NCBI RefSeq assembly: GCF_030848505.1
Contig: NZ_JAVDDU010000001.1
Location: 620,001-684,000 of the forward strand
DNA from: Marinimicrobium hydrolyticum
Lineage (GTDB): Bacteria > Pseudomonadota > Gammaproteobacteria > Pseudomonadales > Cellvibrionaceae
Direction: 5' to 3'
Length of the DNA: 64,000 bases
Positions within the stretch are counted from its first letter, which is position 1; each line of letters begins with the position of its first letter. The position numbers and the translations under genes are program-made. This document shows positions 1-64,000 of the stretch, piece by piece. Under the pieces are notes generated by a model, which saw only the letters and a list, made by a program, of their open reading frames with translations, did not search any database and was not told where the DNA came from.

Positions 1-83
1 CGATCCAGGGTATCCCGATCCACGGTTTTATAGGTTAACTCGACGTATTCGTCGATGCGAAAATAGCGGCGGCGTTCAGACAT
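1..83 (-). CDS. PilZ-domain protein (N-terminal fragment, runs off the window)
   Basis: Only the first 27 codons are inside the window, read leftwards from an ATG preceded by an AGGAG ribosome site. The visible start, MSERRRYFRIDEYVELTYK, has the basic R-R-R-x-F/Y-x-R segment that opens many PilZ domains, which bind cyclic-di-GMP. The rest of the domain, including the D/N-x-S-x-x-G motif, lies outside, so ligand binding cannot be judged. It is divergent from the lolCDE block and separated from it by about 500 bases holding a repeat element. The family call rests on a short stretch. Confidence 0.6.
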   Translation of the reverse strand, partial: MSERRRYFRIDEYVELTYKTVDRDTLD

Positions 84-585
84 AACAGACTCCTGTGATA
101 ACCATAGCATAACCCGCGCCAGGTGCCAGAGGAATAGGGTGCTGGCGCCATTCTCAGGCTTGTGCACTGCTGTCCGGAATAATTTTGGTGAGATGGTGGA
201 GATATACGAGTTGCCGGCGTCGCACCAGTTTTAGAACTCAGAGACTCGAAATTAGCTGCTAGCGAGTACTTCGTAAGGGAATCTTAGGCGTTCTCTTTTA
301 GAGTGCCATAGTTTGAAGGTTACTGGGGGCGTGCAGGGTGAGTGTTCAGCAAGCCTCAAAAGAGGGGTGAGGCAAGCGTAGTATGCAAAGCACTGCTTTG
401 CGCGCAGGCGAACGACCCCAATTTGCGATTGGGGGCAGGGCCGCTTGCGGTTTTGAGGCAGTCCCCATGGAAGGGTTTACGACGTTTGCTGAACACTCAC
501 CCTGCGCGGCCCGTGGGCTTGCTTACGAAGCTTTCCAGAGTAGTGCAGGCTTGTGGGAGTTCGGGCAATAGGGTTAAATGCGCGC
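84..585. other. Intergenic region between the PilZ gene and lolC
   Basis: No convincing gene. Bases 84 to about 240 should hold the promoter of the leftward PilZ gene, but I could not fix -35/-10 boxes with confidence. The right half is occupied by a palindromic repeat element described separately. Open frames across the repeat (for example from about 342 to 767) are by-products of its palindromic composition and overlap lolC out of frame. No clear promoter or strong Shine-Dalgarno site for lolC is visible; only a weak AGGG precedes its ATG. Confidence 0.7.
325..535. repeat. Palindromic repeat, type A, copy 1
   Basis: The element is bounded by the 20-base inverted repeat GCAGGGTGAGTGTTCAGCAA (333-352) and its reverse complement (486-505). 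Similarity with other copies extends outwards to CTTCGTAAGC-like sequence (read on the minus strand near 521-532). The interior holds smaller palindromes, including CCCCAAT-x-ATTGGGG near 416-434 and GCAAAGCACTGCTTTGC near 384-400. It is a near-identical reverse complement of copy 2 at 13677-13886. No ORF in it looks like a transposase, so it would be a non-autonomous element if mobile. Confidence 0.9.
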
Positions 586-1824
586 ATGCCCAATTTGATT
601 CCCGTGAAAATCGGCCTGCGCTACACCCGAGCCAAGCGCCGCAATCAGTTCATTTCTTTCGTCAGCGGCTTTTCTCTTGTGGGAATGGCTTTAGGCGTTA
701 TGGCATTGATTGTCGTGCTCTCGGTGATGAACGGTTTCGACCGGGAAATGAAAGAGCGCATTCTTAGCGTAGTACCCCACGGCTTTATTGATCATCCTCC
801 CGCTTTGGACGACTGGCGAGCCCTAGCGCAACGGGTTGAGGCCCATCCGGAAGTAGAGGCGGCGGCCCCTTACATCGAAGGTTTTGCCCTGGTTACCCAT
901 GCGCGCGGGGTAGAGGGTGTGCAGCTGCAAGGGATCCTTCCCCGTGAGGAGCAGCGGGTGTCCGTGGTGGAGGAGCATATGCTCGTGGGCTCCACGGACG
1001 CACTGGCGCCGGGCGAGTACGGCATCGTCATGGGCCGCTTGCTCACGCGTCACCTAGGCCTGGCACTGGGCGATCAGGTACGCGTCACTTTACCCGATGT
1101 TTCCATCACTCCGGCCGGCGTGTATCCACGCGTGCGGCGCTTTACGCTGGTGGGTGTGTTCGAGGTGGGTGCTCAGATGGACCAAAGTCTGGCGATGATC
1201 CATCTGGAGGACGCTCAGCGCCTGCTGCGCCGTACTGGCCCTCAGGGGCTGCACTTGAAGGTCAGCGACATCTACCGGGCGGCCCCGGTGATGGCAGAGT
1301 TGCGTGCGCAGTTGGGTGAAGATTATCTGTACAAAGACTGGAGTCAGACTCAAGGTAGCTTGTTCCAGGCCGTGCAAATGGAAAAGCTGGTAATTGCCAC
1401 ATTGCTGAGCATTATCATCGCGGTAGCCGCCTTTAATATTGTCTCTAGTCTGGTGCTGATGGTGGCGGATAAGCGGGGTGATATCGCGGTGCTGCGCACC
1501 TTGGGCCTGACCGCACGGCAAGTTATGGTGGTATTCGTGGTGCAGGGCAGTGCGGTTGGGTTTGTGGGGACTGTGGCGGGTGCGTTGATCGGCAGCCTGT
1601 TGGCCATTTACATCGGCCCCTTGGTGGCGGGGCTGGAATCGTTATTGGGGATGAGGGTGTTCGATCCATCAGTGTACTTTATCAGCTACCTGCCGTCCGA
1701 ATGGCGCTGGCAGGATTTGCTCGCCATTTGTGCGACAGCGCTGATCCTAAGCTTGCTGGCGACGCTCTATCCCGCGTATCGTGCCGCCCAAATCGAACCG
1801 GCTGAGGCTTTGCGTTATGAGTAG
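586..1824 (+). CDS. lolC: Lipoprotein-releasing ABC transporter permease LolC
   Basis: Inner-membrane permease of the LolCDE complex, which extracts outer-membrane-sorted lipoproteins from the inner membrane and hands them to LolA. The 412-residue product has the family layout: one N-terminal membrane helix (about 24-46), a large periplasmic domain, and three C-terminal helices starting near 270, with the MacB/FtsX-type core. It ends with the typical AEALRYE tail, shared with LolE downstream. I start at the ATG giving [13 protein letters not shown], which matches the family N terminus; an upstream GTG would add 11 unrelated residues. Its end overlaps lolD by 8 bases, so the two are probably translated together. 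Confidence 0.95.
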
Positions 1825-2509
1825 TGAACAAGAGGCGGTATTGGTGTGCCGCCAGGTGCACAAAATTTACCGTCAGGGTCCGTTGGAAGTGCCGGTGTTG
1901 AAAGACGTCAACATGGCGGTAATGCGCGGTGAACGCGTTGCCATTGTCGGCGCGTCCGGTTCGGGTAAATCGACGTTGTTGAACATTCTCGGGGGACTGG
2001 ATGTGCCCTGTTCCGGAGAAGTGCGTGTGGCGGGGGAAGCGCTGTCCAGTTTGAGCCCCGATGAACGCGGCCGGCTGCGCAATCGCAGCCTCGGATTTGT
2101 GTATCAGTTTCATCATTTGTTGCCTGAATTCACAGCGCTGGAGAACGTAGCTATGCCTTTGCTCATTGGCCGTCGCCCCAAGGCGGAGGCTCACCAGCGC
2201 GCGACCGACATGCTGGCGCGGGTCGGATTGGCGGAGCGCCTTGAGCACAAACCGTCCGAGCTATCCGGAGGCGAGCGCCAGCGTGTGGCCATTGCCCGGG
2301 CGCTGGTCACCAACCCTGCCTGCGTTTTGATGGACGAGCCCACCGGTAATCTCGACCGCAAAGCCGGCGATAGCATTCAAGCGTTGATGCTCGATTTGAA
2401 CCGCAGCATCGGCACCAGTTTTGTGGTGGTTACCCACGATGAGCAGCTGGCCTTGCGTATGGATCGGGTCCTGACGCTGAGCGACGGAGTGCTTCATGGG
2501 GTCAAATAA
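1817..2509 (+). CDS. lolD: Lipoprotein-releasing ABC transporter ATPase LolD
   Basis: Cytoplasmic ATPase that powers LolCE. The 230-residue sequence carries Walker A ([11 protein letters not shown]), the ABC signature ([15 protein letters not shown]) and Walker B ([11 protein letters not shown]), in the order and spacing of the LolD/MacB-type ATPases. The start [11 protein letters not shown] lies inside the end of lolC and the stop lies inside lolE, a tight three-gene operon. A longer in-frame N terminus exists but would read through lolC sequence and has no family similarity. Confidence 0.95.
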
Positions 2510-3734
2510 ACTGATGCTGTTGGTGGGGCGGCGTTACGCCGTGTCCCGGCGCCACAGCCAGTTGGTTTCGTTTATCTCCTCTGTGTCCATTGCTGGCCTG
2601 ATCATCGGCGTCGCGCTGTTGATTTTGGTCATGTCCATTATGAACGGCTTTGACCGGGAGTTGCGCGATCGCATCCTGGGCATAATGCCTCATGCGGCGG
2701 TGTACCACCGGGAAGGCATTGCTGAACCTCAGCCGATGCTTGATGAAATCCGGCGTCACCCGGAGGTGCAGAGTGCGGTGCCGTTTGTGCGCCTGCAGGG
2801 TCTGCTCTCCCGGCACCGGCAAGTGGCTCCAGTGGAGCTGTACGGCGTTGAGGCAGATGACCCGCACCAACGGGACATGCTGGGGCGCTTCTTGCCGGAG
2901 GGCGTTATGGAAACCTTGGCTGACAGCCCTCAGGGCGTGATACTGGGAGCGGGTTTGGCACGCGCCCTGGCGGTGGAGCCGGGTGACCGACTAACACTGG
3001 TAGTGCCGCGTCGTGGCCGCGAAACGGTGGCGCCCGCGGTTAGCGCGTTGGAGGTGCTGGCCATTTTTGATAGCGGCACCGAAATTGATAACAATTTCGC
3101 CCTTACCGGTCTTGAGCGAGCTTCCGAGCTTTCCGAATTTCCCGGTTCTGTGACCGGCATTCGGCTGCAAATGCACGATTTGTTTCGCGCGCCGGTGGTG
3201 GTTACGGAGCTGGTGCGTGAACTCCCCATGGGTTTTTACTCGTCCGATTGGACCCGTACTCACGGCAACCTCTATCAAGCCATTCATATGTCCAAACGAA
3301 TGGTGGGCTTGTTGCTGTTTTTGATTATTGCTATCGCCGCTTTCAACCTGGTGTCCACGCTGATCATGGTAGTGGTGGATAAACGTGGGGATATTGCGAT
3401 TCTGCGGACCTTGGGCGCATCCTCGGTCGAAATTATGGGTATTTTTCTGGTGCAGGGCGGCTTGATTGGTCTGATCGGTACCGGGCTTGGCGTTATGCTC
3501 GGAGTACTTTTGGCACTTGGAGTGACGGATTTTGTGCTCTGGCTGGAACGTCTTCTACATATCCAGTTTTTGCATTCGGACGTCTATCCTATCAGCTATT
3601 TACCCTCAAGTATCCACTGGCCCGATGTCCTCCAGGTAGCGCTTACCGCTTTTGTGATTTGCCTGTGTGCGAGCCTATATCCGGCATGGCGTGCCAGCCG
3701 GGTGCAGCCTGCCGATGCGCTCCGTTACGAGTGA
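2496..3734 (+). CDS. lolE: Lipoprotein-releasing ABC transporter permease LolE
   Basis: Second permease of LolCDE and a paralogue of LolC. At 412 residues it has the same one-plus-three membrane-helix plan and the same closing motif (ADALRYE). It starts inside lolD (14-base overlap). Its distinct periplasmic domain and third position in the operon support LolE rather than a second LolC, although the two are hard to separate by motif alone. The last 10 bases overlap the end of the convergent DUF2062 gene, leaving no room for a separate terminator. Confidence 0.92.
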
Positions 3735-4279
3735 CTGCCCTTGTCGCTGTTTTGCTCACGGCGTTGGCGGCGCCGCAGTTTGCGTAGCTGCCAACTCTTG
3801 GCTACCTGCCAGCGCCAAAACAGCTGCATAGTGATGTACCCCAGCCCGCCAAAAAACAGGCCGCTTAATATTGAGCCGGCCAGCAAGGGTTTCCAGATCA
3901 GAGCGAACTCGTTTGTCAGCCAGTGCCAGGAAAACTCCAGTGACACGTTCATCGGCGGGGTTTGCAGCAGCCAGCGCCCCAATTGATAGGTGGCGAAAAA
4001 CATCACCGGCATGGTGAGCGGGTTGCTGATCCAAACCAACGCCACGGCGAGAGGAAGGTTACAACGCACCCATAGAGCAATAACCGCCGCCACCGGCATC
4101 TGGAATGGCATGGGAAGGAACGCCACGAATATGCCGACAAAAAAAGCCAGTGAAACCGAATGTCGATTTAGGTGAAACAAGTTGGGGTCGTGCAGAAGAT
4201 CACCCAGGAAACGCAGCGCACGTTGGTCCTTCACGGCAGCGGGGTGGGGAAGAAAGCGTCTGATCAACTTACGTGCCAT
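3725..4279 (-). CDS. DUF2062 membrane protein
   Basis: The 184-residue protein matches the DUF2062 family: an N-terminal basic segment (LLHDPNLFHLNRHSVSLAFFVGIFVAFLPMPFQM), then helices around residues 45-68, 75-100 and 130-155, and a strongly basic C-terminal tail. The P-M-P-F-Q-M segment and the N-P-L-T-M-P-V-M-F motif are typical. Function is not established. It lies between lolE and comEC in many Pseudomonas-like genomes, and here keeps that neighbourhood. It is convergent with lolE. Confidence 0.85.
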   Translation of the reverse strand: MARKLIRRFLPHPAAVKDQRALRFLGDLLHDPNLFHLNRHSVSLAFFVGIFVAFLPMPFQMPVAAVIALWVRCNLPLAVALVWISNPLTMPVMFFATYQLGRWLLQTPPMNVSLEFSWHWLTNEFALIWKPLLAGSILSGLFFGGLGYITMQLFWRWQVAKSWQLRKLRRRQRREQNSDKGSHS

Positions 4280-4347
4280 GCCAGAGTCACATTACTGCGG
4301 GTGAAGCGGCCATTATGCCTTGAATAGCGGCCAAAAAACACTGGGGG

Positions 4348-6558
4348 TCAGTGGCTGGGCCTGGGCAGGTTTTCCAGCTGCTCTAACAATTGAGTGCAAA
4401 GTTGATCGAGGGATTCGTCGCCACCGAAGACTTGGTCAATGCGGTGCTGGCATTCGCTGACGGCATTGGCAAGGGCGGCCTGTGCACTGGCGCTTAGGTC
4501 TAACGTGCCAGTCAGTTGCTGTAATTCCTCCCGCAAAGTCTGTAGTTGGCGCAGCACGTCTTCTGCCTGGTAGGCGTAACGAATTTCCAAGCCCATCAGA
4601 TGTTCGCGAGTGGTGTTGGACCACTCATCCAAGGCGCGATTTTCTAGCGCCATGTCGGTGCTCACTTCCAGGTAGTGAATGCGCGCAGAACATAGGTTTA
4701 ACAGTTCGGTCAAAAGAGTTTCAGTTTGAGCCAGCTCTCGTTCCTCCTCCGGCGGCTCTTTCAACAATAGGTGCATGTGGTTGCTGGCAAAAAATATTCC
4801 TTCGTTGAGGTAGGCCACCGGCGCCGCAATGGTAGTCTTTTTGATTAAGCGTCGCTCTTGGTCGGTAAATTGATTGCCCCGGTAAAAGTCTGCCTTGCCC
4901 AGTTTGGATTGCATGTAAAACCCAACAATGAGTTCTGAGGACTTGATGGCGTCCACCAGGGCGCTGGCCAAATCTTCTAAACCGTGGGCGTGGAGTATGT
5001 CCAGAGCAAACTTTTTCACAATGGCTTCCTTGCGATTGTGGAGCATGTTGTCTTCCAGTTTTTGAGACACGGCATCCAGTTCGTCGGTTAGCGCTCCTGG
5101 GTCGCTGCCGGTGGTTTTTTGAGCCTTTTGTTCCGCCTCTTCCTTTTCCCTCAGGCGGGTGTATAAAAATTCCACTTCGCTTTCCAGGGCACTGATGCAG
5201 TGCTCGCACTCTTTGACGAGCTTTTCCAGGCGTAGCATCTCTAGAATTTTCGCTTCCCGTAACTCCTCATCCTGGGTTGTATCAATGGAGTTGCGTAGCG
5301 TGCCGAGCTGTTTTTCCAGATCCACGATCAAACTGCGTTGTTGGCGGTTGTTGTTGCGTAGGTGCCGGAGTTCTTCCAGTGTGTAGTTCTTGTGCGTGAA
5401 CTCCGCCTCTGGTTTGGGCTTGGCGCCCATTTGTGCGCGCTTGTCAGCCACGTTGCTGTGGATGATGTGCAGTGTTTCTTCTATTTTTCCCAAGGCGGCC
5501 TGTTCTGTCTGAACGAAGGGTGCCTGCGAGTGAGCCGCTTCAGCTTCAGTGCCTGACCGGACCTGAGCGGGTATTACAGCACTTTTTACTAAGCGCTGTT
5601 TCAGCGTTTCGATGTAGGCTTGGGACTTCTCCAGTTCGCGTTCCAGTCGCTGTACTAATTGCTCCAGTTGTTCGCTCCCGGGGTGCTCCTGTTTCCGGGA
5701 CAAGTCGAGTACGCCTGCCGTAAGTTCAGAGTTCAGGTTGTGGTACTGCACCGAGAGCTGGTCCAGATTACGAACGGAGCGCTCGTTGCTTCCAAAAGGT
5801 TCGGGCGATTCATCGCCGAATGCTTCTTCCCCGACGGTTAGAGTCTGGCGGAGGGTGGCAGAAGACACTGGATCTTGGTTTTGAGCCACATGTAAAGCGT
5901 AATTGATGCGCCGAAGCTTATCGATGGTGCTCTGGCTTTCCTCCTGATACGCCTGTAGCTGAACCTGTTTCTCCTGGGCCAATTCCAACTTGTGCTCAAG
6001 GCGATGGGTTTCCTGTTCGAAAGGTTTAAGTGCTTGCACGCGTTGCTGTAACAGGCGGACTTGATTCCTCAAGTTTTTGTCTTTACTGGCTTCTTTGCGC
6101 TCTACCACCCAGCGCGCGATATCGTAGAGTTTGCGTTCCAATAAGCTCCAGCTGTGCTTGCCGGATTTTCCCCGTTGATAGGCTTCCATTTCTGCGCTGA
6201 CGTAGATGTAGCGCAGGGCGGCTATCTTGGCGTTAAAGGGGGTCTCCGCGGAGAGTTTGGGGACACGGTTCTGGGTCACGGCGTGGTACCGCTTGCGTGC
6301 CGACTGTTGGCACTCGTACAAGTGCAGGGCCACCGGATCAGTTTTGGCGCCAGGCTCGGATTCAGACCCTTCGAATGTGCTCGGCAGGGGAGTAGAGCCC
6401 ACCTTTATCGTACTGCGTATGCGCTGGTACTCAGCGCGCAAGCGTTTGTGGGCGCGTCTCTCACGGCGCAAGACGACCAGGAGGATTCCCGCCAGCAGTG
6501 CCAGAGCAACGATGAACTCGACCAGTACGATGTGTGTGAGCGTAATTGATTCTGGCAT
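4348..6558 (-). CDS. Membrane-anchored long coiled-coil protein, unknown function
   Basis: I do not recognise this 736-residue protein. Residues about 8-31 form one membrane helix followed by RRERRAHKR, so the bulk is probably cytoplasmic. Long heptad-like stretches rich in E, Q, L and K cover about 150-240, 300-350 and 390-500. Residues about 505-635 look globular, with alternating hydrophobic segments (SSELIVGFYMQSKLGKADFY, then IAAPVAYLNEGIFFASNHM) that recall a GAF-like sensor fold; this is an inference from pattern only. The C terminus returns to coiled coil. It lies between DUF2062 and comEC, where Pseudomonas, as I recall, has nothing. It could be a scaffold or polarity factor or a signalling protein. 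Confidence 0.75.
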   Translation of the reverse strand: MPESITLTHIVLVEFIVALALLAGILLVVLRRERRAHKRLRAEYQRIRSTIKVGSTPLPSTFEGSESEPGAKTDPVALHLYECQQSARKRYHAVTQNRVPKLSAETPFNAKIAALRYIYVSAEMEAYQRGKSGKHSWSLLERKLYDIARWVVERKEASKDKNLRNQVRLLQQRVQALKPFEQETHRLEHKLELAQEKQVQLQAYQEESQSTIDKLRRINYALHVAQNQDPVSSATLRQTLTVGEEAFGDESPEPFGSNERSVRNLDQLSVQYHNLNSELTAGVLDLSRKQEHPGSEQLEQLVQRLERELEKSQAYIETLKQRLVKSAVIPAQVRSGTEAEAAHSQAPFVQTEQAALGKIEETLHIIHSNVADKRAQMGAKPKPEAEFTHKNYTLEELRHLRNNNRQQRSLIVDLEKQLGTLRNSIDTTQDEELREAKILEMLRLEKLVKECEHCISALESEVEFLYTRLREKEEAEQKAQKTTGSDPGALTDELDAVSQKLEDNMLHNRKEAIVKKFALDILHAHGLEDLASALVDAIKSSELIVGFYMQSKLGKADFYRGNQFTDQERRLIKKTTIAAPVAYLNEGIFFASNHMHLLLKEPPEEERELAQTETLLTELLNLCSARIHYLEVSTDMALENRALDEWSNTTREHLMGLEIRYAYQAEDVLRQLQTLREELQQLTGTLDLSASAQAALANAVSECQHRIDQVFGGDESLDQLCTQLLEQLENLPRPSH

Positions 6559-6740
6559 TCACTACCTCAATTGGAGCAGCGCGGGATCCAACAGCGGAAA
6601 GCGGCAAGGCCTTCATAGATCGCGGGCATCAAGCCGAGTATAGACGCCTGACGGCACCAAGGCCCTTGTTTGTGCTTAAATCCCTGCCATAATGTGGCGA
6701 TAACCGCTTGATACTGGTGGTTTTCGCCAAGGAAGGGACC

Positions 6741-9047
6741 ATGTGGAACGCAAGGTTGCTGTTATTCTGTGCTGGCATCTTAAGTGCCGCCTATCTATCC
6801 CGCTTGCCGGCGCCCGCTTGGCTGCTCGTATTGCTCTTGCCTCTATTGTTCTGCATCTGGCCGCGAATCCGGCGCTGGTTGAGTATGCCGGCCTCCTTCT
6901 GCGCCGGTCTTGCCTGGGGCATTGTTAGTGGCTACTGGCTCCTGTCTCCACTTCTACCCGTCGAGCGCAGTGGCGAGGACTTTTTCGTGCGTGGGGTGGT
7001 GGTTGGTTTGCCCGACACCGATTTCCGACGAACCCGCTTTGTGCTTGAGCTTGAGGCGCTTGAACCGATGGAAGGTCCACCGCTGGCTCGCTCACCCAGA
7101 CGTGTGCAGGTCAGTTGGTATCGTGGCGAGGTGCCGGCGAGCGGCGAACACTGGCAATTGCGCTTGCGGCTCAATTCCCCGCGAGGTTTTGTTAACCCAG
7201 GAGGGTTTGATTATCAGGGGTGGCTGTTGCGCCAGGGGATCCATGCCAGCGGTTATGTGCGCGCCGATGGTGATAACCGGATCCTGGAAGGCGCCGGGAC
7301 GGGTACGGGCGTCTGGCGGCAGCAGCTGAGACAGTGGCTAGTGGACTCCAGCGACAGTGACCACAAAGACCTTCTTCTAGCGCTGCTCATAGGGGACCGA
7401 TCGATGATCGGTCCGGTCCAGTGGCAGCAGTTGCAAAGCACGGGCACCAACCATCTGGTGGCCATTTCCGGTCTGCATGTGGGGTTTGTGGCACTGCTGG
7501 GGTTTGTTGTAGGTTCCGGGCTGGGGCGGGTGGTTAATCTGCTCTGGCATCGGGTGCCGGCGGCTATCCCAGCGCACCTGTGTGCCAGCGGCCTGGCCTT
7601 TACGTATGCCGCACTGGCGGGTTTTAGTCTGCCAACTCAGCGGGCACTGATTATGGTGCTGGTAGCCCAATGGGCCTGGTTGCGGCGACGTACCTTTAAG
7701 CCTGTGCAGGGGTTACTGGTCGCGTTATTGGCGGTGGTGTTGTTGGACCCGTTGGCGAGCCTGGATTTGGGTTTTTGGCTGTCATTTGGTGCGGTAGGCG
7801 TTTTGATGCTTGCCTTCAGTGGTCGCCAGCCGACTCGCGCTCCTTGGCCGGGCCAGCGTCTGGTGCAGGCGCAGTGGGTTATTTTTATCGGCCTGATGGT
7901 ACCGCTTGCCGTATTGATGCACAGCATCGCGCTGCTGGCACCGGTCGCCAATCTGCTTGCCATTCCCTTGGTTACTTTTGCGGTAGTGCCTTGGTTGCTT
8001 ACCGCTGCGGCCTTAAGGGAGATTTGGCCTTGGTTAAGTGACCTGAGTCTCCGCATGGCTGAGTGGGGTATTCACGGGCTCGCTCAATGGTTGGATTGGT
8101 TGGTCCAACTGGGGGGTGCGGCGGTCAATCCGGTACTCAGCCTCGCTCCCGTCAGTTTGTTACTGGCGACACTGGCGGTGCTAATGCTTCTGCTTCCCAA
8201 AGGGATTGCCGTCCGATGGCTCGGTTATCCGGCGCTGCTGTTGGCGGTGCTGGCCCCTCCACGTGTGGCGCCTGCGTTGACCGTTACGACACTCGACCTG
8301 GGTCAGGCCCTGGCCATGGTCATACGCACACCCAACCACACGTTGGTTTTTGACACCGGGCTGGCGTACAGCGAGAGAATGGAGGCGGGTGGGGCGATCA
8401 TCGCCCCTTATTTGCGTAGCCGGGGTAGCTCGCACGTGGATAAAATTGTGATTAGTCACGACCACAGTGACCATACCGGTGGGCTATTCGGTTTATTGGC
8501 ACAGATGCCGGCTCGACGACTACTGGTGGGCCAGTCTTTAACTGACCCTCCTCCCTCTATTAAGAGCGAAAGTTGCCACACCACACCTCCCTGGCGTTGG
8601 GACCAGGTGGATTTCCGCTTTCTGACCTGGACGGGGCTTGAGGATCCATCCAGCAATAACCAGTCCTGCGTGCTGTTGATCGAGTACGCCGGTGAGCAGA
8701 TTCTGCTTACGGGTGACATCGAGCGGGAAGTGGAGTGGCGGCTTTACGGGCAGGGGCAACTACCAGAGGCCATTCGACTGCTGCAAGTGCCTCATCACGG
8801 CAGTCGAACGTCCTCCACCCGGGCGTTGGTACAGCGCCTAGCGCCTCACTATAGCGTGGTCAGCGCCAGTTACCTCGGGCGCCATGGACATCCTCATGCC
8901 GAAGTTTTGGAGCGCTACCATAAGCAGGGGACGCAGGTGTTAAACACCGCAGACTCAGGGGCGGTCATTGTAGAATGGCACGCCCCCGGACAGCCGCCTG
9001 CGGTCATCCGCGCCCGGGAGCGTTGGCGCCGATACTGGTACCAATAA
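6741..9047 (+). CDS. comEC: ComEC/Rec2 DNA-uptake channel with metallo-beta-lactamase domain
   Basis: Inner-membrane channel thought to pass single-stranded DNA into the cytoplasm during natural transformation. The 768-residue product has N-terminal helices and an extracytoplasmic domain (DUF4131 region, about 1-200), a multi-helix competence domain with the NHLVAISGLHVGF motif (near 236), and a C-terminal metallo-beta-lactamase-like domain with the metal motif H573-x-H575-x-D577-H578 and a later PHHGS motif. I chose the ATG after AAGGAAGGG; an upstream TTG is less likely. The type IV pilus genes at 53-60 kb could supply the uptake machinery, though this is only suggestive. Confidence 0.95.
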   Translation: MWNARLLLFCAGILSAAYLSRLPAPAWLLVLLLPLLFCIWPRIRRWLSMPASFCAGLAWGIVSGYWLLSPLLPVERSGEDFFVRGVVVGLPDTDFRRTRFVLELEALEPMEGPPLARSPRRVQVSWYRGEVPASGEHWQLRLRLNSPRGFVNPGGFDYQGWLLRQGIHASGYVRADGDNRILEGAGTGTGVWRQQLRQWLVDSSDSDHKDLLLALLIGDRSMIGPVQWQQLQSTGTNHLVAISGLHVGFVALLGFVVGSGLGRVVNLLWHRVPAAIPAHLCASGLAFTYAALAGFSLPTQRALIMVLVAQWAWLRRRTFKPVQGLLVALLAVVLLDPLASLDLGFWLSFGAVGVLMLAFSGRQPTRAPWPGQRLVQAQWVIFIGLMVPLAVLMHSIALLAPVANLLAIPLVTFAVVPWLLTAAALREIWPWLSDLSLRMAEWGIHGLAQWLDWLVQLGGAAVNPVLSLAPVSLLLATLAVLMLLLPKGIAVRWLGYPALLLAVLAPPRVAPALTVTTLDLGQALAMVIRTPNHTLVFDTGLAYSERMEAGGAIIAPYLRSRGSSHVDKIVISHDHSDHTGGLFGLLAQMPARRLLVGQSLTDPPPSIKSESCHTTPPWRWDQVDFRFLTWTGLEDPSSNNQSCVLLIEYAGEQILLTGDIEREVEWRLYGQGQLPEAIRLLQVPHHGSRTSSTRALVQRLAPHYSVVSASYLGRHGHPHAEVLERYHKQGTQVLNTADSGAVIVEWHAPGQPPAVIRARERWRRYWYQ

Positions 9048-9228
9048 GGTCTTTCGGCTGTCTGACGACGAACTTATGGGCACTTCGCCCCTCCTAGTGA
9101 GTACAAAAACGGAAGTGGCGCATGGTTTTGTGGTGCCCTTGCCTATATGCTTACGCGCGCGTCCTGACAGCCCTTTCAACCTCGGGTATCATGGCGCCAC
9201 TGAGAAATACGATAAGAGGAAAGCCCGA

Positions 9229-9855
9229 GTGTTCGATGTTATCGCCGCAGGCGGCTGGTTGATGCTGCCTATCCTGCTCTGTTCCCTATTTGTAGTAGCT
9301 ATTGGCGCCGAGCGTTATTGGACGCTGAATCCGGCCAAGGTGGCGCCCAAGTCTTTGTTGGCTCAAGTCTGGAGCTGGATTAAGAACAACCAACTGGACG
9401 GCAGCAAACTGAAGGAACTGAAACAGTCCTCGCAATTGGGCCGAATTCTGGCGGCGGGGCTGAGCAACTCCAAGCACGGCCGCGAAGTGATGAAAGACAG
9501 TATTCAGGAAGCAGCCGGACAGGTGATCCACGAGCTGGAACGCTATATGACGCCACTCGGAACCATTGCCGCCATTGCGCCCCTGTTGGGTCTGCTGGGT
9601 ACCGTAATCGGCATGATCAAAGTGTTTACCGCCATTATGTTGCAGGGCACCGGCAATGCTGGAGTGCTTGCGGGTGGCATCTCCGAAGCCTTGATCACCA
9701 CGGCGGCAGGGCTGACGGTAGCGATTCCCGCCATGATCCTGCACCGCTATTTCTTGCGCCGCATCGATACCCTGGTCATCACCATGGAAGAGGAAGCGGT
9801 GAAGCTGGTGGATGCTTTGCACAGTGACCGACGCGTCGACGTCAGAGGCGGCTAG
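9229..9855 (+). CDS. exbB: MotA/TolQ/ExbB proton-channel family protein
   Basis: Inner-membrane proton-channel subunit that works with the ExbD encoded next. The 208-residue sequence has a first helix at about 8-28, then the cytoplasmic stretch, then two helices after PLLGLLGTVIGMIKVF (near 118-135), which is the family signature. It starts with GTG after an AAGAGGAAAG ribosome site; the ORF can be extended 51 codons upstream but that part is unrelated to the family. Position between comEC and exbD/lpxK is conserved in pseudomonads. The specific client (TonB, lipid A transport or other) cannot be told. Confidence 0.9.
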   Translation: MFDVIAAGGWLMLPILLCSLFVVAIGAERYWTLNPAKVAPKSLLAQVWSWIKNNQLDGSKLKELKQSSQLGRILAAGLSNSKHGREVMKDSIQEAAGQVIHELERYMTPLGTIAAIAPLLGLLGTVIGMIKVFTAIMLQGTGNAGVLAGGISEALITTAAGLTVAIPAMILHRYFLRRIDTLVITMEEEAVKLVDALHSDRRVDVRGG

Positions 9856-9870
9856 GCCGGGAGACTATCA

Positions 9871-10293
9871 GTGCAATTTCGTCGTCAGCCTCGTGAAGCC
9901 GAAGGTATTAACCTCACCCCCTTGATCGATGTGGTGTTTCTACTGCTGATCTTCTTCATGGTATCCACCACGTTTACCAAGGAAACCCATCTGAGCGTGG
10001 ACCTGCCCGAAGCGGAAGGTCAAGCCAGCGCCGAGCGCGCCGAACAGGTGGTGATTCTCATCAGTGCCGAAGGGGATTATTCGGTCAATGGCCAAAGCTT
10101 GGTGAACAATCGCATGGCCACTCTCAGGGCCGCCTTGGAGGAAGTATCCGGCGGAGACAACCAACGTCCGCTTGTGATTACTGCCGATGCCAAAGCCTCC
10201 CATGAAACGGTAGTGCGTGCCATGGACGCCGCGGGCCAGTTGGGCTTTGTGCACCTGAGCATCAGCACCCGACACCCCGAAGCGACGGAGTAG
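9871..10293 (+). CDS. exbD: ExbD/TolR biopolymer transport protein
   Basis: Partner of the ExbB-like protein: one membrane helix (about 18-36, LTPLIDVVFLLLIFFMVS) carrying the conserved aspartate of the D-V-V-F-L-L-L motif that takes part in proton coupling, followed by a periplasmic domain. At 140 residues it has the usual family length. GTG start 15 bases after exbB; lpxK begins 7 bases after its stop, so exbB-exbD-lpxK-kdsB appear co-transcribed. Confidence 0.9.
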   Translation: MQFRRQPREAEGINLTPLIDVVFLLLIFFMVSTTFTKETHLSVDLPEAEGQASAERAEQVVILISAEGDYSVNGQSLVNNRMATLRAALEEVSGGDNQRPLVITADAKASHETVVRAMDAAGQLGFVHLSISTRHPEATE

Positions 10294-10300
10294 GGCAGTC

Positions 10301-11335
10301 GTGGCCAGGAGGGCGGACAATCGCTGGCTGCGCGCCTGGTACCAAGGCGGTATTTGGGTGTACGTACTTGTGCCCCTTACGGGCCTGTTCAAAGCTCTCT
10401 CGGCACTGCGCCGATTTTTTTTGTGCCGTTTTGGGCAGCGCCGTTTGCCAGTGCCGGTTTTGGTGGTGGGCAACATCAGCCTTGGCGGTACGGGTAAAAC
10501 ACCGGTCATTATCGCGCTGGTTCAGTATCTGCAGAGCCGGGGTTATAAGCCCGGCGTGATCAGTCGTGGTTACGGTGGCCAAGCGCCCGCATACCCCTTA
10601 GTTGTCAGTCAGGAAACACCTGTGACCCATAGCGGTGACGAACCGCTTTTGATTGTGCAAGCAACCGGCTGCGCCGTATGCGTGGATCCAGATCGAGTGG
10701 CCGCTGGCCAGTGCCTGATCAACTTGGGTTGCGACTTTATCCTGAGCGATGACGGTTTACAGCATTACCGTTTGGCGCGGGATTTGGAAATCGCCGTGGT
10801 CGATGGCGAACGCCAGTTTGGTAACGGCTGGTGTTTGCCTACGGGTCCTTTGCGGGAGCCCGTCGGTCGTTTACGGCGTGTAGACTGGATTCTAGTGAAT
10901 GGTCGTGCCGATAAGCTCAACATTCCGGGCGCACCCGAGTACTTTGAAATGAAGTTGGAGCCTGACCACTGGCGCCGCTTTGAAGACCATAACAAAGTGG
11001 GACTCGAACACTTTGCGGCGGGAAGCCAGGTGCATGCGGTGGCCGGAATTGGTAATCCCAAGCGGTTCTACCAAACCCTGCGCACACTGAGTTTGTCTCC
11101 GCAGGAGCACGACTTCCCGGACCACCATCAATACGCACCCGAAGATTTTCAGTTTGAAGAATCTTTGCCAGTCGTGATGACAGCCAAAGATGCGGTTAAA
11201 TGCCGTGAGTTTGCGCAGCCCCACTGGTACTGGCTGGAGGTTAACAGCCGATTGCCGGAGCGCTTTTGGCAAGCGCTCGATACGCGTTTGGCGCGACTGA
11301 AAGAAAAATCAGAATCCGTACAAAAGGAGCAGTGA
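10301..11335 (+). CDS. lpxK: Tetraacyldisaccharide 4'-kinase LpxK
   Basis: Phosphorylates the 4' position of the lipid A disaccharide precursor at the cytoplasmic face of the inner membrane. The 344-residue protein has the P-loop [13 protein letters not shown] (about 55-67) typical of LpxK, an N-terminal hydrophobic anchor, and the D-D-G-L-Q-H motif (near 151) that contributes catalytic residues. GTG start. The stop overlaps the kdsB start by one base (TGATG). In Pseudomonas a small Trm112/YcaR-like gene separates lpxK and kdsB, as I recall; it is absent here. Confidence 0.95.
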
Positions 11336-12102
11336 TGAGTTTTTACGTGGTGATTCCTGCACGCTACGCATCCACGCGTTTACCAGGTAAACCCTTGCGG
11401 GAAATTGGTGGTAAACCCATGGTGCAGCACGTGTACGAACGCGCTCTGCAAAGCGGTGCTGAAAAGGTCATCATTGCCACGGATGACCCTCGCATTGAAG
11501 CAGCGGCTCACGCGTTTGGCGCGCCGGTGTGCATGACATCCGCGAACCACCAATCGGGTACGGATCGCTTGCAGGAAGTGGCCCAAAAAATGGGGCTTGA
11601 ACCGGATGCTATTGTGGTGAATGTTCAGGGGGATGAGCCTCTCATCCCACCATCGGTTATCGATCAGGTGGCCACCAATCTGGCAGCTCATACCGATGCG
11701 AGCGTTGCCACCCTGTACGAGCCCATTAATCGCCTGGAAGATTTCCGCAACCCTAACGTCGTCAAAGCTGTGCTTGACCATAATGGTATGGCTTTGTATT
11801 TTAGCCGCGCACCGGTTCCCTGGCCTCGCGATCTCTTTGCGAGCGAGGACGTCACATCACTTCCAACGGACTTCCCCGCCCGGCGACACATTGGCATTTA
11901 TGCTTATCGGGCGTCGTTGTTGGATCGCTTTGTTACCTGGCCCCAGGCACCGCTGGAACAAATTGAAGCGCTGGAGCAGCTTCGGGTACTTGCTCAGGGT
12001 GAGCGTATTCATTTGGCCGCCGCCTGCGCTGAAGTTCCCGGAGGTGTGGATACGGAGGCGGATCTGCAGCGGGTTCGTTATTTGATTGAGGACGGAGAGT
12101 AA
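11335..12102 (+). CDS. kdsB: 3-deoxy-manno-octulosonate cytidylyltransferase KdsB
   Basis: Activates Kdo to CMP-Kdo for lipopolysaccharide inner-core synthesis. The 255-residue sequence opens with [16 protein letters not shown], the nucleotide-binding signature of the family, and later has [12 protein letters not shown], holding the metal-binding aspartate. It starts at the ATG that overlaps the lpxK stop and has an AAAAGGAG site inside the lpxK end; a longer upstream frame is a read-through of lpxK. Length is normal. Confidence 0.96.
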
Positions 12103-12105
12103 GCC

Positions 12106-12597
12106 ATGACCATCAACGTCATGTTCGTCTGCCTGGGTAATATTTGCCGCTCGCCTACCGCCCACGGTATTTTTCAGCACAAGGTCGAGCAAGCCGGACT
12201 CGCGGATCAGATCTATATCGAATCGTCCGGCACCGGAGGTTGGCATGTGGGCAAGGCCCCAGACCCACGTACCTTGAGTGCTGCCAGTCGGCGGGGCTAC
12301 GATTTTTCAGCACTGCGGGCGCAGCAAGTGACTGAACAAGACTTTCAACGTTTTGACTACATTCTCGCCATGGATGAGGTCAACCTGGAAGATTTACGGC
12401 GCATGGCACCAGCGGATTTCTCCGGGCATTTGGGGTTATTTTTGAATTTTGGCAATCGCCGTGACTATCGTGAAGTGCCCGATCCTTATTACGGTGGTGG
12501 GGATGGTTTCAATTTGGTTTTAGATCTGGTGGAAAGCGCTGCCGAAGGCCTGCTGGATCATTTACAGCAGGACTTCGCTCGGCCGCCGCTTCGATAA
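12106..12597 (+). CDS. Low-molecular-weight protein-tyrosine phosphatase
   Basis: Cytoplasmic phosphatase of the LMW-PTP family. The active-site loop C9-LGNIC-R15-S16 sits at the N terminus and the general acid is D126 in VPDPYYGG, both exactly as in the family; 163 residues is normal. It begins three bases after kdsB and is followed by murB, the same order as in Pseudomonas. Members linked to surface polysaccharide control usually sit beside a tyrosine kinase; none is seen here, so the substrate is unknown. Confidence 0.92.
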   Translation: MTINVMFVCLGNICRSPTAHGIFQHKVEQAGLADQIYIESSGTGGWHVGKAPDPRTLSAASRRGYDFSALRAQQVTEQDFQRFDYILAMDEVNLEDLRRMAPADFSGHLGLFLNFGNRRDYREVPDPYYGGGDGFNLVLDLVESAAEGLLDHLQQDFARPPLR

Positions 12598-12613
12598 AAT
12601 AAGGATTTTACTC

Positions 12614-13636
12614 TTGCCTGACTTCTTAACCGACGTAAACCTGGAAGGTTACAACACGCTAGCTGTGCCCGCCCGGGCACGCTATTTCACCAGCCTAGAC
12701 GATGAGCGGGAGCTGGCCACCGCTGTGGCGTTTGCGCGCGAAAAAGGGCTCCCGGTGTTGGCGCTCGGTGGTGGCAGTAACATTGTCTTGCGGGGTGATT
12801 ATCCCGGCCTGGTCATTCACTTGAATTGGCGTGGACGGGAAGTCGTCAACGAAACCCGCGAGCATGTGTGGCTCAAAGTGGCCGCTGGTGAAAACTGGCA
12901 CCAGCTAGTGGAGTACTGTTTGCAGCAGGAGTATTGGGGGCTGGAAAATCTTTCCCTAATTCCGGGCAGTGTCGGTGCCGCTCCTATCCAAAATATTGGT
13001 GCTTACGGCGTGGAGTTGAAGGAAGTCTTCGCCGAACTGGAAGCCATGGAAATTCAATCGGGGCAGCGCGTACGCTTTAATCGCGATCAGTGCGGTTTTG
13101 GTTACCGGGACAGTGCCTTCAAGAATGGTTTGCGAGACCGCTACATCATCACCTCGGTGACCTTGAAGCTCAATCGGTTACCACACTTAAAGTTATCATA
13201 CCCCGCGCTCAGGGAGGCGCTGGCCGACAAGCCTATAGCTGACTTAACGCCTGTGGATGTGAGTCGCGCTGTGTGCTCCATACGTCAGGCTAAGTTGCCG
13301 GACCCGAAAGAAATACCCAATGTGGGCAGCTTCTTTAAAAACCCTGTGGTAGATGTAAAGACGTTTCTACGCTTGCAGCTAGATCACCCGGGTTTGATTT
13401 CCTACCCTGTGGATGCATTGCAAGTAAAGCTGGCGGCTGGGTGGCTGATCGAACGCGCGGGCTGGAAAGGTTTCGTGCAAGGTAACGTGGCGGTCCATGA
13501 CCAACAGGCCTTGGTGCTCATTAATCCGGGTAGGGGTTACGGTCACGAGGTGCTGAGGTTAGCGCAAAGAATTCAAGACTCCATCGCTTCTGAGTTTGGG
13601 ATTAGGCTGGAGGCGGAGCCGCGGATTTATCCTTAG
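12614..13636 (+). CDS. murB: UDP-N-acetylenolpyruvoylglucosamine reductase MurB
   Basis: FAD enzyme that reduces UDP-GlcNAc-enolpyruvate to UDP-MurNAc in peptidoglycan synthesis. The 340-residue protein has the FAD motif LGGGSNIVL (about 51-59), the ENLSLIPGSVGAAPIQNIGAYG segment, and the active-site serine in NVGSFFKNP. Length fits the type I enzymes of Proteobacteria. The start is TTG after AAGGA; no better in-frame ATG lies near the family N terminus. It is the last gene of the envelope run, followed directly by repeat elements rather than the rne gene that I recall following it in Pseudomonas. Confidence 0.95.
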   Translation: MPDFLTDVNLEGYNTLAVPARARYFTSLDDERELATAVAFAREKGLPVLALGGGSNIVLRGDYPGLVIHLNWRGREVVNETREHVWLKVAAGENWHQLVEYCLQQEYWGLENLSLIPGSVGAAPIQNIGAYGVELKEVFAELEAMEIQSGQRVRFNRDQCGFGYRDSAFKNGLRDRYIITSVTLKLNRLPHLKLSYPALREALADKPIADLTPVDVSRAVCSIRQAKLPDPKEIPNVGSFFKNPVVDVKTFLRLQLDHPGLISYPVDALQVKLAAGWLIERAGWKGFVQGNVAVHDQQALVLINPGRGYGHEVLRLAQRIQDSIASEFGIRLEAEPRIYP

Positions 13637-13676
13637 ATTTGCACGGCTTACTGTCCAGAATAAATTGAGTTAGCAA

Positions 13677-13886
13677 CTTCGTAAGCTAGCCCTAGGGCCG
13701 CGCAGGGTGAGTGTTCAGCAAACGTCGTGAACCCATCCGTGGGGACTGCCTCAAAACCGCAAGCGGCCCTGACCCCAAATCACAGATTGGGGTCGTTCGT
13801 CTGCGCGCAAAGCAGTGCTTTGCATACTACGCTTGCCTCACCCCTCTTTTGAGGCTTGCTGAACACTCACCCTGCACGTCCCTGGC
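13677..13886. repeat. Palindromic repeat, type A, copy 2 (inverted relative to copy 1)
   Basis: Bounded by GCAGGGTGAGTGTTCAGCAA (13702-13721) and its reverse complement (13856-13875). Read on the opposite strand, almost every base of copy 1 is matched, including the inner palindromes. Copies 1 and 2 therefore form an inverted pair about 13.2 kb apart around lolC-murB. Confidence 0.9.
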
Positions 13887-13981
13887 CGCCCCAAACTAAC
13901 CGAGTTCTTTGCCGTAAGCCGACCTCATAACAGGAGTTTTGGGGCGTAAGAATGCCTTAGCTGGGGCTGTAAAGGTGATTT

Positions 13982-14069
13982 GCAGGAGGCTTTTCGAAAC
14001 TCTCAAAAGAGGGATCTTTTGGGAGAGCCCCCAGGGACGGGTTTACGGCGTTTTCGAAAAGCCTCCTGC
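13982..14069. repeat. Palindromic repeat, type B
   Basis: A perfect 18-base inverted repeat, GCAGGAGGCTTTTCGAAA (13982-13999) with its reverse complement at 14052-14069, encloses a 52-base core. The core (CTCAAAAGAGGGATC near the left, CCCAGGGACGGGTTTACGG near the right) resembles the inner flanks of the type A elements although the ends are different. This is the shortest member seen. Confidence 0.85.
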
Positions 14070-14273
14070 GAAGCGCCTGGGATTACCTTACGAAGCCCAT
14101 CACCTGAACCTGCGTTTTTCGAGTCTCTGGCAGTAAACCTACTATCTGAGATCGCGCAAATTGTGGCGCTGCACTCCAAACAGCAGTGCGCGTACGCGGG
14201 AATGACGGAGTGGAGTTGGCAGTGTTTAGCCTAAATGGGTTAAACACGTCCAAGTCAATGTGGTAGGGAAGGT

Positions 14274-14543
14274 TTACTCCTTAGGATCTTCCTTTCGTTT
14301 ACCGGTATCTTTATTTTTGGTTTTGTCTTCGTTGGAGGCAAAGCGTTTGAACAACTCTATCCATAAATAGGCGTAAGCGACCCCGACGCCAAAGGCGGCG
14401 AGATAGCTGAGCCAGTGACCGGTGTTGAGACCGATTTGCACGAACACAGCCAAGATCAGCAGTATAACTAGCGATCGGCGGAACAGTTGACGGTCGGTCC
14501 CACTGATCAGCCAGGCGTGAAATTTTTTCAATAAGTCGTCCAT
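14274..14543 (-). CDS. Small membrane protein, unknown function
   Basis: An 89-residue protein with two hydrophobic segments (about 22-41 and 45-66) and a very basic, lysine-rich tail (KDKTKNKDTGKRKE). I prefer the ATG giving MDDLLKKFHAWL; a TTG six codons upstream is possible. It lies 79 bases downstream of the Ser/Thr kinase gene on the same strand and could be its last operon member. I do not recognise a family. Coding is supported by the clean membrane pattern and absence of a competing frame. Confidence 0.6.
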   Translation of the reverse strand: MDDLLKKFHAWLISGTDRQLFRRSLVILLILAVFVQIGLNTGHWLSYLAAFGVGVAYAYLWIELFKRFASNEDKTKNKDTGKRKEDPKE

Positions 14544-14622
14544 AAAAATTCTCAATGACAAAGCCAGCGTAAGTATGCCAGACGAAGAGTTTGGCGTAAG
14601 TACGCGCGTATGTTAAACGAGT

Positions 14623-17037
14623 TTAATAGAGTTCTACCACGACCCGTATGCCAATGTAATCTTCTCGACCATTAGCATTGTGGCCTTTGCGGGCGTGATT
14701 GGAAATGCGGCCAACGCTGCTGTTTTTGGAGCCGCCGCGAATGGTCCGTTCGCTACACTGTTCCACCTCCACGGCACGCCCGTCCCGGCGCGCGTCCAGG
14801 TGATGATTTTGATAACAATCCTGCACCCATTCGGCGACGTTACCGGCAGTGTCATGGAGGCCAAAGTCGTTTTCCGGGTAGGAGCCGACGGGAGCGGTTT
14901 TGCTGGTAAAAACACCCGCGAAATCGCTCTGGCAGCCGCGCCGACAGTTGGCGCGACCGCTCGCTTCATCGCGCTCCTCTCCCCACCAAAAGGTACTGTC
15001 CACGCCGCCGCGGGCCGCGTATTCCCACTCTGCTTCCGTGGGTAAACGGTAACGGACGCCGGTTTGTTCGCTGAGCCACTCTACGTACGCTTGGGCATCG
15101 TGCCAGCTCACGTTTATCACCGGGCGATTGTCGCGGCCCCAGGATTTGTCGTCGGGCAGGCGACGGCCGGTAGCGCGGGCAAAGCGGTCGTATTCTGCAA
15201 AGGTCACCTCGTATTTGCTCATACCGAACGGTTGCCTGATGCGCACTTCGCGCTCCGGCATAGTGTTACTTTCGAGCCGGCTACCCAGGGTAAATCGGCC
15301 TTGCGGGATGATAACCATTTCCGGGCCGCGACCACCATCGCTCAATGAATTGTGAAAGGTAGCGCCGGCCACAGGTGTACGCAAAAGCCGAACATCCACA
15401 GTTAAGGGTTCGCTTTCAATTTCCACCCATTGAGTTTGGCTGTCGTAGCCCGGATGAGCGACTTCCAAATGGTAGCGCCCCGGTACCAGTTCAATGCCGG
15501 GAAAGTAGCGTTCGGTAATGTTGAGAATACGGATTCGGGCGTTCTCCGGTAGCGGATTCACTCGAAGAGAATAGCGCGGTGGCGGTGCGGCCGCGGGAAT
15601 ATTGTCGGGAAGTGCACCCGCCAAGTTCGGAATCGATTCGGGCACGGGCACTGAGTTGGCCGGAAACTCGGTGCCGAGTAACAGCTGCAGACCTTGCTGG
15701 AAGTTTCTCTGCATGGCCGCTTGTTCAGGTGTTGTGTGTCTAGGGAAGAGGGCGCCCAAATCCTCCGGCAGTTCTTCTTCCTCAACCACCGGTTCGCCCG
15801 TGGTGAGCAAGGCCGCCGTGGCTAGGGCACCTCTATGCACGGCATCGGGTAAAAACCGCTCTCCGGGAATATCGAAGCGCTCTACGGAAAGGGCAAACGC
15901 CCCCCAGATAATACCGAGAAACAATACCAGGGTAAGTCCGCGTGCCACGCGCCGGGTACCGGGAAAAAGGGGCTGAAAATGGGCCGCTTGTTGAACACGG
16001 GTCGACACTACCGTGGCTTGCTCGCTGAGCCGCTCGCTGGAGTAGCTTTTTATTTCCGTGACGCTGGTGTTCGGGTGTCGGTACAGACCTCGTCGGGGTG
16101 TCCAGCGTATGGAGCGCAGCCATCCCAAGTATTGGTTAAACACCATGGCCAGGGCGTGGAAAGTGGTGCTGAGCAAAGCTCTCAGCAGCGACAGAATCTG
16201 CACGCGGCTGGAATCGGTGTTAGTCAGCAGGTCGTGAGGCAAGCCGACAGAACCCTCCAGCGCATCAATCGCCTGAACCAAATCGCGGCCACGCTGATAG
16301 CGATCCTCTGGTTCCTTGGCCAACAGCTTGTCGATGATTTTTTGATACGGCTGGTACTGTGCAGGCAAGCGTGGAATGGGGGCGGTTAAGTGTTTCACCG
16401 CCACGGCCACGGCTTCTTCCGCCTGATAGGGGACGCGCCCAGTCAGCATTTCGTAGAACACCACACCCAGGCTATAAATGTCAGCGCGCCCGTCAACGGG
16501 TTTGCCGCGAGTCTGCTCCGGGCTCATATAGTGCGGTGTGCCCACCACTGTACCGGCGTTGGTCATCCGCGAAGCGCTGCTAACGGTTTTGGCAACGCCA
16601 AAGTCGGTCAGCACGGCGGAGCCGTCTTCGCGAAATAAAATGTTTTCCGGCTTAATGTCCCGGTGGATATAGCCTTTTTCGTGCGCGTGATCCAGCGCTT
16701 TGGCGACCTCCCCCGTAATGCGCAGCGCTTCCTGAACGCTGATACCGCTGGCCATTTTGTCATGGACCGAGCCGCCGGCCAGGTAATCCATGGCGATGTA
16801 GTTGAAGTTCTCGTGGCGGCCGATGTCGTAAATGGAAACTATGTGAGGATGAGACAGTTGGCCGACAATGTTGGCTTCGCGCTGAAAGCGTTCACTGAAC
16901 ACCGGGTCACTGTTTAAAGCGGGCGACATGACCTTCAATGCCACCTCGCGACCCACACTCAACTGGATCGCCAGGTAGACACTGGACATGCCTCCCTGAT
17001 TGATTTTGCGAATAATGCGGTAACCGGGTATCTGCAT
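14623..17037 (-). CDS. Transmembrane Ser/Thr protein kinase with PEGA-like and formylglycine-generating-enzyme-like domains
   Basis: An 804-residue protein. Residues 7-265 form a bacterial PknB-type kinase: glycine loop NQGGMSSVY, K35, the HRD loop with D127 and N132, DFG at 145-147, GTPHYMSPEQ at 166-175. One membrane helix at about 367-385 puts the C terminus in the periplasm. There, 490-553 resembles a PEGA domain (LRVNPLPENARIRI...GRYHLEVAHPGY) and 570-802 an FGE-sulfatase/SUMF1-like domain (MVIIPQGRFTLGS, YRLPTEAEWEYAARGG, GNVAEWVQD, RTIRGGS). Kinase and FGE domains occur together in known bacterial kinases; the outer part probably senses or binds a ligand, not tested. The ATG overlaps the PP2C stop by one base, coupling kinase and phosphatase. 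Confidence 0.9.
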   Translation of the reverse strand: MQIPGYRIIRKINQGGMSSVYLAIQLSVGREVALKVMSPALNSDPVFSERFQREANIVGQLSHPHIVSIYDIGRHENFNYIAMDYLAGGSVHDKMASGISVQEALRITGEVAKALDHAHEKGYIHRDIKPENILFREDGSAVLTDFGVAKTVSSASRMTNAGTVVGTPHYMSPEQTRGKPVDGRADIYSLGVVFYEMLTGRVPYQAEEAVAVAVKHLTAPIPRLPAQYQPYQKIIDKLLAKEPEDRYQRGRDLVQAIDALEGSVGLPHDLLTNTDSSRVQILSLLRALLSTTFHALAMVFNQYLGWLRSIRWTPRRGLYRHPNTSVTEIKSYSSERLSEQATVVSTRVQQAAHFQPLFPGTRRVARGLTLVLFLGIIWGAFALSVERFDIPGERFLPDAVHRGALATAALLTTGEPVVEEEELPEDLGALFPRHTTPEQAAMQRNFQQGLQLLLGTEFPANSVPVPESIPNLAGALPDNIPAAAPPPRYSLRVNPLPENARIRILNITERYFPGIELVPGRYHLEVAHPGYDSQTQWVEIESEPLTVDVRLLRTPVAGATFHNSLSDGGRGPEMVIIPQGRFTLGSRLESNTMPEREVRIRQPFGMSKYEVTFAEYDRFARATGRRLPDDKSWGRDNRPVINVSWHDAQAYVEWLSEQTGVRYRLPTEAEWEYAARGGVDSTFWWGEERDEASGRANCRRGCQSDFAGVFTSKTAPVGSYPENDFGLHDTAGNVAEWVQDCYQNHHLDARRDGRAVEVEQCSERTIRGGSKNSSVGRISNHARKGHNANGREDYIGIRVVVELY

Positions 17038-17891
17038 CAGCTGAGTATCCAGTAAAGCATTAAGGTGAGCGAAACCAGCGCGGCGCCATACAAACCGGCG
17101 TCCCACGCGCGCCGACCGGTGATGGTCGGAATCCACTGCCAGAGCGTATTCCAGCGAGAACTCGGAGTCAGAGGTGACTGCACCAGTTGCACGGTAATAT
17201 TGTCCCGGCCACCGCGAGCCAAGGCTGTGCGCATGAGACGATGCAGCGCCCGGCGGTGGTTTTGGCGGCTATCACACAAAATCCGTGCAATATCCTGGTC
17301 GTCCAGCTCGTCCGTCAGGCCGTCACTGCACAGGAGGATCCACTGGTCCGGGAGCCACTGTCCCTGAACCGAGTCCACTTGTACCTCCGGCAGTTCGCTA
17401 GAGCCCAGGCACTGAGTGATGATGTTTTTCTCTGGGTGATCGTTTACCTCCTCTTCGCCTATGGCTCCGGATGCCAACAACATCTGCACATAGGAATGAT
17501 CAGTGGTGAGACGTTCTAGGCGACCTCCGTCGGCCGTGTGCGTCCAGAGATAAGCGCGGCTATCACCCACCCAGGCCACTTCGTACTGATGTCGCTCACT
17601 GCGCAGGGCCACCACGGTCGACCCCATGCCTGGGGCCCCCTGGCCTTCAGCCGCCGCATGGACGACGGCGCGGTGCGAGTTCTGTATGGCGTCGGAAAGC
17701 TTCCGATAACTCTGATTGAGTAGAGTATCCCGCACGATGGCGCTGGCGACTTCACCGGCCTCGTGCCCCCCCATGCCGTCGGCAACCAACCAAAGTCCCT
17801 GTTCGGGAAGGCTTAGGTAAGTATCCTCGTTGTTGTCGCGCTTGTGGCCAACGTTAGTGGCGGCGCTGTATTCGAGTATGCGTTGGGACAT
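17037..17891 (-). CDS. PP2C-type Ser/Thr protein phosphatase with C-terminal membrane anchor
   Basis: Metal-dependent phosphatase expected to reverse the activity of the kinase encoded next. Family motifs are present: GHKRDNNEDTYL (about 15-26), VADGMGGHEAGE with D38, CSDGLTDEL, and GGRDNITVQLV. Unlike free PP2C enzymes, the 284-residue protein ends in a hydrophobic helix (about 263-283), so it should be held at the inner membrane close to the kinase. The TGATG overlap with the kinase start indicates coupled translation. PppA/PpkA pairs of type VI secretion are similar, but no T6SS gene is in the window. Confidence 0.93.
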   Translation of the reverse strand: MSQRILEYSAATNVGHKRDNNEDTYLSLPEQGLWLVADGMGGHEAGEVASAIVRDTLLNQSYRKLSDAIQNSHRAVVHAAAEGQGAPGMGSTVVALRSERHQYEVAWVGDSRAYLWTHTADGGRLERLTTDHSYVQMLLASGAIGEEEVNDHPEKNIITQCLGSSELPEVQVDSVQGQWLPDQWILLCSDGLTDELDDQDIARILCDSRQNHRRALHRLMRTALARGGRDNITVQLVQSPLTPSSRWNTLWQWIPTITGRRAWDAGLYGAALVSLTLMLYWILS

Positions 17892-17980
17892 GTGTTGGGG
17901 TTGTAACCTCGGTATTCGGGCCTTTGGATGCTAAAACACTTTGCCGTGGAACACCACGCAACCCTGTGTTTTTTATTTGG

Positions 17981-18012
17981 GCGAGAGCGCTGCCTTAGCA
18001 GCGTTCCCTCGC
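17981..18012. other. Stem-loop between the M16 peptidase and the phosphatase gene
   Basis: GCGAG (17981-17985) pairs with CTCGC (18008-18012) and CGCTGC (17988-17993) with GCAGCG (17998-18003), a compact hairpin nine bases past the end of the peptidase gene. On the minus strand it is followed by an A-rich rather than T-rich run, so it is not a standard intrinsic terminator; it could protect a 3' end or mark an operon boundary. Confidence 0.4.
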
Positions 18013-18020
18013 GTTCACGG

Positions 18021-20957
18021 TCATAGTGCCCGAATATTCAGCCCCAGCTCCTGCGCGGTAGACTTGTGTCCACTGTGCGTCACCACAGCAATGCTGGCGT
18101 GTTCAGGTTTTAAATATTGGTCCGCCACCCGGCGCAAATCGTCCAAGGTGACTTCCAGTACCCGGTTGCGGAACATCTCTCGCTTTTCCCGAGTGCGGCC
18201 GAATAGCTCGGCCTGATACGTCTGCTTGGCTTCCCCAGCCGGGGAGGCGGGCTTATCGATACTGCTAATAACCCCCAATATGGCTTCTTCCACTGGCTGC
18301 CAGCCGTGGTCTTCCGAGTGCAGCCACTCCAGGGCGCCATCGAAATCATCCAGTGTCTCGGTCAGGCGTGGATCCCGGTAGGAGAAGAACCGGAAGGCCG
18401 CACTGTTGCCGTCCTGACTGGCGCCGCCGCCGTAAGCACCGCCCTGTTCGCGAATGGCCCGGTGCAAATAGCCATTGCGCAGGAATCCGCCCAGAACCGT
18501 TAGCGCAGCCGAATCCGGATGCTCGCCGGGTACGGTGGGGTAGGCTTTGGCGCAGAAATTTACCTGGGTGTTGGTAATCCACGCCTCGCGAACCTGCTCC
18601 GAGACCGGCTCCAGAGTGAAGGCCGAAAAGTCTTCCCCTTTCGGCGTTTCAGGCCAGTGAGCCAAGAGTTCGTCCCGATACCGATCCAACTGCTCCGGCT
18701 CACCCACCAGTAAAAACTGTTTGGGCGCTTGCAGAACCAAACGGTGAATAGCCTGCAGTTGCTGGGAAAACCGCGCTAATTGCTCGGCATCTTCCAAGCC
18801 CTGGTCAAGCTGTTTCAATTTGGCGATACCTGCCAAACCCCCAAGCTGATGACTCAGCTTGGCTGCCGGGGCCATGCCTGCGGTAGCAGCCGCCATGGCG
18901 AGGCTGTGACCGCTGCCCGTAATGGATTGTTCCCGGCGCGCGCGAGTTTGCGCTATCAGTTCACGTAGGCGCGGTAATTCGTCAAAGCGCACCTGCTCCA
19001 GGGTGGCCTTCATCAGTTCGGTCATGGCGTTGTGATTGCGCGCCAACGCTTTTGCAGACAGGGTCAAATAGGCATCAATGCGCTGCACGTCGTCCGTGGC
19101 TCCGCGCACGCTGCTGGAGGCACTGATGGCGCCTACGGCGCTCGCCTGCCAGCGTTGGGTTTCCAAGTAATCACGCTCGCCCACGCCCAGTTCCGTCAGG
19201 CAATGACAGTAGTAGGGCAGCAGGGCTTGTTGCTCTTCGCTGAGCGCCGGTAGCTTGCAGTTGAGTTGTTGGTACACCAGGCCGTTGGTCCCGGCGCTGT
19301 AGCGGCGGAGGGGATAGCTGTTGGAATCTTGCGGATCAAGCGTTTCCCGGCTGCCATCGACGTAAGCCATGGCGTGAGGAATATCTTCCAATCCCACTTT
19401 GGGCAGCAGGCTGTCATCAACCTTGGCGTTCTGACGCTCTTCCAGGGCGCGGGCGCGCTCTATGATTTCCTGGCGACGTTCATCACTCAAGCCGGTACGA
19501 ATGGCTTCCAGGCGCCGTTCTTCATCTTCCTGTGCGTGGCGCGTATAGGCTGTATCCGGGCGCAGAGTCAGGCGCAGACGGTGCGGGTTTTCGAGCAAAA
19601 GCGTGCGCACCAGGTTGGGAATGAAATCCGGCTGGTGAATTTTTTCCCGCAAGCGGGTCAGGGCGGTTTCTTGGTCCAGCAGTGCAATGGGGTCACCGCG
19701 GTGGGTGGCTGCGCCCAGGCCAGTCATAATCAGGTGCAGGCCATAGGGCATGCCGTCGCCGGTGACTTCCCGTTGTTCCAGCTCCAGTTGGTGCAGTGCA
19801 GATTCCACCAGTTCCTGGGGAACGCCTTCTTCGGCTACTTTGCGCAGCGTGTCCAGAATCAGTTGTTCCACTTGCGGTACTTGTTCCAGGGCGCAGCCTT
19901 CCAGACCACAAGCGAAGGCCATTTCGTAATGAGAGTCGTCTAGGCCACACAGGGGTGATGGAGCCTGGCCCAATTCTGTCGTTTCCAGCGCCTGCAGCAG
20001 AGGCGAGGCGCTGTTGTCCAGCAAAATGGCTGTGAGCAGTTCAGCTTCCAGCGCTTCCTGAAGGTTGGTACTTTTACCCAGCAGCCAGCTCATCACCACA
20101 TGGGTTTTGCGCGCCGGGTCTTCACCTTCCTCAAGCGGATAAGCTTGCTCAACGGCAATGGGCGCGTGATAGCGTTTCTCTTCACCCACAGCAGTAACTG
20201 TATCCAGTGGTTCAAAGCGGCTTAGCACGCGCGCTTCGAATACCGCTTGATGGTCTGCGGCCGAAATGTCGCCGTAAGTCATAAAAATGGCGTTACTGGG
20301 ATGGTAGTGGGTCCGATAAAAGGCTTTTAGCTGTTCGTACGTGAGATCTGGAATGTGCTCAGGATCGCCACCGCTATTGTGATGATAGGTGGTGCTTGGG
20401 TAGAGGTGGCGGCTCAGCGCCTGCCAGAGTTGGGCGGGCACAGAACTCATGGCGCCTTTCATTTCGTTGTACACCACGCCCTTGTGCACCAGTTTGGAGT
20501 CGGGGTTGTCGGGCTCGGCGAATTCCAGGCGGTGACCTTCCTGAGCAAAATCCAGTTCATCCAGATTGGAGAAAAACACCGCGTCCAAATAGACATCCAA
20601 CAGGTTGTCGAAGTCTTTGCGGTTTTGGCTGGCAAAAGGGTAGGCGGTCCAGTCAGAGCTGGTGAAGGCGTTCATAAACGTATTGAGCGAGCGGCGAATC
20701 ATCATAAAGAAGGGATCGCGCACCGGGTATTTTTCACTCCCACACAGCGCCGTATGTTCCAACACATGAGCCACGCCCGTAGAGTCGTGGGGCACGGTTC
20801 GCAATGCGACGAGAAAAACGTTCTCCGGATTATCGGCGGCCAGGTGAATGTGTTGCGCGCCGGTTTTTTTGTGGCGATATTCTTCCACGCGCAGTTTTAG
20901 CGCCTCGATGGTTTGGCTGCGCAGGTGTTCAAAAGCTGGGTGGGTATCCGGAGTCAT
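18021..20957 (-). CDS. M16C-family zinc metallopeptidase (presequence-protease/insulinase-like)
   Basis: A 978-residue peptidase of the M16C (PreP/Cym1-like) type: the inverted zinc motif H64-V-L-E67-H68 near the N terminus, followed by the conserved region CGSEKYPVRDPFF and a long four-domain chain ending in a PreP-type C terminus. These enzymes degrade short unstructured peptides inside a closed chamber. There is no signal peptide, so it is probably cytoplasmic. Its ATG overlaps the stop of the GIY-YIG/DTW gene by one base (TAATG). Length is normal for the family. Confidence 0.92.
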   Translation of the reverse strand: MTPDTHPAFEHLRSQTIEALKLRVEEYRHKKTGAQHIHLAADNPENVFLVALRTVPHDSTGVAHVLEHTALCGSEKYPVRDPFFMMIRRSLNTFMNAFTSSDWTAYPFASQNRKDFDNLLDVYLDAVFFSNLDELDFAQEGHRLEFAEPDNPDSKLVHKGVVYNEMKGAMSSVPAQLWQALSRHLYPSTTYHHNSGGDPEHIPDLTYEQLKAFYRTHYHPSNAIFMTYGDISAADHQAVFEARVLSRFEPLDTVTAVGEEKRYHAPIAVEQAYPLEEGEDPARKTHVVMSWLLGKSTNLQEALEAELLTAILLDNSASPLLQALETTELGQAPSPLCGLDDSHYEMAFACGLEGCALEQVPQVEQLILDTLRKVAEEGVPQELVESALHQLELEQREVTGDGMPYGLHLIMTGLGAATHRGDPIALLDQETALTRLREKIHQPDFIPNLVRTLLLENPHRLRLTLRPDTAYTRHAQEDEERRLEAIRTGLSDERRQEIIERARALEERQNAKVDDSLLPKVGLEDIPHAMAYVDGSRETLDPQDSNSYPLRRYSAGTNGLVYQQLNCKLPALSEEQQALLPYYCHCLTELGVGERDYLETQRWQASAVGAISASSSVRGATDDVQRIDAYLTLSAKALARNHNAMTELMKATLEQVRFDELPRLRELIAQTRARREQSITGSGHSLAMAAATAGMAPAAKLSHQLGGLAGIAKLKQLDQGLEDAEQLARFSQQLQAIHRLVLQAPKQFLLVGEPEQLDRYRDELLAHWPETPKGEDFSAFTLEPVSEQVREAWITNTQVNFCAKAYPTVPGEHPDSAALTVLGGFLRNGYLHRAIREQGGAYGGGASQDGNSAAFRFFSYRDPRLTETLDDFDGALEWLHSEDHGWQPVEEAILGVISSIDKPASPAGEAKQTYQAELFGRTREKREMFRNRVLEVTLDDLRRVADQYLKPEHASIAVVTHSGHKSTAQELGLNIRAL

Positions 20958-22051
20958 TAGTTCTCTCTGCTTGATTGGTCGATGCGCTGTTTGGTGGCGT
21001 TCAGCGCCGCATGTTGGTCAATAAAGTCGTCAAAGGCCGCCAGTATTGGGCGGTAGGTGTTCTGGTCATTTTCCAATAGCGTTAAAGCGTAACAACTTGC
21101 TTCCAGTGTGGAAAGGTGGCCGGGCTTTGGAGCCCTTCGAATGCGGTAATTTGATGGCGCCGAGTTCGTTAATGCCATGCGGGGCAGTTGTTGTAGCGCT
21201 GGATTAAGGTAGAGCATCTTCTGGCTTTTGCGCCAGGTTCCGTCCAGCACGATCAGGCGCAGGTGTTCGGGCTCCAGGTCTTTCCAATCAACGTGAGGAG
21301 GCTCCGGTAGCGCCGGATCGGTGTTGCTCGGGTAGAGCAGCAGATTGGTTTTGTCGCCCGACAGGATTTGATTGAGTAGTTCGGTAGAAAACACTTCGCC
21401 CACATGGAGTTCGCTGTTGCTCAAGCTCAGGTGCAACAGACCGGCGGTATTTTTGGCTGTACCCGCTTCTTTTGGATGCTGCAGAATAATGACTTGCACA
21501 CGGTTGTCCTGCCGATTGATCCAGGAGCAAATGCATCTGACTTTGGGTACGGCGCAATCAGGGCAAATTGGACGTGTGCGTGAGATTGTTCGGTTGGTGG
21601 GAGAGGAAAGGGTGCCCGGTGTTTCGAGACACGCAGAATAACGGCCCCTACGCGCTCCCGGCGCTTCGGGACACTCCTCGCTTCCCTGCGAGTCGTCCAT
21701 GTACGCTCCGCGTCGGCTTCCTGCCTCCGAGGGTCTCGAAACACCGGGCACCCTTTCCTGGTCCTTGGGCAGTACATCTTCAAGGGCTGGAGAAACAGTT
21801 GTTTCGATTAGCTGTTCTTTGGAGCGCCGGTTTAGTTGTTTGATGGCTATTTCCCGTCGGGTGGCGCTGCTGCGGTCCGGGTGTTGTTCGAGTAAACACA
21901 GCTCTTTGGGCGTGCGACCGCGAAAATAGCGCGCGCCGGCAGGACCCTTGGTGTGCTCCTGCCAACGGCGTTTTATATCTGTGGTAATGCCAGTGTACAG
22001 CTGATCATCGTCGGTGCGAATGATGTACACAAACCAAGTGGGGGCAGTCAT
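20957..22051 (-). CDS. GIY-YIG nuclease-like domain fused to a DTW-domain (tRNA aminocarboxypropyltransferase-like) protein
   Basis: A 364-residue fusion. Residues 1-90 match the small UPF0213/YhbQ-type GIY-YIG proteins (WFVYIIRTDDDQLYTGIT, RR at 28-29, RREIAIKQL). Residues 158-350 match the DTW family, whose members add aminocarboxypropyl to tRNA uridine: zinc-ribbon-like C163-x2-C166-x6-C173-x-C175 and the VLDGTWRKSQKML motif (268-280). The linker, residues 98-149, is encoded by a palindromic repeat element and has odd composition (EECPEAPGARRG). No start codon lies between the element and the DTW domain, so DTW can only be made as the fusion or from an ATG inside the repeat (21700). Its stop overlaps the peptidase start. 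Confidence 0.85.
   Translation of the reverse strand: MTAPTWFVYIIRTDDDQLYTGITTDIKRRWQEHTKGPAGARYFRGRTPKELCLLEQHPDRSSATRREIAIKQLNRRSKEQLIETTVSPALEDVLPKDQERVPGVSRPSEAGSRRGAYMDDSQGSEECPEAPGARRGRYSACLETPGTLSSPTNRTISRTRPICPDCAVPKVRCICSWINRQDNRVQVIILQHPKEAGTAKNTAGLLHLSLSNSELHVGEVFSTELLNQILSGDKTNLLLYPSNTDPALPEPPHVDWKDLEPEHLRLIVLDGTWRKSQKMLYLNPALQQLPRMALTNSAPSNYRIRRAPKPGHLSTLEASCYALTLLENDQNTYRPILAAFDDFIDQHAALNATKQRIDQSSREN
21605..21758. repeat. Palindromic repeat, type C, inside the GIY-YIG/DTW gene
   Basis: A perfect 26-base inverted repeat (21605-21630 and 21733-21758; key part GGGTGCCCGGTGTTTCGAG) bounds a 154-bp element. Its core, 21650-21700, matches the reverse complement of 42813-42863 in the hybrid repeat at about 47 of 51 positions by eye. 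The whole element is open in the reading frame of the host gene and supplies about 51 linker codons. Confidence 0.9.
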
Positions 22052-22276
22052 GAAGCTCGCGGGTTGTGAAAAGGTGGGTCAGGATACTACTGAATACCTA
22101 CGAAAGGATACACCCTAACGGGGTTTAACGGGAAGCTCCACCGAAAGCCGTCATCCCCCGAATGCTTGCATACGAAGCTCTTGATTCGATCTTTTGTAAA
22201 CGCGCAGTATTGCTGACCACATTGGTAACAGACTAACGCTTAGGTGGCGCGTACGAACTTTCGACAGCTGCATTAA

Positions 22277-24016
22277 TCAATGCGCCCGATGGCGATACAA
22301 GGGGGGCAGATCGCCGGTTTCCCGTTGCTGTTTGCGTCGGCGTACACGAAGTGCATCCACTTCTTGAAGCAGCGTTTCGCGGCCCAGCTCTGGGCTCTCC
22401 CGATCACTGAACAGGCTGCGGTCCAGAGCCTGAAGTTGTTGTTGCAAGCCCGGCCGTTCGCTTCGTTGCGCAATGGCGGTGAGGCTGTGAATGGGTTCGT
22501 CCGGCCAGTGGCTGCGTGCCCAGTTCAGGAGTGCGTCGCGCACCTGTGACAAACTGCCGTCTCGAGTTTGGCGCTTGAGATTGGCCCACGCGGTTTTTTC
22601 TCGCGTGCGGTCCTGGCGCTGATTTTGAGTATGGCCCTCCACCAAGCTGTTCAGCTGTTGGCGTAGACGGAAGTAGCTGGCACTCAGGAACAATAGCAAT
22701 AAAAGCAAAAGGGCACTGCTGACGATAAGCCACCAATGCAGAGTGGTGAAACCGGGCTCAGCGCGCGGCGAGATCGGCAGCTCGGTCGTGATGGGTGTTG
22801 GGTCCTGCGCAGCCTGGGGTGAACTGCCGGGGGGAGGCGCGAGGCCCGCAGGTGGGGTTACGCGCACTTGCCGCGCGGGCAAGGTTGCGTTACGCATTTC
22901 CCCAGCTTGAGTATCCCACCACGCGAGATTGACTTCCGGCAGCGTCAGGCGACCGGTTTGGTTGGGTACCAGCGCTAAGGTTTGGGTCACGGTGCTTTTG
23001 ACGCCCTCGGAGGTGACTTGCTCGTCCGTTTGCGGTTGATCGGGGTAGAGGTTAACGCCGGCAACTTCGCCCACCGGAATAGCGGGCAATTGCGCAGCCG
23101 TAAGCCCCTGAGCGGTCAGGGTAATGCGTCGGGTGACCGGTTCGCCCTGGATCAGATTGTCCGGGTCTGAGCTCCAGTGTTCACTTAAGCGGATGTCGTC
23201 CGCCGGTAGCCAAATGTCTCCGGTAAAATCGCTGGCGGTGGGTTGGACGGGAACGCGTACTTCGTCCGTGCGCAGGCGCTGGCGCTCTCTGCCTCCGTAG
23301 ACTCGGCTCCAGGGGTCCTGGCGGGCGCGGCTGGGGGCGACATCGTACACCAGGGGAGGGATGACCAGTTCGCCGCTGCGCTGGGGAAACACCGCGAATG
23401 TGGTTTCCAGTACCAAGTGGTCGCGGTTGTCGATTTCGGTGATGTAACTGTTCTCGTCCACCGCCTTCATAACCGCGTCTTGTAAATCCAGCGGCTGCAT
23501 TTCGGCGCCATCAAGGTTAACGCGGCTGAACAGCCTGACAGTAAACAGCAGCTGCTCCTGAACGAAGACGCTGTCTTTGTTTACTTCAGTTTCTACAAAA
23601 ATATCCTGGCCGCGGCTTCCCGGCCGGGCGCGGGTTTCGCTGACTTCAATCGTGATCGGTTGACTGCGTACGCCCTCGACTTCCAGTGCCGGTATGGTCA
23701 AGGTTCCGGTCTGGCGAGGCACCAGGCGCAGGGTCCATTCAAGCCAAGCTTCCTGGCGTCCGTTGATGATGGTGAGGCGGCGTTGGCTCTGGTTACTGAT
23801 AATGTCGAAATCGCGTCTGAGCTCGTTTAGATCTGGAGTCGAGCCGGAGTGCGCTCCATCCAGCCGAAGCGTGAGGGTGATTCTGTCATCGATACTGACT
23901 TTGGTGCGGTCCACTGAGGCGGTCAGCTCGTTGGCCATAGCGTGACTTGCCAGCAAAATGCTCAGCAGGAGCAACGCAACCAAGGCTTTCCAGGTCTGTA
24001 ACAGCTTCACGGTCAT
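22277..24016 (-). CDS. batD: BatD-family membrane protein
   Basis: Last gene of the moxR/bat operon. The 579-residue protein has a signal peptide or anchor (about 10-28, ending SHAMA-NE), a long periplasmic beta-rich region with the BatD pattern (VSIDDRITLTLRLDG, GTLTIPALEVEG repeats, VFVQEQLLFTVRLF), a proline-rich joint near 395-420, and a second membrane helix at about 427-445 followed by a cytoplasmic helical tail. BatD acts with BatA/B in Bacteroides-type aerotolerance operons; the biochemical role is unsettled. It starts 38 bases after batBC. Confidence 0.9.
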   Translation of the reverse strand: MTVKLLQTWKALVALLLLSILLASHAMANELTASVDRTKVSIDDRITLTLRLDGAHSGSTPDLNELRRDFDIISNQSQRRLTIINGRQEAWLEWTLRLVPRQTGTLTIPALEVEGVRSQPITIEVSETRARPGSRGQDIFVETEVNKDSVFVQEQLLFTVRLFSRVNLDGAEMQPLDLQDAVMKAVDENSYITEIDNRDHLVLETTFAVFPQRSGELVIPPLVYDVAPSRARQDPWSRVYGGRERQRLRTDEVRVPVQPTASDFTGDIWLPADDIRLSEHWSSDPDNLIQGEPVTRRITLTAQGLTAAQLPAIPVGEVAGVNLYPDQPQTDEQVTSEGVKSTVTQTLALVPNQTGRLTLPEVNLAWWDTQAGEMRNATLPARQVRVTPPAGLAPPPGSSPQAAQDPTPITTELPISPRAEPGFTTLHWWLIVSSALLLLLLLFLSASYFRLRQQLNSLVEGHTQNQRQDRTREKTAWANLKRQTRDGSLSQVRDALLNWARSHWPDEPIHSLTAIAQRSERPGLQQQLQALDRSLFSDRESPELGRETLLQEVDALRVRRRKQQRETGDLPPLYRHRAH

Positions 24017-24054
24017 AGTGTTTAGGGCTCGTAGGTTTTCCTGGTGGTTCTAAG

Positions 24055-25917
24055 CTACCAACGCTCTTCCCGGTTTTGTGGGTCAGCTTGTCGGCGCAGG
24101 CGCTCGCGCTGTTGTTGTTCGGCTTGATACTGAAACTTGCGCCGTAACAATCCGCTTGGGTTGTCGGGTACGCGGCGCAGCCATTGCTCCAAGGCTTGCT
24201 TTTCTTCGTCGCTCAGGGTGTCTTCCTGGGCTAAATCGGCTTGGCGCTCTTCTTCGGTTTGTTCGTCTTCTGGGGTATCGGGCGCTTGTTGCTCCGCTTC
24301 GGCTTCTGGCTGGTCAGTATCGTCTTGCTCCTGGCCCTCGGCGTCTTCGTCCTGTTCTGGCGGCTGCTGGTCGGGACCATCTTGTTGGTCCTGCTGGGTA
24401 TCGTCTCCCTGCGAGCCTTGTTGTCCCTCCTGCTCCTGAGAGTCTTGTTGATCCCCGTCTTGTGGTTGGTCCTGATCCTGTTGGTCCTGATTTTGGGAAT
24501 CGCCATCGTTCTGTGACTCGTCAGAGTCCTGTTGCTCCTGCTGCTGGAGCAGTTGCTCTACCAGTTCTCGGTTGGCGATGGCGTCTTGCATATCGGGTGC
24601 ATGACTCAACGCTTGGTCATAGGCATCGAGGGCGGCTTCCAGCTGGCCAGCGCGAGCCAGGGCATTGCCTCGATTGTAATGTGCCCTTGGGGTGTCGCTT
24701 TGAGCGAAGGCTTCGGCAGCCGCTTCATACTCACCCGCCCGGTAGTGAGCGGTGCCGCGCCATTCGGGATTCTTGAATTCACGTGCGGCCTGGTCCGGTT
24801 CACCTCGCTCCAGCAAACGCTCGCCGCGCTGGTCGGGATTAAACCACAGTGCTTCGAGTCCCTGCGCCTGGCTGGTTTGCGGTGCGGCAATGAGCACAGG
24901 CAGGAACACTAAGGCTAAGAGTACGCCGGGCCGAAATGCGTACAATATGACCGGCAGCATCAATAACACCAGCCAGTGCCCTCGGTCGTACCAAGTATCA
25001 AATTCGCGTTCCAGCTGCCGGTATTCAGCCAGCGCGGGAGAGGCTTGGCTCAGCAACCATTCCACGTCATCGTCTGAACGGGTCATGGTGTGATACCGGC
25101 CGCCACCGTGCCGGGCCACTTGGCGCAGCTGATCCTCATCGAGGCGGGGGATCACGATATTGCCCTGACTGTCGCGCGTGAAACCACCTCGCTCATTCGG
25201 AATGGGTGCCCCTTCAGGGGTGCCTATGCCGAGTATGGACAGCTGCACATTGCTTTCATCCAGTTGCCGAAACAAATCGGCCTGTGCGGATTCGGCAATG
25301 CCGTCCGTTACGAAGATGACACGCCCACCGTTGGCCGCGCCCCGGTTCAGTAACTCAATCGCTTTGGCCAAAGCTTCTTCGGCGTTACTGCCGGGCAATG
25401 GCATCATGTCCGGGTGCAGGGCGGGAACCAGATTGCGGATGGTGTTAACGTCGTCGGTCAGGGGCGTCACTACGTGGGCACTGCCCGCGTAGGCGACTAA
25501 ACCGGTAAGGCCTTCAGCGCGTTGCAGCATGTCGGCGATTTTGAGACGAGCGCGGGCGAGCCGAGAGGGGGAAACATCTTCCACCAACATGGAGGGGGAC
25601 AGATCCAGGACGATAACCATGGCGTCTTGCTGCCCGTGTACCGGCATCGGGCGCTGCTCCCAAGTGGGACCAGCCAGAGACACGGCGGCGAGCATCCAGG
25701 CAAATAACAAGGCCCAGACACCCCAGCGGCGGCGGCGAGCATGCTCACCGTCAACCAGGTAATTCAATAATTCGGGGGCGATCAGGGCGTGCCAGTTTCC
25801 GGCGCTATGGGCTTGGCGCCAAATCAACAAGGCCAGTATAGCCGCAGGCACCAGGGCCAGTAACCACAGTGGCCGCAGCCAATGGAACTGCTCGAAAAAC
25901 AGCGATATCTCACTCAC
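24055..25917 (-). CDS. batB: BatB-BatC fusion: VWA domain protein with TPRs and an acidic Gln-rich tail
   Basis: A 620-residue protein uniting two Bat functions. Residues about 12-32 and 66-82 are membrane helices, followed by a von Willebrand A domain with an intact MIDAS motif (D105-L-S-P-S109). A further helix lies near 310-345, then TPR-like repeats about 385-460 (AHYRAGEYEAAAEAF, AHYNRGNALARAGQLEAALDAYDQAL), as in BatC. Residues about 470-560 are low complexity, nearly all Q, D, E, S and G, followed by a BatC-like end (DEEKQALEQWLRRVPDNPSGLLRRKF). Start is GTG overlapping the batA stop by four bases. Confidence 0.9.
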   Translation of the reverse strand: MSEISLFFEQFHWLRPLWLLALVPAAILALLIWRQAHSAGNWHALIAPELLNYLVDGEHARRRRWGVWALLFAWMLAAVSLAGPTWEQRPMPVHGQQDAMVIVLDLSPSMLVEDVSPSRLARARLKIADMLQRAEGLTGLVAYAGSAHVVTPLTDDVNTIRNLVPALHPDMMPLPGSNAEEALAKAIELLNRGAANGGRVIFVTDGIAESAQADLFRQLDESNVQLSILGIGTPEGAPIPNERGGFTRDSQGNIVIPRLDEDQLRQVARHGGGRYHTMTRSDDDVEWLLSQASPALAEYRQLEREFDTWYDRGHWLVLLMLPVILYAFRPGVLLALVFLPVLIAAPQTSQAQGLEALWFNPDQRGERLLERGEPDQAAREFKNPEWRGTAHYRAGEYEAAAEAFAQSDTPRAHYNRGNALARAGQLEAALDAYDQALSHAPDMQDAIANRELVEQLLQQQEQQDSDESQNDGDSQNQDQQDQDQPQDGDQQDSQEQEGQQGSQGDDTQQDQQDGPDQQPPEQDEDAEGQEQDDTDQPEAEAEQQAPDTPEDEQTEEERQADLAQEDTLSDEEKQALEQWLRRVPDNPSGLLRRKFQYQAEQQQRERLRRQADPQNREERW

Positions 25918-26930
25918 GAGGCCGCCTCCATCCGCGTAAGGTTCACGGCTCGGCCCCGGTACCAGTGGCCCAGAGCCAGGAATCCGCTCAAGCCGAAGGC
26001 AAACGCCAGCGGCCAATGGAAGAGGCTGCGGGTGGGCCTGAATACCTGGGTGTCGAATTCAATGGCTTCGATTCGATCTAACTCCGCGTGGACTTCGCTC
26101 AGTTCGGTGAGATTCCGGGCGCGGAAATATCGGCCGCCCGTTTGCTCGGCCACTGCGATCATCGCTTCTTCGTCCAAGTCGTGGGACGGGTTGATGCGGC
26201 GGGGGCCGAAAATCCCTGGGGTGATCATTTCTTCGGCGCCGAAGGCAATGGTGTGGATTTTTACGTTGTGCTGCGCGGCCAGGTAAGCGGCTCGTTCCGG
26301 TGTCAGCACACCGGAATTGTTGGCCCCATCTGTAAGCAAAATCAGGACCCGATTGTTATCCGGTCGTTCGCGTAACCGCTTGACGGATAGCCCAATGGCG
26401 TCGCCAATAGCGGTGCGTTCGCCGGCAAAACCAATCTGAGTTTCTTGGAGTAGGGTGTTTACGGTTTGCACGTCGTAGGTTAAGGGCGCATGCAGGTAGG
26501 CGCCGGTGCCGAACAGCACCAAGCCCAACCGATCCCCCTGGCGGGAATGGACGAAATCTTCCACGACAATCTTCACGGCTTGCAACCGATCAATAGGTTG
26601 CCCCTGGTACTCCATGTCCTGGATTTGCATGCTGCCGGATAAATCGACGGCCAACAAAAGGTCACGACCGGAGCTGCTATGAGTGATGGGGTCGCCATAC
26701 CACTGGGGGTTGGTAGCCGCGAGCAGGGCAAAGGCCCAGATAAGCCAGAGCAGGCTGTAGTTGAACCAGCGGCGTGTGCCCTTGCCAGCCTTAGTCTCTT
26801 TAAGGTGTGCGACACGCTGATAAAACGGCACTCGCAGCGCTGGGTCCTGCCGTTGCGCTGAGGGCAGGAACGCAGCCAGTAGAGGCAGCGGCAGCAGGAA
26901 CAGCAGCCAGGGCCACTGAAACTCAAGCAT
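25914..26930 (-). CDS. batA: BatA-type VWA domain membrane protein
   Basis: A 338-residue membrane protein with two N-terminal helices (about 6-25 and 57-73), a von Willebrand A domain carrying the metal-ion site D96-L-S-G-S100, and a C-terminal helix near 305-325. This matches BatA (aerotolerance) proteins. The gene overlaps DUF4381 upstream by 8 bases and batB downstream by 4, so the proteins are probably made together and act as a membrane complex with the MoxR ATPase. Confidence 0.92.
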   Translation of the reverse strand: MLEFQWPWLLFLLPLPLLAAFLPSAQRQDPALRVPFYQRVAHLKETKAGKGTRRWFNYSLLWLIWAFALLAATNPQWYGDPITHSSSGRDLLLAVDLSGSMQIQDMEYQGQPIDRLQAVKIVVEDFVHSRQGDRLGLVLFGTGAYLHAPLTYDVQTVNTLLQETQIGFAGERTAIGDAIGLSVKRLRERPDNNRVLILLTDGANNSGVLTPERAAYLAAQHNVKIHTIAFGAEEMITPGIFGPRRINPSHDLDEEAMIAVAEQTGGRYFRARNLTELSEVHAELDRIEAIEFDTQVFRPTRSLFHWPLAFAFGLSGFLALGHWYRGRAVNLTRMEAAS

Positions 26931-27447
26931 TGGCGCCCTCCAACAAACCTGGCGCCTTGCCAGCGGGCGATGTGCGCTTGTGCTCCTTAACCCACTGTTG
27001 GGCTAGTTGGTGCAGTGCTTCCACATCGACTTGCGGCTTAGGCTGGTAGGGGCCCTGCAGCAGTGCGCGGCCGACACCCTGAGTAAATTCATGCGTGTTG
27101 TTGACCAGGGTCGCGTCGAGAAACATCAACCAGTCAGTGCCGCGCATACCGGCGACGCCCGGCTCGGGAAAGGCCGCCAGAGCGGTTCGGCGCAGAATAA
27201 TCGCGACATCCTGCAAATACCGAGCTGCATCTTCGTGTCGGCGGTACTCTTGCAGGGCCCGGTCCAACTCCTCTGCGGCTTGTAGGCGGTAGCGGTTTTT
27301 CCGCCGCTGCTGAACAAAGGTATAAATACCCGCCAGTATGGCGCACAGGATAACGGCCAGCAGCAACCACCAGCCCCAGGCCAGGGGCCAGAAACCTGTG
27401 GATTCGGGCAGGTGAATATCCCGCAATTGTGCCAGTGGATCAGTCAT
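26923..27447 (-). CDS. DUF4381 membrane protein of the moxR/bat operon
   Basis: A 174-residue protein with one membrane helix (about 26-46) and a cytoplasmic helical domain containing the family pattern LQDVAIILRRTALAAFP and GTDWLMFLD. DUF4381 proteins are found almost only between DUF58 and BatA genes, as here. Their role is unknown; co-occurrence suggests a structural part of the complex. Confidence 0.9.
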   Translation of the reverse strand: MTDPLAQLRDIHLPESTGFWPLAWGWWLLLAVILCAILAGIYTFVQQRRKNRYRLQAAEELDRALQEYRRHEDAARYLQDVAIILRRTALAAFPEPGVAGMRGTDWLMFLDATLVNNTHEFTQGVGRALLQGPYQPKPQVDVEALHQLAQQWVKEHKRTSPAGKAPGLLEGANA

Positions 27448-27486
27448 TTAAAGTCTTATCTATCCGTTGCTAAATAGGACGCTCGC

Positions 27487-28458
27487 TCAAGCCGATGGTT
27501 TCGTCGACGGTTTTCCGGGCCGGCTCTTTCGGCGTTTGCCGAACCGCTCCCGCATCAGCGTCTGAATGGGGTCGGTGGTGGAATAGGTCAACAGGGGCAA
27601 CTTTAATCGCTGACAGCTGAGTACAAGTTGCTCCAGATTGTGTTCGAAATTGGCGCGGTATGCCTGCTGAAAGCCTTTGTCCTGGGCCGGTATCTGACAG
27701 CGCTCCCGGCCGTCACTAAGTGCTAGGCTGGCGGAGCTGGCCAGATGCTTTTCTATGGGATCGTAAACGTGAATCAGTGTCAGATCGCTGTGCCGGGACA
27801 GCTCAAACAACTGCTGCTCGCAGTGCGCATCGAAATCGTGAAAGTCGCTGATGATAAACAGTGCACTGCCGGGCTTGGCCAGTCGGCGTGTGTCTGCGAG
27901 CACGGCGGCCAAGGGCTGGCTGGGCTCTTCGGCCACGGGATTGTTAAGCTGGTGATTGAAATCGTGAATCCGGTGCAGCAGTTCTAGTACGGCGTGCTTG
28001 CTGCGTCGGGCGCGAACGTCCCGTTGCTGCTGGTCGCCAAATATCAGTCCGCCGATTCGGTCGCCCTGTTCCAGCGCGGCCCAGGACAGAAGGCTGCCGA
28101 TGTGGGCGCCTAGAACCGATTTAAAACACTGGCGGCTACCAAAGAACATGGGGGAGCGTTGGTCCAAAATCATAAATATGGGCCGCTCGCGCTCCTCGCG
28201 GAATATTTTTGTGTGGGTAACTTGCGTGCGTGCTGTAACGCGCCAATCAATGGTGCGCACGTCGTCACCGGCTTGATAGAGACGCACCTCTTCGAAATCC
28301 ATACCTCGGCCGCGTATGCGCGTGCGCAAGCCGCCACTGAGTTGACTGCGCGCTGGCGTGCGGGAAAAGAGGTTCATATCGCGAGCGGCAAAGCGCAGCT
28401 GACACAGCGAGCTCAGCTCGCAGTAGGCCCCTTTTGGATCCAGATCGTCGTGCTTCAT
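27487..28458 (-). CDS. DUF58 family protein of the moxR/bat operon
   Basis: A 323-residue cytoplasmic protein with the DUF58 hallmark RGRGMDFEEVRLYQAGDDVRTIDWRVTART (about 49-77) followed by a VWA-like fold (FMILDQRSPMFFGS). Such proteins accompany MoxR AAA ATPases and are thought to be adaptor or client subunits. It begins one base after the moxR stop. A 39-base gap precedes DUF4381, the loosest junction in the first half of the operon. Confidence 0.92.
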   Translation of the reverse strand: MKHDDLDPKGAYCELSSLCQLRFAARDMNLFSRTPARSQLSGGLRTRIRGRGMDFEEVRLYQAGDDVRTIDWRVTARTQVTHTKIFREERERPIFMILDQRSPMFFGSRQCFKSVLGAHIGSLLSWAALEQGDRIGGLIFGDQQQRDVRARRSKHAVLELLHRIHDFNHQLNNPVAEEPSQPLAAVLADTRRLAKPGSALFIISDFHDFDAHCEQQLFELSRHSDLTLIHVYDPIEKHLASSASLALSDGRERCQIPAQDKGFQQAYRANFEHNLEQLVLSCQRLKLPLLTYSTTDPIQTLMRERFGKRRKSRPGKPSTKPSA

Positions 28459-28459
28459 A

Positions 28460-29419
28460 TTAAGCGACAGGCACTGTGTTCAGAAGCTTGTTAATGACCT
28501 GGTCCCCGCTTACACCCATGGCTTCGGCCTCAAAGCTGAGGATTAACCGGTGCCTCAGACAATCGTGAGCCACCGCTTGAACGTCGTCGGGGCTGACGAA
28601 ATCTCGGCCGTTTAACCAGGCGTAGGCGCGCGCTGTGCGGTCCAGGGCAATGGTGCCGCGAGGGCTGGCGCCGTACTCCAGCCATTGGGCCAAGTCGCTG
28701 TCGTAGTCACTTGGCCGACGTGTGGCATTGATCAATTGCACAACATACTCTTCCACGGATTCTGCCATGTGCGTGGAAAGAATTTCCCGGCGTGCGGCCA
28801 TGACGGTTTCCTGGGTCACATGGATGGGCGTTGCCGGTGCTTCCTCGGCGGCCTCCGCACGTGCCAAATGAAGTATACGCCGCTCCGCTTTTACGTCCGG
28901 ATAGTCAACGGCAACATGCAGTAAAAAGCGGTCCAGTTGTGCTTCGGGTAAGGGGTAAGTGCCTTCTTGCTCTATAGGGTTCTGAGTGGCCATCACCATA
29001 AACAAAGGTGGCAGCGGATAAGTGCGGCTGCCGACGCTCACCTGCCTCTCGGCCATAGCTTCCAACAGCGCCGACTGCACTTTAGCGGGCGCGCGGTTAA
29101 TCTCGTCGCTGAGTACCAGATTGTGAAAAATGGGACCGGGCTGAAACTCGAAGCGCCCTTCTTCAGGACGGTAAATATCTGTGCCGGTAACATCTGAAGG
29201 GAGTAGGTCAGGGGTGAACTGTATACGGTGAAAGTCCCCTTCAATGGCTTGCGCCAGCGTTTTGATGGCTTTGGTCTTCGCGAGACCTGGCGCCCCTTCC
29301 ACCAACAAGTGTCCATCGGCGAGCAGGGATATAAGCATGCGTTCAACCAAATGTTCTTGGCCCACAATTTGTTGATTGAGCCAAGTGTTCAGCGCTTGAA
29401 TGTCATCGTATACCGGCAT
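28460..29419 (-). CDS. moxR: MoxR-type AAA+ ATPase
   Basis: First gene of the moxR-DUF58-DUF4381-bat operon. The 319-residue AAA+ protein has Walker A GAPGLAKT (42-49), Walker [12 protein letters not shown] (about 104-114), sensor 1 [24 protein letters not shown], and the MoxR lid domain. MoxR ATPases act as chaperone-like remodellers for VWA proteins, such as the BatA/B products here. An AGGA site precedes the ATG. The operon runs away from gdhB. Confidence 0.95.
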
Positions 29420-29765
29420 GGGGTCCTACTTTCTTAGTGTTGTTGGTTAAAATGTGAGCACGAGTGGCAGCAAAGACCACCAAAAGCGACTGGGTCGGTA
29501 GACTCGTTAAGTTGATGGCGGTTCCGTCATTTTTCAATGGGGCACGCATCGTAAAGGTTTTTAATGGTGGGATTCGTGGCTTCTTCCGTTGGTTTAGCTG
29601 AGAGAGCCAGCTCAAAGAGCAGCACGACAAGGTAAGTCGTAAACCGGAAAGGGGTCGACAAGTGGCTTTGTGCGAGCCACACTAAAGACAGGCGCTTGCC
29701 CGTCGAGGACGATATGAACTGGGCTTCACCCAAGGAGAAACCTAAATTCTACTCCGGAGGGATTT
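29420..29765. other. Divergent intergenic region moxR / gdhB
   Basis: It contains no supported gene and should carry the promoters of two long, divergent operons. I see a small hairpin, GTGGCT (29661-29666) with AGCCAC (29674-29679), in the gdhB leader, and a good GGAGG ribosome site before gdhB. I could not fix -35/-10 pairs. Confidence 0.6.
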
Positions 29766-32700
29766 GTGGAAAGACTCATAGCGGACGTTGACACCCCGGC
29801 GTTGCTGAAAAAGTTACACAGCTTGGCCAGTGAGTCGCTTGGCGACGAGGAGCTGGCGTCCTGGGAAGAATTCGCTCGGCAGTTCTTTGATCGTTTTTTG
29901 CTCAGCGAATGGGCTGGGCGGGAAGTCAAAGATATCTACGGTGCCGTGCACAGCTGTTGGCGCATGCTTAAGCACTACAACCCCTCGGCTCCCGATATTC
30001 GCTTATTCAATCCCACGTTAGAAGAAGACGGATGGCTCTGTCCCCATACGGTGCTGCAAGTGCAGCAGAAAGACATGCCCTTTTTGGTGGACTCCATTCG
30101 GGTTGAGTTGAATCGGCGCAATATCGCCATTCACAGCATCAAGAGCACGTTGCTGCAAGTGAGTCGTGACTCCGAGCAGAAACTGGAGCGATTGTACCCA
30201 CCGCCCGTTGCGAACGGGAATGTGGTGCATGAAGGAAAGCGTCCCGTGATTCCCGGAGCCAACCGGGAAGCCCTGATTTATATGGAAATCAGTCTGCACA
30301 CCGAGCCAAAGTTTTTACGCTCGGTGATACGGGAGCTGCGCGAGGTGTTGAGAGAGGTAGAGGCGGTGGTGTCAGACTACCAGCCACTGCTGGATGTAAC
30401 AGAAGAAGCGGAGGAAAACCTCCAGCGTGTTTCCCAAGTTCCCTTGAATCAAAGAGTCGACGAGAGCCGCGCCTTTTTGACCTGGTTACGGGACGATCAC
30501 TTTACGTTTCTGGCGTACGCCGAATACGATTTGGTGAGCAAGAAAGGCATCCAGGAACTGCACGAGAACAAGAGCAAGCGTCTAGGCCTGTTTCGGCTTG
30601 AGGATACTCCGCCGGACATCAAAACATTGGACGACGACAAACCGGGTATATCGCAATTTTACCTTTCTCCCAAACTGATCGCGTTTTCCAAATCCGCTAC
30701 CCGCGCGCGCGTGCACCGTCATGCCTATTCTGATTACGTGGTCGTAAAGCGGTTTAACGAGCAGGGAGAAGTGTGTGGTGAGGCCCGAATCTTAGGGCTC
30801 TATACGTCCAACGTCTACACCGTCAGTCCGCAGTTGATCCCACTGATACGCGAAAAAGTGGAGCAGGTCTTTTTGCGTACTGGCCTGGACCGGACCAGCC
30901 ATGACGGCAAGGCGCTCCGGCAAATCCTGGAAACCTTTCCCAGAGATGAACTGTTCCAGAGCCGGACTTCCGAGTTGTATGAAATTGTGACCGGCGTGGC
31001 GTCCATCAACGAACGCTATATGGTGCGCTTGTTTATGCGGCCGGATACCTTCGGTAAATTCGTCAATTGTCTGGTGTATGTTCCTCGGGATTTGTTCAAC
31101 ACGCGTGTCAGAATTCGCATACAGGAGCTTATTGGCCGCTCGATTCAGGCCGAAGAGTTGGACTTCACAACCCATTTTTCCGAGTCCATTCTCGCTCGGG
31201 TGCACATGGTGTTTCGCATCGATCCCAACCTGAAGCTTAACTATGATGTGCGACGCCTGGAGCGGGAAATTGTTGAGATTACGCGCTCGTGGGAAGATCG
31301 ACTGCTCACAGCGCTGGTCGAGGCAAAGGGTGAGGAGCGAGCGACCCAGCTATTGGAGCAGTACGGTGAAGCCTTTCCCGCCGCTTATCGAGAACACTTC
31401 GATGCCCGGACAGCGGTGCAGGATATCGACTTCATTACCGCCCTTGGAGATACCCACGATCTGGGCATGAGCTTTTATCAACCCGTGGATGTGGATGCCC
31501 GCAGTCTACGCTTCAAAGTCTTCCGTCGCGGTGAGCCGATGGAGCTTTCCGATGTGATTCCGGTGCTGGAGAACCTGGGGGTGAGAGTCGTCTCCGAGCA
31601 TCCGTACCATATCGTCACACGGGATCACAACTCCGTGTGGCTGCACAAATTTAACCTGTTTTACGACTTGCCGGTTAGAGTCGATGTGCAGGCGGTAAAA
31701 CACTCCTTCCAAGATGCCTTCGAGGCTGTCTGGCACGGCCATGCGGAGAGCGATGCCTTCAATCGGCTGGTGTTGGGTGCGCGCCTGAGTTGGCGTGAGG
31801 TGATGCTGCTGCGCGCGCTGGCGTGCTACATGCGGCAGACGCTCTTTAACTTTACCGACAGCTACATTGCCAGCGCATTGGTCAACCATATGGCCATTAC
31901 TCGCAACTTGGTGGCTTTGTTTAAGGCTAAGTTTGATCCGCGTTTGAATCGCAGCAGTCGTAACCAAGGGCGCGTGGCCCGCTTACAAGAAAAAATTATC
32001 GCCGGATTGGATGCGGTCCCGAACTTGAATGAGGACAGAATACTGCGCCGCTACCTGGCTGTCTTAGAGGGAACGCTGCGCACCAACTATTTCCAAACCA
32101 ACAGCCTGGGTAGCCACAAAGACTATTTGTCCATCAAACTCAGCCCAAGATCCATTCCGGACATTCCCGAGCCTAGGCCGCTGTATGAAATTTTTGTGTA
32201 CTCCCCGCGTATCGAAGGGGTTCACTTGCGTGGCGGTAAAGTGGCGCGGGGCGGTTTGCGGTGGTCGGATCGCCTGCAGGATTACCGCACAGAAGTGTTA
32301 GGACTGGTAAAAGCCCAGCAGGTCAAAAATGCCGTCATCGTGCCCAATGGTGCTAAAGGTGGATTCGTCTGCAAAAGACCTCCCGCTGAGGGCAGCCGTG
32401 CGGCGCTTCAGAAAGAGGCTATTGCGTGTTATCAGATTTTTATTCGAGGCCTTCTGGACATCACGGATAACCTGAAGGGCGATGCTGTAGTGCCCCCCAA
32501 AGATGTCATTCGGTTAGACGATGACGATCCCTATCTGGTAGTGGCAGCGGACAAAGGCACCGCCAGCTTCTCGGATATCGCCAATGAAATTTCTCTGGAG
32601 TATCAACACTGGCTAGGGGACGCGTTTGCCTCAGGTGGCAGTCAGGGCTATGACCATAAAGCCATGGGCATTACGGCCCGAGGCGCCTGGGTCGCCGTAC

Positions 32701-34703
32701 AGCGTCACTTTCGAGAAGTGGGTGTGGATGTTCAAAAAGAAGACTTTACCGTGGTCGGCGTAGGGGATATGGGCGGCGATGTATTTGGCAACGGCATGCT
32801 GCAATCAAAACACATACAGCTCGTGGCCGCCTTTAATCATCTGCATATTTTTGTGGACCCCAACCCTGATGCCAGTTCCAGCTTTGAAGAAAGAAAACGC
32901 TTGTTTTCCGCCGAGCGCAGCGGTTGGTCTGAGTACTCGACGCGTTTAATCAGCTCCGGTGGCGGCATATTCACTCGCGACGCTAAATCCATTCGTATTA
33001 CGCCCGAGATGAAAGAGCGTTTTGATATCAGTGCTGAGGAGCTGGCACCCAATGATTTGATCCGGGCTATCCTTAAAGCGCCAGTGGATTTGCTGTGGAA
33101 TGGCGGTATTGGCACTTATGTGAAGTCGCGCTCTGAGAGTCATGGGGATGTTGGGGACAAGAGCAACGACAGTCTGCGGGTTAACGGTGAGGAGCTGCGC
33201 TGCAAAGTTGTCGGCGAAGGTGGCAACTTAGGCATGACGCAGGCAGGGCGAGTGGAATACAGTTTGAACGGCGGTGCCTGCAATACCGATTTTGTCGATA
33301 ACGCGGGCGGCGTGGATTGTTCGGACCACGAAGTCAACGCCAAGATTTTACTGAATACGGTTATGGCGGATGGCGACTTGACGGAAAAGCAGCGGAACCG
33401 GCTGCTGGAATCCATGACCGACAATGTTGCGCGTCTGGTATTAAGTAACAATTACCACCAAACCCAAGCTATCAGTTTGGCGCAAACCGATGCGCTGAAG
33501 CGCAACGCCGAGTATCGCCGAGTGATGAATACGTGGCACAGTCAGGGGCGGCTGGATCGAGAACTGGAGTTCTTGCCCGACGATGAGACGCTCGATGAAC
33601 GCTACGCGCAAGGGCAGGGGCTAACTCGGCCGGAATTGGCTATTCTGATTTCCTACGCCAAAGTCATTTTGAAAAACGATCTGGCGGAGGCGGATATTGC
33701 CAGCGACGACTACGTGGCTCGTTTTGCCTACAACGCCTTCCCGGAAAAACTTCGCCAGCGGTATCCCGAGCAAATTGACACCCATCACTTGCGGTGCGAG
33801 TTAGTGGCGACGCAAGTGGCTAATGATCTGGTTAACCACATGGGTATCAGCTTTGCTCAACGCCTTATTGACTCCACCGGTGTTGGTGCCGGTGATGTTG
33901 CAAAAGCCTACATCATTGCGCGGGATACCCACCGTTTAAGTGAATGTTGGAAGTCACTAGAGGATTTGGATTATCGGGTGGACGCCAATATTCAAATGGC
34001 CCTAATGACAACCATGATGCGCCGTGTGCGCCGCGCCTCCCGATGGTTTCTGCGCAATCGTCGCAGCCATCTTGATCCGGCCGAAGAAGTTGCCAAGTTC
34101 GCGCCGGCCGTGCATGAACTCATCCGCAATTTACCCGACTTGTTGCGGGGGGAAGCCCTGCAAGAATGGCAGGCAAGCTGCCAGGGTTTCAGCGAGGCGG
34201 GTGTGCCCGAGGCGCTGGTTTCTGAGATCGCTTCACCGGGCTATCTGTACGGTGGTTTGAGCGTTGTGGAGGTGGCGCAACAGCTGGATATAGAGCTGTT
34301 GGTGGCGGCCCAAATGTATTTTGACCTGGCCGAGTTGTTACAGTTACACGGCGTAGCGGGGCAGATCTCCGATGTCAACGTTGAAAGCTATTGGCATGCT
34401 ATGGCGCGGGAGACCTATCTGGATGACCTGGAATCGCAATTGCGCAGTTTGACCAAAGCGTTGTGTCGGTTCGTCACTCCTGAGTTTCACGTGGATGCGG
34501 TGATTGAACACTGGAGCCGGCAGCAGTCCTCGCAACTGGAACGCTGGAGGAACATGGCCAACGAAGTTCAGAACAGCGCGGGCAATGATTTCGCAATCTT
34601 TTCCGTGGCGTTGCGAGAGCTTTTGGATTTGGTGCAAATTGCACAACACACGGAAACTTTGGATGGCGAGCTGGTTGAGTTTTCGGCTCGAGCTTCTGCA
34701 TGA
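29766..34703 (+). CDS. gdhB: Large NAD-dependent glutamate dehydrogenase
   Basis: A 1645-residue enzyme of the GDH-180 class that deaminates glutamate to 2-oxoglutarate with NAD. Such proteins have long N- and C-terminal regulatory regions around a GDH core. The core starts near residue 820 with HLRGGKVARGGLRWSDRLQDYRTEVLGLVKAQQVKNAVIVPNGAKGG, which holds the substrate-binding residues. A nucleotide-binding segment follows (VVGVGDMGGDVFGNGML, near 997). GTG start after CGGAGGGA. It heads a plus-strand run of amino-acid catabolic genes and would recycle the glutamate formed by the two aminotransferases. Length matches the family. Confidence 0.95.
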   Translation: MERLIADVDTPALLKKLHSLASESLGDEELASWEEFARQFFDRFLLSEWAGREVKDIYGAVHSCWRMLKHYNPSAPDIRLFNPTLEEDGWLCPHTVLQVQQKDMPFLVDSIRVELNRRNIAIHSIKSTLLQVSRDSEQKLERLYPPPVANGNVVHEGKRPVIPGANREALIYMEISLHTEPKFLRSVIRELREVLREVEAVVSDYQPLLDVTEEAEENLQRVSQVPLNQRVDESRAFLTWLRDDHFTFLAYAEYDLVSKKGIQELHENKSKRLGLFRLEDTPPDIKTLDDDKPGISQFYLSPKLIAFSKSATRARVHRHAYSDYVVVKRFNEQGEVCGEARILGLYTSNVYTVSPQLIPLIREKVEQVFLRTGLDRTSHDGKALRQILETFPRDELFQSRTSELYEIVTGVASINERYMVRLFMRPDTFGKFVNCLVYVPRDLFNTRVRIRIQELIGRSIQAEELDFTTHFSESILARVHMVFRIDPNLKLNYDVRRLEREIVEITRSWEDRLLTALVEAKGEERATQLLEQYGEAFPAAYREHFDARTAVQDIDFITALGDTHDLGMSFYQPVDVDARSLRFKVFRRGEPMELSDVIPVLENLGVRVVSEHPYHIVTRDHNSVWLHKFNLFYDLPVRVDVQAVKHSFQDAFEAVWHGHAESDAFNRLVLGARLSWREVMLLRALACYMRQTLFNFTDSYIASALVNHMAITRNLVALFKAKFDPRLNRSSRNQGRVARLQEKIIAGLDAVPNLNEDRILRRYLAVLEGTLRTNYFQTNSLGSHKDYLSIKLSPRSIPDIPEPRPLYEIFVYSPRIEGVHLRGGKVARGGLRWSDRLQDYRTEVLGLVKAQQVKNAVIVPNGAKGGFVCKRPPAEGSRAALQKEAIACYQIFIRGLLDITDNLKGDAVVPPKDVIRLDDDDPYLVVAADKGTASFSDIANEISLEYQHWLGDAFASGGSQGYDHKAMGITARGAWVAVQRHFREVGVDVQKEDFTVVGVGDMGGDVFGNGMLQSKHIQLVAAFNHLHIFVDPNPDASSSFEERKRLFSAERSGWSEYSTRLISSGGGIFTRDAKSIRITPEMKERFDISAEELAPNDLIRAILKAPVDLLWNGGIGTYVKSRSESHGDVGDKSNDSLRVNGEELRCKVVGEGGNLGMTQAGRVEYSLNGGACNTDFVDNAGGVDCSDHEVNAKILLNTVMADGDLTEKQRNRLLESMTDNVARLVLSNNYHQTQAISLAQTDALKRNAEYRRVMNTWHSQGRLDRELEFLPDDETLDERYAQGQGLTRPELAILISYAKVILKNDLAEADIASDDYVARFAYNAFPEKLRQRYPEQIDTHHLRCELVATQVANDLVNHMGISFAQRLIDSTGVGAGDVAKAYIIARDTHRLSECWKSLEDLDYRVDANIQMALMTTMMRRVRRASRWFLRNRRSHLDPAEEVAKFAPAVHELIRNLPDLLRGEALQEWQASCQGFSEAGVPEALVSEIASPGYLYGGLSVVEVAQQLDIELLVAAQMYFDLAELLQLHGVAGQISDVNVESYWHAMARETYLDDLESQLRSLTKALCRFVTPEFHVDAVIEHWSRQQSSQLERWRNMANEVQNSAGNDFAIFSVALRELLDLVQIAQHTETLDGELVEFSARASA

Positions 34704-34766
34704 TGAGGTAAAGCACAGACAATTGGCAGCGCGCCCCAATTCAAACACGACAGGAAGGAGTGGCAA

Positions 34767-36227
34767 ATGAACAGGCCAAAGTTAAACTCAGCTGAACTTT
34801 TTCGGGAAAGCTGTTTTGTCGGGGGAGAATGGATAAACGCTGACAGTGGAGCGACCCTGGATGTCGATAATCCGGCGACTGGGGAGGTCATCGGCCGTGT
34901 ACCGAATTTCAATGCTAAAGATACGGCCATGGCCATTGCCGAAGCTGACAAAGGCTTTCACGTTTGGCGGGACATGACCGCCAGCGAACGCGGTGACCTG
35001 TTGTATCGTTGGTACCAACTCATGGAAGAGAATGTCGATGATCTCGGCGCGATTATGACCCTGGAACAGGGCAAACCGCTCGCCGAAGCAAAAGGCGAGG
35101 TGCATTACGCTGGCGCTTTTTTTAAGTGGTTTGCTGAGGAGGCACGCCGAGCCTACGGAGAAACCATTCCCGGTGCCAAGCCCGGCCAGCATATTGTGGT
35201 TACACGCCAGCCAGTAGGCGTTTCCGCAGCCATTACGCCCTGGAATTTCCCCGCCGCCATGATCACTCGTAAAGCGGGCGCCGCCCTGGCCGCCGGCTGC
35301 TCTATGGTAGTCAAACCTGCAGAAGCGACGCCTTTTACCGCACTGGCGCTAGCGCACCTTGCCCAGAAAGTCGGGATACCCGCCGGGGTCTTTAACGTCA
35401 TAACCGGCCAGCCGCAGCCTATTGGTGAAGCCCTCACCAGCAGTCCAGTGGTGCGTAAGTTGAGCTTTACCGGTTCCACCGGGGTCGGGCGCAAGCTTAT
35501 GGCTCAGTGCTCCCAGAACGTTCAAAAAGTGTCTCTAGAACTTGGCGGCAACGCCCCGTTTATTGTCTTTGATGACGCTGATTTAGACAAAGCCGTCGAA
35601 GGTGCCATGGCGTCCAAGTTTCGCAATACCGGTCAAACCTGCGTTTGCGCCAATCGCTTTTTGGTGCAATCGGGCGTGCACGACCGCTTTGTAGAAAAGC
35701 TCTCAGAGGCCATGAAAAAACTCAAGCTTGGTGACGGCTTTGAGGAGGGCGTCAATCAGTCGGCGTTGATCAATCGCGCAGCGGTGGAGAAGGTCCAACG
35801 CCACTATGAAGATGCTTTGGGCAAAGGTGCACAACGCGTCGCTGGCTCCGTTCCCGATGGCGGCAACGGTAATTTCGTGGCACCCGTGTTACTCACCGGA
35901 GTCACGCCGGAGATGCAGCTTTGTCACGAGGAAACCTTTGGCCCTCTAGTGGGTGTGATACGTTTCGACAAGGAAGAGGAAGCCATTCGTATTGCCAACG
36001 ATACGCCTTATGGTTTGGCTGCTTATTTTTATAGCCGGGACGTTCATCGAGTCTGGCGTGTTGCAGATGCATTGGAAAGCGGTATCGTTGGTATTAACGA
36101 GGGTGCAATCTCTAATCCCACAGCGCCGTTTGGTGGTGTAAAAGCTTCCGGGCTAGGGCGGGAAGGTTCAAGACACGGGATGGAGGAGTACCAAGAGATC
36201 AAATATCTGTGCATGGGCGGGGAGTAG
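34767..36227 (+). CDS. gabD: NAD(P)-dependent succinate-semialdehyde dehydrogenase (GabD-like)
   Basis: A 486-residue aldehyde dehydrogenase. Catalytic C292 lies in GQTCVCANR and the general base E258 in LELGGNAPF; ITPWNFPAAMITRK and GSTGVGRKL are the cofactor-binding segments. The overall pattern, including an extra Cys at 294 and the KYLCMGG C terminus, is that of GabD-type enzymes, which oxidise succinate semialdehyde to succinate. With the GABA-type aminotransferase two genes downstream this gives a plausible GABA-to-succinate route, although related substrates such as glutarate semialdehyde cannot be excluded. Confidence 0.9.
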   Translation: MNRPKLNSAELFRESCFVGGEWINADSGATLDVDNPATGEVIGRVPNFNAKDTAMAIAEADKGFHVWRDMTASERGDLLYRWYQLMEENVDDLGAIMTLEQGKPLAEAKGEVHYAGAFFKWFAEEARRAYGETIPGAKPGQHIVVTRQPVGVSAAITPWNFPAAMITRKAGAALAAGCSMVVKPAEATPFTALALAHLAQKVGIPAGVFNVITGQPQPIGEALTSSPVVRKLSFTGSTGVGRKLMAQCSQNVQKVSLELGGNAPFIVFDDADLDKAVEGAMASKFRNTGQTCVCANRFLVQSGVHDRFVEKLSEAMKKLKLGDGFEEGVNQSALINRAAVEKVQRHYEDALGKGAQRVAGSVPDGGNGNFVAPVLLTGVTPEMQLCHEETFGPLVGVIRFDKEEEAIRIANDTPYGLAAYFYSRDVHRVWRVADALESGIVGINEGAISNPTAPFGGVKASGLGREGSRHGMEEYQEIKYLCMGGE

Positions 36228-36235
36228 CTTTCGCT

Positions 36236-37369
36236 ATGAAGAGATTAGCCCTAATGCCGGGAGACGGCATCGGCGAGGAGGTCATGGACTCGGCGCAAGC
36301 CGTTCTAGCTTGCCTGCGAGATAAGTTTGATTTGGCTCTGGAGTGGGAACGCTTGCCCTGGCCAAGTACCCGCTGGCATCACGAACACAACGAAATGATG
36401 CCAGCCGACGCACTGGATCAATTGCGCAACTACGACGCTTTGCTGCTCGGTGCATTGGGAGATCCGGGCCCCAGCAGCGACAAGTCACGCTATCGTTTGC
36501 CGGATGGCATATCCCTCAGCCCGTTGCTGCAGTTTCGTAAAGGCCTGGACCTGTGGGCCTGCGAGCGGCCAGCTCGCTTGCTGGACGGTGCACCTCAGTA
36601 TTTAGCTGATGCGCGGGCGAAAGACGTGGACATGCTGGTCATTCGCGAAAACAGCGAGGGTGAGTACGTTAACCAAGGTGGCCGACTGCACCCGGGCACT
36701 GCCATGGAAGTTGCAACGCAATTAGAAGTGTTCACCCGAGCGGCCACCGAACGGTTGATCCGGCATGGCTTTCGGCGCGCGCAGGAGCGTTTACAGCAAA
36801 GGCGCGAGCAGGGCCGGGAGCGCCAGTATTTGTGCGATTGGGCGGACGCGCGGGAAGCACAGGTGTGCCTGATCACCAAGCGAAATGCCTTGCCAGCCTG
36901 GGGCGAAATGTACACTGAAGTATTCGAACTGGTAGCCAGAGAGTTTCCCGATATTGGTGTGCACCATGAACTGGTGGACGCCGCCTGCATGAAGTTTGTG
37001 CAGAGCCCGTGGCAATTCGATGTGGTGGTGGCCAGTAACCTGCACGGCGATATTCTGACCGACTTAGCCGCTGTTTTGGCTGGCGGCTTGGGGGTTGCGC
37101 CCTCGTGCAATATCAATCCCGATGATCGGCGTTTACCGGCGCTGTTTGAGCCCACCCATGGCAGCGCCCCAGACATAGCCGGGCAAGGTATCGCCAATCC
37201 CTCGGCCATGTTACTCACCACCGCGATGATGCTTGAATGGCTGGGTGAGCGGCCGGCCAGCGAAGCCTTGCGCCAAGCGGTGGCCAAGGACTTGGTTAAC
37301 AGTAAAGACAAACCATCCCGTTCGACCACGCAAATTACCGAGGCGATAACGGCTTGTCTTCCGGACTAG
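36236..37369 (+). CDS. Isocitrate/isopropylmalate dehydrogenase family protein (tartrate/D-malate dehydrogenase-like)
   Basis: A 377-residue beta-decarboxylating dehydrogenase. The N terminus LALMPGDGIGEEVM, the VIRENSEGEYVNQGGRLHPG segment, VDAACMKFVQSPWQFDVVVASNLHGDILTDL and FEPTHGSAPDIAGQGIANP are family signatures. VNQGGR is typical of the tartrate/D-malate dehydrogenase (TtuC/DmlA) branch rather than LeuB. It starts nine bases after gabD, with no strong ribosome site. Its place in a GABA-type cluster is unusual. The substrate is unknown: a 2-hydroxy-dicarboxylic acid is the best guess. Confidence 0.8.
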   Translation: MKRLALMPGDGIGEEVMDSAQAVLACLRDKFDLALEWERLPWPSTRWHHEHNEMMPADALDQLRNYDALLLGALGDPGPSSDKSRYRLPDGISLSPLLQFRKGLDLWACERPARLLDGAPQYLADARAKDVDMLVIRENSEGEYVNQGGRLHPGTAMEVATQLEVFTRAATERLIRHGFRRAQERLQQRREQGRERQYLCDWADAREAQVCLITKRNALPAWGEMYTEVFELVAREFPDIGVHHELVDAACMKFVQSPWQFDVVVASNLHGDILTDLAAVLAGGLGVAPSCNINPDDRRLPALFEPTHGSAPDIAGQGIANPSAMLLTTAMMLEWLGERPASEALRQAVAKDLVNSKDKPSRSTTQITEAITACLPD

Positions 37370-37452
37370 CAAAGCCAGAGCAAACTTCAATGATATAACG
37401 TCATGCACGGTGCCCCTAAGGTCACCCGCAAAGCAAAATAGGAGCTCCAGCT

Positions 37453-38712
37453 ATGAGTCATTTGTCTCCCTTAATACAACAAGCCACTGGCGTATGTGCG
37501 CACCATGGCGAGGGTGCCTGGCTGTACGATACCAAAGACAACGTGTACCTGGATTTTACTTCCGGCATTGGTGTGACCAGCACTGGTCACTGTCATCCCA
37601 AAGTAGTCGAAGCGGCGCGAGAGCAAATTGGTAAAGTGATTCATGCTCAGTACACCACCGTCACCCACGAGCCTCTGCTCAAGCTCAGTGACGAATTGGC
37701 GAATGTGATGCCCAGTGGGCTGGACTCCATTGCGTTCAGTAATTCCGGTTCGGAAGCTGTAGAGACGGCGGTTCGTCTTGCTCGCCATGCCACAGGTCGC
37801 TCAAACATCATTGCCTTTCACGGCGGTTTTCATGGTCGCACTATGGCGGCCGCCTCCCTGACCACGTCGGGCACAAAAGTGCGCACGGGTTTCCACCCCA
37901 TGATGGCGGGCGTAGTCGTCGCGCCGTTTCCTCACAGCTATCGATACGGGTGGAGCGAAGAGGAAGCCACGGAATTTTGCTTGCGCGAACTGGACGAGAT
38001 TTTCCGAACTGAGTCGGCGCCCAGTGACACCGCCGCCATGATCATAGAACCAGTACAGGGCGAGTATGGGTATTACCCGGCCAACCCGGCGTTTATGCAG
38101 GGACTGGCCGAGCGTTGTAAAAAACACGGCATACTGCTCATTGCGGACGAGATCCAAGCGGGCTACGGGCGCACCGGCAAGTTTTGGAGCATGGAGCACT
38201 TTGAAGTGAAGCCAGACGTAGTGATCACCGCCAAAGGGTTGGCGAGCGGCTTTCCGCTCTCTGCCGTCGCCGCTTCAGGCAAGCTTATGAAACAGGGCTT
38301 CCCAGGCTCTCAAGGGGGCACCTATGGGGCTAACGCGGTAGCCTGCGCGGCGGCACTGGCGACGCTGGAGGTGATTAAAGAAGAATCGTTGGTGGAAAAT
38401 GCACGTGCGCGTGGCGAACAATTGCTTGAACGCCTGGAAGCCTATCGCGACGAGTATGCCTGGATCGACGAAATCCGCGGAAAGGGACTGATGCTGGGAA
38501 TGGAAATTGCCAATGGACCTCAGCGTCCTCGCCCCGATGTCGCTGAAAAATTAGCCGCGGCGGCAGAGCAGCAGGGCTTGCTCTTGCTGCGTTGCGGTAC
38601 GCAAGGACAAATTGTTCGCTGGCTGCCTCCATTGGTGGTGAAGGAGGACGAAGTGGATGACGCTGTGAAACGTTTTGGCAAAGCCTTAGAAATAATTTCG
38701 GAAACACTATGA
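37453..38712 (+). CDS. Class III aminotransferase (4-aminobutyrate aminotransferase-like)
   Basis: A 419-residue PLP enzyme. K261 in VITAKGLASGFPLSA is the expected Schiff-base lysine; IADEIQAGYGRTGKFW holds the ring-binding aspartate, and FSNSGSEAVETAVRLAR the phosphate site. It resembles GabT and related omega-aminotransferases, as well as acetylornithine-type enzymes. Position after the GabD-like enzyme favours transfer of an omega-amino group to 2-oxoglutarate. A GAGCTCC-poor leader and an 83-base gap precede it. Its stop overlaps the next gene by four bases (ATGA). Confidence 0.87.
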   Translation: MSHLSPLIQQATGVCAHHGEGAWLYDTKDNVYLDFTSGIGVTSTGHCHPKVVEAAREQIGKVIHAQYTTVTHEPLLKLSDELANVMPSGLDSIAFSNSGSEAVETAVRLARHATGRSNIIAFHGGFHGRTMAAASLTTSGTKVRTGFHPMMAGVVVAPFPHSYRYGWSEEEATEFCLRELDEIFRTESAPSDTAAMIIEPVQGEYGYYPANPAFMQGLAERCKKHGILLIADEIQAGYGRTGKFWSMEHFEVKPDVVITAKGLASGFPLSAVAASGKLMKQGFPGSQGGTYGANAVACAAALATLEVIKEESLVENARARGEQLLERLEAYRDEYAWIDEIRGKGLMLGMEIANGPQRPRPDVAEKLAAAAEQQGLLLLRCGTQGQIVRWLPPLVVKEDEVDDAVKRFGKALEIISETL

Positions 38713-39653
38713 CACACGTATTGATACTGACTGCCGAAGATGAGCCGGAATTGCCGGGACTGGAAGAGCTTCCAACATCTGTGCAGGTGAGCTACGCTCG
38801 GGATGAATCGGCTTTGCGAGAAGGTTTGCAGCAAGCCGATGTGTTGGTGGTGACCGACTTTCGCTCCGGCATGATTGAGCGCTGTTGGCCCAAGCAGCCC
38901 AGTGTTCAATGGGTGCATGCCACCAGTGCTGGCGTAGACGCGCTGATGTTTCCCGCTTTGGTGAATAGCGATATTCCGGTGACTAACGCCCGTGGTGTCT
39001 TTAATCGGGGCATTGCCGAATACGTGCTGGGCGCAATCCTTATGTTCGCTAAAGACACCTTGGGGAATTTACACAATCAACGCCTGCACCGCTGGCAGCA
39101 TCGGGAAACCCACTTGATTCATCGCAAGCAGGCACTGATTGTTGGTGCGGGCTCCATCGGCTCGACCGTCGCCGAACTGTTATCCGCTACTGGACTGGAG
39201 GTTGTTGGCACAGCGCGTAGTGCGCGAGAAATCAGTGGTTTTAAAGCCGTCTATGCTCAGCATCAACTGCCGGAACTGTTGCCGAACGCGGACTATGTGG
39301 TGATTACCGCTCCACTCACTCCCGAGACCAAGGGCTTGTTTAATTCAGATTCTTTTGCGGCCATGAAGCCTAGCGCCTACCTGATCAACGTCGGTCGCGG
39401 TCCCATTGTGCACACGGAGGATTTGCTCAGTGCTCTCAGAAGTGGGCATCTGGCTGGTGCAGCGCTGGACGTATTTGAAGAGGAGCCGCTGCCGGAGAAT
39501 CACCCCCTGTGGGATCATCCCAATGTGATGGTGTCTGCGCATATGGCGGGAGATTTTATTGGTTGGCGTCACGCCCTGGGTGAACAGTTTGTGGACAATT
39601 TCCGCCGCTGGCAGGCCGGAGAATCGTTATTCAACAAAGTCGAAAAAAAATAG
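38709..39653 (+). CDS. D-2-hydroxyacid dehydrogenase family protein
   Basis: A 314-residue NAD(P)-dependent dehydrogenase. The Rossmann motif is VGAGSIGSTVAE (about 139-150). Catalytic Arg lies in NVGRGPIV, Glu in DVFEEEPLPENHPLW and His in VMVSAHMAGD. It belongs to the GhrA/phosphoglycerate-dehydrogenase-like group that reduces 2-oxo acids or oxidises D-2-hydroxy acids; the exact substrate is not readable. The ATGA overlap with the aminotransferase gene indicates coupled translation, so the two may handle successive intermediates. Confidence 0.87.
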   Translation: MTHVLILTAEDEPELPGLEELPTSVQVSYARDESALREGLQQADVLVVTDFRSGMIERCWPKQPSVQWVHATSAGVDALMFPALVNSDIPVTNARGVFNRGIAEYVLGAILMFAKDTLGNLHNQRLHRWQHRETHLIHRKQALIVGAGSIGSTVAELLSATGLEVVGTARSAREISGFKAVYAQHQLPELLPNADYVVITAPLTPETKGLFNSDSFAAMKPSAYLINVGRGPIVHTEDLLSALRSGHLAGAALDVFEEEPLPENHPLWDHPNVMVSAHMAGDFIGWRHALGEQFVDNFRRWQAGESLFNKVEKK

Positions 39654-39703
39654 CCATTTAATGCTGGAGTCCGTATTCAGTTCGAGTTACTAAGGAGTTG
39701 CCG

Positions 39704-41116
39704 ATGAAGCAAGACGTGCTGCGAATGACCGCCACAAACCTGCGCGAGCAGTACAACAGCAGGGGACTATCTCCTGTGGAAGTGGCCACGGCTATGCTGG
39801 CGCAAATCTCACGAGTGGATAAGGTCACAAACGGGTTTAGCCTTGTCGATGAGGAAACGACCTTGGCCTTAGCACGTCAATCGGAACAACGTTATCAGGA
39901 AGGCCGGCCAGTGGGCCTGTTGGATGGTGTGCCGGTCGCCCTCACGGATGTTTTTCTCACGCCTATGTGGCCTACCGTCCGGGGCTCTAGAACCGTGGAT
40001 CCAGCATCAACATTGGACAAGTCGTCACCTGCCACAGCCGCTTTGGCCCGTCACGGTTATGTACCTATGGGCAAGACCACAACCTCTGAGTTGGCTTGGA
40101 AAGCGGTTACCGATAACCCGGTGGATGGCATCACCAACAATCCCTGGGATCCAGACAAAACCAGCGGTGGTTCCAGCGGTGGCAGTGCGGTAGCCGTCGC
40201 CCTGGGGATGGCGCCCTTGGCGTTGGGAACCGACGCGGGCGGCTCCATTCGCATTCCCGCATCTTTTTGCGGCGTGGTCGGTTTCAAACCTTCTTTTGGT
40301 GAAGTGCCGTACTGGCCTCAGAGCCCGTTTGGTACGCTCTCTCACGCCGGGCCTCTGAGCTGGACGGTCGCGGACTGCGCGTTGATGATGAATGTTTTAA
40401 CCGAGGCAGATCATCGGGACACCTACGCCATTCCTCGTCGTGGTATCGACTACACGGCCAATCTCGAGGACGGCGTGAAAGGTCTGCGTATCGCTTATAG
40501 TCCAAACCTGGGTTATGTGGATGTCGACTCCGACGTGGAAAAGGCGGTTGCACAAGCGGCCGACGTGTTCGCGGAATTAGGTGCCCACGTAGTGCGCGCA
40601 GACCCAGGCTTCAGCGATCCTTTACCAGCTTTCGGGCATTTGTTTTATGGTGGAGCGGCCAACGCGTTGCGCGAGTTGGGCCCCAAAAAACGTTCGTTGA
40701 TGGATCCGGAGCTTGTTAAAGTTGCGGAGAAAGCCGGGCGTTTGAGTATGTTGGATTATTTGGGAGCGCTTAATGAGGCCAGAATGTTGCGCGAGCGCAT
40801 GGCGAACTTCTTTAACAAATACGACCTATTACTGACTCCCACATTGCCGCTGACAGCGTTTAAAACCGGTCGAGAGGTTCCTCCGGATTGGCCTAGTACT
40901 CGCTGGCCCACCTGGACGCCGTTTACCTATCCGTTCAATATGACCGGCCAACCCGCACTGTCGGTGCCCTGTGCGTTTGACAGCGGCGCCATGCCCATTG
41001 GTCTGCAATTGGTGGGGAGGAATTACAACGATGCTCTGGTCTTGCAAGCCGGTCACGCATACCAGCAAGCCGCACCACTGACGGACAAGCGGCCATCCCT
41101 GTTTGATACTGTTTAG
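39704..41116 (+). CDS. Amidase-signature family protein with Thr in place of the triad lysine
   Basis: A 470-residue member of the amidase-signature family, which hydrolyses amides with a Lys/cis-Ser/Ser triad. The GGSSGGS segment (155-161) and GTDAGGSIRIPASFCG (175-190, nucleophile at S181) are intact. The triad lysine normally lies in a G-V-P-x-x-x-K-D motif; here residues 75-82 read GVPVALTD, so T81 (codon ACG) occupies the lysine position, one base from AAG. The protein may be inactive or have another role. I start at the ATG 7 bases after AAGGAG; a TTG two codons upstream is possible. It sits 50 bases after the hydroxyacid dehydrogenase. Confidence 0.88.
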   Translation: MKQDVLRMTATNLREQYNSRGLSPVEVATAMLAQISRVDKVTNGFSLVDEETTLALARQSEQRYQEGRPVGLLDGVPVALTDVFLTPMWPTVRGSRTVDPASTLDKSSPATAALARHGYVPMGKTTTSELAWKAVTDNPVDGITNNPWDPDKTSGGSSGGSAVAVALGMAPLALGTDAGGSIRIPASFCGVVGFKPSFGEVPYWPQSPFGTLSHAGPLSWTVADCALMMNVLTEADHRDTYAIPRRGIDYTANLEDGVKGLRIAYSPNLGYVDVDSDVEKAVAQAADVFAELGAHVVRADPGFSDPLPAFGHLFYGGAANALRELGPKKRSLMDPELVKVAEKAGRLSMLDYLGALNEARMLRERMANFFNKYDLLLTPTLPLTAFKTGREVPPDWPSTRWPTWTPFTYPFNMTGQPALSVPCAFDSGAMPIGLQLVGRNYNDALVLQAGHAYQQAAPLTDKRPSLFDTV

Positions 41117-41154
41117 TGACTCACGCTTTTTTGTACGACGCTTAGGAGAACGCC

Positions 41155-42360
41155 ATGGCGCTTAGCAGTCTTGACATCGACATGTACGAATCGGAAGACC
41201 CGATCTGGAATCCGGCGCTGCTAACCATTCCGATTCCCGGTATTCGGCGTATGGTTAACATGGCAGCACACCTGGATGATGTGATTCATCTGTCTATTGG
41301 CCAGCCGGATTTGCCGGCACCGAAAATTGTCGTGGATGCAGCTCGAGACGCACTGGAAGCCGGACAAACTGGCTATACCATGGATGCCGGGTTACCTGAG
41401 CTTTTGGATTCCCTGGCAGCCTATTACGGCGCGCGCAGCCATCGAAAATTGTCGGCGGAAAATATTATTGTCACCACGGGTGCAACCGAAGCCGTGTACT
41501 TGGCTTTGACCGCCATGTCGGCACCGGGGCGACAGTTTATTATTCCTGATCCTACCTTTATGTTATACGCGCCACTGATTCGCATGAATGGCGGGGAGGT
41601 GGTTCCCGTCGCAACACGCGCGGAGAACAATCATCAACTGGATCCGCAGGAAGTGATTGACGCTATTGAGCCTCAAACTCACGCCATAGTGCTCAATTCT
41701 CCCAGCAATCCTACGGGTACCGTATACCCCAAGGAGACGGTAGAGGCCATTGTAGAGGAGGCCGCCTACCGAGGTATCTATGTCATTAGTGACGAGGTGT
41801 ACGACCATTTGATTTACGACGGCAAAGAATACCCGTCGGTGCTGTCGTGCTGTAGCGACTTGGATCACGTCATGGTCATCAGCAGTTTTTCCAAAACCTA
41901 TAGCATGGCCGGAATGCGTGTGGGCTGGTTAATTGCCAGCCAGGGGGCGATCAAAAAACTGCGTCGCTACCACATGTTTACCACCACCGTGGCCAACACC
42001 CCATGTCAATGGGCCGGCGTGGCGGCACTGCACAGCGGCAAGGATTTTGTGGATGGCATGGTGGCCGAGTACACGCGTCGGCGTGACCGTTTGGTGGAGT
42101 TGGTGGCACAAACTCCACATTTATCCGGCTACAAACCCGAGGGTGCGTTTTACCTTTTCCCATCACTACCGGAAGGTGTAAACGGCACCAACGTGGCATT
42201 ACGGCTGCTTAAGGAAACCGGCGTCTGTACGATTCCGGGAGAAACCTTCGGCGCGAGCAGCACAAATTCGCTACGGATTAGCTATTCCACTTCCATGGAA
42301 AACATTGAGCGGGCGTTTGAACGCATTATCCCGTGGATGGAAAAGCAGGACTTTGATTAA
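41155..42360 (+). CDS. Class I pyridoxal-phosphate aminotransferase
   Basis: A 401-residue fold-type I aminotransferase. K247 in SSFSKTYSMAGMRVGW is the PLP lysine; NSPSNPTGTVYP, ISDEVYDHLIYDG and RISYSTSMENIERA are conserved cofactor and substrate segments. It resembles aspartate/aromatic aminotransferase-like enzymes of the alanine/valine group; substrate cannot be fixed. It is the last gene of the run from gdhB and is followed by a repeat-rich region. Any glutamate it makes would be reoxidised by the GDH at the start of the run. Confidence 0.88.
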   Translation: MALSSLDIDMYESEDPIWNPALLTIPIPGIRRMVNMAAHLDDVIHLSIGQPDLPAPKIVVDAARDALEAGQTGYTMDAGLPELLDSLAAYYGARSHRKLSAENIIVTTGATEAVYLALTAMSAPGRQFIIPDPTFMLYAPLIRMNGGEVVPVATRAENNHQLDPQEVIDAIEPQTHAIVLNSPSNPTGTVYPKETVEAIVEEAAYRGIYVISDEVYDHLIYDGKEYPSVLSCCSDLDHVMVISSFSKTYSMAGMRVGWLIASQGAIKKLRRYHMFTTTVANTPCQWAGVAALHSGKDFVDGMVAEYTRRRDRLVELVAQTPHLSGYKPEGAFYLFPSLPEGVNGTNVALRLLKETGVCTIPGETFGASSTNSLRISYSTSMENIERAFERIIPWMEKQDFD

Positions 42361-42547
42361 AGGTTTGCTAGTCCTAATGTATAGCCAGTGGCTCTGGGTA
42401 GTCAGCGACGGAAGTGGGCAAGAGCGTAGAGTGACGCTGAGTGCAAGAAGTAATCGAGGTGTTCAGTAGTGGCGTAAACTGAGGGTCATCCCGCTCGCGA
42501 TACCCGCGAGCGTAATGCAGTCCGGTATAAATAATCGAATTCACAAC

Positions 42548-42670
42548 TTCGTAAGCGAGCCCTGGCCGCGCAGGGTGAGTGTTCAGCAAACGTCGTAAAC
42601 CCCTCCCTGGGGACTGCCTCAAAAGGTCCCTCTTTTGAGGCTTGCTGAACACTCACCCTGCACGCCCCCA
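42548..42670. repeat. Palindromic repeat, type A, copy 3 (internally deleted)
   Basis: Same 20-base ends as the longer copies (42570-42589 and 42642-42661) and the same outer flank with CTTCGTAAGC, but about 80 bases of the middle part are missing. The core reads CCTGGGGACTGCCTC, then directly AAAAGGTCCCTCTTTTGAGG. It has the same orientation as copy 2. Confidence 0.87.
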
Positions 42671-42747
42671 GTAAGCTGAGGCTATGGCAATCTTTTCTCA
42701 AAGAACAAAGGCAAGGATGCCTTAGTTGCAGCAACGGAGGCGATTCG

Positions 42748-42929
42748 CAGAAGGCTTTTCGAAACTGTCAGAAGAGAGACCTTTCGGCCGGCGCTCCGGT
42801 GAGGCAGTCCCTATGGACGACTCACAGGGAAGTGATGAGTGTCCCGAAGCGCCGGGAGCGCGGAGGGACTGGGTTCACGACGTTTGCTGAACACTCACCC
42901 TGCGCGGCCCGGGAGCTTGCTTACGAAGC
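42748..42929. repeat. Hybrid palindromic repeat: type B left end, type C core, type A right end
   Basis: The left end (GCAGAAGGCTTTTCGAAACT, 42748-42767) matches type B, the core (42813-42863) matches the element inside the GIY-YIG/DTW gene, and the right end (reverse complement of the type A terminal sequence, 42884-42903) plus the flank GCTTGCTTACGAAGC match type A. Because left and right ends differ, this copy lacks long terminal inverted repeats. Confidence 0.85.
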
Positions 42930-43090
42930 GGTAGTACGCCTTAGCGGGAATGACGATGACTAATGACTTTCGGTAAAGTAAAGGCTACCCTGAGTTTTGA
43001 GATTCCCGGAAATAGTGAGCCGACGAGGCGCCTACAAGAGAGTCTCTAAATGCAGAAGGTCCTCTCCCGTTAATTTAACCGTGAACTGCC

Positions 43091-43312
43091 ATGAATGCGG
43101 TTTTTGTCAATATAGTCATCTCCCCTGAGGAGTATCAGCGCTGGTACCAGGGCACCGCCCGGGACGTACTTGCCAAAACCGTGGACGGACGCAGCGTGCG
43201 CTTTCCCGCGCCCATTCTCCGGCGCTTTGTTACTCGTGAAGGTATTCGCGGCCGCTTCAAAATCACCTTTGATGCGCAAAACCGCTTTCAGGACATTGAA
43301 AAAATCGACTAG
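43091..43312 (+). CDS. DUF2835 family small protein
   Basis: A 73-residue protein with the DUF2835 pattern: FVNIVISPEEYQRWYQGTARDVLAKTVDGRSVRFPAPILRRFVTREGIRGRFKITFD. No membrane segment or signal. Function unknown. It lies 48 bases upstream of pyrD on the same strand. Confidence 0.85.
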   Translation: MNAVFVNIVISPEEYQRWYQGTARDVLAKTVDGRSVRFPAPILRRFVTREGIRGRFKITFDAQNRFQDIEKID

Positions 43313-43360
43313 GGTAGGGTAATCCAGTATCCTAGCGCTTTTGATTGTCGGAATCATTCC

Positions 43361-44407
43361 ATGTACTCCCTGATCCGCAAGCTTCTGTTTTGCCTCGAAC
43401 CTGAAACCGCTCATGATCTGACCCTGGATATGCTGGGCGCCGCTGAACGTCTTAAACTGTTGAAACTTCTGGCGCCGCGCGTCGATTCACAGCCCGCTGA
43501 AGTCATGGGGTTGCAGTTCCCGAATCCGGTTGGGCTGGCAGCAGGCCTGGACAAAAACGGTGATTATTTTAATGCCCTAGGGAGTTTGGGTTTTGGCTTT
43601 GTGGAAATCGGCACGGTAACCCCCAAACCTCAACCGGGTAACCCCAAGCCGCGTATGTTTCGACTTCCCGAGCGCGAGGCGATTATTAATCGCATGGGCT
43701 TCAATAACAAAGGTGTGGACCACTTGGTGCGGCGGGTCGAACGACGTCGTTACCAGGGTGTACTGGGAATCAATATTGGCAAAAATGCGAGCACTCCTGT
43801 GGAGCGCGCCGTGGATGATTATCTTCTGTGTCTCGATAAAGTCTATGATCACGCCGATTACATTACCTTTAATATTTCCTCCCCCAATACACCCGGACTC
43901 AGAGATTTACAGTTCGGTGATAATCTGAGCCGAATGCTCGAAGCCCTGAAAAACGAGCAGCAAAAGCGCTTCCATGAGTTTGGGCGCTATGTGCCACTGG
44001 CCGTTAAAATTGCCCCCGACATGGATGACGCGGCTATTGAGCAGGTGGCCACCGTCTTGTATGAGCAAGGTATGGATGGGGTTATCGCCACCAATACCAC
44101 CGTATCCCGCGAAGGCGTAGAAGGCCTGAAGCATGGGGAGGAAACCGGCGGACTGAGTGGTACTCCTGTGCAGGAAAAAAGTACCCGACTAATCGCTACT
44201 TTGCATGGCCACCTGGGAGGCCGGCTGCCCATCATTGGTGTGGGTGGAATTATGGACGGCGAAAGCGCCGCAGAAAAAATCGATGCGGGTGCTAGCCTGG
44301 TGCAGTTGTACACCGGGTTTGTCTATCGGGGGCCAGCGCTGATCAGAGACGCGGCGCGCGCGGCCGAGCTGGCCTTAAATGATAGACGGGCTAATAGTAC
44401 AAATTGA
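43361..44407 (+). CDS. pyrD: Dihydroorotate dehydrogenase (quinone), class 2
   Basis: Membrane-associated flavoenzyme that oxidises dihydroorotate to orotate in pyrimidine synthesis and passes electrons to quinone. The 348-residue sequence starts with the class 2 amphipathic helix ([24 protein letters not shown]). It contains [26 protein letters not shown], and [14 protein letters not shown] with the class 2 catalytic serine. VNG-type FMN residues appear in [17 protein letters not shown]. Length and N terminus fit class 2. Confidence 0.96.
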
Positions 44408-44510
44408 TTGTACGTTTCTCGTTAACTCCCTTAATCCTAGGGGCTCAAATCACAGGTATCCGATCCTTTCGCTTCGATAGTCAATAGCCAGAGTGACAGA
44501 AGGAATCATT

Positions 44511-44972
44511 ATGGAATACAAACAAGTAACCTTGCCTGCGGACAAAAGCATCGCTTTGGTCGCGCACGACAACAAGAAGCAAGACCTTCTGGCTTGGTGC
44601 GAAAAGCACCGGGAAACCCTGGCTACGCATAAACTGTACGCGACGGGTACCACCGGCACGATCATTGAAAAAAACACCGCCTTGCCCATCACGAAGCTGA
44701 TTAGTGGCCCCTTGGGCGGCGATCAGCAAGTGGGTTCACTCATCACCGAAGGTAAGGTGGATTTCCTGATCTTCTTTTGGGACCCGTTTGAGCCACTGCC
44801 TCATGATCCGGATGTGAAGGCATTACTGCGTATCGCCGCCGTGTGGAATATTCCTGTTGCGTGCAATCAGGTGTCCGCGGATTTTATGGTGGCATCGCCG
44901 CTGTTTAACGGCACAGTGAGCCGTTCGATCCCGGACTATGAGAGCTATATGCGCTCGCGTGCCAAATCTTGA
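44511..44972 (+). CDS. mgsA: Methylglyoxal synthase
   Basis: Converts dihydroxyacetone phosphate to methylglyoxal and phosphate in the cytoplasm, a bypass used when phosphate is short or sugar phosphates build up. The 153-residue protein has ALVAHDNKKQDLLAW, ATGTTGTIIE (phosphate-binding), SGPLGGDQQVGSLI with the catalytic aspartate, and FFWDPFEPLPHDPDVKALLR. I start at the ATG after AAGGAA; an in-frame GTG six codons upstream is less likely. It is convergent with the SDR gene 13 bases on. Confidence 0.95.
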   Translation: MEYKQVTLPADKSIALVAHDNKKQDLLAWCEKHRETLATHKLYATGTTGTIIEKNTALPITKLISGPLGGDQQVGSLITEGKVDFLIFFWDPFEPLPHDPDVKALLRIAAVWNIPVACNQVSADFMVASPLFNGTVSRSIPDYESYMRSRAKS

Positions 44973-44985
44973 ATGGCCCCCGCCA

Positions 44986-45822
44986 CTAACCACCCGCGCG
45001 CCGAAGGAGCCAATCCATGGCGCGACTACTCAGTAGTCGTTTCGCATAGCCCATAAGATACGTGGGCGTGGTCACGTAGTAGCGCGCTTTGGGGCGACGG
45101 CTTTCCAGCGCGTGCCGCAAGGGTTTGTAAACGGCTTCCGGGCCGAGGGTAAAACGAGAGTTGGGGCCGGTTCTGGCCAACCTTTCAAACGCAAGCTCGT
45201 AAGTCTCTTTCAAGCGGCTTTTACTGGGATCGACGTTGGCTTTCAATGCCGCTAAAGCGTTTTTGCGGAACGCGCTGGTAATGGGGCCCGGCTCTATTAG
45301 GGACACATAAACTCCTGAGCCCTCCAACTCCAGGCGCAACGTATCGGTAAGGCCTTCCAGAGCGAACTTGCTGGCGTTGTAGGCGCCGCGAAACGGCATG
45401 GCAGCAAAACCCAGTACGGAACTGTTTTGAATGATCCTGCCCTGGCCTTGCTCAAACATGGCGGGGAGTAGGGCGTTGGTGAGTTCGCACAAGCCAAAGA
45501 GATTGGTCTCAAACTGCTGACGCAATGCCTCACGGCTTAAATCCTCCACGGCGCCGGGTTGCCCATATCCGGCGTTGTTAAATAATCCGTACAGTTGCCC
45601 CTGGCACAGCTGCAGAACTTCCCGAGCGGCCTCCTGTACACTTTCTGATTTGGCCAAATCCAACTGGATGCAGCTCAGTCCTTCCGCCTGCAACCGCGAG
45701 ACATCGGCAATCTTTCGGCAGGCGGCAATGACCCGGTAACCGTCACTCAACAAAGCCTTCGCGCAGTAGTAGCCAATGCCTGTAGACGCCCCGGTTACTA
45801 GTACGGTTTTTGAGTGTTCCAT
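44986..45822 (-). CDS. Short-chain dehydrogenase/reductase
   Basis: A 278-residue classical SDR: cofactor motif TGASTGIG (10-17), NNAGYGQPG, catalytic S (NSSVLGF) and Y-N-A-S-K. The aspartate-free region after the second strand (AACRKIADV) hints at NADP preference. The C terminus is like the unspecific bacterial SDR group often annotated as oxidoreductase. The start gives MEHSKTVLVT; a longer frame upstream adds 22 residues unrelated to the family. Substrate unknown. Confidence 0.88.
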   Translation of the reverse strand: MEHSKTVLVTGASTGIGYYCAKALLSDGYRVIAACRKIADVSRLQAEGLSCIQLDLAKSESVQEAAREVLQLCQGQLYGLFNNAGYGQPGAVEDLSREALRQQFETNLFGLCELTNALLPAMFEQGQGRIIQNSSVLGFAAMPFRGAYNASKFALEGLTDTLRLELEGSGVYVSLIEPGPITSAFRKNALAALKANVDPSKSRLKETYELAFERLARTGPNSRFTLGPEAVYKPLRHALESRRPKARYYVTTPTYLMGYAKRLLSSRAMDWLLRRAGG

Positions 45823-46147
45823 AAACGGCCTCTGCTGCTGACTCTGCGTGGGCGCCGATGCTAACACAGCCAGGGTGGAGGGCACCACGGAACCCTGCCG
45901 AGCGTTATTGACGGATAATTCGTTGTCTGCTACTTTGGCTTGCGAATGGGCTTGTCTATGTTGTTTCTTTCGACGTTCTGTTGCCCAGTGATCAGTGATA
46001 TATCCAAATCCGAATAAAAAAACAGATTCTTAATAAGGTTAAGGTATTTAGCCCTTCTCTTCCATTGCTTTCCAGAGTAGTGCTCGTCCCATAGTCGTGC
46101 TTTCGTAGCCGGGAACCGTAAAAGTCGATAGATAAAGGAAATATGCT
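45823..46147. other. Intergenic region upstream of the acidic lipoprotein gene
   Basis: No gene supported. It includes AT-rich sequence (GATATATCC near 45996, AATAAAAAAACAG near 46013) suited to a promoter, but no clear -35/-10 pair. A 17-base stretch, GCTTTCCAGAGTAGTGC (46067-46083), also occurs at 530-546 beside the type A repeat. An AAAGGAAAT ribosome site precedes the lipoprotein ATG. Confidence 0.6.
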
Positions 46148-48334
46148 ATGCGTCTGTTTCAGTCAGAACTCCATTTTTCTCGCGCACTTGTGGTGCTTTC
46201 GATTTTGTTGGCCGCGATGCTGCTCACTGGCTGTGGCGGCAGCCGCGGCGGTACACCTTTCGAACCAGGTACGCCCACACATCAGCCTCCAGTCAATGAC
46301 GGTGGCAGTCAGCAGGACGACGACCAGAACAACGGTGATGACTCCAGCGATGGCGGAGACACCGGCGGCGAGGGCTCGGGTGGCGATGAGGATCAGAACG
46401 GTAACGACGGCGATCCCAGCAGTGGCGGCGATCAAGACAGTGACGACGGGTCCGGCGATCAGGGCGGCGACTCCGGCACTGGCGATGATGACCAAAGCGG
46501 CGACGATGATTCTGGTACTGGCAGTGAAGACCAGGGCGGTGACGATGACTCTGGCACCGGCGGCGATGACCAAGGCGGTGACGATGATTCTGGCACTGGG
46601 GATGATGACCAGAATGGTGATGATTCTGGCACCGGCGATGACCAAGACAACGACGACAATTCAGGCAACGATAGCGACGACGCGGGCAGCGATGACGAAA
46701 ACAGTGACGACGAGAGCAATGATGATGACCCGGCCCCGGTCAGTTACTCGGTAACCGTAAATACCGACGAAGGCGGTAGCGTAGATCCAGGCTCACTGGA
46801 CGTGGCCGAAGGCGAAAGTGCCAGCTTTACCATTGCGCCCGATCCCGGCTTCGAAATCGGTCCAGTGACTGGCTGTGGAGGTTCGCTGGACGGAAGCGTT
46901 TATCTTATTAGTGAAGTCACTGAAGCCTGTCAGATCGATGTCACCTTCACGCCCTTAAGTTTTACCGTAACCGCCAGCGCGGAAGAGGGTGGCAGCATCA
47001 GTCCCGGCAGTGTTCAAGTCAACTACGGTGCTACCGCAGACTTTACTGTGGAAGTGGATGCTGGTTTCCTGCTACTTGACGTGGAAGGTTGTGGCGGTAC
47101 CTGGAACGAGACTCCTAACTACATCACAGGTGAGGTTACCGGAGATTGCGAGGTGCAAGCCAGCATCAAAGATTTACGCCACACGGTTACGGCAACCGCC
47201 GAACAGGGCGGGACCTTCCACCCCACCAGTAAGCGGGTGCCCCCAGGTGAAACCACGACCTTCACTCTTGAGGTGCGCACAGGCTATACGTTTGAGGGGG
47301 TCCACGGATGTGGTGCTGTTATTGACGGAGATACCGTTACGACGGGACCTGTGGACGAAGCCTGTGAGATCACCGCCAGTTTCTCTACCCTGACCGTTGC
47401 GGCGCCGCTGAACCTAATGGCTACGTCTGGAGATAGTCAGCTAAGTTTGATGTGGGACGGGGTTGAGAATGCCAACGGCTACATGGTGTATTACGCTACC
47501 GAGCCGGGTGTTGTGCCCGGCGGTACCGGTGGGGACGTGGTCGAAACCGCTGAACCTGGGGCTACCCTCACAGGCTTAACTAATGGCACCAGCTACTATG
47601 TCGTGGTAACGGCCATCATTGACGATCAGGTGGAAAGCGATCCCAGTAACGAAGCCGTTGCGCTGGTCCATGAAGACATTCAAGGCTATTCCTATTGGCC
47701 CACCGATACAGGAATCTGGTGGTGCGCCGACAATGATGAGAGTGACCTGCTTTGCCCGGTCGAAGACTTCCCAGGCCAGGATGGCGACTACCCGGGTTCG
47801 GGCTTCAGCTTCACCAAACTGGATGCCAACGGCAATCCGCTGGATGATTCCGCCACCGAATGGCGTTGTGTCGAGGACAACAACACCGGACTGGTGTGGG
47901 AAGTTAAGCTGGATGACAGCAGCAGCTTACATCACTATTCACATCGGTATAGTTGGTATCAGCCGGACGGTCAAAATGGTGGGCACTCCGGCACCCAGGA
48001 TGCCGGGAATTGCAAAGCAGGCACAGACTGCGATACCCACGCTTTTGTAGCCGCGGTCAATGAAGCCACTCTGTGCGGAGCTGCGGATTGGCGTTTGCCA
48101 ACTCGGCAGGAGCTGCTGACATTGGTGGACAGCGGTACGACCAGTCCGGCCACCGATTCCACGTATTTCCCTCGCGTACAGTACAGCGGTACTCATGTTT
48201 ACTACTGGACGGCAACCAGCGTAGCGGCCGATGGAGAACGTGCCTACCAAATCCACTTTGACTTAGGCTACATGGAAAGCTCTACGAAAAACTATGCCGA
48301 CCATGTTCGCCTTGTGCGTGGCACTGGCCAGTAA
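46148..48334 (+). CDS. Secreted lipoprotein with Asp/Gly-rich repeats, three bacterial repeat domains, an FN3 domain and a DUF1566 domain
   Basis: A 728-residue surface protein. A lipoprotein signal ends at LLTG-C29. Residues about 48-197 are almost wholly D, G, S, N, Q and E, with a 13-residue tandem repeat (GDDDSGTGxxDQG). Three similar beta domains follow (about 199-267, 268-342, 343-415), each with GGS-x-x-P-G-S and a closing Cys pair, like the repeat domains of bacterial adhesins; then an FN3-like domain (about 418-505) and a DUF1566 domain (about 520-726, WRCVEDNNTGLVWEVK, WRLPTRQELLTLVD, VRLVRG) related to the C-type-lectin fold of Legionella Lcl. The acidic stretch may be a calcium-binding stalk. 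Adhesion is an inference. Confidence 0.85.
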   Translation: MRLFQSELHFSRALVVLSILLAAMLLTGCGGSRGGTPFEPGTPTHQPPVNDGGSQQDDDQNNGDDSSDGGDTGGEGSGGDEDQNGNDGDPSSGGDQDSDDGSGDQGGDSGTGDDDQSGDDDSGTGSEDQGGDDDSGTGGDDQGGDDDSGTGDDDQNGDDSGTGDDQDNDDNSGNDSDDAGSDDENSDDESNDDDPAPVSYSVTVNTDEGGSVDPGSLDVAEGESASFTIAPDPGFEIGPVTGCGGSLDGSVYLISEVTEACQIDVTFTPLSFTVTASAEEGGSISPGSVQVNYGATADFTVEVDAGFLLLDVEGCGGTWNETPNYITGEVTGDCEVQASIKDLRHTVTATAEQGGTFHPTSKRVPPGETTTFTLEVRTGYTFEGVHGCGAVIDGDTVTTGPVDEACEITASFSTLTVAAPLNLMATSGDSQLSLMWDGVENANGYMVYYATEPGVVPGGTGGDVVETAEPGATLTGLTNGTSYYVVVTAIIDDQVESDPSNEAVALVHEDIQGYSYWPTDTGIWWCADNDESDLLCPVEDFPGQDGDYPGSGFSFTKLDANGNPLDDSATEWRCVEDNNTGLVWEVKLDDSSSLHHYSHRYSWYQPDGQNGGHSGTQDAGNCKAGTDCDTHAFVAAVNEATLCGAADWRLPTRQELLTLVDSGTTSPATDSTYFPRVQYSGTHVYYWTATSVAADGERAYQIHFDLGYMESSTKNYADHVRLVRGTGQ
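46499..46651 (+). repeat. 39-bp tandem repeat within the lipoprotein gene
   Basis: Units begin at 46499, 46538, 46577 and 46616 (last one shortened) and each encodes a version of GDDDSGTG-x-x-DQ-x. Unit number could vary by slippage, changing stalk length without a frameshift because 39 is a multiple of three. Long open frames on other strands here are compositional artefacts. Confidence 0.85.
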
Positions 48335-48364
48335 TTAAGCAGCCATCGAAACGGAGATTGAGCG

Positions 48365-48907
48365 ATGAAAACTATTAACACGCAATGGGTTCGACTGGGT
48401 GTGCTTTTACTGGGCATGGGGCTTCACAGCGCCTATGCGGATAGCTGCGAAAACAGCAACACCAGCATCGATGTGAGTACACCCACAGAAGATTTTGCCA
48501 TTAACGATAATGGTACAGCGATTCACAGAAAAACCGGACTAATGTGGATGCGCTGTCCACTTGGGTACGAACTAAGTAGCGAAGGCGATGTGTGCAGTTT
48601 AGTCGACGACGATGAGTTCACCTGGCAGCAAGCCCTGCAAATAGCTGAGACAACGGAATATGGACATTACGGCGACTGGCGCCTTCCGAATCGGAATGAG
48701 CTTGAATCCATTGTTGAGCTCTCCTGCTGGGAACCCAGTATTAATACTGAAGTATTTCCAGGGACACCGGACGCCGCTTTCTGGTCCTCATCACCACTGC
48801 AATCCGACGGTGCCCGGGCGTGGCGGGTTAACTTTATCAATGGCATCGTCAGTGACGACAACAAAAGCATCGCTTATCCCGTGCGTTTGGTTCGGGATCT
48901 CAACTAA
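48365..48907 (+). CDS. Secreted DUF1566 (Lcl C-terminal-like) protein
   Basis: A 180-residue protein with a cleavable signal peptide (residues 1-25, ending SAYA-DS) and a single DUF1566 domain: TAIHRKTGLMWMRCPLGYE, WRLPNRNELESIVELSCW, AFWSSSPLQSDGARAWRVNFINGIV, VRLVRDL. It starts 30 bases after the large lipoprotein gene, whose C terminus has the same domain, so the two probably form one operon. It may be a stand-alone periplasmic or secreted version. The domain has a C-type-lectin fold in characterised homologues; ligand unknown. Confidence 0.85.
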   Translation: MKTINTQWVRLGVLLLGMGLHSAYADSCENSNTSIDVSTPTEDFAINDNGTAIHRKTGLMWMRCPLGYELSSEGDVCSLVDDDEFTWQQALQIAETTEYGHYGDWRLPNRNELESIVELSCWEPSINTEVFPGTPDAAFWSSSPLQSDGARAWRVNFINGIVSDDNKSIAYPVRLVRDLN

Positions 48908-48916
48908 GCGCACAGA

Positions 48917-48947
48917 AGCGAGAGCGACCAACGTTGCCGCTCTCGCT
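48917..48947. terminator. Strong hairpin downstream of the DUF1566 gene
   Basis: AGCGAGAGCG (48917-48926) pairs perfectly with CGCTCTCGCT (48938-48947), ten base pairs with an 11-base loop, ten bases after the stop. The following sequence is pyrimidine-rich (CCCTTCACTTGTCTTT) but lacks a pure T run, so termination would be partial. It lies between convergent genes. Confidence 0.65.
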
Positions 48948-49023
48948 CCCTTCACTTGTCTTTAATGGATGCTGCTTTGATAGGGTACTCATGCGCTGCC
49001 ACTTGCATTTTACCAAGTCAGGA

Positions 49024-49770
49024 CTAAACGCCCTGGCTTAGTTTTCTGCGAAAAAGATCCACCGCCATCCGATAACACTGCAAGGCGAGCTCAGGGTCGT
49101 ATCGATCTCCCTCATCACGCATAAACGCGTGCTGCCCGTTAACTTCCATCCAGCTAAACGTGCAGCCGGCGTCTCGTAAGGCTTGGTTGATCTGCGCCCG
49201 TGGTTCGTCCGGTACATGCGGGTCTTGGCGCCCCCAGATCAACAGCAATTCCCCTTGGATTTCTCCCGCGCGTGTCAGAGTTTGATCGGCGGGTTCGGCG
49301 GGCAGGGTGTTCGAGTGCAAATCCGTTGCGTAGAGACAGCACGCGGCTGAAATGTGTGGATTCAAGGCGGCACGGAAGGCCAAGTGACCACCGAGGCACA
49401 CCCCCATGCTGCCAACGCGGCCGGAGTAATAAGACTGCTGGCCCAGAAAATCAATCATCGCTTGCGTATCGGTATCGTGATCTTTCAGCGGTTTGGCGAA
49501 CTTGTCATTGTTGCCTTTTTCTTTGCCCGCATCGTCATAACCCAGGACGGTACCAATAGGGTTGAGTTCGTGCGCCACTTCCGGGACTAGCACCACAAAA
49601 CCGTGGCCAGCCATAATGGCAGCGGAGCGCGCGATGGGTGCGGTCTGCTGAAAAATTTCCGAGTAAAAGATAATGGCGGGGTAACGGCCTTCGTCCACCG
49701 GACGGTAGATATAGGTGCGCATTGTGCCGGTAGGTGTGGACAAGTCAACGTAGTCGTTTTGGATAATCAT
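49024..49770 (-). CDS. Dienelactone hydrolase family protein
   Basis: A 248-residue alpha/beta hydrolase with the dienelactone hydrolase triad: C125 in GVCLGGHLA, D183 in WGRQDPHVP, and H214 in NGQHAFMRD. MRTYIYRPVDEGRYPAIIFYSE is a typical start. These enzymes hydrolyse cyclic lactones or esters; without neighbouring aromatic-degradation genes the substrate is open. It is divergent from the ModE gene. Confidence 0.9.
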   Translation of the reverse strand: MIIQNDYVDLSTPTGTMRTYIYRPVDEGRYPAIIFYSEIFQQTAPIARSAAIMAGHGFVVLVPEVAHELNPIGTVLGYDDAGKEKGNNDKFAKPLKDHDTDTQAMIDFLGQQSYYSGRVGSMGVCLGGHLAFRAALNPHISAACCLYATDLHSNTLPAEPADQTLTRAGEIQGELLLIWGRQDPHVPDEPRAQINQALRDAGCTFSWMEVNGQHAFMRDEGDRYDPELALQCYRMAVDLFRRKLSQGV

Positions 49771-49945
49771 GCTTTGGCGGACTCAAGTAACAATAATCGG
49801 ATGCTGTTAAAAACGTTCATTCAGCGGGGCATATATCGGCTCGCAGATTAACCCAGCCAGACCGGTCTGACAAACGCCAAGGGCCGCGGGTACCTTGTGC
49901 TAGGATATAACGTAAATTAATTCACACACTTGATACGGAGGCTTT

Positions 49946-50329
49946 ATGACGCGCACTCCCGGCAAAGGCGCCAAACTGAAGCCACAGGTGCGCGTATTGC
50001 TCGACGAAGAAATTGCGTTGGGACCAGGTAAGGCCGATCTTTTGGAAGCCATTGCACACACTGGGTCCATATCCGCTGCAGGCAAAAAACTGGGTATGAG
50101 TTATCGGCGTACCTGGTTGTTGGTGGATACCATGAACCGGTGCTTCAAACAGCCTTTGGTGGAGACCTCCACAGGAGGCAGTCGCGGTGGCGGTGCACGG
50201 CTGACGCCGCTCGGGTCTGAGGTTCTCACCGAGTACCGAACCTTGCAGGCCGAAGTGGCGGCCGCGAGTCAAGCCGGCTTTCTGCGGTTAAAAAAACATT
50301 TGCGCGCCAAGCCCCTTGAAGCTCAGTAG
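49946..50329 (+). CDS. Single-domain ModE-type molybdate regulator
   Basis: A 127-residue DNA-binding protein matching the N-terminal winged helix of ModE (LLEAIAHTGSISAAGKKLGMSYRRTWLLVDTMN, about 32-64). The two C-terminal molybdate-binding (TOBE/Mop) domains of E. coli ModE are missing, so either it senses molybdate differently or relies on the TOBE domain of ModC. It sits just upstream of modABC and is the natural candidate to bind the operator before modA. CGGAGG precedes its ATG. Confidence 0.9.
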   Translation: MTRTPGKGAKLKPQVRVLLDEEIALGPGKADLLEAIAHTGSISAAGKKLGMSYRRTWLLVDTMNRCFKQPLVETSTGGSRGGGARLTPLGSEVLTEYRTLQAEVAAASQAGFLRLKKHLRAKPLEAQ

Positions 50330-50361
50330 CCCTCAGGCTGCGTTCCCGTTACCCGGGTGAC

Positions 50362-50391
50362 TTGTGGGTGGGGTGTGCGCTCGACTATACT
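50362..50391 (+). promoter_or_regulatory. Predicted modA promoter
   Basis: A -10 box TATACT (50386-50391) lies 18 bases after a weak -35 TTGTGG (50362-50367). The predicted start near 50398 falls at the left edge of the ModE-like operator. A second AT-rich box (TATAAT, 50415-50420) exists but would give an almost leaderless message and has no -35 partner. Confidence 0.45.
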
Positions 50392-50397
50392 CTTTCT

Positions 50398-50421
50398 CGT
50401 TATTTCCGCTCGTATATAATG
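50398..50421. promoter_or_regulatory. ModE-like operator upstream of modA
   Basis: CGTTATTT (50398-50405), seven bases, then TATATAATG (50413-50421). This is close to the ModE pattern TATAT-N7-TAYAT and its CGTTATATA-type half-sites, which I recall from E. coli. It overlaps the predicted transcription start, as expected for molybdate-dependent repression of modABC. Confidence 0.55.
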
Positions 50422-50430
50422 GGATGCCGT

Positions 50431-51255
50431 ATGCCCCATAGACCTTCAGGCCCGCTACGCCGCTACTCAACGCTGATAACAGCTTTGTCGGTGCTGCTCT
50501 GGGCTTCCTATGGGATGGGGGCCGAGCTGCGCATTGCCGTGGCCGCCAACTTTAATCACACCCTGCGCAGCCTGGTGGAAGAGTATCAGACTGAAAACCC
50601 CGAATTCAGGGCAAGCGTCAGTAGCGCCTCATCCGGTAAGCATTTTGCCCAGATTCGCCAGGGCGCGCCTTTCCATGTGTTTTTCTCGGCGGATGATCAG
50701 CGTACTGCGGACTTAGTGGCCAGTGGCGACGCACTCGCCGCTAGCCGCACTCCTTATGCGCTGGGGCAACTGGTGCTTTGGAGTTCAGATCCTGCGTTGA
50801 TTCCAGAGGATGGCCTAGGGTTTTTACGCTCCGGTGAATTCAACCGCTTAGCTATCGCCAACCCACGCGTCGCTCCGTACGGTGCGGCGGCCGAAGCCTT
50901 ACTGGAGGATGCCGGCATTGAGCTGGCGCGAGGACAACGGGTAACCGGACAGAGCATTGGTCAAGTGTTTAACTTTGTCAGTTCCGGTAATGCGGATGTG
51001 GGTTTTATTGCGGCATCTCAAGTCATCCTGCATGAGCGTCGGCAGCCGTCCGGCTCCCGTTGGCAGCCCCCAGCTGACAGTTATCCGCCCATCGTGCAGG
51101 AAGTTGTACTTTTAAAAGCCGGTGCCGATCATCCCTGGGCGAGCGATTTTTTATACTGGGTCGTGTGTGATTCAAAGGCTCACGCTCTGATCCAAACTGA
51201 CGGCTACCTGATTCCCGATGACGAGGCGCGCCATGTCTGCACTGGGAATCAGTGA
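50431..51255 (+). CDS. modA: Molybdate ABC transporter substrate-binding protein ModA
   Basis: Periplasmic binding protein that captures molybdate (or tungstate). The 274-residue product has a signal peptide (RRYSTLITALSVLLWASYGMG-A) and the ModA core: LRIAVAANFNHTLRSLVEEY, SSASSGKHFAQIRQGAPFHVFFSADDQ, IANPRVAPYGAAAEALL, with the serines that bind the oxyanion. I start at the ATG giving MPHRPSGPL; an ATG four codons upstream would lie inside the operator. Its end overlaps modB by 23 bases. Confidence 0.92.
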   Translation: MPHRPSGPLRRYSTLITALSVLLWASYGMGAELRIAVAANFNHTLRSLVEEYQTENPEFRASVSSASSGKHFAQIRQGAPFHVFFSADDQRTADLVASGDALAASRTPYALGQLVLWSSDPALIPEDGLGFLRSGEFNRLAIANPRVAPYGAAAEALLEDAGIELARGQRVTGQSIGQVFNFVSSGNADVGFIAASQVILHERRQPSGSRWQPPADSYPPIVQEVVLLKAGADHPWASDFLYWVVCDSKAHALIQTDGYLIPDDEARHVCTGNQ

Positions 51256-51913
51256 GGCTGACTGGGCCGCGCTTTGGTTGACCTTGCGCCTTGCCGGGGT
51301 CACAACCTTAATTCTGCTTGTGCTGGGTACACCTCTGGCTTGGTGGCTGGCCACCAGCCAGCGGCGAATCAAAGTGGCGGTGGAGTCTGTTGTGGCTTTG
51401 CCGCTGGTGCTGCCCCCCACGGTGCTGGGTTTTTACGTGCTAATGCTACTGGGTGCCCAGGGGCCAGTACAGGCACTGGGTGGGCCGGCGCTCGCGTTTA
51501 CTTTTACCGGATTGGTGATTGGCTCCGTACTGTATTCCTTACCGTTTGTGGTGCAGCCGTTGCAGAACACCTTTTCCGGTATTGGCCGGACAACGCTTGA
51601 AGCCGCATCGACACTTCGAGCCAGCGCCCTCGACCGGTTTATCACGGTAACTTTGCCGCTGTCGCGTCGGGGGTTCTTAACCGCTGCCACCTTGGGGTTT
51701 GCTCATACTCTGGGGGAGTTCGGCGTGGTGTTGATGATCGGCGGAAATATTCCCGGTGAAACTCAGGTGATTTCCATCGCCATCTATGACCATGTGGAGG
51801 CGACCGATTACGCCTCGGCACATCGGGTATCCGGGTTTCTGTTGGTGCTGTCATTCACCATGCTATTTGCACTCTACGCCGTTAACGGGCGCTTTAGGGT
51901 GAGCGTGGCATGA
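51233..51913 (+). CDS. modB: Molybdate ABC transporter permease ModB
   Basis: Inner-membrane channel of the molybdate importer. The 226-residue protein has about five membrane helices and the EAA loop typical of importers (TTLEAASTLRASALDRFITVTLPLSRRG), which docks with ModC. PLVLPPTVLGFYVLMLLG is a ModB/CysT signature. I prefer the ATG with GAGG seven bases upstream; another ATG five codons earlier is possible. The stop overlaps modC (ATGA). Confidence 0.94.
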   Translation: MSALGISEADWAALWLTLRLAGVTTLILLVLGTPLAWWLATSQRRIKVAVESVVALPLVLPPTVLGFYVLMLLGAQGPVQALGGPALAFTFTGLVIGSVLYSLPFVVQPLQNTFSGIGRTTLEAASTLRASALDRFITVTLPLSRRGFLTAATLGFAHTLGEFGVVLMIGGNIPGETQVISIAIYDHVEATDYASAHRVSGFLLVLSFTMLFALYAVNGRFRVSVA

Positions 51914-52974
51914 TCGAGTTCGACTTCACACTTGAGCGTCCAGGCTTTCGATTAGCGCTGGAAGGACAGATCCCCGATCGGGGGATAACCTCACTGTTTG
52001 GCCGCTCGGGGTGCGGTAAAACCACCTTGCTACGCTGTATCGCCGGACTTGAGCCACACTGCAAGGGGCAGCTGATCGTTAACGGAGTGCCCTGGCAACA
52101 TGCTGAGCTTTTCGTGCCTGCGCATCGGCGGCCGGTGGGTTACGTGTTTCAGGAGGGTGCGCTCTTTTCGCACCTGACGGTAGAGCAAAATCTTCGGTAT
52201 GGCTACCAACGCATCCCCAAAGCTGAACGGCATTTACACCCAGAGGACGTGGTTGAGTTACTGGGTTTGGAGTCGTTTTTAGACCGGTACGCTTCTGAGA
52301 TGTCGGGCGGGCAGCGCCAGCGCGTCGCCATCGGCCGCGCCTTGCTCACCAGCCCGCAACTCCTGCTGATGGATGAACCCCTGGCTTCGCTGGATGAGCT
52401 TAGCAAAAACGATATCCTGCCGTGGTTGGATAAATTACATCAATCTCTCTCCATCCCCGTGATCTATGTGACGCACGCCCTCGAGGAGGTTGCGCGGCTA
52501 GCCGACCATATGCTTATGCTGGAGCAGGGGCGTTTACTCGCCTCCGGCACGCCGGCAGAACTCATGACACGCACGGATTTGCCCCTAGCGCACGCGGACA
52601 ACGCTACCTCAGTGATTGATGCGCAGGTGACCGATTTTGACGAGTCCTACCATTTGCTCAGTCTAAGTTTTTCCGGCGGGCAGATGCAGGTGCCTGCTCG
52701 CGTGCGGCCGCAGCAGGATCGGGTACGGGTAAGGGTAGCAGCCCGCGATGTTGCCATTAACTTGGTCCAACAGCAGCAGGGAAGTGCCTTAAACCAAGTG
52801 CCCGCGCGTATTACTGCCCTGTGTGATGATCCACACCCGGCCCACCAGTTGGTGGTTCTGGCTTTGGGTGAAACAAAGCTGCTGGCTCGCATCACCCGTC
52901 GGTCCCGTGACCTGCTTGAGCTGGCGCCAGGTATGGCGGTTGTCGTGCAGTTCAAGGCGGTGGCGGTATCTTGA
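51910..52974 (+). CDS. modC: Molybdate ABC transporter ATP-binding protein ModC
   Basis: ATPase of the molybdate importer, 354 residues. Walker A is GRSGCGKTTLL (about 31-41), the signature MSGGQRQRVAIGRAL, Walker B LLLMDEPLASLD. A C-terminal TOBE domain (about 285-350, NQVPARITALCDDPHPAHQLVVLALGETKLLARIT) can bind molybdate and feed back on transport; this may matter more here because the ModE protein lacks such a domain. It is coupled to modB by a 4-base overlap. Confidence 0.95.
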   Translation: MIEFDFTLERPGFRLALEGQIPDRGITSLFGRSGCGKTTLLRCIAGLEPHCKGQLIVNGVPWQHAELFVPAHRRPVGYVFQEGALFSHLTVEQNLRYGYQRIPKAERHLHPEDVVELLGLESFLDRYASEMSGGQRQRVAIGRALLTSPQLLLMDEPLASLDELSKNDILPWLDKLHQSLSIPVIYVTHALEEVARLADHMLMLEQGRLLASGTPAELMTRTDLPLAHADNATSVIDAQVTDFDESYHLLSLSFSGGQMQVPARVRPQQDRVRVRVAARDVAINLVQQQQGSALNQVPARITALCDDPHPAHQLVVLALGETKLLARITRRSRDLLELAPGMAVVVQFKAVAVS

Positions 52975-53277
52975 GCGTATTGAATACGGCTGTCTAAATT
53001 AAAATTTGCTAGTCTGCTTGTCCCAGGTTGATTTGCCCCATGCCTACGGCTATACCTTACTCATCACCCTTCAGTAAACGGTGGTAATAACCGGAATCGT
53101 AAATTTATCCCGCCCTTATAGCTTGAAAGACATGGAGTAGGTGCTTGTCGTCGGCACCTGCTTGGTCGTAGCAGGACTCCACACCGCTCGTCGCTATCAA
53201 ACAACCACTTGTCGGGATATGGGATAAAAATCCCACGCCGTGCTAAAGTTTATGTACTGATAAGAGGAGTTCAGTTC
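52975..53277. other. Intergenic region modC / pilE
   Basis: No gene is supported. It holds the transcription start of the pilus operon and a structured segment (see 53133-53181). A small palindrome, CGTATT-G-AATACG, lies near 52977-52989 after modC but has no T run. AAGAGGAG precedes the pilE ATG. A sigma-54 type GG-N10-GC pair could not be placed. Confidence 0.6.
53133..53181 (+). promoter_or_regulatory. Possible structured RNA leader with alternative hairpins upstream of pilE
   Basis: TGGAGT (53133-53138) pairs with ACTCCA (53176-53181), closing a region with two 6-bp hairpins: AGGTGC (53139-53144) with GCACCT (53154-53159), and CCTGCT (53157-53162) with AGCAGG (53170-53175). The two inner hairpins share CCT and cannot both form fully. 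It lies 97 bases before the pilE start. If transcribed, it could be a switch; it may also be a DNA-level inverted repeat. Confidence 0.35.
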
Positions 53278-53661
53278 ATGCGGCAAGCTGGTTTTACACT
53301 CATCGAATTAATGATGGTTTTCGCCATCATAGCCATCCTGGCATTGATCGCTTTTCCCAGTTACCAGGATCACATCACTCGCGGCCACCGCACCGCCGCT
53401 CAAGCGCAGATGATGGATATAGCCAATCGCCAGCAGCAGTATTTCCTGGCCAACCGAACCTATGCCACGAAAGCCCAAATCGAAGACAGCGGCTATGCGC
53501 TGCCTAGCGATGTGAGCAGCCATTACGGCTACACAATTACCCTGGGCACCACGGCGGTGCCTTCTTTCACCATCACGTTCGAACCAAAAGGTTCACAGGC
53601 CAGTGACGGCAACCTGACTCTAAATCACGAAGGAAGAAAGACCCCTGCGGAGAAATGGTAA
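53278..53661 (+). CDS. pilE: PilE-like type IV minor pilin
   Basis: A 127-residue prepilin with a very short leader, MRQAG, cut before FTLIELMMVFAIIAILALIAFP; Glu5 of the mature chain is present. The segment YQDHITRGHRTAAQAQMMDIANRQQQYFLANRTYA is typical of PilE-type minor pilins. It would be processed by PilD and assembled into a pilus tip complex with PilVWX-Y1. It is the first gene of the operon here; in Pseudomonas pilE is the last, as I recall. The ATG follows AAGAGGAG. Confidence 0.9.
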   Translation: MRQAGFTLIELMMVFAIIAILALIAFPSYQDHITRGHRTAAQAQMMDIANRQQQYFLANRTYATKAQIEDSGYALPSDVSSHYGYTITLGTTAVPSFTITFEPKGSQASDGNLTLNHEGRKTPAEKW

Positions 53662-53663
53662 CC

Positions 53664-54239
53664 ATGCGCACCTTCGTCCCGAAACCTGCTCAGCGCGGCG
53701 TTACGCTGATAGAACTGCTGGTGAGTCTCATTATTTTGGCCGTTGGCTTACTCGGTACTGCCGCACTGCAAGCGCGTCTGCAAATGTCAGAGATGGAAGC
53801 TTATCAGCGCAGCCAGGCACTGATTTTGTTGAATGACATGGCTCATCGTATCGCCGTCAATCGGAACAACGCTATTGATTATGTCACCGGAACAGATAAT
53901 CCATTGGGCGTAGGTATGACTAACTGTCCCGCCGCTACCAGCACCAGCACACGCCAGCAAATTGATGCGAAGGAGTGGTGCGAGGCTCTTCAGGGTGCGG
54001 CAGAAACAATCGATGATGCCCGGGTCGGCGCCATGGTGGGTGGGCGCGGTTGCATAGAGAATCTCGGCAGTGGCAGCTTCCAAATTACCGTGGCCTGGCA
54101 GGGCACTGGCCCAATTTCGGCACCGCCGGACAGCGTTGCCTGCGGCAAAAACAGCTATGACGGTGAGCCTGGCTCGAGCTGCAAGAACGATCTTTGCCGG
54201 CGTACCGTTACCACAGTAGTACGGGTGGCCACGCTATGA
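53664..54239 (+). CDS. pilV: PilV-like type IV minor pilin
   Basis: A 191-residue prepilin: leader cut after G12, mature start VTLIELLVSLIILAVGLLGTAALQAR with Glu5, the PilV pattern of a G-L-L-G turn and a C-terminal Cys-rich region (EWCEAL, GGRGCIENLGSG, SCKNDLCRR). An ATG three codons upstream, overlapping the pilE stop, is an alternative. The stop overlaps pilW by 4 bases. Confidence 0.9.
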   Translation: MRTFVPKPAQRGVTLIELLVSLIILAVGLLGTAALQARLQMSEMEAYQRSQALILLNDMAHRIAVNRNNAIDYVTGTDNPLGVGMTNCPAATSTSTRQQIDAKEWCEALQGAAETIDDARVGAMVGGRGCIENLGSGSFQITVAWQGTGPISAPPDSVACGKNSYDGEPGSSCKNDLCRRTVTTVVRVATL

Positions 54240-55399
54240 TCAACTTCAAAGCCAGAGCCCAGCTCAATACCTCTAGCGGAATTGCTGCAAAAGTGCAGCG
54301 TGGTTTCAGCTTGATCGAGATGATGGTTGCCATCACCCTTGGGCTGGTGCTGACGACGGGCATTCTCCAGCTCTTTCTCAATACCAGTCGAAACAACGAC
54401 GAGTTGGCCAAGACCAGCGCCTTGATTGAAAACGGCCGCTTCGCCATTCAATTGCTCCAAACGGATCTTACCCACGGTGGTTTTTGGGATACTCATGTGC
54501 CGCAATTCGATGATCTGACGTGGGAAGAAGTTCCCACCGACGTCCCAACAGCCGTTCCCGATCCCTGTTTAGCTTATAGCGAAAGTGATTGGGATGCGGA
54601 TCACAAGCACAACCTGTTAGGCATCGCGGTCCAGCTTCACCAAAACGTTCCTGGAACCTGCGCCGGCATTATTAACAACCGCAAGGCCGATACCGATATT
54701 CTGGTGGTTCGCCACGCGGGCGCGACCCGTTGTGACCCTAACGTTACTGGATCCTGTGCCGCAAATCAGCTCTACTTTCAGGCATCCTTGTGTAACGATG
54801 ACACATCGCCTTTCAAACTCGTCGATGACGTTTCAGAATTGGACCTGCGGGTAAGAACTTGCACCGATTTTGCTACGGCTCGCAGGTTCGTCTCCCACAT
54901 TTACTACATCCGCGATTATGCGATCACTGAGGGTGACGGCATCCCCACACTTATGCGCTCGCAGTTCGGTCACAACGCTGCCTCCGGAGAGCTGACCCAC
55001 CTGCCCGCAGAGGCACTTATTGAAGGCATCGAAGACCTAAAAGTTGAGCTGGGGATTGATCATCTGAGCGCCTCCGGCTCAAGTGTGAACTACGACACAG
55101 CAGTCAACTGGCCCAACCCAAACAACAAGGTTTCCCCTACCAATCGGGGTGATGGCGCACCCGACGGAGCCTTTATCCGCTGTGCAACCCCCTGTGATGA
55201 AGACCAACTGACTAATGTAGTTGCAGCCAAGATTTATTTTCTGGTGCGCGCTACCCAAGGCACCACTGGGTACACCAACACGAAGAAGCACGTACTAGGC
55301 TCCACCGAACTTGGTCCATTCAACGATAATTTCAAGCGGCATGTGTATTCCACTTCCGTACGCCTGATCAATGTCTCCGGAAGGAGGGAAACACCGTGA
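54236..55399 (+). CDS. pilW: PilW-like type IV minor pilin
   Basis: A 387-residue prepilin, the large member of the priming complex. A long leader ends at G23 before FSLIEMMVAITLGLVLTTGILQLFL, with Glu5 present. The rest is a beta-rich globular domain with many cysteines and typical PilW patterns (SALIENGRFAIQLLQTDLTHGGFW, FVSHIYYIRDYA). ATGA overlap with pilV; its stop overlaps pilX by 4 bases. Confidence 0.9.
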   Translation: MINFKARAQLNTSSGIAAKVQRGFSLIEMMVAITLGLVLTTGILQLFLNTSRNNDELAKTSALIENGRFAIQLLQTDLTHGGFWDTHVPQFDDLTWEEVPTDVPTAVPDPCLAYSESDWDADHKHNLLGIAVQLHQNVPGTCAGIINNRKADTDILVVRHAGATRCDPNVTGSCAANQLYFQASLCNDDTSPFKLVDDVSELDLRVRTCTDFATARRFVSHIYYIRDYAITEGDGIPTLMRSQFGHNAASGELTHLPAEALIEGIEDLKVELGIDHLSASGSSVNYDTAVNWPNPNNKVSPTNRGDGAPDGAFIRCATPCDEDQLTNVVAAKIYFLVRATQGTTGYTNTKKHVLGSTELGPFNDNFKRHVYSTSVRLINVSGRRETP

Positions 55400-55890
55400 A
55401 GCCAATGGTTTTAATGAAGGCTCAGCGAGGTGCGACCTTGATTATCGCGCTCATTATGCTGTTGCTGTTCACTTTAATGGTTGCCAGCGCTTTCTCGCTC
55501 AGCAGCACTAACCTTAAGGCCGTAGGCAATATGCAGATGCGTGATGAAGCCATTGCGGCGGCCAATGTCGCCATAGAGCAAGTCATCAGCTCGGCCTTTA
55601 CCACAGCTCCCTCTGCTCAAACTCTTGAGGTTGATCTTAACGGCGACGACACTCCGGACTATATTGTTTCGATTGCCACGCCTGAATGTATCCGCGCCAC
55701 GCAAGCCACTCCTGCCGCTCTCAGTAGCGTAGCGTTGGCTGCAATGTCAACCGCATCCTCGTGGAACACGGTGTGGAGCCTCGACGCCACTGTAAATGAT
55801 CCCGCCAGCGGCGCTCTGGTACGGGTACGCTCCGGCGTGCGTGTACTGCTCTCACAGGCGGAAAAAGACGCTGTGTGTCCTACTACTTAA
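55396..55890 (+). CDS. pilX: PilX-like type IV minor pilin
   Basis: A 164-residue prepilin. The leader ends at G12 before ATLIIALIMLLLFTLMVASAFSLSSTNLKAVGNMQMRDEA; position 5 is Ile, not Glu, as expected for PilX/GspK-like tip pilins that add first. The GTG start follows AAGGAGG and overlaps the pilW stop. PilX-type proteins link PilY1 to the minor pilin complex. Confidence 0.88.
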   Translation: MKPMVLMKAQRGATLIIALIMLLLFTLMVASAFSLSSTNLKAVGNMQMRDEAIAAANVAIEQVISSAFTTAPSAQTLEVDLNGDDTPDYIVSIATPECIRATQATPAALSSVALAAMSTASSWNTVWSLDATVNDPASGALVRVRSGVRVLLSQAEKDAVCPTT

Positions 55891-55916
55891 TGTTGGCTAG
55901 GCCAGAGGAAGTTAAA

Positions 55917-58900
55917 ATGAACTCAAAAATGCTCAAAAGCCTATTCGCAGCGGCCTTGCTGATGGCATATTCGTTTGTGACGGCGGAAGACATCGACCTG
56001 TTCGTCTCGCCGCCACTGACTCCGGGTGATGCCCCTAATGTGCTGATTATCCTCGACAATACGGGGAACTGGAACGACGCATTCGAAAACGAGAAAGCAG
56101 CGCTAGTACGCACTTTTGAGTCGCTGCCCTTAGATGGTGTCAATGTCGGCCTTATGATGTATGGCGCTCCAGAGGTGGGTTACGTCAGAGCCGCAATTCG
56201 TCCAATGAATTCAGACAACCTACCCAAATACACAAAAATGATAGACAAGCTGGATAGGGTCGACGACAGGGCGTCGGCCCGAACCCTGGCGAGAACCATG
56301 TCGGAAGCCTACCGCTATCTCAACGGTATGGAGACTACCGCCGCCAGTGTGACCTTGTCGAATGATCTGCGTGACTACGCCGGTAACACCAATGACGACA
56401 ACAAAGTCACGGATGAGAGCCGAGCTGTTTGGGCGCTTGAGGGTAATGCCCTTAGCTCTTCTACTGCCACAAAATACATTAGCCCGATCGATTCCGCGAG
56501 CTGCGACGGCCGCACGTTTATCATTTACATAGGCAACACCACTTCAGGCGGCAACGTCACGAAAGACAATTCCAATCGCAACAGAGCTGCGGGCGACGAA
56601 CTTTATGCGGCGGGGGGAGACAGGACTCAAATCCAACTGTCCGAAAGCTCACACCAGGACAATTATGCCGACGAGTGGGCACGGTTTCTCCACCAGAGTA
56701 TGGGCGTCGTTACCTATACCCTTGACGTAGACCCCGGTACCGGTGGTAACGGCCCGGGCAATAGCGCACTGCTAAGAAGCATGGCTGAGATCAGTGGCGG
56801 GAAGTATTTTCCGGTTTCCTCTGGCTCCGATGATGAGAACGAAGAAACCGCTGGCTCTGAAATTTCCGACGCGTTACTGACAATCTTTTCCGAAATTCAA
56901 TCTGTCAACAGTGTGTTTGCCTCGGTCAGTCTGCCCGTCAGCGTGAACACTCAGGGTACCTACCTGAACCAGGTGTATGTGGGCATGTTTCGCCCGGACC
57001 CGCAGACACTGCCACGCTGGGCGGGCAACCTGAAACAGTATCGGCTGGCTCAGGTCAACAATGAACTGAAGTTGGTGGACGCTTTCCAGCCGCCTGAAGG
57101 TTCTGATGCTTACCGTCAAGCGGTTAACACCTCGACCGGTTTTATTACCGAGTGTGCACGGAGCTTCTGGACTCCGGAATCTGTGGACAGCTACTGGTCC
57201 TTTATGACCCCAGGGTTCGAGCAAACCTGTATGGCTGTGGCCGGGTCAGCAAATTCAAATTACCCCGACGGCAATATGGTCGAGAAGGGGGCGCAGGGCT
57301 ATGTGCTTCGTGACAGTACCACGCGCAACCTTAAAACCTGCTCGCCCAATTTCGGTTCTTGCACAACCTTGACTGACTTCAATGTCGACAACAATGCAAT
57401 TAACAAGGGCTTGCTTGGTGCTTCGAACGATGAAGAGCGTAGTGAACTGATCAACTGGGCACGCGGCTTCGATGTGGATAGCGAGAGGAGCGAGGATGCA
57501 AATAAAATGCGTCCCTCCGCACACGGCGATATCGTGCACTCCCGTCCCGTCGCTATTAACTTTGGTACGCCCGGCCAGCCGAAGGTGGCTGTATTCTACG
57601 GTGGTAACGACGGCATACTACGAGCAATCAATGGTAACCGATCCGAATCTATCGACGCGGTACCCGCGGGTGGCGAGCTCTGGTCCTTTATGCCACCGGA
57701 GTTCTACGGCAATCTAAGACGTCTGCGTCACAATGACGGGTCGGAAGATGGAAAGTATATTGACTTTCCTGGCTCGGCCGTAACCCATCGCGCACGCAAG
57801 GACTACGGCATGGACGGCGCCGTCACGGCTTACTGGTCAGATGCAAACAACAGTGGCGATCTCACAGGCCCGGACGATAAGGCTTGGATCTACGCCACCA
57901 TGCGCCGTGGCGGCCGGGCTTTTTACGCCTTCGACGTAAAAGACCTGCATAACCCTACGCTGAAGTGGAAGAAGGGCTGCCCCAATCTGGACAATGACAC
58001 AGGTTGCACCGACGGCTTCAGTGGCATCGGACAAACCTGGTCAGCTCCCCAAAACCTGAAGGCCGCTGGCTACGATTCACCTTTGCTCATCATGGGTGGC
58101 GGATACGACCCTTGTGAAGACAAAGAAATTGTTGAAACTGAGGTAGAGATTGATCTTGAGACTGACACTGAGATTGTGACTGTGACTAAGGCCGCCAATC
58201 ATAGCTGCACAGCCAATCCCAAAGGCAGCGAAATCTATGTGCTGAACGCCGATACCGGTGAATTGTTGAATACTTTGAATACTACCCGCAGCGTGATCGG
58301 CGATATCTCAATCGTGAGGGATAGTAATGGTCGGGCCACATACGCTTATGCGGCAGACACCGGCGGCTACGTTTATCGTATAACTATCGGTGTTAATGAG
58401 CCGGAGGATTGGACCATTACCACGATTGCCTCGCTCGGCTGCGGCACGACAGCAGGCTGTAACGCCAATCGGAAATTTCTGTTTTCCCCGGATGTGGTGG
58501 TGGACACCAGTACCGGTACCCACTATCTGATGCTGGGGTCCGGTGACCGGGAAAAGCCCCTGGCAAGTTACGAGATAACTTACAACGTCCAAAATTACTT
58601 CTTTATGATCAAGGATAAGCCGGCGGACGAGGAGTGGTTGAGCAATGAAAGTAGCAATTGTTCGGATGAGCCCACAATTTGTCTAAATTCGCTGGTGATG
58701 ATAGACGACGAGAATGACCCGGACCTGAGCGAAGTGAACGCGAAGAAGGGCTGGGCGTTGCGTATGGCTCCGCACGAGCAGGTCGTGACCTCTGCTATTA
58801 CTGTCTTTGGTGTCGTAACCTTCAGTACTCATCAACCTGAGCCTCCGGTGCCACCAGAGGGCCATTGCCCGAGTCTTGGTAACTCACACGTCTACAACAT

Positions 58901-59135
58901 TGATTACCGCGATGCCGCCAGTGCCAATGGCACCGGACTCCGAAGTGAAAGCCTTGTTGGTGGCGGTCTACCGCCTTCTCCGGTGGCGGGCATGGTCACG
59001 CTGGACGATGGCAGCACGGTGCCCTTTATCATCGGCGCTAGCCCTAACTCGCCGCTCGAAGGTTCGACACCGCCAACTCCGGGTTCCGCAGGGCAGCCCA
59101 AGGCTCGCGTGTTCTGGAATGTTGAGCAGCCGTGA
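55917..59135 (+). CDS. pilY1: PilY1-like type IV pilus tip adhesin
   Basis: A 1072-residue secreted protein. Signal peptide at about 6-23 (SLFAAALLMAYSFVTA). The N-terminal half holds a VWA-like region starting NVLIILDNTGNWN; the metal site is degenerate (D47-x-T49-x-N51 instead of D-x-S-x-S). The C-terminal half is the PilY1 beta-propeller (AVFYGGNDGILRAING, ELWSFMPPEFYGNLRRL, WIYATMRRGGRAFYAFDVKD, YVYRITIG) with a calcium-loop-like segment DANNSGDLTGPDD. PilY1 caps the pilus, aids extension and binds surfaces. I start at the ATG after AGAGGAAG; a longer in-frame start would overlap pilX. Confidence 0.92.
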   Translation: MNSKMLKSLFAAALLMAYSFVTAEDIDLFVSPPLTPGDAPNVLIILDNTGNWNDAFENEKAALVRTFESLPLDGVNVGLMMYGAPEVGYVRAAIRPMNSDNLPKYTKMIDKLDRVDDRASARTLARTMSEAYRYLNGMETTAASVTLSNDLRDYAGNTNDDNKVTDESRAVWALEGNALSSSTATKYISPIDSASCDGRTFIIYIGNTTSGGNVTKDNSNRNRAAGDELYAAGGDRTQIQLSESSHQDNYADEWARFLHQSMGVVTYTLDVDPGTGGNGPGNSALLRSMAEISGGKYFPVSSGSDDENEETAGSEISDALLTIFSEIQSVNSVFASVSLPVSVNTQGTYLNQVYVGMFRPDPQTLPRWAGNLKQYRLAQVNNELKLVDAFQPPEGSDAYRQAVNTSTGFITECARSFWTPESVDSYWSFMTPGFEQTCMAVAGSANSNYPDGNMVEKGAQGYVLRDSTTRNLKTCSPNFGSCTTLTDFNVDNNAINKGLLGASNDEERSELINWARGFDVDSERSEDANKMRPSAHGDIVHSRPVAINFGTPGQPKVAVFYGGNDGILRAINGNRSESIDAVPAGGELWSFMPPEFYGNLRRLRHNDGSEDGKYIDFPGSAVTHRARKDYGMDGAVTAYWSDANNSGDLTGPDDKAWIYATMRRGGRAFYAFDVKDLHNPTLKWKKGCPNLDNDTGCTDGFSGIGQTWSAPQNLKAAGYDSPLLIMGGGYDPCEDKEIVETEVEIDLETDTEIVTVTKAANHSCTANPKGSEIYVLNADTGELLNTLNTTRSVIGDISIVRDSNGRATYAYAADTGGYVYRITIGVNEPEDWTITTIASLGCGTTAGCNANRKFLFSPDVVVDTSTGTHYLMLGSGDREKPLASYEITYNVQNYFFMIKDKPADEEWLSNESSNCSDEPTICLNSLVMIDDENDPDLSEVNAKKGWALRMAPHEQVVTSAITVFGVVTFSTHQPEPPVPPEGHCPSLGNSHVYNIDYRDAASANGTGLRSESLVGGGLPPSPVAGMVTLDDGSTVPFIIGASPNSPLEGSTPPTPGSAGQPKARVFWNVEQP

Positions 59136-59149
59136 TGGGAGGGGTTGTT

Positions 59150-59686
59150 ATGAGTCCCACTCAAACTTCGATGGGAACAGTTTCTATGATGAAACGTAGA
59201 CAGCACGGTTTTACGCTGATCGAGTTGATCGTCACTATGACGGTATTGTCAATTTTGCTCGGTATGGCCGTGCCGACTTTCCAGGAGGTTTCGCTTAACA
59301 GCAAGCTCCGTTCGCACGCCAACAGCCTGGTTGCCAGCGCTATGCTGGCGCGTAGCGAAGCAATCAAACGCAACGGCGTTGTCAGAATGTGCGTGTCCAC
59401 CAACGGCACTAGCTGTTCGAGCGACGCTGATGCGAGCTGGGAGCAGGGCTGGGTAGTGTTACACGAAAATACCGTGATTAGACACGAGTCACCGGCCTCC
59501 CCAGGATTCAAAATCCTATCCACAGTCAACAATATTGCGTTCCAGCCATCCGGGGTAGGTGCGAGCCAGGCAACGTTGAAGGTCTGTCGCGCCACTCCGA
59601 GTGTCGGCTCTCAAGACCGACAGGTGACCATCAGTGCCACCGGTCGTACTTCGGTAGACACGAAATATACGGCGACCTGCTCTTAA
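59150..59686 (+). CDS. fimT: FimT/GspH-type minor pilin
   Basis: A prepilin of 178 residues from the chosen ATG (GGGAGGGG upstream). The cleavage site is G20 before FTLIELIVTMTVLSILLGMAVPTFQEV, and the GspH/FimT pattern follows: NSLVASAMLARSEAIKRNGVVRMC, GWVVLHE. A start at 59189 would leave a more typical 7-residue leader (MKRRQHG), so the true start is uncertain. FimT proteins in other gammaproteobacteria bind DNA for transformation, of interest given comEC in the window. It ends the operon. Confidence 0.88.
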   Translation: MSPTQTSMGTVSMMKRRQHGFTLIELIVTMTVLSILLGMAVPTFQEVSLNSKLRSHANSLVASAMLARSEAIKRNGVVRMCVSTNGTSCSSDADASWEQGWVVLHENTVIRHESPASPGFKILSTVNNIAFQPSGVGASQATLKVCRATPSVGSQDRQVTISATGRTSVDTKYTATCS

Positions 59687-59741
59687 CAATCCTGTCCTGT
59701 TTTTTAACAGCAATTATCTGATCCGTTAGACGTTACACAAC

Positions 59742-59775
59742 AAAAAAGCCCATCAGTCACCTGATGAGCTTTTTT
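59742..59775. terminator. Bidirectional intrinsic terminator between fimT and acnB
   Basis: AAAAAAG-CC-CATCAG (from 59742), loop TCAC, then CTGATG-AG-CTTTTTT. The stem is followed by T6GTTTT on the plus strand, and the mirrored A run gives a T run on the minus strand. It serves the end of both convergent operons. Confidence 0.9.
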
Positions 59776-59800
59776 GTTTTAGACAGTTAAAACCGTCGAG

Positions 59801-62419
59801 CTACACTGCGACGCTTTCGATCTGCACCGCTGCAATCCGTTTACCTTCATCCGCAGACTTCTGGTACTGCTCGATCTCGTTGAAGTTCAGGTAGCGATAG
59901 ATTTCCGCACCCATACTGTCGAGGTCTTTGGCGTAGGCCAGATACTCTTCCGGGGTGGGGAGTTTGCCCATAATGGCCGCTACGGCCGCCAGCTCTGCAG
60001 AACCCAGGAACACGTTGGCGCCGTCGCCCAACCGGTTGGGGAAGTTACGAGTCGAGGTGGAGATCACCGTGGACTTAGGGGCGACTCGCGCCTGATTGCC
60101 CATGCACAGGGAGCAGCCGGGCATCTCGGTGCGCGCACCTTTGCGGCCGAAGATGTTGAAGTAGCCTTCTTCCATCAACTGGTGTTCGTCCATCTTCGTG
60201 GGCGGTGCGATCCAGAGGCGGGTGGCCAATTCGTCTTTGGTGGCGTCCAGCAGTTTGCCGGCAGCGCGGAAGTGGCCGATGTTGGTCATGCACGAACCGA
60301 TAAACACTTCATCGATTTTGGTGTTGGCCACTTCGGACAGTAGTTTTACATCGTCCGGATCGTTGGGGCAGGCCACGATGGGTTCCTTCACCTCGGCCAA
60401 ATCGATCTCGATCACTGCCGCGTACTCGGCGTCGGCATCGGCTTCCATCAGCTCGGGGTTGGCCAGCCAATCTTCCATTTTGCGCGCGCGGCGCTCCAGG
60501 GTGCGCACGTCACCGTAGCCTTGCTCAATCATCCAACGCAACATGGTGATGTTGGACTTGAGGTACTCGATGATCGGTGCTTCGCCCAGCTTGATGGTAC
60601 AACCGGCGGCGGAGCGCTCAGCGGAGGCGTCGGAGATTTCAAATGCCTGTTCCACTTTCAGATCGGGCAGACCTTCCACTTCCAGAATGCGACCGGAGAA
60701 AATGTTCTTCTTGCCTTTCTTATCCACGGTCAGCAAATCTTGTTGGATGGCGTAGTAGGGGATGGCGTTGACCAGATCACGCAGGGTGATACCTGGCTGC
60801 ATCTCGCCTTTAAATCGCACCAGTACCGACTCAGGCATATCCAGAGGCATAACTCCGGTGGCTGCGGCGAAGGCTACCAGGCCGGAACCGGCCGGGAAAG
60901 AAATGCCCAGTGGGAAACGGGTGTGGGAATCACCACCGGTACCGACGGTGTCGGGCAGCAACATGCGGTTCAGCCAGCTGTGAATAATGCCGTCGCCGGG
61001 GCGTAGGGAGACACCACCGCGGGTCATGATGAAATCAGGCAGAGTGTGCTGAGTGTCGATATCCACCGGCTTGGGGTAGGCGGCGGTGTGACAGAAGGAT
61101 TGCATGGTCAGGTCGGCGGAAAAGCCCAGGCAAGCCAGGTCTTTCAGTTCGTCCCGGGTCATGGGGCCGGTAGTATCCTGGGAGCCCACGGTGGTCATAT
61201 GGGGCTCGCAGTAAGTGCCGGGGCGTACGCCTTCCATACCACAGGCCTTGCCGACCATTTTTTGGGCCAGGCTAAAGCCTTTGCCGGTATCCTCGGGCTG
61301 CTCAGGCGTGCGGAACAGCTCGGAGACGGGCAAGCCCAAAGACTGACGCGCTTTGGTGGTCAGGCCGCGCCCGACGATCAGCGGAATACGGCCGCCGGCT
61401 TGTACTTCGTCCAACAGCACGTCGGATTTAAGGCTGAATTCACAGATCACATCGCCACTGTCGGCGTTTAGGATTTTGCCTTCGTAGGGGCGTACTTCGA
61501 TCACATCACCCATGTTCAGATCATCAACGGGGGCTTCGAACACCAGCGCGCCGGCGTCTTCCATGGTGTTGTAAAAAATCGGCGCCACTTTGCCGCCGAT
61601 GCACACACCGCCAGTGCGCTTGTTGGGTACGCCCGGAATGTCGTCACCGATGTACCAGAGCACGGAATTGGTGGCCGATTTACGGCTGGAGCCGGTGCCT
61701 ACAACGTCGCCCACAAATGCCAGTGGGTGGCCTTTTTCTTTCAAGGCTTCGATTTGCTTAATGGGGCCGATGCTGCCGGGCTCTTCCGGGTTCAGGCCTT
61801 CGCGTTCCATTTTGTACATGGCGCGGGCGTGCAGGGGAATGTCCGGGCGGGACCAGGCATCCTGGGCCGGGGACAGGTCATCGGTGTTGGTTTCACCGGT
61901 GACTTTGAATACGGTGAGCTTGATGCTCTCGGGGACTTTGTTTTTCTTGGTAAACCACTCGCCATCCGCCCAAGACTGAACCACAGCTTTGGCGTACTCG
62001 TTACCGGCTTTGGATTTTTCTTCCACGTCGTGGAACGCGTCAAACATCAGCAGGGTGTGCTTGAGCTGCTCAGCAGCCAGGGGGGCCAGTTCAGCGTCGT
62101 CCAGCACGTCAACCAGGGTCTCGATGTTGTAACCACCGAGCATCATGCCCAGCAGTTTGACAGCGTGGGGCCTGTCAATCAGAGGAGAGTTGGCTTCGCC
62201 TTTGACGATGGCGCTCAGGAAGGCGGCTTTCACGTAAGCGGCTTCGTCGACACCGGGGGGAACGCGGTTGGTAATCAGATCCAGCAAAGTCTCTTCTTCA
62301 CCGGCGGGCGGGTTCTTCAGCAAATCCACCAGGCCTGCAACTTGCTCGGCATTCAGGGGTTTGGGGGGTACACCTTCAGCGGCGCGTTCTTCCACGTGTT
62401 TACGATAGGCTTCAAGCAC
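59801..62419 (-). CDS. acnB: Aconitate hydratase B
   Basis: TCA-cycle aconitase of 872 residues. It has the AcnB order: N-terminal HEAT-like domain ([22 protein letters not shown]), the swivel domain, then the catalytic domains with the Fe-S cysteine motifs [12 protein letters not shown] and [11 protein letters not shown] and the substrate loop [13 protein letters not shown]. AcnB can also bind mRNA when its cluster is lost. The GTG start follows GAGGAAG. It is monocistronic here, with its own promoter and terminator. Confidence 0.97.
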
Positions 62420-62565
62420 AATTGACTTCCTCTGGTTGTGGGCTTACTCCCTTGGCAGGATCTCTGCGGCGGGAGACTATCCATGACCGACATGGATTTG
62501 GCGACCTCTTGCCGCCGGTGTGTCGCGCGGGTAGGGAAAGGATTGGCGCGACAGATCGGGCGCGA

Positions 62566-62594
62566 ATTATACATGAACCTCCCTTAGCTGTTAA
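62566..62594 (-). promoter_or_regulatory. acnB: Predicted sigma-70 promoter of acnB
   Basis: On the minus strand, -35 TTAACA (62594-62589), a 17-base spacer, and a perfect -10 TATAAT (62571-62566). The start would be near 62559, giving a leader of about 140 bases before the GTG. Confidence 0.7.
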
Positions 62595-62597
62595 GGG
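62581..62597. promoter_or_regulatory. Palindrome CCCTTA-N5-TAAGGG over the acnB -35 box
   Basis: A 17-base perfect dyad (62581-62586 with 62592-62597) covers the whole -35 element, the position of a repressor or activator site. The pattern does not match a regulator site I know well enough to name. Confidence 0.45.
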
Positions 62598-62853
62598 ACG
62601 CCAAGTGTCGCCGGAGTGTTTGCTTTGTTTAGGAAAGTCGATTAAAACCGGCTTCTTTCTGCACCAAAAAGGTGCTTGCCGTTGAGCGTGACACGAGCGC
62701 CGCTTTCGCGCTCAGGCTTATCGGTGGTATTGTGGCGCTGCAAAGACGCCTGCCATGGTAGGCACAAACCCTTTAGGGCTGACCCCAGGGACAGACTATC
62801 CAAATTACAGAGCTTTCGAGTACGGAGCGCTAGGTGCTGAAGAGGACATCGGT

Positions 62854-63909
62854 ATGAAAACAAATAAGATCTTAATGGGCCTGATAATGGCGAGTTTTCT
62901 CGTGGCCTGTGAACGTGACCCAGAGACTCCGGAAACTCCCGGTGGCGATCCGCGCGGTGCGACCGGCCCTGCGGCTGAGGGACCCATACCAACCACTGCA
63001 GCGGATCCTGCAGAGCAAGAACCGCGTCCGCAGGAGTGGACTTGCCCGGCTGAGCCAGGTACGCCGCCATCTGGCGAGTTGGTGGCCGAGCGTATCGAGG
63101 CCACCGCGACCACGCGTGACGCGCCCGGTTTGTATGAGGGGCCGGCATGGCTGGACGGCGCTTTGTATTTTTCCGATTTCACGTTTGAGGACGGGTTTCC
63201 CTCGCGCATCCAGCGCTATTCCCCGGGTGCCGAAATGGTGACGGCGATTCCTAACAGCGGCACCAACGGTCTGACCATCGACAGTGAAGGGTACTTGTTG
63301 GCCGCGACCCATGACCGCAAAGAAATTTCCCGCTACAACCCTTATACCGGTGAGCGGGAATCCATCGTCGGTGAGTTTGAGGGCAATGTGTTTAACTCCC
63401 CCAATGATTTGACGGTAACCCACGATGGCGTTATTTACTTCACCGATCCTGATTTTCAGCGTTCGGCGGCACCGGGCGGACAGCCGGAGACGCGCGTGTA
63501 CCGCGTTGAAAACGGCGAGGTAACGGTGGTGGATGACACTATGGCCAACCCTAACGGCATCGCGCTCTCCCCGAACCACGACGTTTTGTATGTGGCCGGC
63601 GGCGGTGAGGAAGGTACTCTGCGCGCCTATCCCATTGAAAACGGCGTGCCCGGCGAAGGTGTCGACATTGCCGATGTCTCGGTTCCGGATGGTATGGCCA
63701 TTGACTGTGCTGGGAATATCTACGCCACCGAGCACACCTTGCAGCGGATCCGGGTGTTCTCTCCTCAAGGCGATGAGTTGGCCACTATCAAAGTGGATGC
63801 CAATGTCACCAACCCAACCTTCGGGGGGCCGGATCACCGCACACTTTACATTGCGGGCGCCGGTACTATCTGGAAGGTGGAGTTGGACATTGCCGGGTTT
63901 CCGAATTAA
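62854..63909 (+). CDS. SMP-30/gluconolactonase-like lipoprotein
   Basis: A 351-residue protein. A lipoprotein signal ends in FLVA-C; a low-complexity Pro/Glu-rich linker follows, then a six-bladed SMP-30/gluconolactonase-type propeller: LYEGPAWLDGALYFSDF, NSPNDLTVTHDGVIYFTDPDF, NPNGIALSPNHDVLYVAG, VPDGMAIDCAGNIYATE. The Glu, Asn and Asp of these blades are the usual metal ligands. Its position outside the cytoplasm suggests a role as a periplasmic or surface lactonase; substrate unknown. The ATG of MKTNKILMG is chosen because it begins the signal peptide. Confidence 0.87.
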   Translation: MKTNKILMGLIMASFLVACERDPETPETPGGDPRGATGPAAEGPIPTTAADPAEQEPRPQEWTCPAEPGTPPSGELVAERIEATATTRDAPGLYEGPAWLDGALYFSDFTFEDGFPSRIQRYSPGAEMVTAIPNSGTNGLTIDSEGYLLAATHDRKEISRYNPYTGERESIVGEFEGNVFNSPNDLTVTHDGVIYFTDPDFQRSAAPGGQPETRVYRVENGEVTVVDDTMANPNGIALSPNHDVLYVAGGGEEGTLRAYPIENGVPGEGVDIADVSVPDGMAIDCAGNIYATEHTLQRIRVFSPQGDELATIKVDANVTNPTFGGPDHRTLYIAGAGTIWKVELDIAGFPN

Positions 63910-63917
63910 GGCTGGCG

Positions 63918-64000
63918 ATGGCGATATTTAAACCGGTTAAAACTCCCTGCATCGGTGTGTGTTCCACCGGAATTGGTGATGCGGTATGCAGGGGGTGCAA
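63918..64000 (+). CDS. DUF1289 family protein (N-terminal fragment, runs off the window)
   Basis: The visible 27 residues include the DUF1289 signature: TPCIGVCSTGIGDAVCRGCK, four cysteines as C-x3-C-x8-C-x2-C, likely a small metal-binding knuckle. It starts eight bases after the SMP-30 stop. Function of the family is unknown. Confidence 0.8.
   Translation, partial: MAIFKPVKTPCIGVCSTGIGDAVCRGC

Follow-up and report, generated by a model that had tools for sequence, protein, structure and literature searches.

How did a nuclease domain and a putative tRNA-modifying domain come to be joined in Marinimicrobium hydrolyticum by a linker that is itself a palindromic repeat? The window analysed here is a stretch of 64,000 nucleotides (contig NZ_JAVDDU010000001.1, positions 620,001 to 684,000), and it contains a reading frame in which a GIY-YIG domain is followed by such a linker and by a DTW domain (Table 1). 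Most gene fusions come to notice when their origin lies far in the past. In this one, the DNA at the join can still be identified as a dispersed repeat and the sister lineage keeps the unfused, overlapping gene pair, and the transition from such a pair to a single covalent protein becomes directly testable.

The fused reading frame and its linker

Both halves of the 364-residue frame are recognised by Pfam. The GIY-YIG part scores 58.6 bits (cut-off 22.6), as a nuclease domain, and the DTW part 168.5 bits (cut-off 33.7), as the domain of tRNA acp3U transferases of the TapT type; the latter retains the DGTW motif. The fusion provides the single DTW match in its genome, and there are two further GIY-YIG matches, within open frames of 137 and 629 residues. 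NCBIfam gave no matches for the fusion or for the separate parts of G001, the sole other genome of the genus that was compared. The sequence TAATG at window positions 20955-20959 contains the stop codon of the fusion, overlapping the start of the protease gene.

The initial annotation had described a 154-bp element with perfect 26-bp terminal inverted repeats, lying in frame between the two domains, and this description holds. The arms pair along their entire length, and the inverted repeat extends to 27 bases once the flanking A/T is counted. The element encodes residues 98-149 of the fusion, and the unusual composition ascribed to this linker is real, with G, P, S, R and E together accounting for 62% of the element peptide, compared with 33% and 30% for the parts that hold the domains. 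It had also been noted correctly that no start codon lies between the element and the DTW domain: the in-frame ATG, GTG or TTG codons between GIY-YIG and DTW amount to one GTG and one ATG, both within the element. As single-stranded RNA, the minus strand of the element is predicted to fold with -96.4 kcal/mol (z = -9.0, 200 shuffles); Rfam, at its gathering scores, gave no matches across the window.

Table 1. Positions, in window coordinates, of the fused frame, its neighbours and the repeat.
Feature	Position	Strand	Remark
M16 (PreP-type) protease gene	18021..20957	-	start overlaps fusion stop
GIY-YIG + repeat-encoded linker + DTW fusion ORF, 364 aa	20957..22051	-	open throughout
DTW domain, residues 160-346	21014..21574	-	Pfam, 2e-49
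ATC replacing conserved DTW start (relatives MSR..., here ISR...)	21584..21586	-	gene position 466
Palindromic element, 154 bp, C type (A-type ends + B-type core)	21605..21758		six full-length copies in genome
Terminal inverted repeat arm 1, 26 bp	21605..21630	+	26/26 complementary
Core common to B-type repeats, 56 bp	21646..21701	+	element BLAST query 52-107
In-frame ATG (Met118), candidate internal DTW start	21698..21700	-	GGAG five bases upstream
Terminal inverted repeat arm 2, 26 bp	21733..21758	-	pairs with arm 1
GIY-YIG nuclease domain, residues 6-78	21818..22036	-	Pfam PF01541, 7.7e-16
BatD-domain gene, upstream of fusion	22277..24016	-	same neighbour in G001, G021, G080, G064
B-type intergenic repeat core	42813..42867	-	related to element over core alone

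A dispersed palindromic repeat

In the draft genome of M. hydrolyticum (4.0 Mb, 30 contigs), the element gives 54 BLAST matches, a number that includes single-copy pieces and the element's own arms. Six places, among them the fusion copy, match over the full length (86-100%). This dispersal is far beyond chance. Short, bounded by terminal inverted repeats and present in dozens of copies (154 bp for the C type, ~103 bp for the A type), the repeat resembles a MITE; no target-site duplication was seen by eye in the sequence flanking 6 copies of type C and 22 of type A. Two 14-base words from the repeat core had no occurrences in the literature searched.

Two families, A and B, can be told apart. 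Members of family A are about 103 bp long, with ends and right half as in the element; 18 of the 19 copies measured have exactly 103 bp (3n+1) between fixed anchors, and more distant members range from 95 to 105 bp. Family B repeats, roughly 200 bp by eye, have different ends and share a 56-bp core with the element. The six full-length copies (C, 153-156 bp) have the ends of A around the core of B. The five others besides the window copy measure 155, 156, 156, 155 and 153 bp, and of all six the window copy has the least spacer sequence following its left arm. Related sequence had been reported in an intergenic repeat at 42748-42929; a 55-bp core within it (C1:662813-662867) indeed matches the element at 93%, but its ends belong to another repeat family. 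In the ~103-bp A copies (e.g. L009:1502-1604, L069:1461-1563, L064:1461-1563) the 26-bp arms vary from copy to copy, and within each copy they are complementary to each other.

Beyond this genome, BLAST of 120 genomes of the family found related sequence in 28 genomes from 12 of 32 genera, the genome of M. hydrolyticum included. A covariance model of the A type matched in 20 of 38 genomes, again including this one, with up to 100 matches per genome among the at most 105 candidates scored in each; palindromes may match on both strands, and these are therefore not copy counts. Within the window, the model matches weakly at 42565-42666, which is part of a palindromic cluster upstream of 42748, at 13975-14076 and at 42978-43067 (E 7e-6 to 2e-4). 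A-like elements also occur two by two and oppositely oriented, with starts 216-222 bp apart (L178:1148-1470, L186:1102-1419, L187:1145-1465), and may represent a composite unit; several other genomes have a similar inner core with quite different arms.

Covariation of the arms was assessed in 18 A copies, 16 from this genome and 2 from G001. The C copies were left out of the alignment, and L083 (arm indel), L070b and the G001 copies L066 and L067 (damaged arms) were dropped. In these copies 97.2% of the arm cells pair, and 19 of the 26 arm pairs have changed on both sides (51 cells), with 4 G-U cells only. None of 500 shuffles reached the scores of the A arms on any of five measures, and slid controls scored far lower. 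The arms thus vary between copies yet pair in each, and the scarcity of G-U suggests matching at the level of DNA, with template switching or hairpin-dependent movement, rather than slow selection on RNA, as its putative source.

The draft state of the assembly, with a junction that lies in a repeat with other copies, raises the question of whether an assembly or base-count error makes separate genes appear fused. We consider such an error very improbable, since the arms and spacer of the window copy are distinct from those of the other five full-length copies, so that it was not simply collapsed with them, and since the loss of the DTW start, described below, fits a real fused frame.

A search of the genome for other in-frame copies, as the initial annotation had recommended, covered 57 copies (42 with an ORF threshold of at least 90 residues and 15 with one of at least 100). 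Fourteen of these, the window copy included, lie wholly inside an ORF, and all 14 ORFs were scanned with Pfam. Of the 13 besides the window copy, none has recognised domains on both sides. Besides the fusion, a single repeat-containing ORF has a Pfam domain (L077, phosphoglucomutase); the repeat precedes the whole of this domain, which is what an over-long start call would produce. Genes resembling nadK and phoR partly overlap copies, with the repeat at or before the start (some of the partial overlaps were scanned).

The gene pair in relatives and a proposed route to fusion

Alignment with orthologues had been suggested as a check, and its outcome is uniform. GIY-YIG and DTW are separate genes in all 42 relatives read in which both occur on the same strand of one locus, a count confined to linked pairs. 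The loci came from searches of 58 and 120 genomes, of which a subset was read. With the start codon of each relative chosen by script as the one nearest to the homologous position, 20 junctions are four-base NTGA overlaps, 12 are other overlaps, 7 are gaps of <30 nt and 3 are larger gaps. In the NTGA arrangement, the DTW start lies over the GIY-YIG stop, and the DTW frame is -1 relative to that of GIY-YIG.

The nearest relatives have this arrangement. In G001, the two genes are separate and meet at ATGA, and a tree of DTW sequences places M. hydrolyticum beside G001 (100/98); the two group, with weaker support (89/64), with G021, G080 and G064, each of which has a four-base overlap. The neighbourhood is also conserved: the M16 protease gene adjoins the pair at every locus except that of G010 (41 of 42), and batD does so in the four closest relatives, the upstream reach being short elsewhere. 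The exact empty site was not seen, because G001, the same-genus comparison, is only 62% identical in DTW. The proposal that the repeat entered an existing fusion finds no support, with no repeat-free fusion among the 42 relatives. Strong support for the other proposal, creation of the fusion by the repeat, comes from the separate genes in the same neighbourhood; the removal of stop and start that it invoked is not required, because 3n+1 bases upstream of NTGA align the two frames, and the ATGA has been lost as well.

Three long ORFs (in G012, G123 and G020) were considered as further GIY-YIG/DTW fusions and rejected, as each genome keeps its own GIY-YIG stop, which in G020 sits in an NTGA overlap. 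The DTW gene of G020 (L039 / L135) carries a different palindromic cluster, of the TGTCGGATTACG...CTAATCCGACCTAC type, inserted in frame between two matched parts of the DTW domain, and its ORF of 269 residues stays open.

The fused domains diverge about as much as the separate genes of the sister lineage. Distances of the DTW part to G021, G080 and G064 are 96/200, 94/197 and 85/186 for the fusion, and 94/194, 96/196 and 87/191 for G001; the corresponding GIY-YIG values are 30/92, 33/91 and 33/91 for the fusion, and 32/89, 30/88 and 31/88 for G001. To the outgroup G020, the fusion is slightly farther than G001 (GIY-YIG 29/83 vs 23/83, DTW part 38/89 vs 34/89). Such similar distances suggest that the fusion is probably functional, and they fit purifying selection on both halves. 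That the fusion is instead a decaying gene pair, tolerated by the cell, strikes us as most unlikely: the pair is not universal, with the genes unlinked in some relatives (e.g. G023, G029) or one only listed, and inserted DNA of mobile type forms the junction, but all 364 codons are open, both domains score well above their cut-offs, the DGTW motif is kept, and there is no clear excess of substitutions compared with the sister.

At the junction itself, the former ATGA now reads ATCT, and with it both the DTW start and the GIY-YIG stop are lost. When the flanks of the element are joined by script, the GIY-YIG frame runs through PKDHLPPTEQ to a TCT at the position of the stop, and the DTW frame gives ...TISRTRP, with ISR in place of the MSR of relatives. 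The element has 3x51+1 bases and is open in the required frame. As the DTW frame is -1 relative to GIY-YIG at NTGA, a stop-free insert of 3n+1 bases upstream is read past the stop into DTW. Given that the ORF is open, the frame fit is partly a tautology; independent evidence comes from the element's length, which would fit by chance in one case out of three, and from the loss of the start. Open frames are common in the repeat (17 of 36 in the six C copies and 67 of 102 in 17 A copies, with six frames per copy), and a fusing insertion is therefore no rare accident once the repeat lands at such a place.

We propose, with a probability of about 0.8, that insertion of the repeat upstream of the ATGA overlap joined the GIY-YIG and DTW genes into one protein. 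In the ancestor, the TGA stop of a small GIY-YIG nuclease gene would have overlapped the ATG start of DTW. A stop-free, hairpin-forming, dispersed repeat would then have entered the variable tail of GIY-YIG, 18 bases before the overlap. With a net gain of 3n+1 bases (154; the flanks showed no target duplication from which the inserted length could be fixed), ribosomes coming from GIY-YIG would be shifted into the frame of DTW, pass the TGA unread and go on through the second gene, yielding one protein with a repeat-encoded linker. The change of ATGA to ATCT would have made DTW dependent on the repeat, most likely by read-through.

Since the old start is gone, DTW can be translated only through the repeat or from a start within it. 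The annotation had already raised separate production of DTW from the ATG at 21700; in this reading the long ORF would be incidental or give a minor product. This ATG is in the DTW frame, has GGAG five bases upstream (Table 1) and became the nearest upstream in-frame start after the loss of the old one. We nevertheless consider it unlikely, as ribosomes from GIY-YIG find no stop before the end of DTW and the ATG is buried in a very stable predicted hairpin; fused and separate DTW products could coexist.

Insertion may have joined the genes in a single step, with the insert shifting ribosomes past the stop, the old start decaying and the repeat becoming indispensable in an obligatory two-enzyme protein; we give this route an even chance. 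Given the lengths of the other C copies, the 3n+1 length may be luck, or a later indel may have set the frame. In a two-step route, which we hold to be possible and put forward tentatively, the repeat first lay out of frame and a small deletion in the variable spacer later fused the frames. The lengths of the five other full copies and the short left-arm spacer of the window copy speak for it. However, it requires an extra event while GIY-YIG read-through is broken, even if DTW need not have suffered meanwhile, with its own ATG still present, and the prevalence of 103 bp, also 3n+1, among the A copies indicates that many members of the wider family have a fitting length, although more distant ones span 95-105 bp.

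If insertion of the repeat did join the genes in a single step, it would represent a repeatable route from operon to fusion protein, with a repeat that is often 3n+1 long and open in about two thirds of its A frames. The lost start codon would mark the point of no return. Other genomes can be searched by this rule, in which a stop-free insert of 3n+1 bases precedes NTGA.

Comparison with known systems

DTW proteins of the YfiP/TapT kind are described as forming acp3U in tRNA (PMC6895100, PMC7026641, as far as the available text goes). The fusion has its DTW domain in common with these tRNA-uridine aminocarboxypropyltransferases, but differs in that DTW is joined to a GIY-YIG domain; no paper pairing 'DTW domain' with 'GIY-YIG' was found in the literature searched. 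The element resembles the REP palindromes linked to RAYT, which are likewise dispersed extragenic palindromes. A REP/RAYT origin was rejected, as PF01797 (Y1_Tnp) has no match in the genome of M. hydrolyticum, and control matches were obtained in 5 of 14 genomes.

In-frame palindromes and ORF fusions made by repeats are known. No case of a repeat joining two intact, separately conserved enzyme genes over a stop-start overlap came up in the searches made, in a literature mostly without subscription papers. ERIC/IRU, YPAL/RU-2, RU-3 and the Correia 107-bp elements are, like the element, small hairpin repeats with open frames, and fuse in frame to ORFs; fusions with domain-bearing sequences are also mentioned (PMC2229807, available portion). 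The examples given there concern extended, new or hypothetical ORFs, such as part of an acetyltransferase plus RU-3, and that portion tells of no bypass of a stop-start overlap between intact enzyme genes. Bacterial MITEs are said to be able to create gene fusions (PMC4853749, citing a review), and the accessible part of the same source describes a MITE within hupL, close to where hupS and hupL may be fused. In that case the MITE is said to lie downstream of the disruption or fusion and the genes are regarded as incomplete, whereas here the repeat is itself the join and both domains are whole.

By description, the element is also similar to the RPE of Rickettsia, known palindromic insertions in frame within bacterial genes (PMC2229807, PMC10969869, in the parts available). 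Both repeats are about 150 bp long, palindromic and dispersed, and occur in frame within genes. Among the 57 copies examined here, the window copy alone lies in frame in conserved coding genes with their domains preserved. RPEs are described in these parts as inserted into genes, whereas the element of the fusion occupies the boundary between two genes and links their enzymes.
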